Source: Oscillospiraceae bacterium (lineage in GTDB: Bacteria; Bacillota; Clostridia; Oscillospirales; CAG-272). From it: a stretch of DNA of 50,350 nucleotides. Made by a program: the position numbers and the translations under genes. Shown here one piece after another: positions 1 through 50,350 of this stretch. A model generated the notes under the pieces. The model made no database searches. It saw only the letters and a program-made list of their open reading frames with translations, and was not told where the DNA came from. The stretch is taken from NCBI GenBank assembly GCA_015063745.1, contig SVTO01000015.1, forward strand, positions 1-50,350, given 5' to 3'. Each line of letters starts with the position of its first letter. Positions within the stretch are counted from its first letter, which is position 1.

Positions 1-340
1 CGTTCAGACCCAGGTTCAGGATGGTGTCCATCATACCGGGCATGGAAGCTCTTGCGCCGGAACGAACGGAAACCAGCAGGGGGTTTTCCTTGTCACCGAA
101 CTTCTTGCCAACGATTTCTTCCATCTTAACGATGTATTCCATGATCTGAGCCATGATATCATCGTTGATCTGTCTGCCGTCTTCGTAGTACTGTGTGCAG
201 GCTTCGGTAGTGATGGTGAAGCCCTGAGGTACGGGAAGACCGATGTTGGTCATTTCTGCGAGGTTTGCGCCCTTACCGCCGAGGAGCTCACGCATGTTGG
301 CGTTGCCTTCGGAGAACAGGTAAACATACTTCTTGGACAT
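1..340 (-). CDS. ppdK: Pyruvate, phosphate dikinase (N-terminal part, cut by window edge)
   Basis: Reading leftward from an ATG at 338-340 gives a protein beginning [12 protein letters not shown], then [10 protein letters not shown] and [16 protein letters not shown], the N-terminal ATP-grasp signatures of PPDK (interconversion of pyruvate and PEP with ATP/Pi at the end of glycolysis). A GGAGGT ribosome-binding site lies 9 bases upstream of the ATG. Only about 113 residues of a roughly 880-residue enzyme are inside the window. PEP synthase shares the fold, but the spacing of these motifs fits PPDK better. Confidence 0.93.
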
Positions 341-421
341 AATTGAGATTACCTCCGATATATAATAAAATTTTCGACTGACTTTGGGACGTCTGCATGA
401 GGGCATACATCCGCACCAGTT

Positions 422-450
422 ATTATAGCACAATTTCTCCTGGATTTCTA
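422..450 (-). promoter_or_regulatory. Putative sigma-A promoter for ppdK
   Basis: On the minus strand, TATAAT (427-422) follows a 17-base spacer after TAGAAA (450-445), a 4/6 match to the -35 box. The gap 341-774 otherwise contains only this and the promoter of the DUF523 gene; no terminator or RNA was seen. Confidence 0.4.
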
Positions 451-654
451 CACCAAATCGGCAAAAAATGGAGTTATTTATAGAAAATTTACTTTTTGAC
501 ACCATTTGGGCAAAAATAACCAAATAGGTGTGGTGAAATTGTGCAGAAAAGCACGAGGGCGGAGACGACGGCAGGGGATTGTGCACGGTTTGTATGTTTG
601 GGGACGAGGATACAAAAAATGTGTGTAAAATAAGGAGCCGGGCGGGTAAAAATC

Positions 655-683
655 TTGTATTTTCGGGAAGAGTATGCTATAAT
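655..683 (+). promoter_or_regulatory. Putative promoter for DUF523 gene
   Basis: TTGTAT (655-660), a 17-base spacer and a perfect TATAAT (678-683) precede the gene at 775. The -35 box is weak; the -10 box is consensus. Confidence 0.45.
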
Positions 684-774
684 GAAAAAAAGAAAAATTC
701 TGTCGGATCCCGCGGGGAAAAAACGGGAGGGACAGCAGGAAAAGATCGACCGAACCAAGGAAAGAGAGTGCAGC

Positions 775-1209
775 ATGAAGATATTTATCAGCGCCTGTCT
801 GCTCGGCTGTCCGTGCCGCTACGATGGGAACAGCAAACCTCACCCGGATGCATTGGCACTGGCCGGGAAGCACACCCTGATCCCGTTCTGCCCCGAATGT
901 TACGGCGGCCTGCCAACCCCGAGACCGCCGGCGGAAATTACGGGAAATGCCGTGCGTACCGAGGATGGAACCGATGTGACCGTGCAGTACAGACGGGGTG
1001 CTGAGCTGGCTCTGGAGATGTACCGGCTGACCGGCTGTGAACGGGCGGTCCTGAAAGAAAAAAGTCCTTCCTGCGGCTGTGGGAAAGTATACGACGGTAC
1101 CCATACGGGAACGCTGACGGATGGAAACGGCATCACGGCGGCGCTGTTTCTGGAGAACGGAATCTCCGTGACGGGCGAGAGTGGAATACGAAAAGAATTT
1201 GATATATAA
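775..1209 (+). CDS. DUF523 family protein
   Basis: The 144-residue product starts MKIFISACLLGCPCRYDG and contains FCPECYGGLPTPR and LKEKSPSCGCG, the conserved cysteine-rich motifs of the DUF523 family; its function is not established. A longer in-frame start at 655 exists, but the ATG at 775 is preceded by AAGGAAAGAGAG and gives the normal family length. The next gene begins 23 bases downstream, so the two may be cotranscribed. Confidence 0.85.
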   Translation: MKIFISACLLGCPCRYDGNSKPHPDALALAGKHTLIPFCPECYGGLPTPRPPAEITGNAVRTEDGTDVTVQYRRGAELALEMYRLTGCERAVLKEKSPSCGCGKVYDGTHTGTLTDGNGITAALFLENGISVTGESGIRKEFDI

Positions 1210-1231
1210 AACGAACGATGGGAGAAACGGC

Positions 1232-2089
1232 ATGATTGACTGCAAAACCGAATTCAGAAAGTGTCTGTATACCGGTCCCGACGGGTACACGATGCCTTAC
1301 AGACTCTACATTCCCCAAAACTACGACTGCGGCGAACAGTATCCCCTGGTGCTCTACCTCCATGGCGCGGGCAACAGAGGAACGGACAATGAAAAACACC
1401 TGTATCCCATAAGTCTCTGGTTCAGAAACGAAAACAATCCGATATATGATGCGGTTGTGATTGCACCCCAGTGTCCCGATGAAAAAAGATGGGTGGATGC
1501 CGAATGGTATCCCGGTATTTATACTGTGGAAAATGCACCGGAAACCGCTGAAATGAAGGCTGTGCTGGCGATTCTGGAACGGGTTATGGAATTCTGTAAT
1601 ATTGATGAAGACAGAGTATATGTTACCGGCGAATCCATGGGCGGGTATGCTGCCTGGGACCTGCTGACACGGCATGGTGCCCGTTTTGCGGCAGGTGTAC
1701 CCATCTGCGGCGGAGTGGACGCAACCAAGGCGGCGCTGCTGAAGCGTATTCCCATCTGGCTGTTCCACGGTTCCAAGGATACCACAGTACTTCCCGAAGG
1801 CAGCCGTTTGATTTTTGCCAATATCCGTAAAGCCGGCGGCGAGGAGATCCGCTATACGGAATATACCGGTGTGGGACACAATGCGTGGGACTATGCCAAT
1901 GTGGATGCGGAGCTGCACGAGTGGCTGTTCCGCCAGTCCAGAAGGGAACGGAGACTGGTTGCCGAAAAGAAAGCCAGACAGAAGAAAACCGCAGTGATCG
2001 CGGGAAGCGGAGCCGGTGCATTGTTTTTATCCATTGCAGCCATTCTTTTTGCGAAAAAGAAACGTAAGAAAAATTGTGAATACAGATAA
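1232..2089 (+). CDS. Alpha/beta-hydrolase (feruloyl-esterase/PHB-depolymerase-like) with C-terminal membrane anchor
   Basis: The start is the ATG at 1232 after GGGAGAAACGG; an in-frame upstream start at 1181 lacks a ribosome-binding site and overlaps the previous gene. The 285-residue protein has the oxyanion segment LHGAG (43-47), nucleophile elbow GESMGG (Ser135), probable acid Asp183 in HGSKD and His216 in GVGHNAWD, a complete Ser-Asp-His triad. A hydrophobic segment at about 254-274 followed by KKKRKK suggests a C-terminal anchor, unusual for this class, with no N-terminal signal peptide; orientation is unclear. It is probably an esterase acting on carbohydrate esters, given the SGNH hydrolase 15 bases downstream. 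Substrate unknown. Confidence 0.8.
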   Translation: MIDCKTEFRKCLYTGPDGYTMPYRLYIPQNYDCGEQYPLVLYLHGAGNRGTDNEKHLYPISLWFRNENNPIYDAVVIAPQCPDEKRWVDAEWYPGIYTVENAPETAEMKAVLAILERVMEFCNIDEDRVYVTGESMGGYAAWDLLTRHGARFAAGVPICGGVDATKAALLKRIPIWLFHGSKDTTVLPEGSRLIFANIRKAGGEEIRYTEYTGVGHNAWDYANVDAELHEWLFRQSRRERRLVAEKKARQKKTAVIAGSGAGALFLSIAAILFAKKKRKKNCEYR

Positions 2090-2103
2090 AGGAGAACGAA
2101 AAA

Positions 2104-3189
2104 ATGCTGGCGAATACAGTATTCAATCTGAAAAAGAACAAAAAACTGAACATTGGCTATTACGGCGGTTCTATCACGTTGGGAGGGTGTGCTGACGATC
2201 CGGAAAAAGAGTCATACAGAGCACTGTTAACAAATTGGTTCAGAACACAGTATCCGGATGTACAGATACGGGAGATCCAGGCAGCCATCAGCGGTACCGG
2301 CTCGGAACTCGGCATGCACCGGTGTGAATCCGATCTGCTCAACGAAAACCCGGATCTGATTTTTTTGGAATATACCGTAAATGATTACGGTATTGGTTAC
2401 GAAAAAATCTGTGCACAGTTCGAAACGATCATCCGGATGATCTATGTGAAGAATCCCTTTGCGGATATTGTGGTTCTGACAACAATTACCGAAGAAATCT
2501 GCAACGTGATAACAAGCGGAAAGGAATTTGTTTCCCGTAACGCACATATGGCGGTTGCACACCACTACAACCTGCCGGTGATTGATATTGGTGCTGTTCT
2601 GTGGGCGAATGTTATGCGGGAGGGCGGAGATTTTCTTCGGTATACCACGGACACCATACATCCAAACAATGATGGTCATGCATTGTACGCCAAAACGATC
2701 AGTACACGGCTGAAGGAATACCTGCAGGCAGAAGTACCTGCTTTTCCCGTACCTGTAAAACTGGAAAAACATACTTTCTGTAGTCATCTGCACATGAATG
2801 CTCATGTTGAGGACTGTCTGGCTCTTGCTGATGTGGAGATCAAAGGTTTTACATTGGTCGAGAAATCCATGTTCGACAGACATCCTCACTATATTGAATC
2901 TTCAACACCTGGGGATTCTATTTCCTTTACTTTTGTGGGGGAGAATGCCGGGTTCTATTGGATCAAGGCCGATGACAGCGGCGATGTGCTGGTCTCTGTA
3001 GACGGAAAAAAGGAAATAACGATCAGCGCATGGGATTGTTACTGTCCCGGGGGTGCGAGACTGGCCTACAGCTTTTTCGCCGGGAATCTGCCGTACGGAA
3101 AACATAAGGTTGTTGTTCGCATAGCGGAAACCAAAGCGGAAGAATCCAAAGGTCATGCCATCCGTATCGGCGCCATGCTGATTTCCTGA
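2104..3189 (+). CDS. SGNH/GDSL-family hydrolase
   Basis: The 361-residue product carries the SGNH blocks: GGSITLG (Ser23, block I), SGTGS near residue 63 (block II glycine), TVNDYG (Asn93, block III) and DTIHPNNDGH (Asp183, His186, block V). An additional beta-rich domain of about 140 residues follows the catalytic domain (from about residue 215), as in some carbohydrate esterases. No signal peptide is visible, so a cytoplasmic deacetylase acting on imported oligosaccharides is plausible (inference). RBS AAAGGAGAACG; the upstream esterase ends 15 bases before, suggesting one transcript. Confidence 0.82.
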   Translation: MLANTVFNLKKNKKLNIGYYGGSITLGGCADDPEKESYRALLTNWFRTQYPDVQIREIQAAISGTGSELGMHRCESDLLNENPDLIFLEYTVNDYGIGYEKICAQFETIIRMIYVKNPFADIVVLTTITEEICNVITSGKEFVSRNAHMAVAHHYNLPVIDIGAVLWANVMREGGDFLRYTTDTIHPNNDGHALYAKTISTRLKEYLQAEVPAFPVPVKLEKHTFCSHLHMNAHVEDCLALADVEIKGFTLVEKSMFDRHPHYIESSTPGDSISFTFVGENAGFYWIKADDSGDVLVSVDGKKEITISAWDCYCPGGARLAYSFFAGNLPYGKHKVVVRIAETKAEESKGHAIRIGAMLIS

Positions 3190-3221
3190 CGGATACAAAA
3201 CAGGCGAAATAATCAAATAAC

Positions 3222-3266
3222 AAAAAGCGGCTGTCCCGTCATATCCCGACGGACAACCGTTTTTTA
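3222..3266. terminator. Bidirectional intrinsic terminator
   Basis: AAAAAGCGGCTGTCC pairs imperfectly with GGACAACCGTTTTTT around a central GTC/GAC stem. A-rich left and T-rich right flanks let it serve both the SGNH gene and the convergent SHMT-like gene. Confidence 0.75.
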
Positions 3267-3273
3267 TTGCATT

Positions 3274-4515
3274 TTACCATGCCGGAAAAGCATCGCAAAG
3301 GGCCTGAACCCTTGCCCTGAGAGGACGTATTTCCTCTTCATCCGGAATCCTGTCTCCGAATGAAACCGCTTCTCTGAAGAGATCCGCAATTTCTGTCATA
3401 TCCTTTTCCCCCATCCCCCTTTGGGTAAGAACCGTGCACCCGACCCGAATACCCATGGGCACATCACCCGTATCCCACGGAATGGACTTGCTGTTGACCC
3501 AGATTCCCATCCTGCCCAGATCCTCGCTGAGTTTTCTGCCGTTTGCGGAGGTACCGCGGAGGTCCATGACGAACATATGACAGTCCGTGCCGCCGGTCAG
3601 CAGAGGAATACCGCCGGATATCAGCTGTACCGCCAGAGTCTGCGTATTGTCCAGAACCTGCTTCATCAGGCGGCGAAACGCTTCTGTACCTGCACGCTTC
3701 ATGGCCCATGCGGCAGCGGCAATGGTCTGGGGATGCATGGAAGCGATCAGGCCGGGATATACCCCACGGTCCACCTGCCCGGCATATTCTTTTTTACACA
3801 GTATGAATCCGGTATGGGTGCCGCACATGGTCTTGGTACAGGAAGCGGTGACAATATCCGCGTGGGGAAAGGGTGAGGGGATTACCCCTGCCGCCGTCAG
3901 TCCGCTGGTATGGGCGATATCAGCCATAAGCACAGCTCCGCATCTGTGGGCAATATCGGCCAGCCGGGCATAATCAAATAACCTCGGATAGGAGGAAGAA
4001 CCCACCAGCAGAATCCGAGGATGTACTTTTTCCGCTGTTTTCTGCAGGGCATCGTAATCAATGCACTGCGTCCGGGGATCCACACCGAAATGGGCGAAAC
4101 GGTACATACGGGATGTGGCGTGGGCCTTCCGTCCGTGGCTGGCATGGGAACCGTGTTCCGGATCCAGCGCAAGAACGGTGTCGGCCGGAGAGAGGATACC
4201 GTCGAACACACAGATATTGGCGGTGGTACCGGAATAGGGAAGCATATTGGCGTGTTCCGCACCGAAAAGCTTTTTGGCACGTTCGGCGGCAAGAACTTCC
4301 AGCTCGTCAATGATCTCCGCACCGGGAAGCCGCTGATGTCCGGGCAGGCCGACTGCTGTTTTGTTGGCAAAAGCACTGCCGGAGAGGGCAAGGGTTACGG
4401 GATCCTGTATGCTTTCGGATGCCATCATGTCCAGCGTGTTTTTCTGCCTGTCCGTTTCTCCGGACAGCAGATCATAAAGCTCCGGATCTGCCGCGGAAAG
4501 CAGAGCATCACGCAT
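3274..4515 (-). CDS. Serine hydroxymethyltransferase-like PLP enzyme, divergent active site
   Basis: The start is the ATG at 4515, preceded by GGAGGTACCGAAA; a further in-frame start at 4539 is less likely. The 413-residue protein aligns along its whole length with GlyA: ERAKKLFGAEHAN, PYSGTTAN, MADIAHTSGL (Asp199, His202), CTKT with the PLP lysine at 228, and a late Arg in GIRVG. However, the segment NKYAEGYPGKRYYGG of ordinary SHMT reads NKTAVGLPGHQRLPG here, so the positions of E. coli Tyr55, Glu57 and Tyr65 are Thr, Val and Leu. These residues are essential for the normal hydroxymethyl transfer, so a different aldol or lyase activity is likely (inference). It overlaps the preceding gene by 8 bases and is probably cotranscribed with it. 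Confidence 0.85.
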   Translation of the reverse strand: MRDALLSAADPELYDLLSGETDRQKNTLDMMASESIQDPVTLALSGSAFANKTAVGLPGHQRLPGAEIIDELEVLAAERAKKLFGAEHANMLPYSGTTANICVFDGILSPADTVLALDPEHGSHASHGRKAHATSRMYRFAHFGVDPRTQCIDYDALQKTAEKVHPRILLVGSSSYPRLFDYARLADIAHRCGAVLMADIAHTSGLTAAGVIPSPFPHADIVTASCTKTMCGTHTGFILCKKEYAGQVDRGVYPGLIASMHPQTIAAAAWAMKRAGTEAFRRLMKQVLDNTQTLAVQLISGGIPLLTGGTDCHMFVMDLRGTSANGRKLSEDLGRMGIWVNSKSIPWDTGDVPMGIRVGCTVLTQRGMGEKDMTEIADLFREAVSFGDRIPDEEEIRPLRARVQALCDAFPAW

Positions 4516-5344
4516 TTTCGGTACCTCCGAAAAATTCAAAAATATCCGTGTCTTCCGGAATATCTTCCCCGTGAATACCCTTATCGCCGGTTTTATGGCA
4601 GCCGTGATCGGTATGGAACATCACGAGATTCTTTCCGGGATGGTTGTCCTTTACGGTTTCGCAGAATACGGTAAAACGCCCGATGATCTGATCCAGCGTT
4701 TCAAGGGCTGTCTCGCTTTCCGGGCCGTATCTGTGCTGGGCATAGTCGAAGCCGAGCTGATACAGGAATACAAAATCATATGCTTTGCTTTCAATGACGG
4801 TAACTGCTTCGCGGAACATCGCCTCGTCGTCATCTCCGGGAATGATACGGAAATCCGCACCGCTGCGGGAGAGCATGGCGGCAATACATCCGTTGTCGCA
4901 GGTAATCACGCAGACCTTCCGTCCGCTTCTGACCGCTGCTGCAATCAGACTGTCGCTTTTCAAAAGGGGCTCGGTACATTCGGGGGAAAGAACAGGTACA
5001 ACATAATGGTCCACACCGTTTACCGACGGATCCGCACCGGAGAAAAAGGCGGCGTAATCAATGGCGGTAAGGGAGGGAAGGGCTGTGCGCATGGGGATCA
5101 TCATGGGCGCATATTTCCAGACTTGGGCGAATTTATCCGGGTATTTCCGCACGATCCAGGAAGCCACAGCATCTGTGGAGAAAATGAACACCCCGTCCGC
5201 ATTGCCGCCGAAACGGCTTTTCCAGATATCGGCCAGCCAGTCGATCTTCTCATCGGCTTCAGAGGGCTTCCTAAATCCGGCAATATCGGCAATGGTTGCG
5301 GCCATACGGGTGGTGGGGAGGGTGTTCTGATAGGAATGTTCCAT
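4508..5344 (-). CDS. Alkaline-phosphatase-superfamily protein (type I phosphodiesterase-like)
   Basis: The 278-residue protein keeps metal-site motifs of this superfamily: ALPSLTAIDYAAFFSGADP (Ser/Thr nucleophile zone), YQLGFDYAQHRYGPES (Asp/His pair) and FHTDHGCHKTG (Asp-His). It lacks a signal peptide, so it acts in the cytoplasm. ATG at 5344 follows AGAGGTGAATCCT; a GTG at 5353 is a less likely start. It may be a phosphoesterase, mutase or phosphonate-cleaving enzyme; the substrate is unknown. Pairing with the downstream SHMT-like gene and the divergent DeoR regulator suggests a small inducible catabolic operon. Confidence 0.72.
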   Translation of the reverse strand: MEHSYQNTLPTTRMAATIADIAGFRKPSEADEKIDWLADIWKSRFGGNADGVFIFSTDAVASWIVRKYPDKFAQVWKYAPMMIPMRTALPSLTAIDYAAFFSGADPSVNGVDHYVVPVLSPECTEPLLKSDSLIAAAVRSGRKVCVITCDNGCIAAMLSRSGADFRIIPGDDDEAMFREAVTVIESKAYDFVFLYQLGFDYAQHRYGPESETALETLDQIIGRFTVFCETVKDNHPGKNLVMFHTDHGCHKTGDKGIHGEDIPEDTDIFEFFGGTENA

Positions 5345-5356
5345 AGGATTCACCTC

Positions 5357-5385
5357 TTGACAGAAAGAATGGTTTGTGATATGAT
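5357..5385 (+). promoter_or_regulatory. Promoter of the DeoR-type regulator gene
   Basis: TTGACA (5357-5362), 17-base spacer, TATGAT (5380-5385). It lies only 6 bases from the -10 box of the divergent promoter at 5392-5420, so a repressor bound here would affect both directions. Confidence 0.75.
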
Positions 5386-5391
5386 ACCGTT

Positions 5392-5420
5392 AGTATAACA
5401 AAATGAACGGAATAAGTCAA
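5392..5420 (-). promoter_or_regulatory. Promoter of the phosphoesterase / SHMT-like operon
   Basis: On the minus strand: TTGACT (5420-5415), 17-base spacer, TATACT (5397-5392), followed by a roughly 45-base leader to the ATG at 5344. Confidence 0.75.
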
Positions 5421-5474
5421 TTATTGGCGATGATATTGAAAAACGATCATAAAACTGAAAGGGAAGGCTTTGAA

Positions 5475-6242
5475 ATGAACGAAATCGATCGGAAAGACCA
5501 GCGAAAAAACCGGATACTGGCCGCAATTGCGGAAGCCGGTTTTCTGACTGTCGGGGAGATCGGCAGACAGTTTTTCATCAGCGAGCCGACTGTACGCAGA
5601 GAGCTGGCCGTACTGGAAGCGGAAGGACTGATCAGAAGGAGCCATGGCGGTGCGGCGATCTTATCCGACGGCCTCAGACAACCCTTTGCTTTCCGGAAAA
5701 CGGAAAATTTGGTCAGAAAACGGAAACTGGGTCAGGCCGGCGCAGAACTGATCCGGGACGGAGATGTGATCTTTCTGGACACATCCACGACCGTGCTGAC
5801 TGTTACAGAGCATCTGCGCAGCCGGCATGGTGTAACGGTGGTGACAAACAGCCTTTCCGTTATGCAGCGGATTGCGGAAATGAAGTTGGCCGCCGACAGG
5901 GTCTCCTGCCGATGCACGGGTGGGGAACTGCATGCGGAATCCGCCGGTCTGGTCGGCAGTACGGCAGAAAAGTATGTGGCCGGTATGCGGTTTGATAAAT
6001 TCTTTTTCTCCGTCCCCTGCATTTCAGCCCACGGCCGTATCAGCGATTACTCGGAAAGAGAGACCTACCTGCGTCGGGCCGTTCTGGAGAATACACGTAC
6101 GTCCGTACTGCTGTTCGACGGAAGCAAATGGGACAGGGAAGCGGTGTACACAGTATCTTCCCTGGATAAAATGAGTCATATCGTCACGGATATACCGCTG
6201 GATGCCGGTCTGACGGGAGAAGCGGACTGCATTATCGTCTGA
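5475..6242 (+). CDS. DeoR/GlpR-family transcriptional regulator
   Basis: The ATG at 5475 (MNEIDRKDQRKNRIL) follows GGGAAGG and gives the family's usual length of 255 residues. The N-terminus holds the DeoR winged helix (LTVGEIGRQFFISEPTVRRE, then GLIRRSHGGA). The C-terminal sensor domain of the DeoRC type has IFLDTSTTV and VVTNSLSVM; these proteins typically bind a phosphorylated sugar intermediate and repress a neighbouring catabolic operon. The divergent overlapping promoters make the phosphoesterase/SHMT-like operon its most likely target (inference). Confidence 0.9.
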   Translation: MNEIDRKDQRKNRILAAIAEAGFLTVGEIGRQFFISEPTVRRELAVLEAEGLIRRSHGGAAILSDGLRQPFAFRKTENLVRKRKLGQAGAELIRDGDVIFLDTSTTVLTVTEHLRSRHGVTVVTNSLSVMQRIAEMKLAADRVSCRCTGGELHAESAGLVGSTAEKYVAGMRFDKFFFSVPCISAHGRISDYSERETYLRRAVLENTRTSVLLFDGSKWDREAVYTVSSLDKMSHIVTDIPLDAGLTGEADCIIV

Positions 6243-6319
6243 AAACGGCGCACAGAGCAGAAGGATTGTATTCAAAATATGACGAAAGTTTAATATTTTT
6301 TTAATCCCGTCTTCTGCCA

Positions 6320-6348
6320 TTGTTTTTCGGCGGAATTTGTGTTATACT
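6320..6348 (+). promoter_or_regulatory. Putative promoter for the AI-2E-family gene
   Basis: TTGTTT (6320-6325), 17-base spacer, TATACT (6343-6348), about 50 bases before the start codon at 6399. Confidence 0.55.
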
Positions 6349-6398
6349 TTTCCTGTACACAATGCAAATTATCCGTGGGATAACGGAAAGGAATACAT

Positions 6399-7571
6399 AT
6401 GAAAAAGACATCAAAGCATCATTATCTTCTTGTGGCCTTCGGTGTGGCGCTGTATGCCCTGCTTATGAATCTGGAAGCCTTCGGAGGTGCACTTCGGTAT
6501 CTCGGCAGCATGATTCTGCCCGTACTGCTGGGCTTTCTGATTGCGTTTATCATCAATGTCCCCATGAGGGGATTTGAAAAACTGCTGGAAAAGCTGACCG
6601 TCCGCATCAAACGCCCGAAGCTGGAAAAATACGTCCCGCCCATCGCCCTGCTGCTGACAGCGATCTGCATCATCCTTGTGATCGTACTGGTCTGCACCAT
6701 CCTGATTCCGTCTCTGGTCACTTCCGTGGAAAGCTTGTACAGAACGATCGAGGACCAGGCACCCAAGTGGATCGCATGGCTGCAGGAATACCATATTGAC
6801 ACTGAATGGCTGGTGGAAACGATAGAAAAGATTGATCTGGATTCTCTGGATCTGAACGGTATCATCGGCAACGTAACATCCAGCGCAGGTTCCATCCTGA
6901 CCTCCGCATTGAACATCGCTACCTCCGCTGTATCGGTAATCTCCGCAGCGGCTATCGGCATCATTATCTCCGCCTACGCACTGCTGAGCAAAAAGGATCT
7001 GTCCAGACAGACCAAGAAGCTGCTTTATGCGCATCTGAAGCCGAAAATGGCCTCCTATCTCTGTTATATCGGCCGTCTGACCGGTGACACCTTCTCAAAG
7101 TTTCTATCCGGTCAGTGCCTGGAAGCCTGTCTGTTGGGCACGCTGATCTGCATCGCCATGATGATTTTCAAGATCCCCTACGCCAGTCTGATCGGTATTC
7201 TGACCGCCATCTGCGCGTTCATTCCCTACATCGGTGCTCTGCTGTCCTGCGTGATCGGTGCATTTCTGGTAGTGCTGACGGATCCCTCCAAGGTGATCGT
7301 CTGCATTATCGTGTACCTTGTGGTGCAGTTTGTGGAATCCCAGTTCATTTATCCCCATGTGGTGGGAACCTCCGTGGGACTGGATCCCCTGTGGACTCTG
7401 ATCGCCGTTCTGGTGGGCGGTAATCTGATGGGGCTCTTCGGCATGATCTTCTTTATCCCGCTGACCGCCGTGATCTTCCAGCTGGTGAGAGAACACACCA
7501 ACCGTGTTCTGGAAGAAAAACAGCTGCAGGAAGCGGATGTCTGGGTCGGGGAAGAATCGGACAAAGAATAA
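6399..7571 (+). CDS. AI-2E family transporter (YtvI/PerM-like, UPF0118)
   Basis: The 390-residue protein has the family layout: two N-terminal membrane helices (YLLVAFGVALYALLMNL; LPVLLGFLIAFIINVPM), a third helix near residues 80-102, a long soluble insert, then five or more C-terminal helices with IPYIGALLSCVIGAFLV and the conserved VVQFVESQFIYPHVVG and GLDPLWTLIAVLVGG. Family members have been linked to AI-2 export, Na+/Li+ antiport or small-molecule efflux; the real substrate cannot be told from sequence. RBS GGAAAGGA. Monocistronic, with a terminator right after the stop. Confidence 0.88.
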   Translation: MKKTSKHHYLLVAFGVALYALLMNLEAFGGALRYLGSMILPVLLGFLIAFIINVPMRGFEKLLEKLTVRIKRPKLEKYVPPIALLLTAICIILVIVLVCTILIPSLVTSVESLYRTIEDQAPKWIAWLQEYHIDTEWLVETIEKIDLDSLDLNGIIGNVTSSAGSILTSALNIATSAVSVISAAAIGIIISAYALLSKKDLSRQTKKLLYAHLKPKMASYLCYIGRLTGDTFSKFLSGQCLEACLLGTLICIAMMIFKIPYASLIGILTAICAFIPYIGALLSCVIGAFLVVLTDPSKVIVCIIVYLVVQFVESQFIYPHVVGTSVGLDPLWTLIAVLVGGNLMGLFGMIFFIPLTAVIFQLVREHTNRVLEEKQLQEADVWVGEESDKE

Positions 7572-7584
7572 ATCCGGACATAAC

Positions 7585-7624
7585 AAAAGGCATACATTCC
7601 GTAAAGGAGTGTATGCCTTTTTGG
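7585..7624 (+). terminator. Intrinsic terminator of the AI-2E-family gene
   Basis: AAAAGGCATACATTCC and GAGTGTATGCCTTTTT form a long stem with a short loop, followed by T residues. Confidence 0.85.
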
Positions 7625-7832
7625 GTGTACATCGGAAAGGGGAGTTTTTCATATTTGTGACGTGCGGAGAACTGCAGTTCTGTTGAGATTGCGGGCGCAA
7701 TAAGTATCGGTGTCAGTATTGGTACAAATGGATATATAGTATACTTGAAAATATCTATCAATACTTTTGTGTTTTTTACCATTTCATATTTTACAGAACT
7801 CTGCCTACTGGGGGAGAGGGCGATAGAAAAGA

Positions 7833-7876
7833 CATGACGGATAACCCTTTTTACATCGTTTGTCCGTCATTTTTTT
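7833..7876 (+). terminator. Hairpin with T-tract, inverted relative of the one at 9354-9405
   Basis: ATGACGGA (7834-7841) pairs with TCCGTCAT (7863-7870), followed by TTTTTT. Read on the other strand it nearly matches the hairpin at 9362-9405, including the loop GACAAACGATG. The rest of the gap 7625-7975 holds only this hairpin and the one at 7894-7928; no gene was seen. Confidence 0.6.
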
Positions 7877-7893
7877 GCTTAAAGCGGGACATA

Positions 7894-7928
7894 GAAAAAC
7901 CACCGACGGAATCCATCGATGGTTTTTC
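7894..7928 (-). terminator. Probable terminator of the TEAA-repeat gene
   Basis: GAAAAACCA and TGGTTTTTC form the stem around a GC-containing loop, about 50 bases past the stop codon of the minus-strand gene. The T residues are within the stem, so it is weaker than the others. Confidence 0.45.
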
Positions 7929-7975
7929 GTTATAACTATTGGGGTTGTTTACATCTGTGCCTTATGTAAACAGGA

Positions 7976-9115
7976 TTATTTTCTGTTCTTTCTGTTCTTG
8001 AGAACCAGAGCACCGGAAGTAGCGCCGATTGCCATCAGAACCAGAGCGATGTCTGCGGTCTGAGGAGCGGAAGGAGTAACGGTTTCGGTAACAGCTTCGG
8101 TAGCGGCTTCAGTAGCAGCTTCGGTAGCGGCTTCAGTAGCAGCTTCGGTAGCGGCTTCAGTAGCAGCTTCGGTAGCGGCTTCAGTAGCAGCTTCAGTAGC
8201 GGCTTCGGTAGCGGCTTCGGTAGCGGCTTCGGTAGCAGCTTCAGTAGCAGCTTCGGTAGCGGCTTCAGTAGCAGCTTCGGTAGCGGCTTCAGTAGCAGCT
8301 TCGGTAGCGGCTTCAGTAGCAGCTTCAGTAGCGGCTTCGGTAGCGGCTTCGGTAGCGGCTTCGGTAGCAGCTTCAGTTACAGCTTCAGTAGCAGCTTCAG
8401 TTGCAGCTTCAGTTGCAGCTTCAACTCCGTCTGCGGGAGGATTGGTAAACCAGCTTGCGTCGAATGCTTCAGCCTCTTCCTTGGTAGCGAAGAAGCCGAT
8501 GTAGTCAAAGAGAATCGGAGTTTCGTCATCCTGATAGGCGAATTCTACATTAAAAGACCGGAATAAAGGCTGACCTGCCAGTTCGTTGCAGAAAGGTCTG
8601 TCATCATCTGTTGGCTCCATAAGATAACCGGACCAGTCAAAATTTTCCTGGGCATTCATGTCAATGATGATTTCCTGCCATTCACCGTTAGCATTGAACT
8701 CAAACCAGAAATCCTGGGAACATCCGGAAAGTTCGTATCTTGTATCCACAATAACACCAAGATCCATATAACTCTTGATACGAAGCTTCATCCAGTGCAG
8801 AGTGGTCGGAATATGATATTCTTCAACCCAGAAACAAGCTTCAAGGTCGGTACGCCAAACGGGTGTGGTCATGAGAGCCGGATAACCGTCCAACACACCA
8901 AACCAACCGTTACCGTATGTATACCAAGTAAGTTTGTTTGCTTTACTGGGATAATAAATTATGGTTTCGTCATCACTTGCCAGAATATCATCCGGATTCA
9001 TTCTGTAAGCGCGGGCTGAATCAGAACTATAGAAGTATTCTGAAGAAGCCGATACACTCATACACATAGCTGACAGCATAACAGCGCAAAGCAGAATTGC
9101 AAAAACCTTTTTCAT
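7976..9115 (-). CDS. Secreted surface protein with a (TEAA)n repeat tract and C-terminal membrane tail
   Basis: The 379-residue protein begins with a signal peptide (MKKVFAILLCAVMLSAMCMS, cleavage likely near SASS). About 200 residues form a beta-rich domain with many Trp and Tyr (WYPSKANKLTWYTYGNG-like content), perhaps carbohydrate binding, but no family is recognised. Then about 29 tandem TEAA units, with occasional TEAV, form an Ala/Thr/Glu stalk. The end is APQTADIALVLMAIGATSGA and then KNRKNRK: a Thr-containing motif, one membrane helix and a basic tail, like a degenerate sortase signal with PQTAD in place of LPxTG. Whether a sortase uses it is unknown. RBS GGAAG. The stalk probably holds the domain beyond the cell wall. 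Confidence 0.8.
   Translation of the reverse strand: MKKVFAILLCAVMLSAMCMSVSASSEYFYSSDSARAYRMNPDDILASDDETIIYYPSKANKLTWYTYGNGWFGVLDGYPALMTTPVWRTDLEACFWVEEYHIPTTLHWMKLRIKSYMDLGVIVDTRYELSGCSQDFWFEFNANGEWQEIIIDMNAQENFDWSGYLMEPTDDDRPFCNELAGQPLFRSFNVEFAYQDDETPILFDYIGFFATKEEAEAFDASWFTNPPADGVEAATEAATEAATEAVTEAATEAATEAATEAATEAATEAATEAATEAATEAATEAATEAATEAATEAATEAATEAATEAATEAATEAATEAATEAATEAATEAATEAATEAVTETVTPSAPQTADIALVLMAIGATSGALVLKNRKNRK
8080..8430. repeat. 12-bp tandem repeat encoding TEAA units
   Basis: Roughly 29 copies of a 12-bp unit (plus strand GCTTCGGTAGCG or GCTTCAGTAGCA). The two variants often alternate, giving a 24-bp period, and a block at about 8186-8250 recurs at about 8318-8385, which indicates expansion by block duplication. 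All lengths are multiples of 12, so the reading frame is kept. Confidence 0.92.
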
Positions 9116-9225
9116 AAGTATCTTCCTTTCAAAAGTGAATTTTACAGTATCTTTTCATGATACTGCAGTAATATAGGGTGAGCGGCCAAAGTATAATCCC
9201 AATTGATCTAAATGGATATGGATAT

Positions 9226-9253
9226 ATTATACATTTTTTTTTTTTTTTGTCAA
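9226..9253 (-). promoter_or_regulatory. Promoter of the TEAA-repeat gene, with an A-tract spacer
   Basis: On the minus strand: TTGACA (9253-9248), a 16-base spacer made almost entirely of A, and TATAAT (9231-9226). Both boxes are consensus. The homopolymer spacer could change length by slippage. Confidence 0.8.
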
Positions 9254-9353
9254 TGACTTTTTGTGAGATTTCAATTGTTTAAAACGACTGAATTTTTTAA
9301 AAATTTTTTGTGTGTTTCATACAATTCCGCTGTCCGAAAGTCAAGAGGACGAA

Positions 9354-9405
9354 ACAGAAAAAAACATGACGGACAAACGATGGAAAATGTTTATCCGTCA
9401 TGTTT
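9354..9405 (-). terminator. Terminator of the permease gene, inverted relative of 7833-7876
   Basis: AAACATGACGGA (9362-9373) pairs with TCCGTCATGTTT (9394-9405). On the minus strand it is followed by a run of T (the A-run at 9358-9364), just past the permease stop codon at 9411. Confidence 0.75.
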
Positions 9406-9410
9406 GAAAT

Positions 9411-10589
9411 TCAGATCATACCCAACTGCAGAAACAGCAGACAGGCTGCCAGCAGAATACCGAGGAAGGAGAAGTTCACCAGAGAGAACTTCAGCATATA
9501 ACTGCCTGCCTTGTCCGGATTGTGGGCCATATATTCCCGGAAGGTGATCAGGCTGGCGAGGGATGCGATAATGGTACCCGCACCGCCGATGTTCACGCCC
9601 AGCAGCAGTTCACGCCAGTTGTCCGTAAAGCGGGAGAGCAGGATGGCGGAGGGAACATTGCTGATGCACTGGCAGGACAGCGCGGACACGGTCAGCACGG
9701 AACCGGACAGCAGTTCTGCCATGAAATTCTGTACAAAAGGAATCCGGGACATATTACCGGAGAAAATAAAGAAGCATACAAAGGTAAACAGCAGAGGATA
9801 ATCCACCTGCGCCAGCGCATTTCTGTCCAGAAACATAAGAGCCAGAGGAATGACAATCAGCCCCGTCCAATAGGGAATCACACGGAATACGATGGCGATG
9901 GAGAAGGCGAACAGGATCAGGTACAGCGCGGTTCTGTCCACGGGAAGACGGATACCGGAGGTGTCAATCTTCAGCACTTCCTTGGGGAAGAAGAGACAGC
10001 ATACGGTGATCATAGCCACTGACAGCAGGAAGGGCAGAAGCATTACGCGCATGAATTCCGGGGTGGGAATGGCGAAATAGGAATATAAGAACAGGTTCTG
10101 GGGATTGCCGAAGGGGGTGAGCATACCGCCCAGATTGGCTGCGATATTCTGCAGAATGAACACGAAAGCCATGTATTTTTCCTTACCCGTGGCGTGCAGA
10201 ACGATGTAACCCAAGGGCAAAAAGGTCAGCAGCGCCATATCATTGGCAATCAGCATGGAACCGAGGAAGGTTATGTACACCAGCGCCAGAACGGACAGCC
10301 GGAGGTTTTTCGTAACGGCCACGATCTTTTCGGCGATGCAGGTGAAGAAGCGGATGTTCCGCAGGGCGCATACCATAGCGAGGGTGCAGAAGAGGCAGGT
10401 CAGGGTCCGGGTATCGAAATAGGTCAGATATTCCAAATCCGGCGGTACGATCACGGCGGTACACAGCGCGAGGGATGCGGCGATCGTCAGCACCGCGTTG
10501 CGGCGGACAAACAAGCCGATCTGCTGAAGAATACGGCCGAGGACTTCCTGAAAACCATGGCTGCGGGGCAGCTTTATGGAATGATGCAT
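9411..10589 (-). CDS. SLC13/ArsB/NhaD-superfamily ion permease
   Basis: The ATG at 10589 (MHHSIKLPRS) follows GGAGAGCGCATTC; the longer in-frame start at 10682 has no ribosome-binding site. The 392-residue protein has about ten membrane helices and the signature NLGGMLTPFGNPQNLFLY of the ion-transporter superfamily (DASS, citrate-Mg, ArsB, NhaD), plus a second inverted-topology motif around SNVPSAILLSRF and NIGGAGT. It probably moves an organic or inorganic anion with Na+ or H+; the substrate cannot be assigned. It stands alone between two terminators. Confidence 0.8.
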   Translation of the reverse strand: MHHSIKLPRSHGFQEVLGRILQQIGLFVRRNAVLTIAASLALCTAVIVPPDLEYLTYFDTRTLTCLFCTLAMVCALRNIRFFTCIAEKIVAVTKNLRLSVLALVYITFLGSMLIANDMALLTFLPLGYIVLHATGKEKYMAFVFILQNIAANLGGMLTPFGNPQNLFLYSYFAIPTPEFMRVMLLPFLLSVAMITVCCLFFPKEVLKIDTSGIRLPVDRTALYLILFAFSIAIVFRVIPYWTGLIVIPLALMFLDRNALAQVDYPLLFTFVCFFIFSGNMSRIPFVQNFMAELLSGSVLTVSALSCQCISNVPSAILLSRFTDNWRELLLGVNIGGAGTIIASLASLITFREYMAHNPDKAGSYMLKFSLVNFSFLGILLAACLLFLQLGMI

Positions 10590-10750
10590 GAATGCGCTCT
10601 CCTGTTCCGTTCCGGAAAAAACTGTTCGAAAACGTCCGGAACACACGATACATAGTATACGATATTTTTTCGTTGGAATCAATAGACAATGCGGGGAATT
10701 TTCACAAATTTAATGGAGCAAATTTGGTGAAATGGATCATGACAGAGCAT

Positions 10751-10790
10751 AAAGAAACCGGGGAACACTGTCATCGAGTATTCCCCGGTA
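10751..10790 (-). terminator. Terminator of the gldAFG-like operon
   Basis: On the minus strand ACCGGGGAA and TTCCCCGGT form the stem, followed by TTCTTT, shortly after the DUF4340 stop codon. Confidence 0.8.
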
Positions 10791-10812
10791 AAACTTTGCC
10801 GCAAACGGAAGC

Positions 10813-12342
10813 TTATTTCTTGCCGTAGGAGTCAATATCCAGACCCACAAGCACTTTTTCCGTATCGCTTATGATCTTGTCCGACATATCCACATAGACG
10901 TAGAACTCGCCCACACCGTTGATCGTAACCAGCGCACGGCGGGTGGAATACTGATAGAACTTGTATTCCACTTCCTCCCCGGTCAGCAGCTTGTAGGAGA
11001 AGGTCAGCAGCAGATTGTCGTCCTTGACAATGTCTGTGATCTGTTCCTCTGTCAGAGGAGTGGTTTCCTCATGGAGCTGGATGGAAAGGAGTGTCTTGTA
11101 GAACTGACGGAAATTGGAGATGTAATCGTTGTTGATGAATCCTCTGCGTCCGTCGGCGGAAACGATGTCTGCTTCCAGCGTGGGATTGGTGTCGCTGTCG
11201 ATACCGTGATGCAGCTTGAAGTGAACATCCGTTGTACCGTCGGGAGAGAGAATCTGTATGGTATCCACTTCCTTGATGTTGGGCTGGAAGGGATAGTCGG
11301 AGATCCAGGTGAAGAATCTTTCGTCCAAGAAGCCGAGCATATCACTGCCGACCTTGGCGATCAGCTGGAAGTTGTACAGGTTGGAGGTGGCGTAATAGGT
11401 GCCGTCCTCCTGTTTTTCGGATACAAATACGAAGAAGCTGTAATCGTTGAAATTGTATGCAACGGTGTAAGCCGGTTCGTACAGGCCGTACTGCTTCAGG
11501 ATTTCTTCATCGGTGCCGATCTTGACCGTCTCCGTACCGACCATGGATGCGAAGTTGTACAGCGTGCCGTAGTACAGCTCCGTATTGGGCTCGTAGCCGG
11601 AGGGGAATGTCATCTTGGGTTCCACAATGGCTTCGGGATTGGACATCTCTTCGGGCGTCTTGTTGGTCAGACGGATGAACAGATCTTCGCCGTGGAAGAT
11701 CATGAAGTTTTCGGCGTAGAAATAGTCGTTCTGGGACATACCGGCTGTCAGCAGGGGCATAATCAACTTTTCCACAGGCTGCAGCATGGTGCTTGCCAGC
11801 GTTGTGGACAGAATGTAAACGGAATCTCTGCCTTCATAGGAACAGTAATAACCGCCCTCTGTGACCAGAATGTCCCCTATATTGACCTGATGGGTCTCGC
11901 CGGTGGTGGTGGTCAGGATCCAGTAGGCCTGAGGATCGTCCAAACCGTATTCCGCCATCTGCTCAGGGGTTGCGTTGTCGGTTACCTTCATCATGGCAAG
12001 GGTATTGCCGGCGGTAACCACAAAGGAGGCAAACAGCTCCTGATTGTAGGTCATACCTTCAAAGCCGCTGAGCTGGAAATTGTCGGAGGCATCTCTGTAG
12101 AAGGTAAAGGAGCCGTGTTCGTTGTGCACTTCAATGGCCTGAATGCCGGAACGCTCTACCTTGGGGAACATCAGATACCGGTTGTTGGAGCTGATTACTT
12201 CGCCTTCCACGGTTTCCAGCGGTTCGGTTTCCGCTTCTTCGCCGGAGATCATGGGGGCGATCACGGTAAAGTATACAATCACCAGAGCCACGAACAGGAT
12301 TCCCAGAACAATGGCTGTGATTTTCTGCTGCTTTATTTTCAT
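10813..12342 (-). CDS. DUF4340 domain protein (ABC-associated membrane protein)
   Basis: The start is the ATG at 12342, which overlaps the stop codon of the upstream gene as ATGA; the longer frame to 12423 lies inside that gene. The 509-residue protein has one N-terminal helix (TAIVLGILFVALVIVYFTVI) and an extracytoplasmic part with the DUF4340 pattern (YGLDDPQAYWILTT, VNIGDILVTEGGYYCSYEG, DSVYIL). Such proteins accompany GldF/GldG-type ABC transporters; their role is unknown. Translational coupling points to a 1:1 partner of the GldG-like protein. Confidence 0.85.
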   Translation of the reverse strand: MKIKQQKITAIVLGILFVALVIVYFTVIAPMISGEEAETEPLETVEGEVISSNNRYLMFPKVERSGIQAIEVHNEHGSFTFYRDASDNFQLSGFEGMTYNQELFASFVVTAGNTLAMMKVTDNATPEQMAEYGLDDPQAYWILTTTTGETHQVNIGDILVTEGGYYCSYEGRDSVYILSTTLASTMLQPVEKLIMPLLTAGMSQNDYFYAENFMIFHGEDLFIRLTNKTPEEMSNPEAIVEPKMTFPSGYEPNTELYYGTLYNFASMVGTETVKIGTDEEILKQYGLYEPAYTVAYNFNDYSFFVFVSEKQEDGTYYATSNLYNFQLIAKVGSDMLGFLDERFFTWISDYPFQPNIKEVDTIQILSPDGTTDVHFKLHHGIDSDTNPTLEADIVSADGRRGFINNDYISNFRQFYKTLLSIQLHEETTPLTEEQITDIVKDDNLLLTFSYKLLTGEEVEYKFYQYSTRRALVTINGVGEFYVYVDMSDKIISDTEKVLVGLDIDSYGKK

Positions 12343-13829
12343 GCGTGCTTTCTCCTGGTGACCACCACGATGCCTGCAAGGGCAATAATGGAGGGGATAA
12401 CGAGGGTCATGGCAATGGTCCACTTGTTGGCGTCGGCTGTGGAGATCACAAGACTGTCATCATCGAAAGGCTTGTATTTCAGAACGGCCAGCACTCTTTC
12501 TCTGCCCACTGCTTTCATGGCGGCGCTGAGAACATCCTCGTTGGCATAAGCATTGCTTACCAGATAATTGTTGTCCACAAAGCTGGGAGAACCGGCGGCG
12601 ATAACATAGGAGTAATAGTGCTCGCTGTCCACCACACGGGCTTCCACGGACATGGTCATGACATTGTACGCACCGGTTTCCTGAATCGTACCGTCCACAA
12701 CCAGTTCGGAAGTGTCATAGGACTTGAGAACGGGAACAACCGCACGGGAACCGGACAGACCGCCGCCCTGTTCCCAGAGGATTTCAATGGGCATGGCTTT
12801 GCGGATGATGGTCTTGGGAGGTGTGGTCAGTGCGGACAGGTCGGCGTAGATGTCGGAGATGGAATTACCGGCCTGATATTCGGTGATGATGGAATAGCTG
12901 TCCACGGACATGGAATGTTCCGTGTCGCGGATGTAGGTGTCACCCACATAGGAGATACCCCATTCCTCGAGGAATTCGTTCAGGTTGGTGAGGTTATTTA
13001 CATATTCGGGATCGCAGTAAACCAGCAGACAGCCGTAACCGTCAAGGAATTCGTCGATCTTCTTGATTTCGTTGTAAGCATCGCCCTCGGCTTCATTGCC
13101 CACAAAGTCCCACTTGGGATTGTAGATGACCAGAATACGGCAGTCGTCGCTCAGTTCGTCGGCGGAAAGATCCACACCGTCCACAGTAAAGCCGTTTTCG
13201 GCAAAAATGGTCATCAGATTGCCGGCTTCTTCCAGCGCTTCGCCGTGCTGGGTGGTGAAGTTGACAACGGGGGTTTTGGTCTGTGTTACCTGCATAATGC
13301 CGGAAACCAGCTTCTTTTCGCCGTTGTAAGCCCAGAGCTCGTTCTGTTCTTCATCGTTTACAAAGAAGGCTTCCAGGGCGTATACACGGACTTCTCCGCC
13401 GCTGACCAGAACCACGGAGTCGGAGTCAATATCGGTGGCGGCAGTGGTGTAGTAATCCCGGAAGAAGGTGGGGTTCTTGAATACGTCCACACAATCCACA
13501 TGGATGTTGGGGAAGGTTTCGTCCATCTGCAGGGCAGTGTTGTACACATAGCGCGTCAGCTGGGCGTTGGTGCCGGTGGTCATCAGCTCATCCGGCTCGG
13601 AGGCGAAATAAATGTATACGTCATCCGTAATATCGGACAGAAGGTCCTTGGCTTCATCGGACAGCGAGAAAACCTTTTCGGCGGTCATATCCACGAACCA
13701 CATATACTTGGAGGACAAGGCAGTGAATATGATATTGAAGATCACCACAATGGCGATGAACGCAATGGTGAAAGCGGTCGCTGCGGAGCCGTATTTGAAT
13801 TTTCGGGTTTGATAAAAACTGTTTCTCAT
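12339..13829 (-). CDS. GldG-like ABC-associated membrane protein
   Basis: The protein has an N-terminal helix (FTIAFIAIVVIFNIIFTAL), a large extracytoplasmic domain with ABC_transp_aux features (EKVFSLSDEAKDLL, VVNFTTQHGEALEE, LVIYNPKWDF) and a C-terminal helix (MTLVIPSIIALAGIVVV) ending in RRKHA. This matches the GldG-like auxiliary family. The ATG at 13829 (MRNSFYQTRKFKYG) is preferred because it gives a compact basic N-terminus, although its ribosome-binding site is weak; a TTG at 13877 in frame is the alternative. It overlaps the DUF4340 start by 4 bases. Confidence 0.83.
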   Translation of the reverse strand: MRNSFYQTRKFKYGSAATAFTIAFIAIVVIFNIIFTALSSKYMWFVDMTAEKVFSLSDEAKDLLSDITDDVYIYFASEPDELMTTGTNAQLTRYVYNTALQMDETFPNIHVDCVDVFKNPTFFRDYYTTAATDIDSDSVVLVSGGEVRVYALEAFFVNDEEQNELWAYNGEKKLVSGIMQVTQTKTPVVNFTTQHGEALEEAGNLMTIFAENGFTVDGVDLSADELSDDCRILVIYNPKWDFVGNEAEGDAYNEIKKIDEFLDGYGCLLVYCDPEYVNNLTNLNEFLEEWGISYVGDTYIRDTEHSMSVDSYSIITEYQAGNSISDIYADLSALTTPPKTIIRKAMPIEILWEQGGGLSGSRAVVPVLKSYDTSELVVDGTIQETGAYNVMTMSVEARVVDSEHYYSYVIAAGSPSFVDNNYLVSNAYANEDVLSAAMKAVGRERVLAVLKYKPFDDDSLVISTADANKWTIAMTLVIPSIIALAGIVVVTRRKHA

Positions 13830-13940
13830 AACCGTTTGCGGTAGCCGCCGCTTTGGTGCACGGAAAAACCGTTGCAAAGCGCGGGAGATGCATCCTTTCG
13901 TACAGATTGATTCAACTTTGATGTGGCGCTGGCGTATTAC

Positions 13941-14648
13941 TTACGCATACCGTCTTCTTTCGTATACACGGACGGCAAGGAACAGGAAAATGGCTGTGAT
14001 GGATAAGTAATAAACCGCGGCCGCGATGTCAAACATACCGTAGGTAAAGTTTCCATAACGGCTGTAAACGGAAATCCAGCTCAGGATGTAACGGATCGCG
14101 TAGGAATCGATCAGTCCGTTGAACAGGGAAGCACCGGCAAAACCGAGCAGAATACCCATGGTACCGATGGAAGCGGTAACGGGGCTTTCGGTCAGGGTGG
14201 AAACGAAGATGCCGACTGCGATAAAACACATACCGATAAGCAGCATAGCAATGAAGCATCCGGCAGCCTTACCGTAGTTGGGGGTTTCCGTGTAGGCGGT
14301 CAGCGGGATGTAGTACAGGCAGCTGACAACCACGGTGGACAGGAACATGGTGAACGCGGCGAGGAATTTGGCCATAACCATACCGGTCAGGGAAACCGGG
14401 GAGGTCATGAGGATCTGCTCGGTTTTGGTACGGCGTTCCTCCGCGAAGGTACGCATGGTCAGAAGGGGCAGGATAACGATATAGCCGAAGATCATCAGCT
14501 GGAAGTAGCCGGAAATATCGGAGGTCTGGGTCTGCATGGTGCTGACGGCAAACAGAAAACCGGATACAGCCAGAAATACGGCGATAAACACATATCCCAG
14601 GGGAGTGGTGAAATATGTGCGCATTTCTTTCTTATAAATCGCGAACAT
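13941..14648 (-). CDS. GldF-like ABC transporter permease (ABC-2 family)
   Basis: The 235-residue protein starts MFAIYKKEMRTYFTTPLGYV, the typical opening of GldF/ABC-2 permeases, and has six membrane helices, including LMIFGYIVILPLLTMRTF followed by EERRTKTEQ, the coupling helix facing the ATPase. It would form the membrane channel with the ATPase encoded 39 bases upstream. RBS AGAGAG. The transported substrate is unknown; in Bacteroidetes the relatives serve gliding, but Clostridia carry them without gliding. Confidence 0.88.
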   Translation of the reverse strand: MFAIYKKEMRTYFTTPLGYVFIAVFLAVSGFLFAVSTMQTQTSDISGYFQLMIFGYIVILPLLTMRTFAEERRTKTEQILMTSPVSLTGMVMAKFLAAFTMFLSTVVVSCLYYIPLTAYTETPNYGKAAGCFIAMLLIGMCFIAVGIFVSTLTESPVTASIGTMGILLGFAGASLFNGLIDSYAIRYILSWISVYSRYGNFTYGMFDIAAAVYYLSITAIFLFLAVRVYERRRYA

Positions 14649-14687
14649 TGCAAAAGACTCTCTTTCTTATGATATATTCTGTATGAC

Positions 14688-15638
14688 TCAGGATTTCTTT
14701 CTGGCAAGATCGGCGTCCATGATCTTCACGAACACTTCTTCCAGATTCATACCGATGGGTTCCAGACCGATGATGGGCCAGTTTCTCTGACTCATGGCAT
14801 GGAAAAGAGGCTTGCGGATGTCCAGGCCTTTCTGTGCTTCCACATGGAAGGTGTAGCTGTCCAGTTCTCTTTCGCCCGTGATCTCTGCGTATACCACGCC
14901 GGGGATCTCACGGATGGCGGAAAGCACATCTCTCTGGGGACCGCAGATCTTCACGCTGTACCGGCGGTTCTGTTCCACAACCTTGGTGATATTCTCGGTA
15001 CGCTCGTCCGCGATGATCTTACCTTCATTGATGATGATGATACGGTCGCAGACAGCCTGTACTTCGCTGAGAATATGGGTGGAGAGAATGACGGTGTGGG
15101 ACTGACCCAGATTACGGATCAGATTGCGGATTTCGATGATCTGCTTGGGGTCAAGGCCAACGGTGGGTTCGTCGAAAATGATAACCGGAGGATTGCCGAT
15201 CAGTGCCTGCGCGATACCGACACGCTGACGGTAGCCCTTGGACAGATTCTTGATCAGACGGGTCTTCACATCCTCGATTTTTGTCACCTGACGGATTTCC
15301 GCCAGATGCTTTTCGCGGTTCAACTTGCACTTTTTGATTTCATATACAAAATTCAGATATTCGTTTACGGTCATATCCGGATACACCGGGGGCTGTTCGG
15401 GCAAAAAGCCGATGAGCTTCTTTGCCTCATAAGGATTTTCTAAAATATCCACGCCGCCGACTTTTGCCTGGCCGGAGGTGGAAGACAGATAACCTGTCAG
15501 GATGTTCATGGTCGTGGATTTACCGGCGCCGTTGGGACCGAGGAAGCCGACGATCTCACCCTTGCCCACTGTGAAGCTGATGTCATCCACGGCAAACTTG
15601 CTGCCGTAGTTCTTCACCAGATTGCTGATTTCGATCAT
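14688..15638 (-). CDS. GldA-like ABC transporter ATP-binding protein
   Basis: The 316-residue protein shows Walker A GPNGAGKST, signature LSKGYRQRVG, Walker B VIIFDEPTVGLD and the switch histidine in STHIL. A C-terminal extension of about 90 residues (from residue about 225) is typical of ABC-2 exporter ATPases. RBS AGGAGAC 11 bases before the ATG. It is the first gene of a four-gene operon with the permease, the GldG-like and DUF4340 proteins. A TATACT -10 element is present at 15720-15715 on the minus strand, but no clear -35 box. Confidence 0.92.
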   Translation of the reverse strand: MIEISNLVKNYGSKFAVDDISFTVGKGEIVGFLGPNGAGKSTTMNILTGYLSSTSGQAKVGGVDILENPYEAKKLIGFLPEQPPVYPDMTVNEYLNFVYEIKKCKLNREKHLAEIRQVTKIEDVKTRLIKNLSKGYRQRVGIAQALIGNPPVIIFDEPTVGLDPKQIIEIRNLIRNLGQSHTVILSTHILSEVQAVCDRIIIINEGKIIADERTENITKVVEQNRRYSVKICGPQRDVLSAIREIPGVVYAEITGERELDSYTFHVEAQKGLDIRKPLFHAMSQRNWPIIGLEPIGMNLEEVFVKIMDADLARKKS

Positions 15639-15841
15639 ATGGATGAACGTCTCCTATTCTGGATTATTTCGATTGGAAGAACCGGAAGGAAAAACACCGT
15701 ACCGGTTCCGTAAAAGTATAGCATATATTTGTAGATAAAATATGAACAACCGGGTGCGAGTCCCTTTTTTGTGTGAAATTTATGTGATTTTTTCCGAAAA
15801 CATCGGTGAAATCCGACAAAAACGTTTCCGTCGGACAGAAA

Positions 15842-16684
15842 TTATGTGTTTTCGGGCAGAATCACGATCCCCGCACCCATGGTCCCCCGTTTGCCGCCGG
15901 TGGCTCTGTGGGAATGAAAAAGTGTGGGATTACACATGGTGCAGTCGGGAGAAATGTCCACGTGATGGGCGGGAACACCGCAGCTTTCCAGATGGAAAAG
16001 ATTCATTCCGGTCAGATCCGCCGTGAATTTTTCTTCTCCCGCAGCATTTTTGCCCCTGGGTGTGCAGAACCGTGCGGCAAATGCGGCATCACGATAGGCG
16101 GCAACCTGCTCCACCATATCCGCCCCGACTTCGTAGCAGCATACATCAATATGTGCCCCGATTGCCGCACGGATGGAATCGGTAAGAGCACCAAGCTCCG
16201 TCATATACCGTACCGCCACAGCCGCAATGCCCGCCGCACTGCCTTTCCATCCGGCATGGACCGCACCGATCACGGGCTTTCCCTCTGCTGTAGTACCGGC
16301 AAGGAGAATGGGTGTGCAGTCTGCCGTACGGACAATGGGCATAACCCCGGGACAGTCGGTTACAAATCCGTCGCAGGATTCACCCACCGGCAGAATTGTA
16401 CCTTCCCCGCTGTTTTCCGCAGTCAGATGCCGTACCTTCGCCGAGTGGATCTGGGAGGTGATGACAACGGAGCGGCTGTCACAAACCCCGCCCGACACGG
16501 CACCGGCAAAAATATCCGCATTCCGGCATACCGTCTCCGCACTGTCCCCCAGTCCGTGACCGAGATTCATGGAGCGGGTATGGGGATGCTCGCTGACACC
16601 GCCTTCCCGGGTGGAAAAACCGTGGCATACACCGGGTATGGCAAGCAGATCCGAGCGAAACAAAATACCGTCACGATAAAACAT
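15842..16684 (-). CDS. pgeF: Peptidoglycan editing factor PgeF (YfiH/laccase-domain family)
   Basis: The 280-residue product carries the family's metal-site residues: TSQIHSAKV (His80), VRTADCTPIL (Cys123) and AVHAGWKG (His143), then IGAHIDVCCYEVG and ISPDCTMCNPTLFHSHR at the C-terminus. Family members were described as multicopper oxidases, purine nucleosidases and, in E. coli, an enzyme removing wrongly placed L-Ser from muropeptide stems. RBS AGGAGAAT. It lies downstream of gpmI with a hairpin between, so transcription may be partly independent. Confidence 0.9.
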   Translation of the reverse strand: MFYRDGILFRSDLLAIPGVCHGFSTREGGVSEHPHTRSMNLGHGLGDSAETVCRNADIFAGAVSGGVCDSRSVVITSQIHSAKVRHLTAENSGEGTILPVGESCDGFVTDCPGVMPIVRTADCTPILLAGTTAEGKPVIGAVHAGWKGSAAGIAAVAVRYMTELGALTDSIRAAIGAHIDVCCYEVGADMVEQVAAYRDAAFAARFCTPRGKNAAGEEKFTADLTGMNLFHLESCGVPAHHVDISPDCTMCNPTLFHSHRATGGKRGTMGAGIVILPENT

Positions 16685-16701
16685 ATTCTCTCCTATATAT
16701 C

Positions 16702-16740
16702 AAATGGATACCGGCAGATGAAAACCCACCGGTATCCGAT
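16702..16740 (-). terminator. Probable terminator between gpmI and pgeF
   Basis: ATGGATACCGG and CCGGTATCCGAT form an 11-bp stem; on the minus strand only a short TTTG follows, so read-through into pgeF is possible. Confidence 0.5.
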
Positions 16741-16769
16741 GATATGAATTCTGTATTGGGGTAAGCGAA

Positions 16770-18422
16770 TTACTTCAGCTCGATCAGGCTGTCGTCCCAC
16801 ATTTCGGGCTTGTTGTAACCCAGCAGGTTTACAACGGTACCGGCAACGGAGGACAGACCGAAGTGACCGTCGTCAGCCTTTACAGTATATGCATCCTTGG
16901 TCACATTGTCATAGATGATGCAGGGAACCTTGTTCAGGGTATGGCTGGTCTTTGCCTTGGGAGAGCCGTCCTTGTTGCGCTTGATTTCGCCGGTCTTCTT
17001 GTCGGTTTCGGCCATTTCGTCGGCGTTGCCGTGGTCGGCGGTGATCAGGGCTACAGCACCTGCCTTGTCTACAGCGGCCAGGATTCTGCCCAGCTGCAGG
17101 TCCAGTGCTTCCACGCTGCATACGGTAGCTTCCAGACTGCCGGTGTGACCTACCATGTCACCGTTGGGGAAGTTCACGCGCAGACAGTCGTATTTGCCGG
17201 ATTCCAGCGCTTCGATCAGCTTGTCGGTGATTTCGGCACACTTCATCCAGGGTCTCTGCTCGAAAGGAACGATGTCGGAGGGGATTTCCACATAGGTTTC
17301 CAGTTCATCGGAGAACTTGCCGCTGCGGTTGCCGTTCCAGAAATAGGTTACATGGCCGTACTTCTGGGTTTCGGAGATCGCGAACTGGTTGATGCCGGAG
17401 TCGGCCAGATATTCACCCATGGTGTTGGTGATTTCCGGAGGAGAAACGAGGTAACGGGAAGGAATGTGCAGGTCTCCGTCGTATTCCAGCATACCTGCAT
17501 ACAGAACGGCGGGAACCTTGACTCTGTCGAACTTGTCGAAATCCGCACCGGCTTCGAATGCCTTGGAGATTTCAATGGCACGGTCGCCGCGGAAGTTGTA
17601 GAAGATTACGCTGTCACCGTCTTCGATGGTACCTACGGGCTGGCCGTTTTCGGCGATTACGAAGGGAGGCAGATCCTGGTCGATGGCCTTGGTTTCGGCG
17701 CGGTAGGTTTCAATGGCTTCCTTGGCGGATGCAAACTGTCTGCCTTCGCCGCGTACGTGTACCTTCCAGCCTTCTTCCACCATGCTCCAGTTGGCTTCGT
17801 AACGGTCCATGGTGATCTTCATACGGCCGCCGCCGGAAGCGATCTTGGCATCAACAGTACCGTCAGCGCAGAGATCGGCTAAGAATGCTTCGAAGGGTTC
17901 CACATATTCCAGTGCGGAGGTTTCGCCTACATCACGGCCGTCCAGCAGAATGTGGATGCGGATCTTGGCAACCTGTTCTGCCTTGGCCTGGAGCAGCATA
18001 GCCTTCAGATGGTCGATGTGGCTGTGCACATTACCGTCGGAGAACAGACCGATGAAGTGCAGGGTACCGCCCTTCTTGGCACCGTCCACCAGAGTCTTCC
18101 AGGTATCGGATGCGAACATCTTGCCGGATTCAATGCTTGCGGAAACCAGCTTTGCACCCTGTGCGAAAACCTGACCGCTGCCCAGTGCGTTGTGACCTAC
18201 TTCGGAGTTGCCCATATCGTCATCGGAGGGCAGACCTACAGCGGTACCGTGTGCACGCAGAGGAATCATGGGATAGTCGTTCATCAGACGGTCCAGATTG
18301 GGGGTGCGGGCTAAACTAACGGCATTGGCGTCACCTGCGGGAGCGATACCGATACCGTCCATAACGATGGTCAGAACCGGACGAACACCGGCAAAGGAAT
18401 TGTGCTTTTCGAGTTTTTTCAT
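16770..18422 (-). CDS. gpmI: 2,3-bisphosphoglycerate-independent phosphoglycerate mutase
   Basis: The 550-residue enzyme converts 3-phosphoglycerate to 2-phosphoglycerate using two Mn2+ ions. Visible: MDGIGIAP (Asp22), nucleophile Ser73 in DDMGNSEVGHN, LLDGRDVGETSA, YNFRGDRAIE, FPNGDMVGHTG and TADHGNADEM with a late TSHT. It is slightly longer than the common 510-residue form, with a longer N-terminus and an insertion near the end. RBS AAGGAGAATTTTC. The SLOG gene ends 40 bases upstream on the same strand. Confidence 0.96.
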   Translation of the reverse strand: MKKLEKHNSFAGVRPVLTIVMDGIGIAPAGDANAVSLARTPNLDRLMNDYPMIPLRAHGTAVGLPSDDDMGNSEVGHNALGSGQVFAQGAKLVSASIESGKMFASDTWKTLVDGAKKGGTLHFIGLFSDGNVHSHIDHLKAMLLQAKAEQVAKIRIHILLDGRDVGETSALEYVEPFEAFLADLCADGTVDAKIASGGGRMKITMDRYEANWSMVEEGWKVHVRGEGRQFASAKEAIETYRAETKAIDQDLPPFVIAENGQPVGTIEDGDSVIFYNFRGDRAIEISKAFEAGADFDKFDRVKVPAVLYAGMLEYDGDLHIPSRYLVSPPEITNTMGEYLADSGINQFAISETQKYGHVTYFWNGNRSGKFSDELETYVEIPSDIVPFEQRPWMKCAEITDKLIEALESGKYDCLRVNFPNGDMVGHTGSLEATVCSVEALDLQLGRILAAVDKAGAVALITADHGNADEMAETDKKTGEIKRNKDGSPKAKTSHTLNKVPCIIYDNVTKDAYTVKADDGHFGLSSVAGTVVNLLGYNKPEMWDDSLIELK

Positions 18423-18462
18423 GAAAATTCTCCTTGCAATATATGATGATTAAATTTTTGAC

Positions 18463-19014
18463 TTATGAATGGTCGGCCGCGTCCGGCATACCCTGCCAGA
18501 GATTGATCGCGGGCAGATTTTCCCGTTCGGCCATACGGACGGTCTGTGCGGTCCCGCCTCTGAAGGATCCGTTCCAGTAAGCGATACAGCGGGAGGCCAT
18601 GGAGATCATCCGTGCATTTCTGTCCCGCATACAGCCGTCGTAATACAGATCGGTCACATACACAATCGCATCAGCCTGATCCTTCAGGTGCTGATAGGCC
18701 TTGAGATTGGCCACCGCGGACGGAGAGTTTACCTTCAGCCAGCGCTCCGTCTGATTACGGCAGGGCAGTACAAGGACGAGATGAATGTCATCAGCGAACT
18801 TTTTGGCCTGCAGAACGGCACCGGCGGCAAGCATATCGAAACCGATGGCACCGCCGCTGAGAAAATACCGGATACCTTCCCCGTGCAGCTTCAGAATCGT
18901 GCGGAGAAGATCGGCATACAGAGGACTGCGGGCGTTTTCGCCGATGGACCTGTGTCCGGTGAAGAGGCAGGTGTTTGCCCTGTCCATGCCGGAGAGAATC
19001 TGCGGATCGTTCAT
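18463..19014 (-). CDS. SLOG-family protein (DUF1273/YpsA-like)
   Basis: The ATG at 19014 has an AGGAGGACCGGC site directly upstream, so the longer frame to 19074 is rejected. The 183-residue Rossmann-like protein contains CLFTGHR, FLSGGAIGFDMLAAG, the Asp-rich YDGCMRDRNARMI and a GGT motif (FRGGTAQTV), matching the SLOG superfamily, whose members bind nucleotide-derived ligands. The B. subtilis relative YpsA affects cell division. No effector gene (TIR, ATPase, nuclease) is nearby, so a defence role is not supported. Confidence 0.8.
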   Translation of the reverse strand: MNDPQILSGMDRANTCLFTGHRSIGENARSPLYADLLRTILKLHGEGIRYFLSGGAIGFDMLAAGAVLQAKKFADDIHLVLVLPCRNQTERWLKVNSPSAVANLKAYQHLKDQADAIVYVTDLYYDGCMRDRNARMISMASRCIAYWNGSFRGGTAQTVRMAERENLPAINLWQGMPDAADHS

Positions 19015-19055
19015 GCCGGTCCTCCTTGTGGGAAATTTCGAACTCCGCTGACGGC

Positions 19056-19085
19056 TTGACAGAAGGGACAGCATTGTGTTATACT
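19056..19085 (+). promoter_or_regulatory. Promoter for the winged-helix regulator
   Basis: TTGACA (19056-19061), 18-base spacer, TATACT (19080-19085). Confidence 0.65.
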
Positions 19086-19123
19086 GATACTGACAAACGG
19101 ATCATACGGAAAGGATGGGATCA

Positions 19124-19735
19124 ATGGGAATCGTCGTCAACACGGGAGAAACCGGTCTGGACGCCATGCTGTCGGACTTTGCACAGCTTTGGGATACATA
19201 CGGCAGAAATATCTGTATCTGTGCCGAGAATACGCTGGAACAGCCGGAAGCCGATCGGGCGGATGCCTGCATCATCCTTGTCCGGGATGAGGACTGGAGC
19301 TATGGCACAGAGGGCAGTACCTTTCTGGAAAACCATCCGGGCAGTCTGACGCTGACCTGTCCCGTATCCTACGCCGCATTGGAGGAAGCACTGCTTTCCC
19401 TTCTGCGGGATACTTCTGCGGATGCCTGCGAACCGGACATACTGCAAAGAAGCGGCACGGAGGAGATCACCTTCGATCCCGCCGGAAGCCGTGTCTTCGT
19501 CAGAGACAGTGCCGTTGTTCTGACACCTACGGAATACAAGCTGTTTCAGATGCTCTGGAACCACAGGGGAGAGATCGTACCGCGTCAGGTGCTGATCCGT
19601 TCCGTGTGGCATGGGGAGATTACGGGAAACCGCTGCGACGTACACATTGCCGGACTGCGCCGGAAGCTGATTCCCGTATTCGGGAAAGGTGCGCTGACCT
19701 GCATCCGGGGCGCCGGGTATACTTTCCGCGGCTGA
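19124..19735 (+). CDS. OmpR/PhoB-type winged-helix regulator with atypical N-terminal domain
   Basis: The C-terminal 95 residues are a clear Trans_reg_C winged helix: LTPTEYKLFQMLWNHRGEIV, then DVHIAGLRRKL and IRGAGYTFRG at the end. The N-terminal 100 residues have alternating beta/alpha character like a receiver, but lack the acidic pair, the phosphorylatable Asp in a LDxxLP context and the usual Lys, so it is probably an orphan, phosphorylation-independent regulator. No sensor kinase is adjacent. Start: the ATG at 19124 is chosen over 19115 because the latter overlaps the ribosome-binding site AAAGGA. Product 203 residues. Confidence 0.78.
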   Translation: MGIVVNTGETGLDAMLSDFAQLWDTYGRNICICAENTLEQPEADRADACIILVRDEDWSYGTEGSTFLENHPGSLTLTCPVSYAALEEALLSLLRDTSADACEPDILQRSGTEEITFDPAGSRVFVRDSAVVLTPTEYKLFQMLWNHRGEIVPRQVLIRSVWHGEITGNRCDVHIAGLRRKLIPVFGKGALTCIRGAGYTFRG

Positions 19736-19773
19736 ACAGGGCAGAAAAATAACCGTACACTATATTATATCAC

Positions 19774-19802
19774 AAAATGCGCCAAAGTACAGGCGTTTTG
19801 GA
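19774..19802 (+). terminator. Weak terminator-like hairpin
   Basis: AAAATGCGCC and GGCGTTTT pair with a two-base bulge; located 40 bases past the regulator's stop. Confidence 0.4.
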
Positions 19803-19946
19803 AAAACTTTATGAAAAATTTGTCGGAGTTTTTTGTTTGCAGACTGTCAGAGAAAAAACACGGGCTGTTTCCCGGCAATATTGTTCCGGAGGTCGGCGGG
19901 CGGCATTCGCTTGCCAATAAAATTTTTGTTTTTTTGGAAAAAGCTA

Positions 19947-19975
19947 TTGACAAATGGAACTGTTTGTGGTATCAT
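19947..19975 (+). promoter_or_regulatory. Promoter of the tRNA cluster
   Basis: TTGACA (19947-19952), 17-base spacer, TATCAT (19970-19975), 17 bases before the first tRNA. Confidence 0.8.
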
Positions 19976-19992
19976 ATTTAAGCATTCGGTGC

Positions 19993-20063
19993 GCGGGTGT
20001 AGTTCAATGGTAGAATCCCAGCCTTCCAAGCTGGTCGTGTGGGTTCGATTCCCATCACCCGCT
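19993..20063 (+). tRNA. tRNA-Gly (anticodon TCC)
   Basis: Acceptor GCGGGTG pairs with CACCCGC; the D arm, anticodon arm CCAGC-CTTCCAA-GCTGG and T arm with TTCGATT are all present. No CCA is encoded. Confidence 0.95.
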
Positions 20064-20137
20064 TCGCTCTTCTTCAAGAGTCGATTCTCTGCAAAATGTA
20101 CCCGTGCTCATCGGAACGCAAAGCAGGGTTCAATTAT

Positions 20138-20211
<74 letters not shown>

Positions 20212-20347
20212 TTTTCGGTGCAAACCGGATTTACGGCTAAGAATTCTGAAGGATTCCGGCCAACCATCCGAAACTGCCAGGCGACGGCCTGTTGGTACGG
20301 ATTTATTATATCGCTGTGGTACCAAGTTGGTATACCGGCGGCTTCAT

Positions 20348-20422
20348 GGTGGGCGTAGCTCAGTTGGTTAGAGCGTCAGGTTGTGGCCCTGAAGGCCGTG
20401 GGTTCGAATCCCATCGCTCACC
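20348..20422 (+). tRNA. tRNA-His (anticodon GTG)
   Basis: Acceptor GTGGGCG pairs with CGCTCAC (one G-T wobble), with the extra 5' G (20348) opposite C73, the identity element of tRNA-His; anticodon stem TCAGG/CCTGA around TTGTGGC. Confidence 0.95.
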
Positions 20423-20589
20423 CTCCAGTAAACAGTGTATCGTAAGATATGCTGTTTTTTCATTTTCCGGGGATTTTTTCGACAGAAAAGCGTATTCATT
20501 TGTACGCAGTTCGGCCTGTACGGTAGAAATATTCATATTATTATGGTATACTCAAAATAACCCATCAGAGAATTTTGAGGAGGAGAAAT

Positions 20590-20886
20590 ATGAATCTGCC
20601 CATATTGTGTGCCGCTGTGCTGGCTGCCGCGGTGGTGATGATCCTGCGAAACCGCTGTGATAAAGTCTGGAAGAAGATCCGTCCCCTGTTTTTTGTGATC
20701 ATGGGAATATTCACAGCCGGACTGATCCTACTCATGCTGTACGCCGCATGGACGATGTGCGGCAGAACGATATTTTCCCTTCCGGAGAAGATCGTGTACT
20801 GCATCGGAATCGGTGTGTTGATTGTGTTTTTCGTATGGCTCAATATTGCCGCATGGAAAAAGAATGGGGAAGAGAAGACGGAATAA
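20590..20886 (+). CDS. Small hypothetical membrane protein
   Basis: The ATG at 20590 is preceded by AGGAGGAGAAAT. The 98-residue product has three predicted helices (LPILCAAVLAAAVVMIL; PLFFVIMGIFTAGLILLMLY; IGIGVLIVFFVWLNIAAW) and basic loops, ending in KKNGEEKTE. No family is recognised. It is monocistronic, between the tRNA cluster and a bidirectional terminator. Confidence 0.7.
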   Translation: MNLPILCAAVLAAAVVMILRNRCDKVWKKIRPLFFVIMGIFTAGLILLMLYAAWTMCGRTIFSLPEKIVYCIGIGVLIVFFVWLNIAAWKKNGEEKTE

Positions 20887-20910
20887 GCGGCTCGGATGCC
20901 GTAAATATCC

Positions 20911-20963
20911 AAAAGGACTGCCGCCGGGTATCGGAATGAACCGATTTCCGGAGACAGTCCTTT
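20911..20963. terminator. Bidirectional terminator
   Basis: AAAAGGACTG and CAGTCCTTTG form the outer stem with an internal ATCGG/CCGAT helix. Shared by the small membrane protein gene and convergent cysS. It resembles the hairpin at 47336-47394. Confidence 0.8.
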
Positions 20964-20983
20964 GTTGTTTCTGCAATTTCGGC

Positions 20984-22456
20984 TTAACCCTTTACCCAGG
21001 AAACCCCATTCTTGGAATCCTTCAGAGTAACACCCATGCCGGTCAGCTGCTCACGAATCGCATCCGCACCGGCGTAATCCTTGGCCTTTTTCGCATCCGC
21101 TCTTGCCTGAATCAACTTTTCCACTTCTGCCTTGAATCCGTCGTCCACATCGGGCGTTTCGCAGGTGATCACGAATTCCGTGTTTGCGGCAGCATCCTTG
21201 GCGGCTTTTGCAGCGGCGGCGGCCTTTGCGGCTTCTTCCAGCAGACCTAAGGACAGTACCTTGTCAAAATCCTTCAGCAGTGCGATCTTGGTCGCATCGT
21301 TGGTCTTTGCCTTCAGTACATCGTAGACGGCAGTCACGGCCAGCGCGGTGTTGATGTCGTTGTCCATGGCATCGGTGAAACGGCTGCGCAGTGCTTCATA
21401 ATGTTCGCTGTCCACCGCTTCGGTGCTGTTCAGATCCAGCGCGGCGATCTTGGCGATCAGCTTGTTGTAAGCGGTTTTGGTGCTGTCCATGCCTTCCCAG
21501 GAGAATACGAGGGACTTTCTGTAATGGGACTGGAGGCAGAACAGACGGTATACCAGAGGATTGTATCCCTTTTCTTCCAGCAGGGAAACGGTCAGGAATT
21601 CACCGCTGGACTTGGACATCTTACCGGTGTTGGTGTTCAGATGGAGCACGTGGAACCAGTGCTTGCACCAGGGATGGCCAACATAGGCTTCACTCTGGGC
21701 GATTTCGTTGGTGTGGTGGGGGAACGCATTGTCGATACCGCCGCAGTGCAGGTCGCAGTATTCACCCAGATGCTTCAGGCTGATGGCGGAACATTCGATG
21801 TGCCAGCCGGGATAGCCTACGCCCCAGGGAGAATCCCACTTCAGCTCCTGATCCTCAAACTTGGACTTGGTGAACCACAGAACGAAGTCGGTCTTGTTGC
21901 GCTTTGCGGTATCTTCTTCCACACCTTCACGTACACCTACCGCCAGATCTTCCGCATCCTGCTTGTTGAATACGTAATATTCTTCCAGCTTGGAGGTGTC
22001 GAAGTATACATTGCCCTCTGCGATATAGGCATAACCCTTTTCCAGCAGTCCTTCCACCATGGTGATGAATTCGGGGATGCAGTTGGTGGCGGGTTCCACA
22101 ACATCGGGGGTCTTGATGTTCAGCTTGGTACAGTCGGCGAAGAACGCATCGGTGTAGTACTTGGCGATCTCCATAACGGTTTTCTTTTCGCGCTTTGCAC
22201 CCTTGAGCATCTTGTCTTCGCCGGTGTCCGCATCGCTGGACAGGTGGCCGACGTCGGTGATGTTCATAACACGCTTTACATCATAGCCGGTATAACGGAG
22301 GTACTTTTCCAGTACGTCTTCCATGATGTAGGAACGCAGGTTGCCGATATGTGCGAAATGGTATACGGTAGGACCGCAGGTGTACATATTCACTTTGCCG
22401 GGTTCATGGGTGACAAATTCGTCGCGGGTATGTGTCAGGGTATTGTAAAGCTTCAT
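20984..22456 (-). CDS. cysS: Cysteine-tRNA ligase
   Basis: The 490-residue class I synthetase charges tRNA-Cys. It shows zinc ligand Cys27 in MYTCGPTVY, HIGN (36-39), WHIECSA (Cys222) and PHHTNE (His247-248) completing the zinc site, and KMSKS (279-283). An Ala/Lys-rich segment (about 413-428) interrupts the C-terminal helical domain. RBS AAAGGAAACGACA. It is the last gene of the cysE operon, so the Cys T-box upstream of cysE probably controls it too. Confidence 0.97.
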   Translation of the reverse strand: MKLYNTLTHTRDEFVTHEPGKVNMYTCGPTVYHFAHIGNLRSYIMEDVLEKYLRYTGYDVKRVMNITDVGHLSSDADTGEDKMLKGAKREKKTVMEIAKYYTDAFFADCTKLNIKTPDVVEPATNCIPEFITMVEGLLEKGYAYIAEGNVYFDTSKLEEYYVFNKQDAEDLAVGVREGVEEDTAKRNKTDFVLWFTKSKFEDQELKWDSPWGVGYPGWHIECSAISLKHLGEYCDLHCGGIDNAFPHHTNEIAQSEAYVGHPWCKHWFHVLHLNTNTGKMSKSSGEFLTVSLLEEKGYNPLVYRLFCLQSHYRKSLVFSWEGMDSTKTAYNKLIAKIAALDLNSTEAVDSEHYEALRSRFTDAMDNDINTALAVTAVYDVLKAKTNDATKIALLKDFDKVLSLGLLEEAAKAAAAAKAAKDAAANTEFVITCETPDVDDGFKAEVEKLIQARADAKKAKDYAGADAIREQLTGMGVTLKDSKNGVSWVKG

Positions 22457-22501
22457 TGTCGTTTCCTTTCGTTACGGTTCGATATATTACATAGAAGAGG
22501 A

Positions 22502-23413
22502 TTATTGATTATCGTTGTTTGCGGCGGCCGGTTTTCTGAACAGTACGTACAGAGTGACGATCATCACAGCAATGGAGATGAAATACAGGCCGAGGAGCAG
22601 AATGTCATTTTCGGAGACCAGCCAGAAGGAGGTCAGGTTGAAGAACATATGGGCTGTCACGGAGGGGAGAATGGAATCATACCGCCAGGTCAGCAGGGAG
22701 AAGAGAATACCCACAACGGCGGCGTATAAAATAGCAATAGGTGTGCCGTGGCAAACGCCGAACAGGATGCAGGAGATCAGAATCACAATCCCCTTGGGGA
22801 ATGCACGCTTCAGACGGGAATCCACCAATCCGCGGAATACCACCTCTTCCACAAATCCGGTCAGCACCACGGTGGAGAGGATTTCCAGAATCAGACTGCT
22901 GCCTTCACCCAAATAACTGTACTGTTCTTCCAGGCCGAGAAGCCAGGATTCCGGCAGGGGCAGGAAGCCGATGGTGATGGAGATTACAATATTGAATGCC
23001 GTACCCATTGCCGCACAGATCAACAGCGTGCTGATGGGAACGGGACGGATGGATGCTTCGGTGAACAGATTCTTGCGTCGGAGGGCAAAAAGGAGCGCGA
23101 GCACAAGAATGGTCAGAACCGCGGAGATCAGTGTGATCAGGGAAAGATTTGCCATGACATTTTCGAGAATGGCTTCCATATCCGATTCGTCGAAGATGCC
23201 GCCGTTGTTCAGCATGGTCTGTACGGTGAGGGCGGCGGAATACGCTCCGGAAACCACGGACTGTACGATCAGGAATACGAGCACATACAGAACGGCTTTG
23301 CAGAGCGCCTTGAATCTCTTTGCTGCAGCGGATTCACGACGGATGGGCATTCCGCATCTGGTACAGAATTTTTCATGTGGGAGAATTTCGTTCTGACAGT
23401 TGGGACAGAGCAT
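22502..23413 (-). CDS. CPBP-family intramembrane metalloprotease with N-terminal zinc ribbon
   Basis: The first 25 residues are a zinc ribbon (CPNCQN...CTRCG). They are followed by about eight membrane helices and the CPBP (Rce1/Abi) motifs: EEVVFRGLV, with two Glu and an Arg, and a later histidine in FGVCHG. A third conserved motif, VTAHMFFN, follows. Homologues cut membrane-embedded or lipid-modified peptides; some act in bacteriocin immunity. It lies between cysE and cysS with short gaps (45 and 87 bases), so it is read from the same T-box transcript. The link to cysteine metabolism is unexplained. Confidence 0.85.
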   Translation of the reverse strand: MLCPNCQNEILPHEKFCTRCGMPIRRESAAAKRFKALCKAVLYVLVFLIVQSVVSGAYSAALTVQTMLNNGGIFDESDMEAILENVMANLSLITLISAVLTILVLALLFALRRKNLFTEASIRPVPISTLLICAAMGTAFNIVISITIGFLPLPESWLLGLEEQYSYLGEGSSLILEILSTVVLTGFVEEVVFRGLVDSRLKRAFPKGIVILISCILFGVCHGTPIAILYAAVVGILFSLLTWRYDSILPSVTAHMFFNLTSFWLVSENDILLLGLYFISIAVMIVTLYVLFRKPAAANNDNQ

Positions 23414-23500
23414 AATACAAGTCCTTTCGGGTAATAGAATGATAATGATATTGTAACATGCATCCGGCAGAAAATCTCCGGTGGGATTATGGCGGAAAAG

Positions 23501-24259
23501 TTACTTTTTATCGTTTTCGCCCTTTTCGATGGACAGCCGCAGGGTTTCTTCCAGCAGATGCACACGCTTGGTCAGGCAGGCCAGTTCTCTCTGTACCGGG
23601 TCGGGAATGTGTACCTGGTCCAGATCTTCGACCTTGGAACCGTTCCTGCGCACGACCTTGGCAGGAACACCGACTGCAGTGCTGTTTTCAGGAATGTCGG
23701 TCAGCACGACGGCACCGGAAGCGATTTTGGAATTGGAGCCGACGGTGAAATTACCCAGCAGCTTGGCGCCGGAACCGACCATGACATTGTTGCCCAGCGT
23801 GGGATGACGCTTACCGGTTTCCTTGCCGGTACCGCCGAGGGTAACACCCTGATAGATGGTGCAGTTATCGCCGATGATGGTGGTTTCGCCGATCACGACA
23901 CCGGAACCGTGGTCAATGAACAGGCCTTTGCCGATGGTAGCACCGGGGTGAATTTCGATGCCGGTAAAGAAGCGGGTGATCTGGGAGAGGGCGCGGGCGG
24001 TCATGGGGCATTTATCATTGAGGGCATGGGCCACGCGGTACATCAGCACGGCATGGAGACCGGAGTACATGAGCAGTACTTCCGCACGCCCGAGTGCAGC
24101 GGGGTCACGTTCGCAGATGGAATCCACGTCATCGAGGATATTTTTGATTTGTTTTTTTACTTTTTTAGCGATATCGGATTCCAGCTGCACGTGCAGGCTG
24201 ATTACGGGATGTTTATTGTTATCGGTCATATCCCGGAACACGGTAAAAGCGGTTTTCAT
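23501..24259 (-). CDS. cysE: Serine O-acetyltransferase
   Basis: The ATG at 24259 (MKTAFTVFRDM) follows AAGGAGTTCGCT; the in-frame extension to 24316 runs into the T-box terminator and is rejected. The 252-residue protein makes O-acetylserine, the first step of cysteine synthesis. The C-terminal left-handed beta-helix is evident: GIEIHPGATIGKGLFIDHG (catalytic His), VVIGETTIIGDNCTIYQGVT and LGGTGKETGKRHPTLG. The N-terminal helical segment is longer and more charged than in the shortest family members. The final 25 residues may form a coiled coil. Confidence 0.93.
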   Translation of the reverse strand: MKTAFTVFRDMTDNNKHPVISLHVQLESDIAKKVKKQIKNILDDVDSICERDPAALGRAEVLLMYSGLHAVLMYRVAHALNDKCPMTARALSQITRFFTGIEIHPGATIGKGLFIDHGSGVVIGETTIIGDNCTIYQGVTLGGTGKETGKRHPTLGNNVMVGSGAKLLGNFTVGSNSKIASGAVVLTDIPENSTAVGVPAKVVRRNGSKVEDLDQVHIPDPVQRELACLTKRVHLLEETLRLSIEKGENDKK

Positions 24260-24287
24260 AGCGAACTCCTTATAATTAAATGGAACA

Positions 24288-24503
24288 AAAAACAAAAAAC
24301 GTCTCTTTACGAACATAAAGAGGCGAATTCACCGCGGTTCCACTCTTGTTTTTACTCTATGCCTTTAACGCAGGCATACGCATTTCATTACAAAATGAGA
24401 CTCACGGGTGCACAGCCAGGGCATTTGTATGTCCTTTCACCAAACGGACACTCTCTGAGACGGCATGCTCCTGATTCTTCCCGGTCTTAGTCTTTATACT
24501 TAT
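24288..24503 (-). promoter_or_regulatory. Cysteine-specific T-box leader
   Basis: Reading the minus strand: a stem I region with AGAGAG and GGTGAAAGG near the apex, a likely specifier TGT or TGC within CTGTGCAC (about 24414-24410, both Cys codons), the T-box AGTGGAACCGCGGT (24344-24331), and a terminator GTCTCTTT/AAAGAGGC with a T-rich tail (24325-24288). Uncharged tRNA-Cys should stabilise the antiterminator and turn on cysE, the CPBP gene and cysS. Confidence 0.92.
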
Positions 24504-24508
24504 TCTTC

Positions 24509-24537
24509 ATTATACACTATGGGCGGCGTTTTGTAAA
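24509..24537 (-). promoter_or_regulatory. Promoter of the cysE T-box operon
   Basis: On the minus strand: TTTACA (24537-24532), 17-base spacer, TATAAT (24514-24509). It lies directly before the T-box leader. Confidence 0.85.
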
Positions 24538-24682
24538 CAGTTTTTGGGAAATTTTTATTTGGGGATTTTCTGGGGGCTTTTTTCTCTACGGTTTGTGGGT
24601 ACCAAATTGCTATTTTCTTTTTGTCCTACACGGACGGATATTCTTTTACTACTCGATGAGTCGTGCAGAGCGATACTTTTTT

Positions 24683-24749
24683 GTGTCCTGTGCGGACGGC
24701 ACTTAGAGAGGCCTGCAGGCGCGAGGCCCCTCTAAGAACTCCCCCGCTT
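24683..24749 (+). repeat. 67-bp inverted repeat, left copy
   Basis: Identical over 67 bases to the reverse complement of 25311-25377. It contains an internal hairpin, CTTAGAGAGGCC with GGCCCCTCTAAG (one mismatch), and GTCC/GGAC at its outer end. Confidence 0.97.
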
Positions 24750-25310
24750 TATTAAGAGCATTGTTGGTCCGGTGTTTGGTGTTGGATTGGTCAAAGTAGT
24801 GGAGGATGCAAATCAGCGCTGACCGCGGTAGGGGTGCGGTAGTGGAGGAATACTGTTGGGAGTAGGTATGTATTAGCCGTGTACAGTGATGTGGACTGGG
24901 TTCTGTCTCATCCGTGCTAACCGCGCGAAGACTGAATGGCAGTCCTAAGACATGGCGGTCAGCCCAGATTTATAATGCACCCAACTTTGTACTGTAGGCG
25001 AACCCACCCTTAGTCTGTAGAAACTGTCAGCAAACTAACTCCACTATTCGTCCCGCGGCAGCCAGATTAAAAAGAAACTCTACTATTAAACCCAACCAAC
25101 CCCCACCCAACAACCTCTCCCTACGCACCAAGCGGCAGCCAAATTCTTTCTGCACGGCACTCTGATCTGTGCACAAACCCACTTTTCCACAGAACGAACC
25201 GTCAACGGTATGCCAAAACTAATGCACCCTTCGGCGGTTAGCCATAATTGAAAAACGAGATTGCCAAACCCAAAGAAACAGCAACCCCGAACCAAGAAAA
25301 CCCTTAATCT

Positions 25311-25377
25311 AAGCGGGGGAGTTCTTAGAGGGGCCTCGCGCCTGCAGGCCTCTCTAAGTGCCGTCCGCACAGGACAC
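25311..25377 (-). repeat. 67-bp inverted repeat, right copy
   Basis: Perfect reverse complement of 24683-24749; the spacer between the copies is 561 bases. Confidence 0.97.
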
Positions 25378-25593
25378 CAAAAATGTACGACAGCACGATT
25401 CAAAGAGTAGTAAAAAAGCCATACGTCCATCAAGGATAAAAATAAGGGTTTAGAACTACAAACCGTAGAGAAAAAGAAAAAAAGAAAAAAGAAAAAGACC
25501 CTAAAGACAAAAATAAAACCATAGTGTACAATATACACAAATCAGATTCCATAAAAAACCATATATTTTCAGTATAAAACGAACCCGAAAGCA

Positions 25594-25622
25594 TTGACAA
25601 AAAACGTAAAGAATGGTATAAT
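25594..25622 (+). promoter_or_regulatory. Promoter of the rpmG-secE-nusG-rplKA operon
   Basis: Consensus TTGACA (25594-25599), 17-base spacer, consensus TATAAT (25617-25622). A leader of about 160 bases follows, with a CGCGCA/TGTGCG hairpin potential. Confidence 0.9.
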
Positions 25623-25792
25623 AGATGTACCTCGCGCAGGGGGTTCTTTTTTTGTGCGTTCATGTCCGGTCATAGCATGAGCGTATAGGGTTTTATGGAA
25701 CCGTGGAAACACAAGCCCGGCAGAGGGAGGTACATGGATCAAAAGATCCCAAAAATGGGAGTTTCCCAAATTTAACAGGAGGTGCCGAACAC

Positions 25793-25942
25793 ATGAGAGT
25801 AAAGATCACTCTTGCCTGCAGCGAATGCAAACAGCGCAACTATGACACAAAGAAAAACAAGAAGAATGACCCTGACAGATTAGAGCTGAACAAATACTGC
25901 CGTTTCTGCCGTAAGCATACGCTTCACAAGGAAACCAAGTAA
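25793..25942 (+). CDS. rpmG: 50S ribosomal protein L33
   Basis: The 49-residue protein [17 protein letters not shown]...YCRFCRKHT contains the two CxxC pairs of the zinc-binding (C+) L33 form. The ATG at 25793 follows AGGAGGTGCCGAACAC. First gene of the operon; secE begins 16 bases later. Confidence 0.97.
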
Positions 25943-25958
25943 TTAAAGGAGCTTAAAG

Positions 25959-26228
25959 ATGGCTGAAAAAGAAAAGAAGGCCCTGGAAGCGAAAGCGGAA
26001 AAGCCTGCCAAGCAGGACAAGGAAAAGAAACCTTCCGTATTCAAGCGTCTGGGTGCATGGTTCAAATCACTCCGTTCCGAGTCCAAGAAGATCTCCTGGG
26101 CAAGCTGGGAGTCTGTTCGTTCCAATTCCATTATCGTTATCATTGCTGCAGTGATCTGCAGTGCCGTAATCGGATTGCTGGACTACGGATTTTCCGCAGC
26201 AATTGTCGGACTCAGCCGCCTGATCTGA
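25959..26228 (+). CDS. secE: Preprotein translocase subunit SecE
   Basis: The 89-residue protein has a lysine-rich N-terminal extension (about 28 residues), the conserved amphipathic cytoplasmic helix with ESKKISWASWESVRS, and one membrane helix (IIVIIAAVICSAVIGLLDY). It stabilises SecY in the translocase. RBS AAAGGAGCTTAAAG. Position between rpmG and nusG is the standard arrangement. Confidence 0.95.
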   Translation: MAEKEKKALEAKAEKPAKQDKEKKPSVFKRLGAWFKSLRSESKKISWASWESVRSNSIIVIIAAVICSAVIGLLDYGFSAAIVGLSRLI

Positions 26229-26272
26229 CAGGACTGCAAAAATCTCGAATGGTCTGAAACGAAGGGAGTACC

Positions 26273-26830
26273 ATGAGCGATTTTGATAAAATGAACGAAG
26301 GCCTGAGATGGTATGTAGCACATACTTACTCCGGCTACGAAAACAAGGTAAAAACCAACCTTGAAAAGATTGTTGAGAACAGAGGCCTCCAGCACCTGAT
26401 CGACGATATCCGTATTCCTACGGAAATCGTAGTGGAAACAGATGGTACAAAGGACGAGCCCAAGGAAGTGGAAAACAAGATTTTCCCCTCCTACGTACTC
26501 ATCAAGATGGTTATGACCGATGAAAGCTGGCATGTAGTACGGAATATCCGTGGTGTAACGGGATTCGTTGGCCCGGGATCCAAGCCGGTTCCCCTGACGG
26601 ACGAAGAAGTTGCCGCCATCATCAGCGAAGAAGGACAGGTTGTATCCGCAACCACTCTGGAAATCGGCGATATGGTGGATATTATCGACGGTCTGTTCCG
26701 CAATTACAGCGGTAAGCTTTCCGAAATTTCCGAAGACGGCGAAGAAGTAACGGTAATCGTATCCACAGTAGGACGCGATATGCCCCTGAAGCTGGAACGG
26801 AAGCACATACGTAAGGCTGCTGAACAGTAA
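26273..26830 (+). CDS. nusG: Transcription termination/antitermination protein NusG
   Basis: The 185-residue protein has the NGN domain (LRWYVAHTYSGYENKVKTNL; PSYVLIKMVM; VRNIRGVTGFVG) and a C-terminal KOW domain (GDMVDIIDGLFRNYSG). It binds RNA polymerase and modulates pausing, linking to ribosomes and Rho. RBS AAGGGAGTACC. Confidence 0.97.
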   Translation: MSDFDKMNEGLRWYVAHTYSGYENKVKTNLEKIVENRGLQHLIDDIRIPTEIVVETDGTKDEPKEVENKIFPSYVLIKMVMTDESWHVVRNIRGVTGFVGPGSKPVPLTDEEVAAIISEEGQVVSATTLEIGDMVDIIDGLFRNYSGKLSEISEDGEEVTVIVSTVGRDMPLKLERKHIRKAAEQ

Positions 26831-26892
26831 GCCCGTATGTAACTGCATATTGCAGTATGGGGAGACGACGCCCCTCAACCGCCGTCAAGAAA

Positions 26893-26936
26893 GTGGGAGG
26901 AAGAAAAATTTTTACCATTCTTCCGTCATAAACCAC
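26893..26936 (+). promoter_or_regulatory. Putative L1-binding autoregulatory leader before rplK
   Basis: GTGG (26893-26896) pairs with CCAC (26933-26936) around an inner GGAAGAA/TTCTTCC helix with an asymmetric loop. Position and shape fit the L1 target known upstream of rplK-rplA in other bacteria; the match is structural, not exact. Confidence 0.5.
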
Positions 26937-26955
26937 ATTAGGGAGGAAATTTGCT

Positions 26956-27381
26956 ATGGCAAAGAAGATTATTGGCTATATCAAGCTGCAGCTTCCCGCT
27001 GGTAAGGCTACTCCTCAGCCGCCCGTAGGTCCTGCGCTTGGTGCATATGGTGTTGCTATTCCTAACTTCACCAAGGAATTTAACGAACGTACCAAGAACG
27101 ACATCGGTCTGATCATTCCTGTAGTTATCACAGTATACGCTGACCGTTCCTTCACATTCATTACCAAGACCCCTCCGGCTCCTGTACTGATCAAGAAGGC
27201 TTGCGGTATCGAAACTGCTTCCGCTACCCCCAACAAGACCAAGGTTGCTACCATCAAGAAGGATCAGGTTCGCCAGATCGCTGAAACCAAGATGAAAGAC
27301 CTTAACGCCGGTTCCATTGAAGCTGCTATGAGCATGATTGCTGGTACTGCACGCTCCATGGGTATCGTAGTAGAAGACTGA
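26956..27381 (+). CDS. rplK: 50S ribosomal protein L11
   Basis: The 141-residue protein shows [20 protein letters not shown], the hallmark N-terminus, and the C-terminal rRNA-binding domain ([13 protein letters not shown] at the end). It forms the GTPase-associated centre with 23S rRNA. RBS GGGAGGAAATTTGCT. Codon use shifts to T-ending forms typical of highly expressed genes here. Confidence 0.98.
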
Positions 27382-27395
27382 GGAGGATTGTACAG

Positions 27396-28088
27396 ATGTT
27401 CAAAGGTAAGAAATATGTAGACAGCGCAAAGCTGCTGGATAAGTCCAAAATGTATGATCCCGAAGAAGCTCTGGAACTGGTTTGCCAGACTTCCAAGGCT
27501 AAGTTCGACGAAACCATCGAAATCCACATCCGTCTGGGCGTAGACTCCCGTCACGCTGACCAGCAGGTTCGTGGTGCTATCGTTCTCCCCAACGGTACCG
27601 GTAAGACCGCTCGCGTTCTGGTATTCGCTAAGGGTGAAAAGGCTGATGCTGCCAAGGCTGCAGGCGCTGACTATGTTGGCGATACTGACCTGGTAGAAAA
27701 GATCCAGAAGGAAAACTGGTTCGAATTCGACGTTGTAATCGCTACCCCCGACATGATGGGTGTTATCGGTCGTCTGGGTCGTGTGCTCGGTCCTAAGGGC
27801 CTGATGCCTAACCCCAAGGCCGGTACCGTTACCATGGACGTAGCTAAGGCTGTTGCTGAAGCTAAGGCCGGTAAGATCGAATACCGTCTGGACAAGACCA
27901 ACATCATCCACTGCCCCATCGGTAAGGCTTCCTTCGGTAAGGAAAAGCTGGCTGAAAACTTCAACACCCTCGTCGGTGCTGTTATCAAGGCCAGACCCGC
28001 TGCTGCCAAGGGTCAGTATATCAAGAGCTGCGTTCTCGCTTCTACCATGGGCCCCGGCATCAAGGTAAACAGCGTAAAGCTCGGCTAA
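27396..28088 (+). CDS. rplA: 50S ribosomal protein L1
   Basis: The 230-residue protein contains [40 protein letters not shown] and [11 protein letters not shown], all typical of L1, the stalk protein that moves deacylated tRNA and represses its own mRNA. RBS GAGGAGGATTGTACAG. The operon ends here with a terminator: the usual next genes rplJ-rplL-rpoB are absent. Confidence 0.98.
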
Positions 28089-28106
28089 TTATCATTCCGA
28101 TAATCG

Positions 28107-28144
28107 AAAAGACTCCAGTATCTTATGGTACCGGAGTCTTTTTT
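28107..28144. terminator. Bidirectional terminator between rplA and spoIIP
   Basis: AAAAGACTCC and GGAGTCTTTT form a 10-bp stem, followed by T residues on the plus strand and TTTT on the minus strand. Confidence 0.85.
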
Positions 28145-28147
28145 GTT

Positions 28148-29422
28148 TCATTCGATACTGCTGCCGGGGGCAATGATCTCATCCGCTATCACATCCGCCA
28201 GCAGCCGGACGGCGTTTTCCACATCTTCCCGATCCGATGCGGCAGCCCCGGCTTCGATAAGCAGCGCACCTTTGGCATACTGGGCGTTGAATGAAGCGGA
28301 GCGCAGGTTGATATCCCGCATCAGCGTCGGGAAACGTCCGTGCAGACCGGCCTGCAGTCGAACCGCCAGCGACAGATTTTCCAGCCACCCCGTATGTCCC
28401 GACCCGCCGTGATCCGTCCCCACAACAAACATCATCTGTGCATAACCGATACCGTCCCTTTCCGTATACGGCGCAACACCGTTGTTTTCTCCGTCCGTAA
28501 TAGCATCCCGATGTACATCGAAGATGTACGAGACGGAAGGATACTGCCTCAGAACGGTTTTGATATACAGAGAAGCATTGTAGTACGCGCTGTCAAAGGA
28601 ATCCTCATCGAATAATGTGGTGCAGTGCAGTACGGGAATACCGCGGCTTTCCAGAATGTCCGCCATCAGTGCGCCGATGGAGGTGATGTTCCGCTCACTT
28701 TCCGCCGTGTGATAACCGTCCGCACCGCAATCGGCAAAGGCTTCCGTCCCGTGGGTGTGCAGGATCAACACAACAGGTGCATCGGTTCCATGTTCTTTCT
28801 GCAGCTCGGCTAAGGAAGGGATGGGCGTACGGGTGAGCAGAGTGTCCAGATCGGGAGAATAGGGCGTTTCGTTGATCAGCCCCAGTCCCATGGGAGATCG
28901 GGATGACAGATCGTACCGACGGATGCCCGAAGCAGGGACGGTTTCTGGCTTGTCTTCGTTGGCGGGCAGGGAAGACAGTACATTGTCCGTGTCCATTTCA
29001 CTTTCGGCTTGCCCGGGCGAATCGTCTGTTTCCTTCGGCGGTGTGACGGACTGTACCGTTACACGATCCATCCCACCAAACAATTCTCCCACAGCAATAT
29101 GCCCGATCCCGCCGGCCAGAAGCGCTCCCGTTTCCGAAAGAAGCGTTATACTGTACACCGCCAGCGCAAACATGGCCATGATACCCATGAATATCCGCAG
29201 AAATGCCCGCAGAATACCGGGATGTGCAGAAGCAGAGGAGGGCGTTTGCGTATCGTCCTGTACGGTGGCGTCACGGACAGTAACCGTATGTATTTCCGTC
29301 CTTTCCGGCTGTGAGGTCGGCGGGGACGGATCCGGCTGGGGCAGGGGGAGGGGAATCTGCCCGATCAGCGTCATGTCGGCGTTTTCCGGATTCTCGTAAG
29401 TTGTATGTGTCTGATCCATCAT
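28148..29422 (-). CDS. spoIIP: Stage II sporulation protein P
   Basis: SpoIIP is the amidase/endopeptidase that works with SpoIID and SpoIIM to digest septal peptidoglycan during engulfment. The 424-residue protein has a proline-rich cytoplasmic N-terminus, one membrane helix (IFMGIMAMFALAVYSITLL), a linker, and the catalytic domain with LILHTHGTEAF, YIFDVHRDA and a final LIEAGAAAS (metal ligands His, Glu, His, Glu). The ATG at 29422 (MMDQTHTT) follows GAAAGGACTGTCGAAA; an in-frame ATG at 29446 has no such site. It lies 83 bases after gpr, as in Bacillus. Confidence 0.9.
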   Translation of the reverse strand: MMDQTHTTYENPENADMTLIGQIPLPLPQPDPSPPTSQPERTEIHTVTVRDATVQDDTQTPSSASAHPGILRAFLRIFMGIMAMFALAVYSITLLSETGALLAGGIGHIAVGELFGGMDRVTVQSVTPPKETDDSPGQAESEMDTDNVLSSLPANEDKPETVPASGIRRYDLSSRSPMGLGLINETPYSPDLDTLLTRTPIPSLAELQKEHGTDAPVVLILHTHGTEAFADCGADGYHTAESERNITSIGALMADILESRGIPVLHCTTLFDEDSFDSAYYNASLYIKTVLRQYPSVSYIFDVHRDAITDGENNGVAPYTERDGIGYAQMMFVVGTDHGGSGHTGWLENLSLAVRLQAGLHGRFPTLMRDINLRSASFNAQYAKGALLIEAGAAASDREDVENAVRLLADVIADEIIAPGSSIE

Positions 29423-29505
29423 TTTCGACAGTCCTTTCCGAAGCATGGGATAGTACTATTCTTTTATGCGGCGGAACGGGGAAATAGAACCCGCAGCCGG
29501 GGAAA

Positions 29506-30330
29506 TTATCCGGTTATCTGTGAAAACAGTGTACGGTTGATCGCACCGGCAATGATTTCGCTGTACCCCTCCACGATCCGGTCGACGGAAGAATGGGAAA
29601 CGGTTACGGCCGGACCATCCGGTGCAAAATTTTCGCCGCCCAGCGCATCCCGGAACATGACATCCGAAGAAATTACCGTAGGCACACCCACCGTGATCAC
29701 CGGGCAGGGCATGGTACGGCTGCTGATCTCACCGGACTCCGGGGCAGTGCCGCCGCTGCCGGGAATAACGCCCACATCCGTCACCTGAATCACCGAAGCC
29801 AGACGCTGCAGACTGCGTGCACATAAGGCATCCACCGTAATCAGCAGATCGGGATGCATCCGTTCCGCTACAGCATGTACCAGGATGTCGGAAGCGATCC
29901 CCGTTCGTGCCGGCACACCCGGACAGAATACATAGATCTCCCGCTCCGCCCGCAAACCGCCGGGAAAAACGGGAATCCGCCTGCAAACGCCATACCCAAG
30001 CGCATCCGGTGTAACCTCTCCGTTGCCGAGGCCGCAAATCAGTACCCGGCAGTTCCGGAGACAGATCCCGGCACGTCCGACATATTCCGTGAGTATATCG
30101 GACAGTACCCGCAGACAGCGTACCCTTGCGGCGGTGTCCTCCTGCCAGACGGTTCCGCTGATGATGGAGTGATATGATCCGTCCGGGGTGAGGGAAGCAT
30201 GGACGGGCAGACCGTGATGGGTGGATTCGGTGGTGCTGAGTCCATGAACCGGGGCGGCGAATCCGAAATTTTCCAGAACGAGTCCGCTTCGGGGGGATGG
30301 GTGGCCGATGGTTGAGAATAAGGGAAACAT
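29506..30330 (-). CDS. gpr: Germination protease (GPR), short divergent form
   Basis: GPR degrades small acid-soluble spore proteins at germination. Retained are the two aspartates of the family: Asp109 in GLGNGEVTPDALG and Asp167 in LITVDALCARSL, followed by VIQVTDVGVIPGSG and VITVGVPTVI. At 274 residues it is clearly shorter than the 320-370-residue family norm. The N-terminal RTDLAxE processing region is not recognisable and LGP is LGY. It may be an intact but trimmed variant. RBS AGAGGTAGTCT. Probably transcribed in the forespore with spoIIP; no sure sigma-G promoter was seen. Confidence 0.85.
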   Translation of the reverse strand: MFPLFSTIGHPSPRSGLVLENFGFAAPVHGLSTTESTHHGLPVHASLTPDGSYHSIISGTVWQEDTAARVRCLRVLSDILTEYVGRAGICLRNCRVLICGLGNGEVTPDALGYGVCRRIPVFPGGLRAEREIYVFCPGVPARTGIASDILVHAVAERMHPDLLITVDALCARSLQRLASVIQVTDVGVIPGSGGTAPESGEISSRTMPCPVITVGVPTVISSDVMFRDALGGENFAPDGPAVTVSHSSVDRIVEGYSEIIAGAINRTLFSQITG

Positions 30331-30556
30331 AGACTACCTCTTTGCTGAAAAAATGGGATAAATTATGGTTGACACAAGTCATTTCGGTTATACGCCGCAT
30401 TATATTTATAAGGAAAATTTCCGTCGGCTGTTCCCGGAAGGGTAAAGCCTTCGCGAAACAGGAGGGGGGGCGTGACAAGTGTACGGTAAAATGCACAAAA
30501 ATGACAAATTTAATTGTGCATATGGATGAAACTTGAGAGTTCGGGAAAAGTTGATG

Positions 30557-30585
30557 TTGATTATTTTCCAAAAAGGTGTTATAAT
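30557..30585 (+). promoter_or_regulatory. Promoter of the substrate-binding lipoprotein gene
   Basis: TTGATT (30557-30562), 17-base spacer, TATAAT (30580-30585). The rest of the 307-base gap 30331-30637 shows nothing else clear. Confidence 0.75.
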
Positions 30586-30637
30586 GGTGTGAGTAAAATA
30601 CCCGTAGTTACTACGCTCTGAGGAGGATAAAAAAACT

Positions 30638-32404
30638 ATGAAAAAAATACTGTCCCTCATTCTGGTTGCGCTGATGCTGATGACCACAATGGCGAGCTGC
30701 ACAACGCTCGAAGGAAAAGACAGAGGTGCGGTCATTGATATGTACCTTGGTACTGAAGTATACGACTTTGACCCGCAGAATCCCATTACGGACGACGCAC
30801 AGCTGCGCTTCATGAGCCTTATTTATGAAGGTCTGACCCGTATCGGTGAAAACGGCAAGTGGGTCAAGGCAATGATGAAGGATTACAGAGTAGAACAGAG
30901 AGAAGACGGTGTATTCTCCATCGTAGTAGACCTCGGTGGTCTGACCCGCTGGAGCGACGGCCGTACCGTTCAGGCTATCGACTTTGTATACTCCTGGAAG
31001 CGTCTGCTGGATCCCGAAGCAGAAAGAGAAGGCGCTTCTCTGCTGTACGATATCCGCAACGCAAAGGCTGCCAAGCTGGGCGATGTTTCCATTGACGACG
31101 TCGGCATCGCAGCTGTAGATACCTATGTTCTGCAGATCGAATTCGAAGGTGAAGTGGATCTTGACAACTTCTTTACCAAGTGCGCTTCCATCGCTCTGGT
31201 TCCCCTTCGTGAAGATATGATCAGCCGTATCGGCGAAAAGTGGGGTACCAAGACCACAACCGTTCTCAGTAACGGACCCTTCGTACTCAGAGAAATTGCC
31301 GAAAACGGTCAGATCGCAGTGGGCCGTTCCACCTATTACTATCTGTCCCAGGAAAAGGACAGCAAGGAACCTCTGGATAAGTATGTAATCCCCTACAGAC
31401 TGGTCAACAAGTTCACCACCGGTGACGAACAGGCACAGCTGGATGCATACAAGGCCGGCACTCTCGGTTCCACCATTTATCTGGACAACAATCTTCCTCT
31501 GGCAGAACGTGCCGCACTGAAGAAGGATGCTGAAGTCACCGATATGATGGCTACACATACCTATGTGTTCAACACCAAAAACGAACTGTTTGCAGATGCC
31601 AACGTTCGCCGCGCACTTTCTCTTGCCATTGACAGAGATACCATCGTGGAAATGATTACCTTCGCAAAGCCCGCTACCGGTTACATTCCTTATAAGGTAT
31701 TCGATGCCAAGACCGGCAGCTCCTTCCGTAAAGAAGGCGGCGACCTGATCGCATCCACCGCCAATGTGGAAGAAGCCAAGAATCTGCTGAAGACTGCCGG
31801 CGTATCCGGTGGTTCCTTCACCATTACCGTTCGTGACAACGAAGTGGACATGGCAGTTGCAGATTACGTTAAGGGCGTTTGGGAAACTCTCGGCTTTACC
31901 GTTAAGATTGACAGCTCTCTGGGTCTCCAGCTGAGCGAAACCGGCGTAACCACCGACCTGTTCATGGAAGCATACAAGGCAGGCGACTTCGATGTAATCG
32001 CCGTAGATGCCATGATGCAGACTGCAGACGCATTCAATGCACTTTCTCAGTTCGCACCCGCATACTCCGGCAACGGCGTGGATATGGCTTCTCCGAACTA
32101 TGATCTCTACGGTCATATTTCCGGTTACAACAGCGAAGCATATACTGCTCTGATCGAATCTGCCGATGCAGAACTGGACAACGCAGCCAGAACCGCTATT
32201 CTGCATGACGCGGAAAAAATGCTGATCGACGACATGCCCGTATGCCCGATCTTCTTCCTGCAGGATGCTTACATTGTTTCCGATGAACTGACCGGCGTGG
32301 ATTCCGACTACTTCGGCATGCGTATCTTCAACGATGCTAAGCTCAATGATTATATGACCAAGAAGGCGGCAACCGATACTGGGGATGACTCCAGCGCTTC
32401 CTGA
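30638..32404 (+). CDS. Oligopeptide-type ABC transporter substrate-binding lipoprotein (family 5)
   Basis: The 588-residue protein has a lipoprotein signal (MKKILSLILVALMLMTTMAS then Cys21) and the SBP_bac_5 fold: MSLIYEGLTRIGENGKW, VDLGGLTRWSDGRTVQAIDF, VYSWKRLLDPEA, NVRRALSLAIDRDTIVEM. It would be anchored outside the membrane and deliver peptides to an OppBCDF-type transporter, but no permease or ATPase is adjacent. RBS GAGGAGGATAAAAAAACT. A terminator follows, so it is a single-gene unit. Codon use suggests high expression. Confidence 0.92.
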   Translation: MKKILSLILVALMLMTTMASCTTLEGKDRGAVIDMYLGTEVYDFDPQNPITDDAQLRFMSLIYEGLTRIGENGKWVKAMMKDYRVEQREDGVFSIVVDLGGLTRWSDGRTVQAIDFVYSWKRLLDPEAEREGASLLYDIRNAKAAKLGDVSIDDVGIAAVDTYVLQIEFEGEVDLDNFFTKCASIALVPLREDMISRIGEKWGTKTTTVLSNGPFVLREIAENGQIAVGRSTYYYLSQEKDSKEPLDKYVIPYRLVNKFTTGDEQAQLDAYKAGTLGSTIYLDNNLPLAERAALKKDAEVTDMMATHTYVFNTKNELFADANVRRALSLAIDRDTIVEMITFAKPATGYIPYKVFDAKTGSSFRKEGGDLIASTANVEEAKNLLKTAGVSGGSFTITVRDNEVDMAVADYVKGVWETLGFTVKIDSSLGLQLSETGVTTDLFMEAYKAGDFDVIAVDAMMQTADAFNALSQFAPAYSGNGVDMASPNYDLYGHISGYNSEAYTALIESADAELDNAARTAILHDAEKMLIDDMPVCPIFFLQDAYIVSDELTGVDSDYFGMRIFNDAKLNDYMTKKAATDTGDDSSAS

Positions 32405-32451
32405 AGCACCAGCTGCCATTCTAAAATCGCGTATATTCCTTACATTACACG

Positions 32452-32485
32452 AATTCGGGGGGCAAAAACCGGCTCCCCGAATTTC
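32452..32485 (+). terminator. Terminator of the lipoprotein gene
   Basis: ATTCGGGG and CCCCGAAT form the stem, followed by TTCTGTGTT. Confidence 0.75.
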
Positions 32486-32532
32486 TGTGTTGATTTTGAC
32501 TGAATTTGTGAAGAAAGTTAGGTATTGAGCAA

Positions 32533-33120
32533 GTGGCCGAGCTGCTTAGAGAACCGGATCAGGTCAAAGTATTTATTTTGTACCTGCTGGATAAGATAGG
32601 GTATCCCCTGAATTATACGGATGTTGCTTCCATAATCATCCGTGACGGACTGGTGGATTATTTCAATTTTGTGGAATGTTTCCAAAGCCTTCTGAAGCAG
32701 GAACTGGTGGAAGGCAAAAAAGGTGAAGATGAAATCGTGGATCTGAACAACTTCAGACCCGATGACGAAGCCGTACTCTTTTATGTTACCAAGAAGGGTC
32801 GCATCATCGCGGAAGGTCTGGCAGAGGATCTGCTGATGGCCGCTGTCCGGGAAAAAAGCTATATCAGCGCTATGCGGCATCTCTCCCTGGAAAAGCGTGG
32901 GGCTGTGATCGATCACAACTGCGAAAGGGACGGGGACGGTTATATTTTCCATTGTACCATCAAGGACAAGGACGGTATGGCACTGAAGCTTTCCCTCCGT
33001 GCGGATACGTACAATCAGGTGCGCCGTATGGAAATGAACTTCGAGGATAAGCCGGATGTTGTCCTCCGCGGCATTACCGCATTGGTCACCGGAAATGTGA
33101 ATTATTTATTCGAAAATTAA
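32533..33120 (+). CDS. DUF4364 family protein
   Basis: The 195-residue product matches the clostridial DUF4364 family: an N-terminal winged-helix-like part (VKVFILYLLDKIGYPLNYTD, FNFVECFQSLLKQELVE) and a C-terminal alpha/beta region. A DNA-binding role is suspected. The first codon appears to be GTG at 32533 with only a partial AGG ribosome-binding site; no ATG in frame lies nearby upstream. Confidence 0.82.
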   Translation: MAELLREPDQVKVFILYLLDKIGYPLNYTDVASIIIRDGLVDYFNFVECFQSLLKQELVEGKKGEDEIVDLNNFRPDDEAVLFYVTKKGRIIAEGLAEDLLMAAVREKSYISAMRHLSLEKRGAVIDHNCERDGDGYIFHCTIKDKDGMALKLSLRADTYNQVRRMEMNFEDKPDVVLRGITALVTGNVNYLFEN

Positions 33121-33234
33121 AAAACTTAGGATAGTTACAAGTGTAATTCATTCATTTTATAACGTATTGTGTCGATAATGCACAATAAAGACGAAAAAAT
33201 GAAAGAATTTTATAAAAATATTTTAACATAACTA

Positions 33235-33262
33235 TTGACAAAATACGGATTCATGATATAAT
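33235..33262 (+). promoter_or_regulatory. Promoter of the sigma-factor gene
   Basis: TTGACA (33235-33240), 16-base spacer, TATAAT (33257-33262). The predicted transcript start near 33269 argues against the ATG at 33272 as start codon. Confidence 0.8.
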
Positions 33263-33325
33263 AAAGTATGAATGTACGGTTTTTTGTTTAATTTTTCTAC
33301 AACCGTACAGATACAGGAGTTGTCG

Positions 33326-34033
33326 GTGTACACAGATAACAAAAAAGATCATGCAGTTGTAAAACAAACGGACGGCACAGGTACCGCTGCTGCCGGGAAC
33401 CGGGAATACGATCCGGAAGCAGAGGCAAAGGCCTTGGATCTTGTGGAACGGATTCAGGGGGGCGATGAAGATGCCTTCCGGCTGCTGACACTGCAGTACA
33501 GACAGCTTGTGGATTCCATGGCAAACCGCTTCGCTCCGTCATTGGGACTCTTGGAAACAAGCACCAACGCGGACGGCATCGGTATGGAGGAACTGCGGCA
33601 GGACGGATATGTTGCTTTGTACAAGGCGGCGATGTCCTACGAAGCCGGAACGGACGGAAAAGGCAAAGCAGTCCGGTTTGGTCTGTATGCAAAGATCTGT
33701 ATACGGAACGCCTACATTTCCGAGGTACGGCGATACAAGCGGGCACTGCGGCGTATGGAAAAGGAAAAAGAAACCGCAGGCGGCAGGCAGGGAAGACTGG
33801 AATGGATCCAGAACAATATGCAGGCAGCCGACGGTGCCGGAGAAGACGGTGCGCTGCTGAAGCAGATATGTGCATCGCTTTCCGATTATGAGAAGGCCGT
33901 GTTCATGCAGTATCTCCAGGGCAAACCGCCGAGAGAGATTGCCGTGAGCCTGAACCGATCCGAAAGATCCGTCAGCAATGCCATCTACAGGATCAAAACC
34001 AAAAACAGAGGACTTCTGGACAAGAACCTCTGA
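33326..34033 (+). CDS. RNA polymerase sigma-70-family factor (SigH-like)
   Basis: The GTG at 33326 follows AGGAGTTGTCG and lies 57 bases past the predicted transcript start; an ATG at 33272 would be nearly leaderless. The 235-residue protein has a region 2 (ERIQGGDEDAFRLLTLQYR; LRQDGYVALYKAAMSYE; FGLYAKICIRNAYISEVRRY) and region 4 (LSDYEKAVFMQYLQGKPPRE then a helix-turn-helix with NRSERSVSNAIYRIKTK). This resembles SigH-type factors of sporulating Firmicutes, but an acidic insertion before region 2.2 is unusual. No anti-sigma factor is adjacent. Confidence 0.82.
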   Translation: MYTDNKKDHAVVKQTDGTGTAAAGNREYDPEAEAKALDLVERIQGGDEDAFRLLTLQYRQLVDSMANRFAPSLGLLETSTNADGIGMEELRQDGYVALYKAAMSYEAGTDGKGKAVRFGLYAKICIRNAYISEVRRYKRALRRMEKEKETAGGRQGRLEWIQNNMQAADGAGEDGALLKQICASLSDYEKAVFMQYLQGKPPREIAVSLNRSERSVSNAIYRIKTKNRGLLDKNL

Positions 34034-34088
34034 ACATCCGGGAACGGATAAACATTGTATATACATCCTGCGGGATTTATATAAAAAA

Positions 34089-34153
34089 TGCCCGAATAGC
34101 TTAACGGTAGAGCGTTGTTTCCAAAGGTGACGGTGCGAATCCGTCGAGGGCAG
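34089..34153 (+). ncRNA. tRNA-like element lacking a normal anticodon arm
   Basis: The 64-base sequence has TGCCC/GGGCA ends, a D-arm (GCTT...GAGC with AACGGTA loop) and a perfect T-arm (GACGG-TGCGAAT-CCGTC, where TTCGAAT would be normal). Only 15 bases lie between these arms instead of about 22, and they do not form a 5-bp anticodon stem; CCAAA in the middle mimics a tRNA-Trp anticodon loop. It cannot be a standard decoding tRNA. It ends 35 bases before the zinc-ribbon gene, so it may be a leader element of that mRNA or a decayed tRNA. Confidence 0.6.
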
Positions 34154-34187
34154 AAAATTTTCATCACACTAAAGCGAGGAAAAAAAG

Positions 34188-34466
34188 ATGTACGAGGACA
34201 AGACCTTAAAGTGCAAGGAATGCGGTAATGAGTTCGTATTCACCGCCGGTGAACAGGAATTCTATGCAGAAAAAGGCTTCCAGAATGAGCCCCAGAGATG
34301 CAAGGCATGCCGTGACAAGAGAAAGAACGTAAACAAGGAACAGAGAGAAATGTTCACCACTGTTTGCGCAAACTGCGGTAAGGAAGCTAAGGTTCCTTTC
34401 CAGCCCAGCAATGACAGACCTGTATACTGCAGCGAATGCTTTGCAGCTATGAAGGAAGAACAGTAA
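34188..34466 (+). CDS. Small double zinc-ribbon protein (CxxC-x17-CxxC)
   Basis: The 92-residue protein has an N-terminal zinc ribbon (LKCKECGNEFVFTAGEQEFY ... RCKACRDKRK), a type often annotated as a probable zinc-ribbon domain, and a C-terminal CANC, 17 residues, CSEC module. Function is unknown; nucleic-acid binding is plausible. RBS GAGGAAAAAAAG. It is preceded by the tRNA-like element and followed by its own terminator. Confidence 0.85.
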   Translation: MYEDKTLKCKECGNEFVFTAGEQEFYAEKGFQNEPQRCKACRDKRKNVNKEQREMFTTVCANCGKEAKVPFQPSNDRPVYCSECFAAMKEEQ

Positions 34467-34509
34467 TTTTACTGTTGCATTGACTGACTAAACTTGGTCT
34501 TTACACATC

Positions 34510-34540
34510 AAAGGTGCGATTCAGATGTCGTGCCTTTTTT
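34510..34540 (+). terminator. Terminator of the zinc-ribbon gene
   Basis: AAAGGTGCGA and TCGTGCCTTT pair with two G-T wobbles, followed by TTTT. Confidence 0.8.
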
Positions 34541-34665
34541 GTTTTTTGGATAGAAAACAGGCGTAAAAAACGATGTCCGGCTCCATTTTTATCCGAAAAC
34601 AGGTTTGATTTTCATAAAATTTCGGAAAAAACCTTGCTTTTGTGTGGTTTTGTTGGAATTTACTC

Positions 34666-34694
34666 TGTACAAAAATGATTAAATGTGGTATAAT
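34666..34694 (+). promoter_or_regulatory. Putative promoter of rlmB
   Basis: TGTACA (34666-34671), 17-base spacer, TATAAT (34689-34694). Confidence 0.65.
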
Positions 34695-34756
34695 AATGAT
34701 GTATACGTATGCCCATTTGGGATTTTTGTATAAGTCCGAAAAAACGGAGATTTCGT

Positions 34757-35572
34757 ATGGAGAAAAAACAGTTTAATAAAAAAGAATACGCAAACTCCGG
34801 CAGGAGAAACGACCGCAGCATCCGCAAAGAAGAAGAATTCGAAGAAGATTACGGTATTGTCGTCGGCAGAAATGCGGTAAGAGAACTGCTGAAATCCGGC
34901 AGACCCGTGGATAAGCTCTATGTAGCCGGCAGAGAAGGCTCGGTACTGGTGCTGATTGCGGAAGCAAAAAAAGCGGGAATTCCCGTTGTGGATGCCGATA
35001 TGCAGAAGCTGGACAAGCTTGCCAGAGGCGAAAACCATCAGGGTGTTGCGGCTCAGACGGCAGCGAAAGAATATTCCACCATTGCGGACATTCTGCAGAT
35101 TGCGGCGGACAGAGGAGAAATGCCTCTGATCGTGGTGTGCGACGGTGTGGAGGATCCCCATAATCTGGGTGCGATCATCCGCTGTGCCGAGTGCTCCGGT
35201 GCCCACGGGGTTGTGATCCCGAGAAGACGTGCCTGCGGACTGACGACGGCTGTATACAAGGCATCGGCCGGTGCAGTGGAGCATATGGCTGTGGCGAGGG
35301 TACAGAATATTGCCAGTGCTGTGGAAGAACTGAAGGAAGCCGGTGTATGGACCTTCGCGGCGGAAGCGGGCGGACAGGATTTCTGGGATGCGGATTTCCA
35401 TATTCCCTGTGCCATCGTGCTGGGCAGTGAAGGCAACGGCGTCAGCAGACTGGTGAAGGAAAGGTGCGACTTCCTGGTATCCATTCCCATGTACGGCAAA
35501 GTAAATTCCCTGAACGTATCCACGGCTGCATCCATTCTGCTGTGTCATGCGGCAAGAAAGCAGCGCGGCTGA
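34757..35572 (+). CDS. rlmB: 23S rRNA (guanosine-2'-O)-methyltransferase RlmB / TrmH-family
   Basis: The ATG at 34757 (MEKKQFNKKEYA) follows ACGGAGATTTCGT; the upstream in-frame start at 34709 lacks a site. The 271-residue SPOUT enzyme has a basic/acidic N-terminal tail, an L30e-like substrate-binding domain (YGIVVGRNAVRELL) and the three SPOUT motifs: DPHNLGAIIRCAE, VLGSEGNGVSRL and SLNVSTAASILLCH, which form the SAM-binding knot. In other Firmicutes it follows cysS-mrnC; here it stands 12 kb away from cysS. Confidence 0.9.
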   Translation: MEKKQFNKKEYANSGRRNDRSIRKEEEFEEDYGIVVGRNAVRELLKSGRPVDKLYVAGREGSVLVLIAEAKKAGIPVVDADMQKLDKLARGENHQGVAAQTAAKEYSTIADILQIAADRGEMPLIVVCDGVEDPHNLGAIIRCAECSGAHGVVIPRRRACGLTTAVYKASAGAVEHMAVARVQNIASAVEELKEAGVWTFAAEAGGQDFWDADFHIPCAIVLGSEGNGVSRLVKERCDFLVSIPMYGKVNSLNVSTAASILLCHAARKQRG

Positions 35573-35692
35573 TTTTGAAAGCTTATTATTGAATCCAAGT
35601 ATATACACAAGAACAAGCGCCTGAATTGGCACCCGAAATTGGGTAGAAAGGATGGGCTTTGTACATTCGTATGAAGCCGACTGTCAAGAAAA

Positions 35693-38386
35693 ATGGCTAA
35701 AGAGAACAAGAAAAACAATGAACTGAATCAGGAGACCGAGGAAGCGCTCCGTCATGAATCCATTGACGTGCGTTCATCCGGTGAAGAGGCCTCCGACAGC
35801 GAACTGGACATTCATGCTCTTCTGCGCAAGTATATGCCCGAGTATGATAAGGCGGACGAACCGGAAGAAGAACCGGGTATCGAGATCAAGCTGACGGAAA
35901 CCGATCCCGGAGAAATGGAAGAAGAACCTGCAGATCTGCCGGATACGGATTCCATGATCTCCGCGCTGGATTCCATTTTCGCTCCTGCGGATGAAGCGGT
36001 GGAAGATGCTCTCCCGCCCCTGTCCCTGGAAGATATGCCCCTGGCGGAAGACAGCGAAGAATATACCTTTACCGACGATATTCCCAGCGGTTATGAGCAT
36101 GACAGCGAGCTGGAAGACGAGGAAGGTATTTATGAAGCCGATGACGAGCCGGAAGTACGTGCTCCCAAGGCGAAAAAGCGCTTCTCCCTGTTCTCCCGCG
36201 GCAAGAAGACCCGCGGACAGGAACCGGCCGATTTCGATTATTCCGACAATGCCGCAGAAAATACATACACCGCAGAGGACAGCCTGCATGCGGAAGATGC
36301 CGTTCCTTTTGCTGCTGCCGCTCTGTTCACCGAAAGCCCTGCGGAAACCGCTGAAATACCCGCAGACGTGGAAGGTACCGAAGAAGCCGGCCTGACCATC
36401 GAAGTGCCCGAAGAGGAAACCGTGGAAGAAGACGGTGTAATGCCTGCTCCCGATGATGAATTCGACCCCACGGACATCAATCTGATGATCGCCTTCGGCA
36501 TGGATGAAGAAGAAGGCAAGGGCAAGAAGAAAAACAAGAAATCCGGCGAAGCGGTTCAGGACGAACTGCATCATGCAGCCATGCAGGAAGGCGACCGTCT
36601 GGAAGCCAAGGCCATCGCACATGAAGCCCGCAAGGTAAAGCTGGACCGTCCCGAATTTGTGGACAATTCCCAGGTGCCGAAGATCAAGAAGGAATATAAG
36701 AACAAGATGGTATCCCTGTGGATCCGTCTGGCGCTGGCAGGTGTATTTACCTTCCTGCTGATGATCTTTGAAAACATCGAAGTATTTGCCAAGCTGTTCA
36801 CCGGTACCGCAAAGCAGTTCGGCGGCGCATTCGACCCCGCTGTATATCCCGTTGTATATGCCATGGTAAGCTTACAGCTTATGCTGCTGGCCTGCCTGTG
36901 TGCCTATGAAGAAATCATCGATGGTTTCAAGCACCTGTTCAGAGGTGTACCGAAGCCGGAAAGCATTACGGGTCTGATGATGGTGGCCGGTATTATCTAT
37001 ACCGCTGTAATCGCCCGCATCACCGTACAGTCCGACGAACCGGTCATGTTCAACTTCACCGTGGCTTTTGCAGCGTTCATGACCATCATTGCCGCTATCT
37101 ACAATACCAAGAGAGAAATGATCTGCTTCAATGTGGTATCTTCTTCCAAGGATAAGCATATCGTCTGCCGTATTCCCGATGAACAGTCCCAGTACGAAAC
37201 GGACGCTTTCGCGGAAGACACCGAAGTATGCGACGTTATGAAGATCGAAAAGACCGAATTCATCGACGGCTTCTTCACCAGACTGTGCACGCCCGATTCC
37301 ACCGTAAATGTGTTCGTAAGCTGCATTATGGGTATCATGGCAGCCGCAGCCATTCTGTTCGGTGTATTCGGTGCCGTAGTCGGCAACAGCGCCGTGGATG
37401 TAGCCAAGATTATCTGTGTTGCGCTGATGATGCTGGCACCCATGCCCGTATACCTGTCCTTCAGCTATCCCTTCTACCGTGCCAATAAGGCTGCAAAGGA
37501 ATTCGACAGTGCCATCGTGGGTGAAGCTTCTCTGGAAGAATACTCCAACGCATCCGTCGTAACCTTTGACGACAAGAACATTTTCCCGTCCTACAGCGTA
37601 CGTGTACAGAATCTGCGGATCTTCAACAATGCACGTATCGACAGAGTGCTGTACTACGCATCCAGCGTGTTTGCCCATGCCGGCGGACCTCTGCAGGATG
37701 TATTCGAAGTGGCAACCATGGAAATGGGCCGTTCCGACAACGTAAAAATTTACGATACGGAAGCCGGATTCCTGGCAGCCGAAGTGGACGGCGTGAACAT
37801 CATCTTCGGCAGCGGTGCCGCCCTGACCCGCCGAGGTTTCGTGATCACCAGAGAACAGGCGGAGGACGACGTGGATCTGTCCGAAGAACTGTCCATCATG
37901 TATATGTTCCGTGAAGATAAGCTGGTGTGCAAGATGTATGTTCAGTACGGTATGGACAGCGATATCGAAATGATCCTGAGCCAGTTCCGTACCAACGGCC
38001 TGTACGTCTGCGTACGTACCTTCGACCCCAACATCGACGAGCGCATGATCGCACGTAAGGTGCGTATGAAGAATATGCCCCTGAAGGTGATCCGTTATGC
38101 AAGCATGGAAGAAGTAGGTGCCTATGAGGAAAAGGTGGACAGCGGTCTGGTAACCTGCGGCTCACCCAAATCCCTCCTGCAGGTAATTTCCTACTGCGAT
38201 AAGGTTCTGCATACCAGAAAGACCAATATCGCTCTGAATATCCTGTCCGTAATCATCGGTGCTGCCGTAATGACGCTGCTGATCCTGGCAGATTCCATCG
38301 GCATGATGAGTTCCGTATTCATTATCCTGTACCAGCTGCTGTGGATTGTACCCATGCTGCTGTCGTCCAAGATGTTTGTACGCTGA
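35693..38386 (+). CDS. Pseudo-P-type-ATPase membrane protein with long acidic N-terminal domain
   Basis: The 897-residue protein starts with about 335 hydrophilic, strongly acidic residues (with short basic clusters near 159-175 and 276-283). Eight membrane segments follow at about 344-368, 385-408, 424-444, 452-470, 538-563, 570-590, 845-868 and 872-892, the order seen in P1-type ATPases. The helix with LAPMPVYLSF (about 580-590) sits where the conserved CPx/proline helix should be. It is followed by EASLEEYSNASVVTFDDKNI (611-630), placed like the LEALGRVDVVCFDKTGT region but without DKTGT. A reduced N domain (VDGVNIIFGSGAALTRRG) and a reduced P domain (RTFDPNIDERMIARKV where TGD is expected) follow; no GDGxND hinge is seen. 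It therefore should not hydrolyse ATP by the usual mechanism. The start site has only a weak ribosome-binding site. Confidence 0.7.
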   Translation: MAKENKKNNELNQETEEALRHESIDVRSSGEEASDSELDIHALLRKYMPEYDKADEPEEEPGIEIKLTETDPGEMEEEPADLPDTDSMISALDSIFAPADEAVEDALPPLSLEDMPLAEDSEEYTFTDDIPSGYEHDSELEDEEGIYEADDEPEVRAPKAKKRFSLFSRGKKTRGQEPADFDYSDNAAENTYTAEDSLHAEDAVPFAAAALFTESPAETAEIPADVEGTEEAGLTIEVPEEETVEEDGVMPAPDDEFDPTDINLMIAFGMDEEEGKGKKKNKKSGEAVQDELHHAAMQEGDRLEAKAIAHEARKVKLDRPEFVDNSQVPKIKKEYKNKMVSLWIRLALAGVFTFLLMIFENIEVFAKLFTGTAKQFGGAFDPAVYPVVYAMVSLQLMLLACLCAYEEIIDGFKHLFRGVPKPESITGLMMVAGIIYTAVIARITVQSDEPVMFNFTVAFAAFMTIIAAIYNTKREMICFNVVSSSKDKHIVCRIPDEQSQYETDAFAEDTEVCDVMKIEKTEFIDGFFTRLCTPDSTVNVFVSCIMGIMAAAAILFGVFGAVVGNSAVDVAKIICVALMMLAPMPVYLSFSYPFYRANKAAKEFDSAIVGEASLEEYSNASVVTFDDKNIFPSYSVRVQNLRIFNNARIDRVLYYASSVFAHAGGPLQDVFEVATMEMGRSDNVKIYDTEAGFLAAEVDGVNIIFGSGAALTRRGFVITREQAEDDVDLSEELSIMYMFREDKLVCKMYVQYGMDSDIEMILSQFRTNGLYVCVRTFDPNIDERMIARKVRMKNMPLKVIRYASMEEVGAYEEKVDSGLVTCGSPKSLLQVISYCDKVLHTRKTNIALNILSVIIGAAVMTLLILADSIGMMSSVFIILYQLLWIVPMLLSSKMFVR

Positions 38387-38427
38387 AACGGCGCGGACAA
38401 GCAAAATCCCATAAAAAAGCAAAGGAG

Positions 38428-38451
38428 AAGGGGAGGGTAAAAACTCCCCTT
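38428..38451 (+). promoter_or_regulatory. Hairpin directly before the radical-SAM start codon
   Basis: AAGGGGAG (38428-38435) pairs with CTCCCCTT (38444-38451). The ribosome-binding site AAAGGAG (38421-38427) abuts its 5' side and the ATG lies 8 bases past its 3' side. Folded, the hairpin would bring the site to normal spacing; it could instead be a weak terminator. Confidence 0.55.
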
Positions 38452-38459
38452 TCTGTGTG

Positions 38460-41069
38460 ATGAGAGAAGATATCAAGAGTTTTATTACGGGTGTTGCCAA
38501 ACCGGGACGGTATTCCGGCGGCGAGACCGGCAGTGTGTTCAAGGATCCGGCAAAGGTGAAAATGCGTATCGCTTTCTGCTTTCCGGATACCTATGAGATC
38601 GGTATGTCCAATCTGGGTATGCGCATTCTCTGCGGCTGTCTGAATCAGCTGGACGATGTATGGTGCGAAAGAGTGTACGCGCCCTGGATGGATATGACGG
38701 AAGAGATGGAAAAGCGCGGTATTCCCCTGTTCACCCACGAAAGCGGCGATCCCGTCGGGGAATTCGATATGGTGGCCTTCACCATGCAGTACGAGCTGTG
38801 CTATACCACTATGCTGAAAATGATGAAAATGGCCGGTATTCCCCTGCGCCGTGAAGCCCGCGGTGAGGATGCGCCCATCATTCTGGCCGGCGGTCCCTGC
38901 TCCTACAACGCAGAACCCATGGCGGAATTCGCGGACATTTTCTCCATCGGTGAAGGGGAAGAAGCATTGCCGGAGCTGGCAAAACTGTACATCCGTATGA
39001 AGGAAGACGGCAGCTATACAAAGGAAAAATTCCTGTACGCCGCCGCAACGGAGCTGAAGGGTTTCTATGTTCCTTCCCTGTACAATATTTCCTATAACGA
39101 AGACGGTACCATCGCGGCCATCGAACCCGTGGATGATAAGGTTCCCGCCAAGGTAACCAAGCGTGTGATCGCGGATCTGGACAAATGCTATGTGCCCACC
39201 GACCCCGTGATTCCCTATATCGAAACGGTGCAGGACCGCGTGAATATCGAAGTGTTCCGTGGCTGTATCCGCGGATGCCGGTTCTGTCAGGCGGGATTTG
39301 TTACCCGTCCGGTCAGAGAACGCTCTCCGGAAGTGCTGAACGATATGGCGAAAAAGCTGATCGACAAAACGGGCTATGACGAAATTTCCATGTGTTCCCT
39401 GTCCATCAGTGACTATTCCAAAATTCGCGAGCTGACGGATGATCTGCTGGAGTGGACCGACAAAAAGCGCGTGAGCCTGTCCCTGCCTTCCCTCCGTGCC
39501 GACAGCTTTACCAAGGAACTGATGGACAAGATCTCCACCGTCCGCAGCAGTACCCTGACCTTTGCCCCCGAAGCAGGTTCCCAGCGTCTCCGTGATGTGA
39601 TCAATAAAAATGTAACGGAAGCGGATATTCTCCGTGCAGCCGGTGTGGCCTATGCGGCAGGGAAGAATCAGGTGAAGCTGTACTTTATGAACGGCCTGCC
39701 CTACGAAAATTACGACGACATTGCCGGAATCGCCTCTCTGGCGAAGAACGTGGTGGACGAATACTACCGTATGCCCAACCGCAATAAGGCAAAGCAGCCC
39801 CAGGTCACCCTGAGCGTTGCCTGCTTCATTCCCAAACCCCATACGCCCTTCCAGTGGGAACGTCAGAACACCTTTGCCGAACTGGAAGAAAAGCAGAAAT
39901 TCCTCTCCGAAAAGATCACCGACCGCAAGGTGCGTTATAATTACCACGATGCCAAGGTATCCCATATCGAAGCGGTACTGGCCCGCGGCGACAGACGGCT
40001 TGCCGATGCGCTGGAAACCGCTGTGGAACGTGGGATGTTCCTGGATGCCTGGGAAGAACAGTTTGATTTCGACAAATGGATGGAAGTATTTGCCGACTGC
40101 GGCATTGATCCGTCCTTCTACGCCAACCGCACCATCCCGGATGAGGAAATTCTCCCCTGGGATATGATCGACTGCGGTGTTTCCAAGGAATTTTTGCTGT
40201 CCGAGCGTCATAAAGCGGCCGAAGCGGCTGTTACACCCTCCTGCAAGGAAAAATGTTCCGGCTGCGGCGTGAACAAGCTGGTGGATAAGTCCATGTGCAG
40301 ATGGTGTCCCGGCCATCCCGACAGCAGCGACAGCTCCGGAGACATCGCAGGCGGAAAACCTCTGCCTCCGAAACCGCCCCAGCCTCCGAAGGGAAGTGTA
40401 AAGGCGGAACGGACCGTACGTATGCGTTTCTCCAAATCCGGTCCGGCGCTGTATATCTCCCATCTGGAGCTGACCAAGGTCATGACCCGTGCGGTGGTAC
40501 GTTCCGGTCTGCCGGTATATTATACGGAAGGCTTCAATCCCATTCCCAAACTGGTCTTTGCTACTCCTCTGTCCGTAGGATGCGGCGGGGAAGAGGAGAT
40601 CTGCGATATCCGTCTGATGAAGGATATGCCGGATGCCCAGGTTCTGGCCAGACTGCAGGAAACCATGCCTCTCGGTATTGAGGTGAAGGAAGTCTATACC
40701 GCTGTGGGCAAGCCGGTGAATGTGCAGTATGCGGAAAACGTGATCACCTACGGCGGTTTTACCGTAACGGACGAACAGTGTGCCGCCATTGCGGAAATGT
40801 TCGCCTCTCCCGTTGTGATGATGAAGAAATCCAAGAGCGGCGAGAAGGAAGTGGACATTACCACCTTCATTCGTACTTTTCATGCGGAAAACGCGGACGG
40901 CAAACTGGTGATCACCGCTGTGACCGCCGCCAATCAGGAACACTATCTGAATCCGGAATACATCGCATCGGCCATTGAAAACCGGTTTGCGATTTCCGGT
41001 GATAAGGGCTACCACACCATCTGCCGCAAAAAGCTGTTTGAAGGCGACGGTGTGACACCCTTCCGGTAA
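38460..41069 (+). CDS. Radical SAM protein fused to a DUF2344 domain
   Basis: The ATG at 38460 is used (a GTG codon precedes it). The 869-residue protein combines a B12-binding-like N-terminal part (MSNLGMRILCGCLNQ, GGPCSYNAEPM, GEGEEALPEL), a radical SAM core with FRGCIRGCRFCQAGF (CX3CX2C binding the 4Fe-4S cluster), a cysteine-rich linker (CSGCGVNKLVDKSMCRWC) and a C-terminal DUF2344 domain (MRFSKSGPALYISHLELTKV, YTEGFNPIPKLVFATPLSVG). In many bacteria these are two separate neighbouring genes or one fusion next to rplU-rpmA-obg; they are not present here. The substrate is unknown; a role in translation-related RNA modification is suspected. Proline-rich segment at about residues 638-650 joins the halves. 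Confidence 0.92.
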   Translation: MREDIKSFITGVAKPGRYSGGETGSVFKDPAKVKMRIAFCFPDTYEIGMSNLGMRILCGCLNQLDDVWCERVYAPWMDMTEEMEKRGIPLFTHESGDPVGEFDMVAFTMQYELCYTTMLKMMKMAGIPLRREARGEDAPIILAGGPCSYNAEPMAEFADIFSIGEGEEALPELAKLYIRMKEDGSYTKEKFLYAAATELKGFYVPSLYNISYNEDGTIAAIEPVDDKVPAKVTKRVIADLDKCYVPTDPVIPYIETVQDRVNIEVFRGCIRGCRFCQAGFVTRPVRERSPEVLNDMAKKLIDKTGYDEISMCSLSISDYSKIRELTDDLLEWTDKKRVSLSLPSLRADSFTKELMDKISTVRSSTLTFAPEAGSQRLRDVINKNVTEADILRAAGVAYAAGKNQVKLYFMNGLPYENYDDIAGIASLAKNVVDEYYRMPNRNKAKQPQVTLSVACFIPKPHTPFQWERQNTFAELEEKQKFLSEKITDRKVRYNYHDAKVSHIEAVLARGDRRLADALETAVERGMFLDAWEEQFDFDKWMEVFADCGIDPSFYANRTIPDEEILPWDMIDCGVSKEFLLSERHKAAEAAVTPSCKEKCSGCGVNKLVDKSMCRWCPGHPDSSDSSGDIAGGKPLPPKPPQPPKGSVKAERTVRMRFSKSGPALYISHLELTKVMTRAVVRSGLPVYYTEGFNPIPKLVFATPLSVGCGGEEEICDIRLMKDMPDAQVLARLQETMPLGIEVKEVYTAVGKPVNVQYAENVITYGGFTVTDEQCAAIAEMFASPVVMMKKSKSGEKEVDITTFIRTFHAENADGKLVITAVTAANQEHYLNPEYIASAIENRFAISGDKGYHTICRKKLFEGDGVTPFR

Positions 41070-41071
41070 TT

Positions 41072-41470
41072 TCAGGTAAAACTGTCAAAAGATAATTTTT
41101 CAAGATCGCGGAGCTTTTCCAGTTCCGCGATCAGTTTTTTTCTGGCGGAAAGATACCCGGGAATATCACCTGCCAGATACCGCACCCCCGTTTCTTCCAG
41201 ATACCCTTCGATCCGTTCGGTCCCCGCATTTCCCACAAACAGATTGAGAATCCACCTTGTGTTGCGCCAGATCTTACAGAACGTGTCGTAGGCATGATGG
41301 AAACTGACGAAATTCTTTCCTGATAGGTCTTCTGCCGTCGGAATATTGTCCGGCATCTGTTCCACCGCATGGAGCAGGGAAGCGGTGGTATCGGCGACAA
41401 ACAGGCTTTCCCAGATTACCATACCGGTGACCAGAACCAGAATGGCTATAGCCAGAAGCAGAATTTTCAT
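41072..41470 (-). CDS. DUF4363 family protein
   Basis: The 132-residue protein has an N-terminal helix (ILLLAIAILVLVTGMVIWESL) and an all-helical extracytoplasmic part. It matches DUF4363 proteins found beside DUF421 genes in Clostridia. Its start overlaps the DUF421 stop as ATGA after GGGAGGATAC, indicating translational coupling. Its last codons contain the terminator of the convergent radical-SAM gene. Confidence 0.82.
   Translation of the reverse strand: MKILLLAIAILVLVTGMVIWESLFVADTTASLLHAVEQMPDNIPTAEDLSGKNFVSFHHAYDTFCKIWRNTRWILNLFVGNAGTERIEGYLEETGVRYLAGDIPGYLSARKKLIAELEKLRDLEKLSFDSFT
41104..41141 (+). terminator. Terminator of the radical-SAM gene inside the convergent coding region
   Basis: GATCGCGGA (41104-41112) and TCCGCGATC (41124-41132) form a perfect 9-bp stem followed by AGTTTTTTT. 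It lies within the DUF4363 coding sequence on the opposite strand, only 35 bases past the radical-SAM stop. Confidence 0.85.
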
Positions 41471-42141
41471 GTATCCTCCCGCAGCAGGCAGACGATCCCG
41501 CCCGCATCATCCAGCGTCAGCAGAAATACCTGCCCGATCTCCACCCCGCGCTTGTGCAGCTCCCTGTCCAGCCAGCTGCGGTTTTTCCGGCATCCGTTCA
41601 GTTCCCGTTCGCTGATTTTGCCGTCGATGATCAGAGGATGGGCAATCCCTTTGCCGGGGTGGGACAGCCGCATATCCCCGCAGGTAACGGGAGCGGCGTC
41701 GGGCAGGGGAAAGACGGACAGCTTGCCGTTTTCCTCCAGAATCGCATAATCCACCTCATCCAGAGAACCGAATCCCTTCTGCCGCAGTTCGGAGAGAAGC
41801 TCGTCCAGTTCCATCCGGTTATCGGAAAGGGCTTTACGGGAAAGTTTTCCCTTTTCTACCAGAACGGTAGGTGAGCCGTTGAGCAGCCGTTTCAGGGTAT
41901 TGCAGCGGGTGGATGCGAAGGAAACGATCACTTCAATGGATACAAGCAGCAGAATGGGCAGAAGTGCGTTCATGATGGAAAGCTCTCTGTCGGTGATGGG
42001 ACTGACCGCCAGTTCGGACAACATGAATGTGATGATCAGCTCGCTGACCTGCAAGTCTCCCATCTGTCGTTTCCCCATCAGCCTCATGGTACAGAGCAGA
42101 AACACATAAATAAAAACTGTACGCAGATAAACAGTAACCAT
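41467..42141 (-). CDS. DUF421 (YetF-like) membrane protein
   Basis: The ATG at 42141 (MVTVYLRTVFIYVFLL) follows AAAGGAGGACGGATT; the frame continues upstream to 42264 without a site. The 224-residue protein has three membrane helices, the conserved RLMGKRQMGDLQVSELIITF and GSPTVLVEKGKL, and the C-terminal domain with RMELDELLSELRQKGF and DEVDYAILEENGKLSVF, typical of DUF421/YetF proteins of spore-formers. Function is not established. Confidence 0.9.
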   Translation of the reverse strand: MVTVYLRTVFIYVFLLCTMRLMGKRQMGDLQVSELIITFMLSELAVSPITDRELSIMNALLPILLLVSIEVIVSFASTRCNTLKRLLNGSPTVLVEKGKLSRKALSDNRMELDELLSELRQKGFGSLDEVDYAILEENGKLSVFPLPDAAPVTCGDMRLSHPGKGIAHPLIIDGKISERELNGCRKNRSWLDRELHKRGVEIGQVFLLTLDDAGGIVCLLREDT

Positions 42142-42258
42142 AATCCGTCCTCCTTTACAGATTAGTCTGTACATTTCGTGGAAATGTATGCATACCCAAG
42201 GGGATGCGGACCGTTGAAAGGGTAGGCTTTTTTGATTTCGAAAAAATGGAAAACTGTA

Positions 42259-42287
42259 TTGCAATGTGAAAAAGAATATGCTATAAT
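42259..42287 (+). promoter_or_regulatory. Promoter of the GH35-like gene pair
   Basis: TTGCAA (42259-42264), 17-base spacer, TATAAT (42282-42287). Confidence 0.75.
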
Positions 42288-42350
42288 GAAAAAAACTTGT
42301 ATTTGTTTTTTGTTTTTTAATATAAATACAATGATTCAGGAGGAGAATCT

Positions 42351-44447
42351 ATGCTCGATATTCAGGCAAAAGAAATATTCGGCGGTGAAGTACAGTATTT
42401 CCGCACAGATCCCGAATACTGGGAACTGATCGTAAAAAGACTGGCAGAAACTGGTTTGCGCACCTTGACTACTTATATTACATGGGAAACACATATGGTA
42501 AAGGAACCGGATGCGGAACATCCCATCGGTTACCTGGATTTTACCGGTGAAACCAATCCCCGTCTGAATCTGATGGGCTTTCTGGAAATTGTTGAAAAGT
42601 ACGGTCTGAACCTGAATTTCCGCTGCGGTCCTTTCTGTTGCAATGAACTGCCCTGCGGTGGATATCCCCGTTTCCTTGTAACAGAAATGCCGGAGATTTT
42701 CGTGCTGAATAACGAAGACAAGTATACCAATGGTTATCGTATTGCCAGCAAGGATACCTTCCAGCCTTCCTATCTCCATCCCGTATATCTGGATCTCTGC
42801 CGTCAGTGGATCAATGAAATGGACAAGATCATCATCCCCCACCTGAAGGTAAACGGCGGATGCATCACCATGATCAATCTGGATAACGAAGTATCCTACA
42901 TCGTACAGGATAGCTTCCTGCAGTCCGACTACAATCCCGTAAACGTGGCACCCGGCGGATTCTACCACCAGTTCCTGAAGGAAACCTACGGTTCTGTGGA
43001 AAACCTCCCCTACCGTACCAAGTATGCGGCATTCGAAGAGATCCCCGCCCCCCGTTCCGTACCGGAAAACATTGACGACGACTACGCTTATTATGCAGAC
43101 TGGATGAAGTTCCATACCTGGGTGATGTGCCGGTATATCGAAGAAATACGCAAGATGCACGAAGCAAACGGCGTGACCTCCGATAAGGTTACTTTCATGA
43201 CCAACTACGACCCGCACCTGCCGGAAGGTGTTCCCACCCGTATGCCCGATTTCGAAAAGGCATCCGGCGGTATCACCGGTTACGACTTCTATCGCAGTCC
43301 TTTCATGACCTATTCCGGTTATCAGTCCATGGCCCGTGTTATGAAGCTGATGACCAATACACTGGCATTCCCCTACAGCTCCGAATTCATGGCCGGTATC
43401 TGGGAAAAGATCCTCAGCTCCCGTATTTCCGACGACTGTATGCGTTTTATGGCCCGCTGTGCCTTTGCCCACGGCTGTAAGGCGATCCAGTGGTTCATGT
43501 TCAGCGACCGTGATTCCTGGAATGACGCACCTCTGTCCTCCCACGGTCACAAGCGTCCCAGCATTGATGTGCTCAGCGAAGTACCGGTGCTCCTCTTCGA
43601 TAAGATCAAAAACTGGGATGCCATGAAGCCCATAAATGATATCGGTATCATCTACGACCTGACCACCCACATCCATACCTCCATCGGCGATCCGATGCCC
43701 TGTGCGGACGGAAAGCTGCATATCGGCAGTCCGAAGATCGACGGCGTGGAAGCGGGACTCGGTTCCAAGGAATACATCAGTATGTTCCGTCTGGCCGAAC
43801 AGAACGGCGTACAGGCCGCGGCGATCGATATTCACTACAGCGACGCATCCCTGTATGACTATCCTCTGGTAGTATATCCCGGCTCTCCCGTCATCGCTGC
43901 AAAAACGGAAGAACAGCTGCGCAAGTACGTGGAAAACGGTGGTATACTGGCGATCACCGGTATTCTGCCCACCCGTTATGAAACCGGTGAAAAGTGCTGT
44001 TTCTTCGGCGGCGTACAGGCCGGTGAGCAGACCTTCGGCAAGGGCAGAGTGATCTTTGTGGACAAATACATCGGTCAGGGCGACTCGGAAGAAGATACTC
44101 TTGAAGACATTGCCCTGTTCGGTGAACTGCTGCAGAAGGCCAATGTGGTTCCGGCAGTGCATATGACCGCCAAGCCCTGTGAATGGAAAACGCTGACCGG
44201 CGCCGGCATGACGGACTTCAGACAGGAACGTATGCTGGGCAGCGCGGTTCTGCAGCAGGCCAACGGCGAAACGCTTCTGTTTGTGCTGAACCATTATCCG
44301 GAAGCCCATAAATTTACATTGAAATTCTCCATTCCCTGCACCAGGTTAGTGTGCCTGACGGAAGAAGAGGATGCTGTTGTGGAAAACGGCGTATGCACTC
44401 TCGATATCGACCGTAAGGATTGCCAGATCTACCGTGTGGAAGCATAA
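42351..44447 (+). CDS. GH35-like beta-galactosidase-type glycosidase, copy A
   Basis: The 698-residue protein begins AKEIFGGEVQYFR and continues with FGGEVQ/YITWE/FRCGPFCC patterns of the GH35 TIM barrel. The likely acid/base Glu is in MINLDNEVSYI and the nucleophile Glu in PYSSEFMAG, both typical of clan GH-A. A beta-rich C-terminal region follows. No signal peptide, so it works on imported sugars in the cytoplasm. RBS AGGAGGAGAATCT. The next gene is a paralogue 60 bases downstream with a 103-residue identical block (residues 159-261 here). Substrate specificity cannot be read; GH35-like proteins of this branch are poorly studied. Confidence 0.82.
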   Translation: MLDIQAKEIFGGEVQYFRTDPEYWELIVKRLAETGLRTLTTYITWETHMVKEPDAEHPIGYLDFTGETNPRLNLMGFLEIVEKYGLNLNFRCGPFCCNELPCGGYPRFLVTEMPEIFVLNNEDKYTNGYRIASKDTFQPSYLHPVYLDLCRQWINEMDKIIIPHLKVNGGCITMINLDNEVSYIVQDSFLQSDYNPVNVAPGGFYHQFLKETYGSVENLPYRTKYAAFEEIPAPRSVPENIDDDYAYYADWMKFHTWVMCRYIEEIRKMHEANGVTSDKVTFMTNYDPHLPEGVPTRMPDFEKASGGITGYDFYRSPFMTYSGYQSMARVMKLMTNTLAFPYSSEFMAGIWEKILSSRISDDCMRFMARCAFAHGCKAIQWFMFSDRDSWNDAPLSSHGHKRPSIDVLSEVPVLLFDKIKNWDAMKPINDIGIIYDLTTHIHTSIGDPMPCADGKLHIGSPKIDGVEAGLGSKEYISMFRLAEQNGVQAAAIDIHYSDASLYDYPLVVYPGSPVIAAKTEEQLRKYVENGGILAITGILPTRYETGEKCCFFGGVQAGEQTFGKGRVIFVDKYIGQGDSEEDTLEDIALFGELLQKANVVPAVHMTAKPCEWKTLTGAGMTDFRQERMLGSAVLQQANGETLLFVLNHYPEAHKFTLKFSIPCTRLVCLTEEEDAVVENGVCTLDIDRKDCQIYRVEA

Positions 44448-44507
44448 TAATCGAACAGGAAAAATTCCTGCTGACAATACAAATTCTCTTACTCAGGAGG
44501 CAAAAAC

Positions 44508-46583
44508 ATGATGAACATTCAGGCGAAAGAAATATTCGGCGGTGAAATTCAGTACTGGCGTGTGGACCCCAAGTACTGGGAAAACATTATCCGCGCCTTT
44601 GCGGAAGCCGGTATGCGTACCGTGACATCCTATGTGCCGTGGGAATGTCATATCGTCGGTGCACCGGATGAAGAACATCCCGCAGGTGTGCTGGATTTCA
44701 CAGGGGAAGTGGACCCCAAGCTGAATCTGATGCATTTTCTGGAACTGGTGGAAAAGTACGATCTGAATCTGAACTTCCGCTGCGGTCCGTTCTGCTGTGC
44801 GGAGCTGCTGTACGGCGGTCATCCCAAGTTCCTCGTAACCGAAATCGACGAGATCAATTCTCTGAATTTTGAAGACAAGCCTACCAGAGGGTACTTCGGT
44901 TCCAGCAACCAGCCCTCCTACCTCCATCCCCTTTATCTGGATTGGGTCAGAAAATGGTATGACGAAATGGCCAAGATCATCATCCCCCACCTGAAGGTGA
45001 ACGGCGGATGCATTACCATGATCAATCTGGATAACGAAGTATCCTACATCGTACAGGACAGCTTCCTGCAGTCCGACTACAACCCCGTAAACGTAGCACC
45101 CGGCGGATTCTATCATCAGTTCCTGAAGGAAACCTACGGTTCTGTGGAAAACCTTCCTTACCGTACCAAGTATGCGGCGTTCGAAGAAATTCCCGCGCCC
45201 CGTTCCGTACCGGAAAACATTGACGACGACTACGCTTACTACGCAGACTGGATGAAGTTCCATACCTGGGTTATGTGCCGCTTTATCGAAGAACTGCGCA
45301 AGATGCACGAAGCCAACGGTATCACGGCCGATAAGGTTATTTTCATGACCAACTACGACCCGCATCTGCCGGAAGGCGTGCCCACCCGTATGCCCGATTT
45401 CGAAGAAGCATCCGGCGGTATCACCGGTTACGACTTCTACCGCGGTACCTTCATGAGCTATTCCGGATACCAGTCCCTGGCCCGCGTTATGAAGCTGATG
45501 ACGGATACCCTGAAGTTCCCCTACAGCTCCGAATTTATGGCCGGTACCTGGGAAAAGGTGCTGAGTTCCCGTGTATCCGACGATCATATGCGTTTCATGG
45601 CCCGCTGTGCCTTTGCTCACGGCTGTAAGGCGATCCAGTGGTATATGATACACGACAGATATACCTGGGGTGACTCCCCCGTATCCCTTCACGGACACAA
45701 GCGTCCCAGCATTGACGTGCTCCGCGAAACCCCGAAGATCCTCTTCGATAAGATAAAGAACTGGGATGCCATGAAGCCGGTGAACGATATCGGTATTATC
45801 TACGACCTGACTGCCCACATCCATACCTCCCTCGGTGATCCGATGCCCTGCAACGATGGCAATCTGTATATCGGTAATCCGAAGATCGACGGCGTGAACG
45901 CAGGTATCGCTTCCAAGGAATATATCGGTCTGTTCCGTATAGCCGAACAGAACGGCGTACAGGCTGCGGCTATCGATATTCATTACAGCGACGCATCCCT
46001 GTACAAGTACCCTCTCATAGTATACCCAGGTTCTCCCGTCATCGCTGCGAAAACGGAAGAACAGCTGCGTAAATACGTGGAAAACGGCGGTGTACTGGCC
46101 ATTACCGGTATCCTGCCCACCCGTTATGAAACCGGTGAAAAGTGCTGCCTGTTCGGCGGTGTACAGGCCGGTGAACAGACCCTCGGCAAGGGCAAAGTGA
46201 TCTTTGTGGACGCTTATCTGGGCCAGGGCGAGTCTGAAAAGGACAGCATGGAAGATATCAGCCGCTTCGGTGAAGTGCTGAATATGGCCAAAGTGGTGCC
46301 TGCAGTACGTATCTCCAGCGATGCATTTGTACTGGCCGAATGGAACAGAGCGCCCTCCGTACAGCCCCGTATGCTGGGCAGCGCGGTTCTGCAGCAGGCC
46401 AATGGCGAAACGATTCTGTTCGTGATGAACCACAATCCCGATGCCCATGAATTCAAGCTGGAATTCTCCATTCCCTGCACCAAGCTGGTGTGCCTGACGG
46501 AAGAACAGGATGCAGTTGTGGAAAACGGCGTATGCATCCTCGACATCGACCGCAAGAACTGCCAGATCTACCGCGTGGAATAA
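44508..46583 (+). CDS. GH35-like beta-galactosidase-type glycosidase, copy B
   Basis: The 691-residue paralogue of the preceding gene keeps both catalytic Glu regions (MINLDNEVSYI; PYSSEFMAGTWE). Differences cluster at the N-terminus (substrate loop ELLYGGHPKF versus ELPCGGYPRF and a shorter segment near residues 115-130) and near 420-430 (WYMIHDRYTWGD versus WFMFSDRDSWND), suggesting different sugar preference. Residues 156-258 are identical to copy A. RBS CAGGAGGCAAAAAC; a second ATG 3 bases later is an equal alternative start. It shares the promoter at 42259 and ends in a strong terminator. Confidence 0.82.
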   Translation: MMNIQAKEIFGGEIQYWRVDPKYWENIIRAFAEAGMRTVTSYVPWECHIVGAPDEEHPAGVLDFTGEVDPKLNLMHFLELVEKYDLNLNFRCGPFCCAELLYGGHPKFLVTEIDEINSLNFEDKPTRGYFGSSNQPSYLHPLYLDWVRKWYDEMAKIIIPHLKVNGGCITMINLDNEVSYIVQDSFLQSDYNPVNVAPGGFYHQFLKETYGSVENLPYRTKYAAFEEIPAPRSVPENIDDDYAYYADWMKFHTWVMCRFIEELRKMHEANGITADKVIFMTNYDPHLPEGVPTRMPDFEEASGGITGYDFYRGTFMSYSGYQSLARVMKLMTDTLKFPYSSEFMAGTWEKVLSSRVSDDHMRFMARCAFAHGCKAIQWYMIHDRYTWGDSPVSLHGHKRPSIDVLRETPKILFDKIKNWDAMKPVNDIGIIYDLTAHIHTSLGDPMPCNDGNLYIGNPKIDGVNAGIASKEYIGLFRIAEQNGVQAAAIDIHYSDASLYKYPLIVYPGSPVIAAKTEEQLRKYVENGGVLAITGILPTRYETGEKCCLFGGVQAGEQTLGKGKVIFVDAYLGQGESEKDSMEDISRFGEVLNMAKVVPAVRISSDAFVLAEWNRAPSVQPRMLGSAVLQQANGETILFVMNHNPDAHEFKLEFSIPCTKLVCLTEEQDAVVENGVCILDIDRKNCQIYRVE

Positions 46584-46602
46584 TCCGCAGCCATAACATA
46601 TT

Positions 46603-46637
46603 CAGGCAGGGTCCTATGAAGGATCCTGCCTGTTTTT
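46603..46637 (+). terminator. Terminator of the GH35-like pair
   Basis: CAGGCAGGGTCC and GGATCCTGCCTG form the stem, followed by TTTTT. Confidence 0.88.
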
Positions 46638-46682
46638 ATCCGGGAAATTCTATGAATAAATCCAAAAAATACGGAAAGACTA

Positions 46683-46711
46683 TTGCTATATTCCCGGAAA
46701 CATGCTAAAAT
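46683..46711 (+). promoter_or_regulatory. Promoter of the rubrerythrin gene
   Basis: TTGCTA (46683-46688), 17-base spacer, TAAAAT (46706-46711). Confidence 0.65.
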
Positions 46712-46742
46712 AAATATGCAAAACCAAATATGGAGGTATGAT

Positions 46743-47288
46743 ATGAAAAACACAAACAAGTACACAGGAACCAAAACCGAAGCCAATCTGGCGGCTGCAT
46801 TTGCCGGCGAATCCCAGGCCAGAAATAAGTACACCTATTTTGCTTCTGTTGCCAAGAAGGAAGGCTACGAACAGATTTCCGCTCTCTTCCTCAAAACCGC
46901 TGAAAACGAAAAAGAACACGCCAAACTGTGGCTGAAGGAACTGGAAGGCATCGGCGATACCGCTGAAAATCTGCTGGCTGCTGCCGAAGGTGAAAACTAC
47001 GAATGGACGGATATGTACGAAGGCTTTGCCAAGACTGCGGAAGAAGAAGGCTTTACTGCCCTCGCCGCAAAATTCCGTCTGGTTGCCGCTGTTGAAAAGC
47101 ATCACGAAGAACGTTACCGCGCTCTCCTGAAGAACGTGGAAACCGCTCAGGTATTCGAAAAGAGCGAAGTAAAGGTATGGGAATGCCGTAATTGCGGTCA
47201 TATCGTTGTAGGTACCAAAGCCCCCAAAGTATGTCCCACCTGTGCCCATCCCCAGAGCTACTTCGAAATCCACGAAGAAAACTATTAA
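46743..47288 (+). CDS. Rubrerythrin
   Basis: The ATG at 46743 ([16 protein letters not shown]) follows TGGAGGTATGAT; the longer in-frame start at 46683 is rejected as it overlaps the promoter. The 181-residue protein has the four-helix diiron domain ([37 protein letters not shown]) and a C-terminal rubredoxin-like iron site (CRNCGH ... CPTCAHP). It reduces hydrogen peroxide in the cytoplasm of anaerobes, which supports an anaerobic host. Confidence 0.96.
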
Positions 47289-47335
47289 TCCGGAATTACA
47301 AGGGGCGAAGAAAAAATCTTCGCCCCAAAATCATA

Positions 47336-47394
47336 AAAAGGACTCTGCCGCACACCCGGTTCCATCAACCGTAAGTCCGGCAAAGTCCTTTTTC
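47336..47394. terminator. Bidirectional terminator
   Basis: AAAAGGACT and AGTCCTTTTT enclose an inner CCGGTT/AACCG helix. It separates rubrerythrin from the convergent DUF1080 gene. A simpler GGGGCGAAG/CTTCGCCCC hairpin (47302-47326) lies just before it, without a T-tract. Confidence 0.75.
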
Positions 47395-47486
47395 ATTTTC
47401 TATAGAAGTTTTTGAGAGAATAGGGGGTGTCGGGGGGAAGGGGTGCTTTTTTCAAAAAGTACCTCTTCCCCCTGGCAAAATCTCCC

Positions 47487-48074
47487 TTACAGAGTCTCAA
47501 TCCAGATATTACGGAATTTTACAGGATTACCGTGGTCCTGGAGCATCAGAGGGCCTTCGGCGACGGGATGATTGATGCAGCCGCCGGGGGTGTGGGTGTG
47601 CAGGATAATGTTGTTGTGGATAACAACACCGTTCTGCAGGATGGTGGCGCGTGCTGCTTCTGTTCTTTCTCCGCGGTCGTTATAACGGGGGGCACGGAAG
47701 ATGATGTCGTATGTCTGCCATTCCAGAGCGGGCTTGCAGGCATTGACACGGGGGGTATAGTGGGTATAAATACCGCCGCAGTCACTGCATTCGAGATTTT
47801 CAATACCGTAGGAGTCCAGAATCTGCAGTTCGTAGCAGCCATGAATATATACGCCGCTGTTGCCTTTTTCCTGACCTACAGCGTCGGGCATATCGGGTTC
47901 CATCCATTCCAGATGAATGTGCGCGTCCTTGTAGGTTGCCTTGGAAACGATGCTGACCCAATTGCCGGGAACCGTCATTGTACCGTCATCGTTCAGAATC
48001 CACGGATTGGGGGTACCGTCCTGAGCGGTGAAGTTGTCCAGTGTTGTGCCGTCGAATAATACGATTTTTGCCAT
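47487..48074 (-). CDS. DUF1080 (3-keto-disaccharide hydrolase-type) protein
   Basis: The ATG at 48074 (MAKIVLFDGTTLDNFTAQDG) follows AAGGAGACATATT; the in-frame extension to 48326 overlaps the promoter and another gene. The 195-residue jelly-roll protein has the DUF1080 motifs HIHLEWMEPD, GNSGVYIHGCYELQILDSYG and GPLMLQDHGNPVKFRNIWIE. Relatives cleave 3-keto-glucosides or bind glucans. No signal peptide is present, unlike many DUF1080 proteins, so it is likely cytoplasmic. Confidence 0.9.
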   Translation of the reverse strand: MAKIVLFDGTTLDNFTAQDGTPNPWILNDDGTMTVPGNWVSIVSKATYKDAHIHLEWMEPDMPDAVGQEKGNSGVYIHGCYELQILDSYGIENLECSDCGGIYTHYTPRVNACKPALEWQTYDIIFRAPRYNDRGERTEAARATILQNGVVIHNNIILHTHTPGGCINHPVAEGPLMLQDHGNPVKFRNIWIETL

Positions 48075-48110
48075 AATATGTCTCCTTAATATAACAAATT
48101 GGTTATCTGT

Positions 48111-48139
48111 ATTATAGCACATATTCCCCGACTGTGCAA
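48111..48139 (-). promoter_or_regulatory. Promoter of the DUF1080 gene
   Basis: On the minus strand: TTGCAC (48139-48134), 17-base spacer, TATAAT (48116-48111). Confidence 0.75.
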
Positions 48140-48204
48140 TAGCTGAATGAAAAAGAGTATATATTTTTGAGATACACTCCCCAAAAAACAGCGGGAAACA
48201 AATC

Positions 48205-48233
48205 TTGACTACGGGCGAATGCTGTGATATACT
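48205..48233 (+). promoter_or_regulatory. Promoter of the zinc-ribbon / TPM gene pair
   Basis: TTGACT (48205-48210), 17-base spacer, TATACT (48228-48233). Confidence 0.8.
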
Positions 48234-48264
48234 TATAGTATACTGAAAAAACGAGGAATCGGCG

Positions 48265-49341
48265 ATGGAAAACGTAACATATAAATGTCCCAACTGCGGG
48301 GCATCGCTGGATTTTGGTGCGGCCACCGGTCAGATGCAGTGTGCCTACTGCGACAGTGTTTTCGATGTGGAAACCCTATGCGATCTGGCCAATGAGGAAA
48401 CAGCCGCTCCGGAGGAAACCGACTGGGAACAGGAAAATCCGGATAACCATTGGACGGAGGAAGAAGAAGCCTCCCTGCGCAGCTATGTGTGCAAGTTCTG
48501 CGGTGCGGAAGTGCTGACGGATGCCACCACAGCGGCTTCCAGATGTCCGTACTGTGACAACAACCTGATTTTTGCATCCCAGCTCAGCGGAAGCCTGAAG
48601 CCGGATGTGGTGATCCCCTTCAAAATCACGAAAAAACAGGCCGAAGAAGCCTTGAAACAGTTCTGCAGCGGCAAGTTCCTGCTGCCGAAGAGTTACCATA
48701 CGGAAAGCCGCATCGAGGAAATCAAGGGCGTGTACGTGCCTTTCTGGCTGTACGACTGTACGGCGGAAGGGAATATCCGCTACGATGCCCGAAACGTACG
48801 TACCTGGAGTGACCGGAACTATATCTATACCAAAACCGACCACTATCTGGTGGAACGAACCGCACGGATGGGATTTGCCAATATCCCGGAAGACGGCTCC
48901 ACCAAGGCGGATGATAACTATATGGAAGCCCTGGAACCCTTCGACTACGGCGAACTGCGGGATTTCGATATGCCGTACCTGTCGGGCTTTCTGGCGGACC
49001 GGTATGATGTGACCGCCGAAGAGTGCCGGAGCAGAGCGGAAACACGAATCCGCAACAGCGTGGAACAGGAGATTGCGAAAACCGTACACGGGTACCAGAG
49101 CATGAGTGTCCGTTCCCGTCAGGTACATATGGATGCGGGTAAGGTGCGCTACGGACTGCTGCCGGTGTGGATGCTGTCCACCCAGTATAAGGATAAAATA
49201 TACCGCTTTGCCATGAACGGACAGACGGGAAAGTTTGTGGGAGAACTGCCCATCGACCGGGCGAAATTCTGGGGTCTGTTTGCCGCCATTGCTGCAGCCG
49301 GTGCCGTAATCGGCGGCATCGTGGGCATGATCGGCATCTGA
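48265..49341 (+). CDS. Zinc-ribbon protein with C-terminal membrane helix (TPM partner)
   Basis: The 358-residue protein has two zinc ribbons (YKCPNCGASLDF ... CAYCDSVF; YVCKFCGAEVLT ... CPYCDNNLIF), a beta-rich central domain (IEEIKGVYVPFWLYDC, VRYGLLPVWMLSTQYKDKIY) and a C-terminal helix (FAAIAAAGAVIGGIVGMIGI). Such proteins occur next to TPM-domain genes in many Clostridia; the function is unknown. The N-terminal ribbons look like those of TFIIB/PriA-type proteins, so RNA or DNA binding is possible. The TPM gene starts 19 bases after its stop. Confidence 0.82.
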   Translation: MENVTYKCPNCGASLDFGAATGQMQCAYCDSVFDVETLCDLANEETAAPEETDWEQENPDNHWTEEEEASLRSYVCKFCGAEVLTDATTAASRCPYCDNNLIFASQLSGSLKPDVVIPFKITKKQAEEALKQFCSGKFLLPKSYHTESRIEEIKGVYVPFWLYDCTAEGNIRYDARNVRTWSDRNYIYTKTDHYLVERTARMGFANIPEDGSTKADDNYMEALEPFDYGELRDFDMPYLSGFLADRYDVTAEECRSRAETRIRNSVEQEIAKTVHGYQSMSVRSRQVHMDAGKVRYGLLPVWMLSTQYKDKIYRFAMNGQTGKFVGELPIDRAKFWGLFAAIAAAGAVIGGIVGMIGI

Positions 49342-49360
49342 TTGCGGGAGGCGTATGAGA

Positions 49361-50194
49361 ATGATGAAAAAACAAATCTGGATTCTGTGCACGCTGTTGA
49401 CTGTACTGCTGACTCTCGCCGTGGCGGCTGACGGTGTGTATGTGATCGACAATGCAGGCCTGCTGTCGGACGATGCCCGGGAGCGGCTGGAGGATGCCGC
49501 AGAAAACGCATCCGCGGAAATGGGTGTGGATTTTGTTATCCTGACGGAATACGGCATCGGCGGCGAAGACCCGTATATGTATGCGGCGGATTTCTACGAT
49601 TACGGCGGATATGCCATGGATGGTGTGATTCTGTTTCTGGATATGGAAGAAAGAAACTGGTGCATCATCACCTCCGGCAGCTGTATTTCCGGGGTGGACA
49701 ATACCGAAATTGACCGTATCGGCGATGTTATGGTACCCTATCTCTCGTCCGGAGATTATGAAACCGGTTTTTCCGTATTTCTGGAGGAAACCGCCTATTG
49801 GATGACAGAGGTTGTGTGGGCGGATGACGGCTATACGGATGATGACTACTTTTATGACGACGAATACTACGATCCGCCGCGGGTGGAGTATCAGAAAACC
49901 GTGTCTGTGCCCCAGTGTATTGCCGTGGGCGGTGTGATCGGACTGATTGTCGCGCTGATCGTTTGCTTTACGATGCGTTCGAAAATGAACACGGCAAAGC
50001 CTCAGTTCGCGGCCGGATTTTATATGGTGGACAACTCCTTTGAACTGCTCCATTCCAGGGACCGCTTCCTGTACAGCAATGTTTCCAAGGTGGCAAGACC
50101 CAAGGAAAACCATTCCGGCGGAAGCAGAAGCGGAGGCGGCAGTTTCCGCGGAAGCAGCGGTCGTTCTCACGGCGGAGGCGGCGGCAGATTCTGA
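49361..50194 (+). CDS. TPM-domain membrane protein (YgcG-like)
   Basis: The product has a signal peptide (KKQIWILCTLLTVLLTLAVA), an extracytoplasmic TPM domain (VYVIDNAGLLSDDARERLED; GVILFLDMEERNWCIITSG), an acidic Asp/Tyr-rich segment (DDGYTDDDYFYDDEYYD), a membrane helix (GGVIGLIVALIVCFTM) and a Gly/Ser/Arg-rich tail ending GGGGGRF. This matches the YgcG/TPM family, linked elsewhere to photosystem repair or membrane stress. Start: 49361 is preferred; an ATG at 49355 is only 3 bases from the GGGAGG site. 277 residues. Confidence 0.87.
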   Translation: MMKKQIWILCTLLTVLLTLAVAADGVYVIDNAGLLSDDARERLEDAAENASAEMGVDFVILTEYGIGGEDPYMYAADFYDYGGYAMDGVILFLDMEERNWCIITSGSCISGVDNTEIDRIGDVMVPYLSSGDYETGFSVFLEETAYWMTEVVWADDGYTDDDYFYDDEYYDPPRVEYQKTVSVPQCIAVGGVIGLIVALIVCFTMRSKMNTAKPQFAAGFYMVDNSFELLHSRDRFLYSNVSKVARPKENHSGGSRSGGGSFRGSSGRSHGGGGGRF

Positions 50195-50270
50195 GTGCAA
50201 TAGCCTGCGCCACAAAAAAATAAAGGCTCAATGTCAATAGTTGGGGTAAAGAAAATCCAATAAAACAACG

Positions 50271-50304
50271 AAAAGAGAGAATTGGAAACCGATTCTCTCT
50301 TTTT
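50271..50304 (+). terminator. Terminator of the zinc-ribbon / TPM operon
   Basis: AAAAGAGAGAAT and ATTCTCTCTTTT form a 12-bp stem with T-rich end. Confidence 0.88.
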
Positions 50305-50350
50305 CATGAGAAGGAAAAGAGAATTCGGTTACGGAATCTGGAGAATTTAT

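Follow-up and report, generated by a model that had tools for sequence, protein, structure and literature searches.

The window, i.e., the whole 50,350-nt stretch of DNA analysed here, carries an open reading frame (ORF) of 897 aa on the + strand at 35693..38386 (stop included, ATG start), and its product appears to be a P1B-ATPase-derived, catalytically dead membrane protein. Directly upstream on the + strand is rlmB (34709..35572; TIGR00186), encoding the 23S rRNA Gm2251 2'-O-methyltransferase, a SpoU methylase, for which an in-frame ATG at 34757 is perhaps the true start. Downstream, a radical-SAM protein (TIGR03960/TIGR03936), a neighbour mainly in near relatives, is encoded at 38457..41069 on the + strand. 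The ORF was originally placed between an rRNA methylase and a radical-SAM enzyme, and these two families were found on its two sides, with gaps of 120 nt from rlmB and 70 nt to the radical-SAM gene. Upstream of rlmB on the + strand, a terminator-like hairpin with a T-run (34510..34537) and a promoter-like site (34666..34694) were found as consensus matches only, and promoter-like sites were fewer than in shuffled sequence (2 found versus 4.3 in shuffles). The consensus scan of the window gave no + strand terminator-like site between rlmB and the 897-aa gene. The only Rfam match at the locus was a weak tRNA match at 34090-34152, where ARAGORN calls no tRNA.

Linkage to rlmB and distribution in the order

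The gene was present at 172 loci, nine of which were set aside (eight because they duplicate a genome already counted, and L001 because it is the window), which left 163; three of these (L178, L234, and L238) run off the sequence edge. In the remaining 160 evaluable loci, rlmB was directly upstream on the same strand in all 160. Of these, 159 were scored by script and L193 was scored by eye because the overlap with the rlmB ORF exceeded the script limit; L073, where the gene is in two pieces, was counted as linked. Measured from the stop codon of rlmB to the earliest in-frame start of the gene, the spacing had a median of 22 nt and a maximum of 206 nt, with overlap in 22/160 (spacing set of 160 loci, including the window and leaving aside L073), and no fusion of the protein with RlmB was seen in this set. 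Other neighbours were scanned for 60 of 100 downstream ORFs, where the commonest family was EF-G (9), and for 58 of 104 upstream ORFs, where no family occurred more than twice; mainly short or doubtful ORFs, picked by hand, were left out. The other scanned neighbours are not conserved, and rlmB is the constant one. The radical-SAM enzyme was rejected as a meaningful neighbour, being found mainly in near relatives (several loci had short flanks).

A profile search was run on 245 genomes sampled from the order (probably Oscillospirales of GTDB); at E ≤1e-45 it gave one match each in 227 of them, and 179 of the 184 good-quality genomes had a match; the search profile held 46 rows from genomes of the same sample plus the window, and those matches are by construction. 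A single-sequence search of the same sample gave 225/245. The source species of loci L002-L023 may coincide with some of the other sampled genomes. In a class sample of 291 genomes, the 12 genomes of the order scored 317-706 bits over nearly the whole profile. The best score among the 279 same-class genomes outside the order was 142.5 bits (E 6.3e-42), and the outside matches, among those listed, spanned no more than roughly profile positions 226-514, the stretch that genuine P1B pumps would be expected to match. In a phylum sample, which shares some genomes with the class sample, two of 199 genomes matched at E 1e-45, both inside the order. A spread beyond the order was considered and was not seen in either sample. 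Of the five good-quality genomes with no match, three also had no rlmB match at E 1e-15, one had only a distant SpoU paralogue, and in the fifth rlmB lies about 420 nt from an apparent contig end, so there is no case among the five of an rlmB with intact surroundings and no gene beside it. This check covered the good-quality five of the 18 matchless genomes, the other 13 being of poorer quality. Genome incompleteness alone could explain the 2.7% of absences.

Relationship to P1B ATPases and domain architecture

As a single sequence, the window protein had no Pfam match, no PDB match by phmmer, and a weak match to P1B ATPases in NCBIfam (TIGR01525, E 5.5e-5, residues 540-791). Profiles of the family were more informative. 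An hhalign comparison of 84 family members with 32 P1B rows of the same order gave a probability of 100 over 521 columns (a pairwise comparison, so its E-value is not that of a database search), and a 52-member profile searched against PDB sequences had LpCopA (3rfu) as its best match (E 8.7e-31). The family profile fitted the CopA-like set (n = 23) at 6.2e-35, the shorter Zn/Cd-like set (n = 9) at 6.5e-21, and two P2 pumps at 1.2e-4; these sets were sorted by length only, and in the tree one of the 23 CopA-like rows falls with the Zn set. TIGR01525 matched 37/52 members at E ≤0.01. Pfam E1-E2_ATPase matched just 1/52 (E 0.008), which counts against the P1B assignment. The single sequence says little, and descent of the family from P1B (CopA-like) ATPases is settled at the level of sequence profiles, which also supply the support for a P-type fold. 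The P-type ATPase frame proposed in the original prediction agrees with this strong P1B similarity.

Family-average hydropathy has eight hydrophobic segments in the P1B order MA, MB, M1, M2, (A), M3, M4, (P-N-P), M5, M6, as had been proposed, four of them preceding the A domain, two separating A from P, and two following P. The best 19-mers are residues 344-362, 387-405, 425-443, 449-467, 544-562, 570-588, 847-865, and 872-890. Helices MA, MB, M1, and M2 (residues 344-467) are encoded at 36722..37093 (+), M3 and M4 at 37322..37456 (+), and M5 and M6 at 38231..38362 (+). Between M2 and M3 lies the remnant of the A domain (residues 470-535; 37100..37297, +), a loop of 66 aa in the window protein (family median 65, range 52-82) compared with about 120 in the P1B template, as read by eye from the alignment. 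The distance from the phosphorylation site to TxD is 149 residues versus 151.5 from the site to TGD in P1B pumps; with this spacing nearly unchanged, both the P and the N domain otherwise have their full size. The P-domain end (38033..38230, +) is truncated relative to P1B pumps.

Ahead of the core is an acidic N-terminal part (residues 1-317; 35693..36643, +), which is less conserved. Residues 1-335 of the window protein contain 29% D+E and 10% K+R, so the first 335 residues are very acidic, as had been stated. The description as a fusion to a long acidic domain applies to the window protein but varies across the family: among 161 of the 164 members, this part has a median length of 278 aa (range 47 to 915), is net negative in 146/161 and neutral or basic in 15/161, and has D+E ≥20% in 135/161. 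The acidic tail is a common family trait, not a defining one. Two short motifs were noted in it. LLRKYMPEY (residues 43-51; 35819..35845, +) is recovered by a loose pattern at 18 of the 21 loci from L002 to L022, and rarely in remoter members; a search for this region elsewhere in its own genome (82% complete) found only the 897-aa protein itself. The other, PTDINLMIAFGMDEE (residues 259-273; 36467..36511, +), lies ahead of the first helix and is common to near relatives plus some distant ones. Pairing of the acidic tail with a basic RlmB tail was considered and found no support, with RlmB N-terminal extensions giving no clear charge complementarity and having a median net charge of 0 (r = -0.34, n = 139, kinship ignored).

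Lost motifs, retained residues, and selection

The homologue set of 164 sequences (three of them, L059, L073, and L234, short) was collected at E 1e-45; genuine P1B pumps score short of this cut-off, and intact pumps at other loci would therefore be missing from the set. DKTGT, GDGxND, and CPC were each found in 0/164, compared with 32/32 for GDGxND and 32/32 for CP[CHS] in the P1B control rows; these controls were chosen by DKTGT, so their 32/32 for that motif is by construction, and two of the 32 are identical, though all 32 P1B loci looked at did give a DKTGT-bearing ORF. The single D[KR]TGT match in the set is within the tail of L016. No intact sister pump at the same locus occurs among the 164 sequences. 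In the window protein, DDKNIFP (residues 626-632; 37568..37588, +) is at the DKTGTLT position in the profile alignments, so the DDKNIF originally read at 626-631 in place of DKTGT is present. Where P1B pumps have the nucleotide-binding motif SEHPL, the window protein has GGPL (residues 664-667; 37682..37693, +), with His at the site in 0/164, and [ST]EHP was found in 0/164 members versus 20/32 control rows. About 37 residues at the P-domain end, including GDGxND, are deleted in the family relative to the P1B alignment, in line with the hinge reported as missing. The A-domain TGE region, described as unrecognisable, indeed has no TGES in the window protein and is shortened; TGE[STAG] occurs anywhere in 9/164 members versus 30/32 control rows, and it lies inside the short A loop in three members (L090, L223, and L240). 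The CPC of M4 is APM here. Across the family, the CPx site in M4 keeps its Pro in 142/164, with Cys on one side of it in 1/164 and on the other in 2/164. Matches to CP[CHST] and [CST]PC occur elsewhere in 5 and 3 sequences of 164.

Other parts of the old active site persist. The TGD motif had been called lost, and TGD is found at its site in 0/164 (the string occurs anywhere in 29/164), but TFDPN (residues 776-780; 38018..38032, +) aligns at the TGDN position through its TFD and keeps the Asp: T776 is conserved in 108/164, D778 in 163/164, and N780 in 147/164. In two profile alignments, D626 is aligned with the catalytic Asp of DKTGT and D627 with the Lys that follows. It had also been asked whether the Asp of DKTGT is absent in all homologues; the motif is, but an Asp is at that position here and in 63/164 members. 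Asp is at the D627 position in 129/164, and 10/164 members have neither Asp. Residue 629 is D or E in 124/164 and Asn in 24 members, including the window protein. Other strong positions are G706 (163/164), Y752 (155/164), W884 (155/164, in the M5-M6 stretch), and G610 (149/164), followed by F631 (142/164), P583 (142/164, the M4 proline), P632 (139/159), G693 (137/164), and P593 (134/164, just past M4). The region of the former active site still ranks among the most conserved parts but carries a different set of residues; we interpret this as a change of function at the site, not as drift. Since D778, G706, and G693 persist from the ancestor, residual ligand or nucleotide binding is possible.

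Between the window and its nearest relative, L002, the core had dN 0.044 and dS 0.741 (dN/dS about 0.06); rlmB of the same pair had dN 0.052 and dS 0.760, and the N-terminal part had dN 0.227 and dS 1.17 (dN/dS about 0.19, versus 0.06 for the core). The core values were 0.174/1.627 (about 0.11) against L003 and 0.191/1.206 (about 0.16) against L005, with dS >1 and near saturation. Selection on the core is purifying. When 24 family members were placed in a tree with 32 P1B rows and two P2 pumps, the family formed one clade with branch support of 100/100; the root and sister group are not fixed by this tree, and the program warns of long branches. That the gene is merely in decay is next to inconceivable: the catalytic motifs are missing and in genome G022 the gene is interrupted by an in-frame TGA, but most of the 227 matching genomes have near-whole-profile matches, core dN/dS is about 0.06 to 0.16, and single positions are conserved in 163/164. 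Decay was rejected for the family on its presence in 227/245 genomes and its low core dN/dS. The picture of a dead pump that has been retained is upheld by the lack of DKTGT in every homologue and by purifying selection on the core, and no homologue in the set has the motif intact. Judged by its sequences, the family combines clade-wide loss of catalytic residues with purifying selection, as a pseudoenzyme would.

Proposed role and alternative explanations

The 897-aa protein appears to be catalytically dead, ATP hydrolysis presumably having been lost; it very probably does not pump and has another job. As a whole, the best explanation is that this pseudo-pump is a non-pumping membrane sensor or scaffold, which we consider probable. 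A P1B (CopA-like) ATPase would have come to adjoin rlmB, would then have lost the A-domain phosphatase loop, the GDGxND segment, DKTGT, the nucleotide-binding His, and the CPC cysteines, and would have been retained, giving an old, single-copy, order-wide family of pseudo-pumps. The eight-helix body would serve as the membrane anchor. The kept P-N module, with D-x-[DEN]-hydrophobic-[FY]-P and T-x-D-P-N, could be a docking platform, either fixed or ligand-responsive, and the long tail, acidic in most members and on the cytosolic side provided that the topology is that of P1B pumps, would recruit partners. Because rlmB adjacency is constant, a task linked to ribosome maturation or to translation at the membrane is suggested as a guess, and a tie to ribosome work is rather doubtful. 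The full version, in which the order keeps a membrane pseudo-pump on a copper pump frame as a sensor or scaffold that joins rlmB to the membrane as part of core biology, with the old phosphorylation site now a ligand or partner site, is tentative and, taken as one statement, unlikely to be right in every part.

Conserved adjacency to rlmB can come from shared transcription alone. The pseudo-pump may accordingly be real and the adjacency a matter of a shared promoter only, with a job unrelated to ribosomes, e.g., cell-envelope or stress sensing. We regard this as a serious contender, somewhat short of an even chance; it overlaps with the sensor or scaffold reading and differs from it only on the ribosome link. 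Conserved operons may persist for expression reasons, and the absence of a fusion with RlmB fits such an origin, but the other scanned neighbours vary while rlmB is found in every evaluable locus. A transporter that works without ATP, with the P1B membrane body as a passive channel or facilitator and the P-N module as its gate, is improbable. It would account for the kept helix order and for the retention of the M4 proline P583 (142/164) and of P593 after M4 (134/164), but CPC is found in 0/164, with Cys at its two positions in only 1 and 2 of 164, and within residues 580-594 no column has a charged residue in more than 4/164 or Cys in more than 18/164.

Dead paralogues often regulate active ones, and all 25 of the genomes examined for this also carry a P1B pump above the family cut-off, so that a regulatory half, pairing with and tuning the intact P1B pump of the same cell, deserves mention. 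Set against it is a locus tied to rlmB and not to a pump gene, with E1-E2_ATPase in 2 of the 58 upstream ORFs scanned, and we rate this reading as quite improbable. Repurposing as a HAD-type phosphohydrolase or phosphotransferase is very unlikely. D627-x-D/E629 together with T776 and D778 resembles HAD motifs I and II, and the conservation of D627 (129/164), D/E at 629 (124/164), T776 (108/164), and D778 (163/164) would suit an enzyme. The region of HAD motif IV (GDGxND in pumps) is deleted with its acidic residue, however; D627 is missing in 35/164, 24 members, the window protein among them, have Asn at 629, and the two alignments set D626, not D627, on the nucleophile.

The non-pumping sensor or scaffold stays the preferred reading, and the sensor, scaffold or regulator originally suggested is a plausible class of function. 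The closest known counterparts of the family are the P1B copper ATPases (CopA; LpCopA, PDB 3rfu). Shared with them are the MA-MB-M1-M6 eight-helix order, the M4 and post-M4 prolines, the size of the P and N domains, the glycine of the GN motif, and the TGD aspartate. Unlike CopA and LpCopA, the family lacks CPC, TGES, DKTGT, the His of SEHP, and the GDGxND segment, its A domain is shortened, it has a tail that is usually acidic, and it is tied to rlmB. With no Pfam domain in the window protein, it also has no recognised metal-binding domain, in contrast to CopA. Dead kinases and proteases are well known. Searches of open-licence PubMed Central papers turned up no dead P-type ATPase that a bacterial order retains as a single-copy gene. 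For PfGC-beta, an apicomplexan guanylate cyclase with a P4-ATPase-like domain, the ATPase domain is called degenerated (PMC6592433). There too, a P-type ATPase frame has been kept in a signalling protein after the loss of signature residues, but that protein is eukaryotic, P4-like rather than P1B, and fused to a cyclase, whereas no such enzyme domain was recognised in the 897-aa protein. CtpH and CtpI are unassigned prokaryotic P-type ATPases, and a review leaves open whether they are functional pumps (PMC10654040). They resemble the present family in being bacterial P-type ATPases with no assigned function, and they are set apart from it by description only, the present family lacking DKTGT and GDGxND in all 164 sequences.

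If the family is indeed a dead P-type ATPase retained across the order, it would be a natural experiment on a pump frame that has no catalytic cycle. It would also be a probable core gene, Pfam-blank in the window protein, in an order with many representatives from gut and rumen samples, and the invariable presence of rlmB beside it would name a concrete partner candidate.

Genes upstream of rlmB

In the clade of the window, a gene for a sigma-70-family protein (window 33272-34033) lies upstream of rlmB, the constant upstream neighbour of the family gene. The protein scores above the TIGR02937 cut-off and far under the SigH cut-offs. Between this gene and a zinc-finger gene, a weak tRNA match was obtained with Rfam at window 34090-34152 (31.3 bits, barely above the Rfam cut-off); no tRNA was called there using ARAGORN.

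Genes beyond the radical-SAM gene

The minus strand at window 41072-42264 encodes a YetF/DUF421 membrane protein and an adjoining small protein with a sub-threshold match to DUF4363. In near relatives, this pair stays adjacent, in either orientation, to the radical-SAM gene, which is downstream of the family gene. Two adjoining proteins of 698 and 691 aa (window 42351-46583) match the NF041127 (exo-beta-D-glucosaminidase) model, both well under its cut-off, and the first of them also matches Pfam GH35.

Sequence variants within the family

In one genome, G022, the family gene (L073:4125-6557) is divided into two pieces by an in-frame TGA, which may represent recoding, a sequencing error, or a pseudogene. 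The shortened A-domain loop, the M2-M3 segment where TGES would sit, contains TGE[AGT] in three distant family members (loci L090, L223, and L240); these strings may be due to chance or may be a relic.
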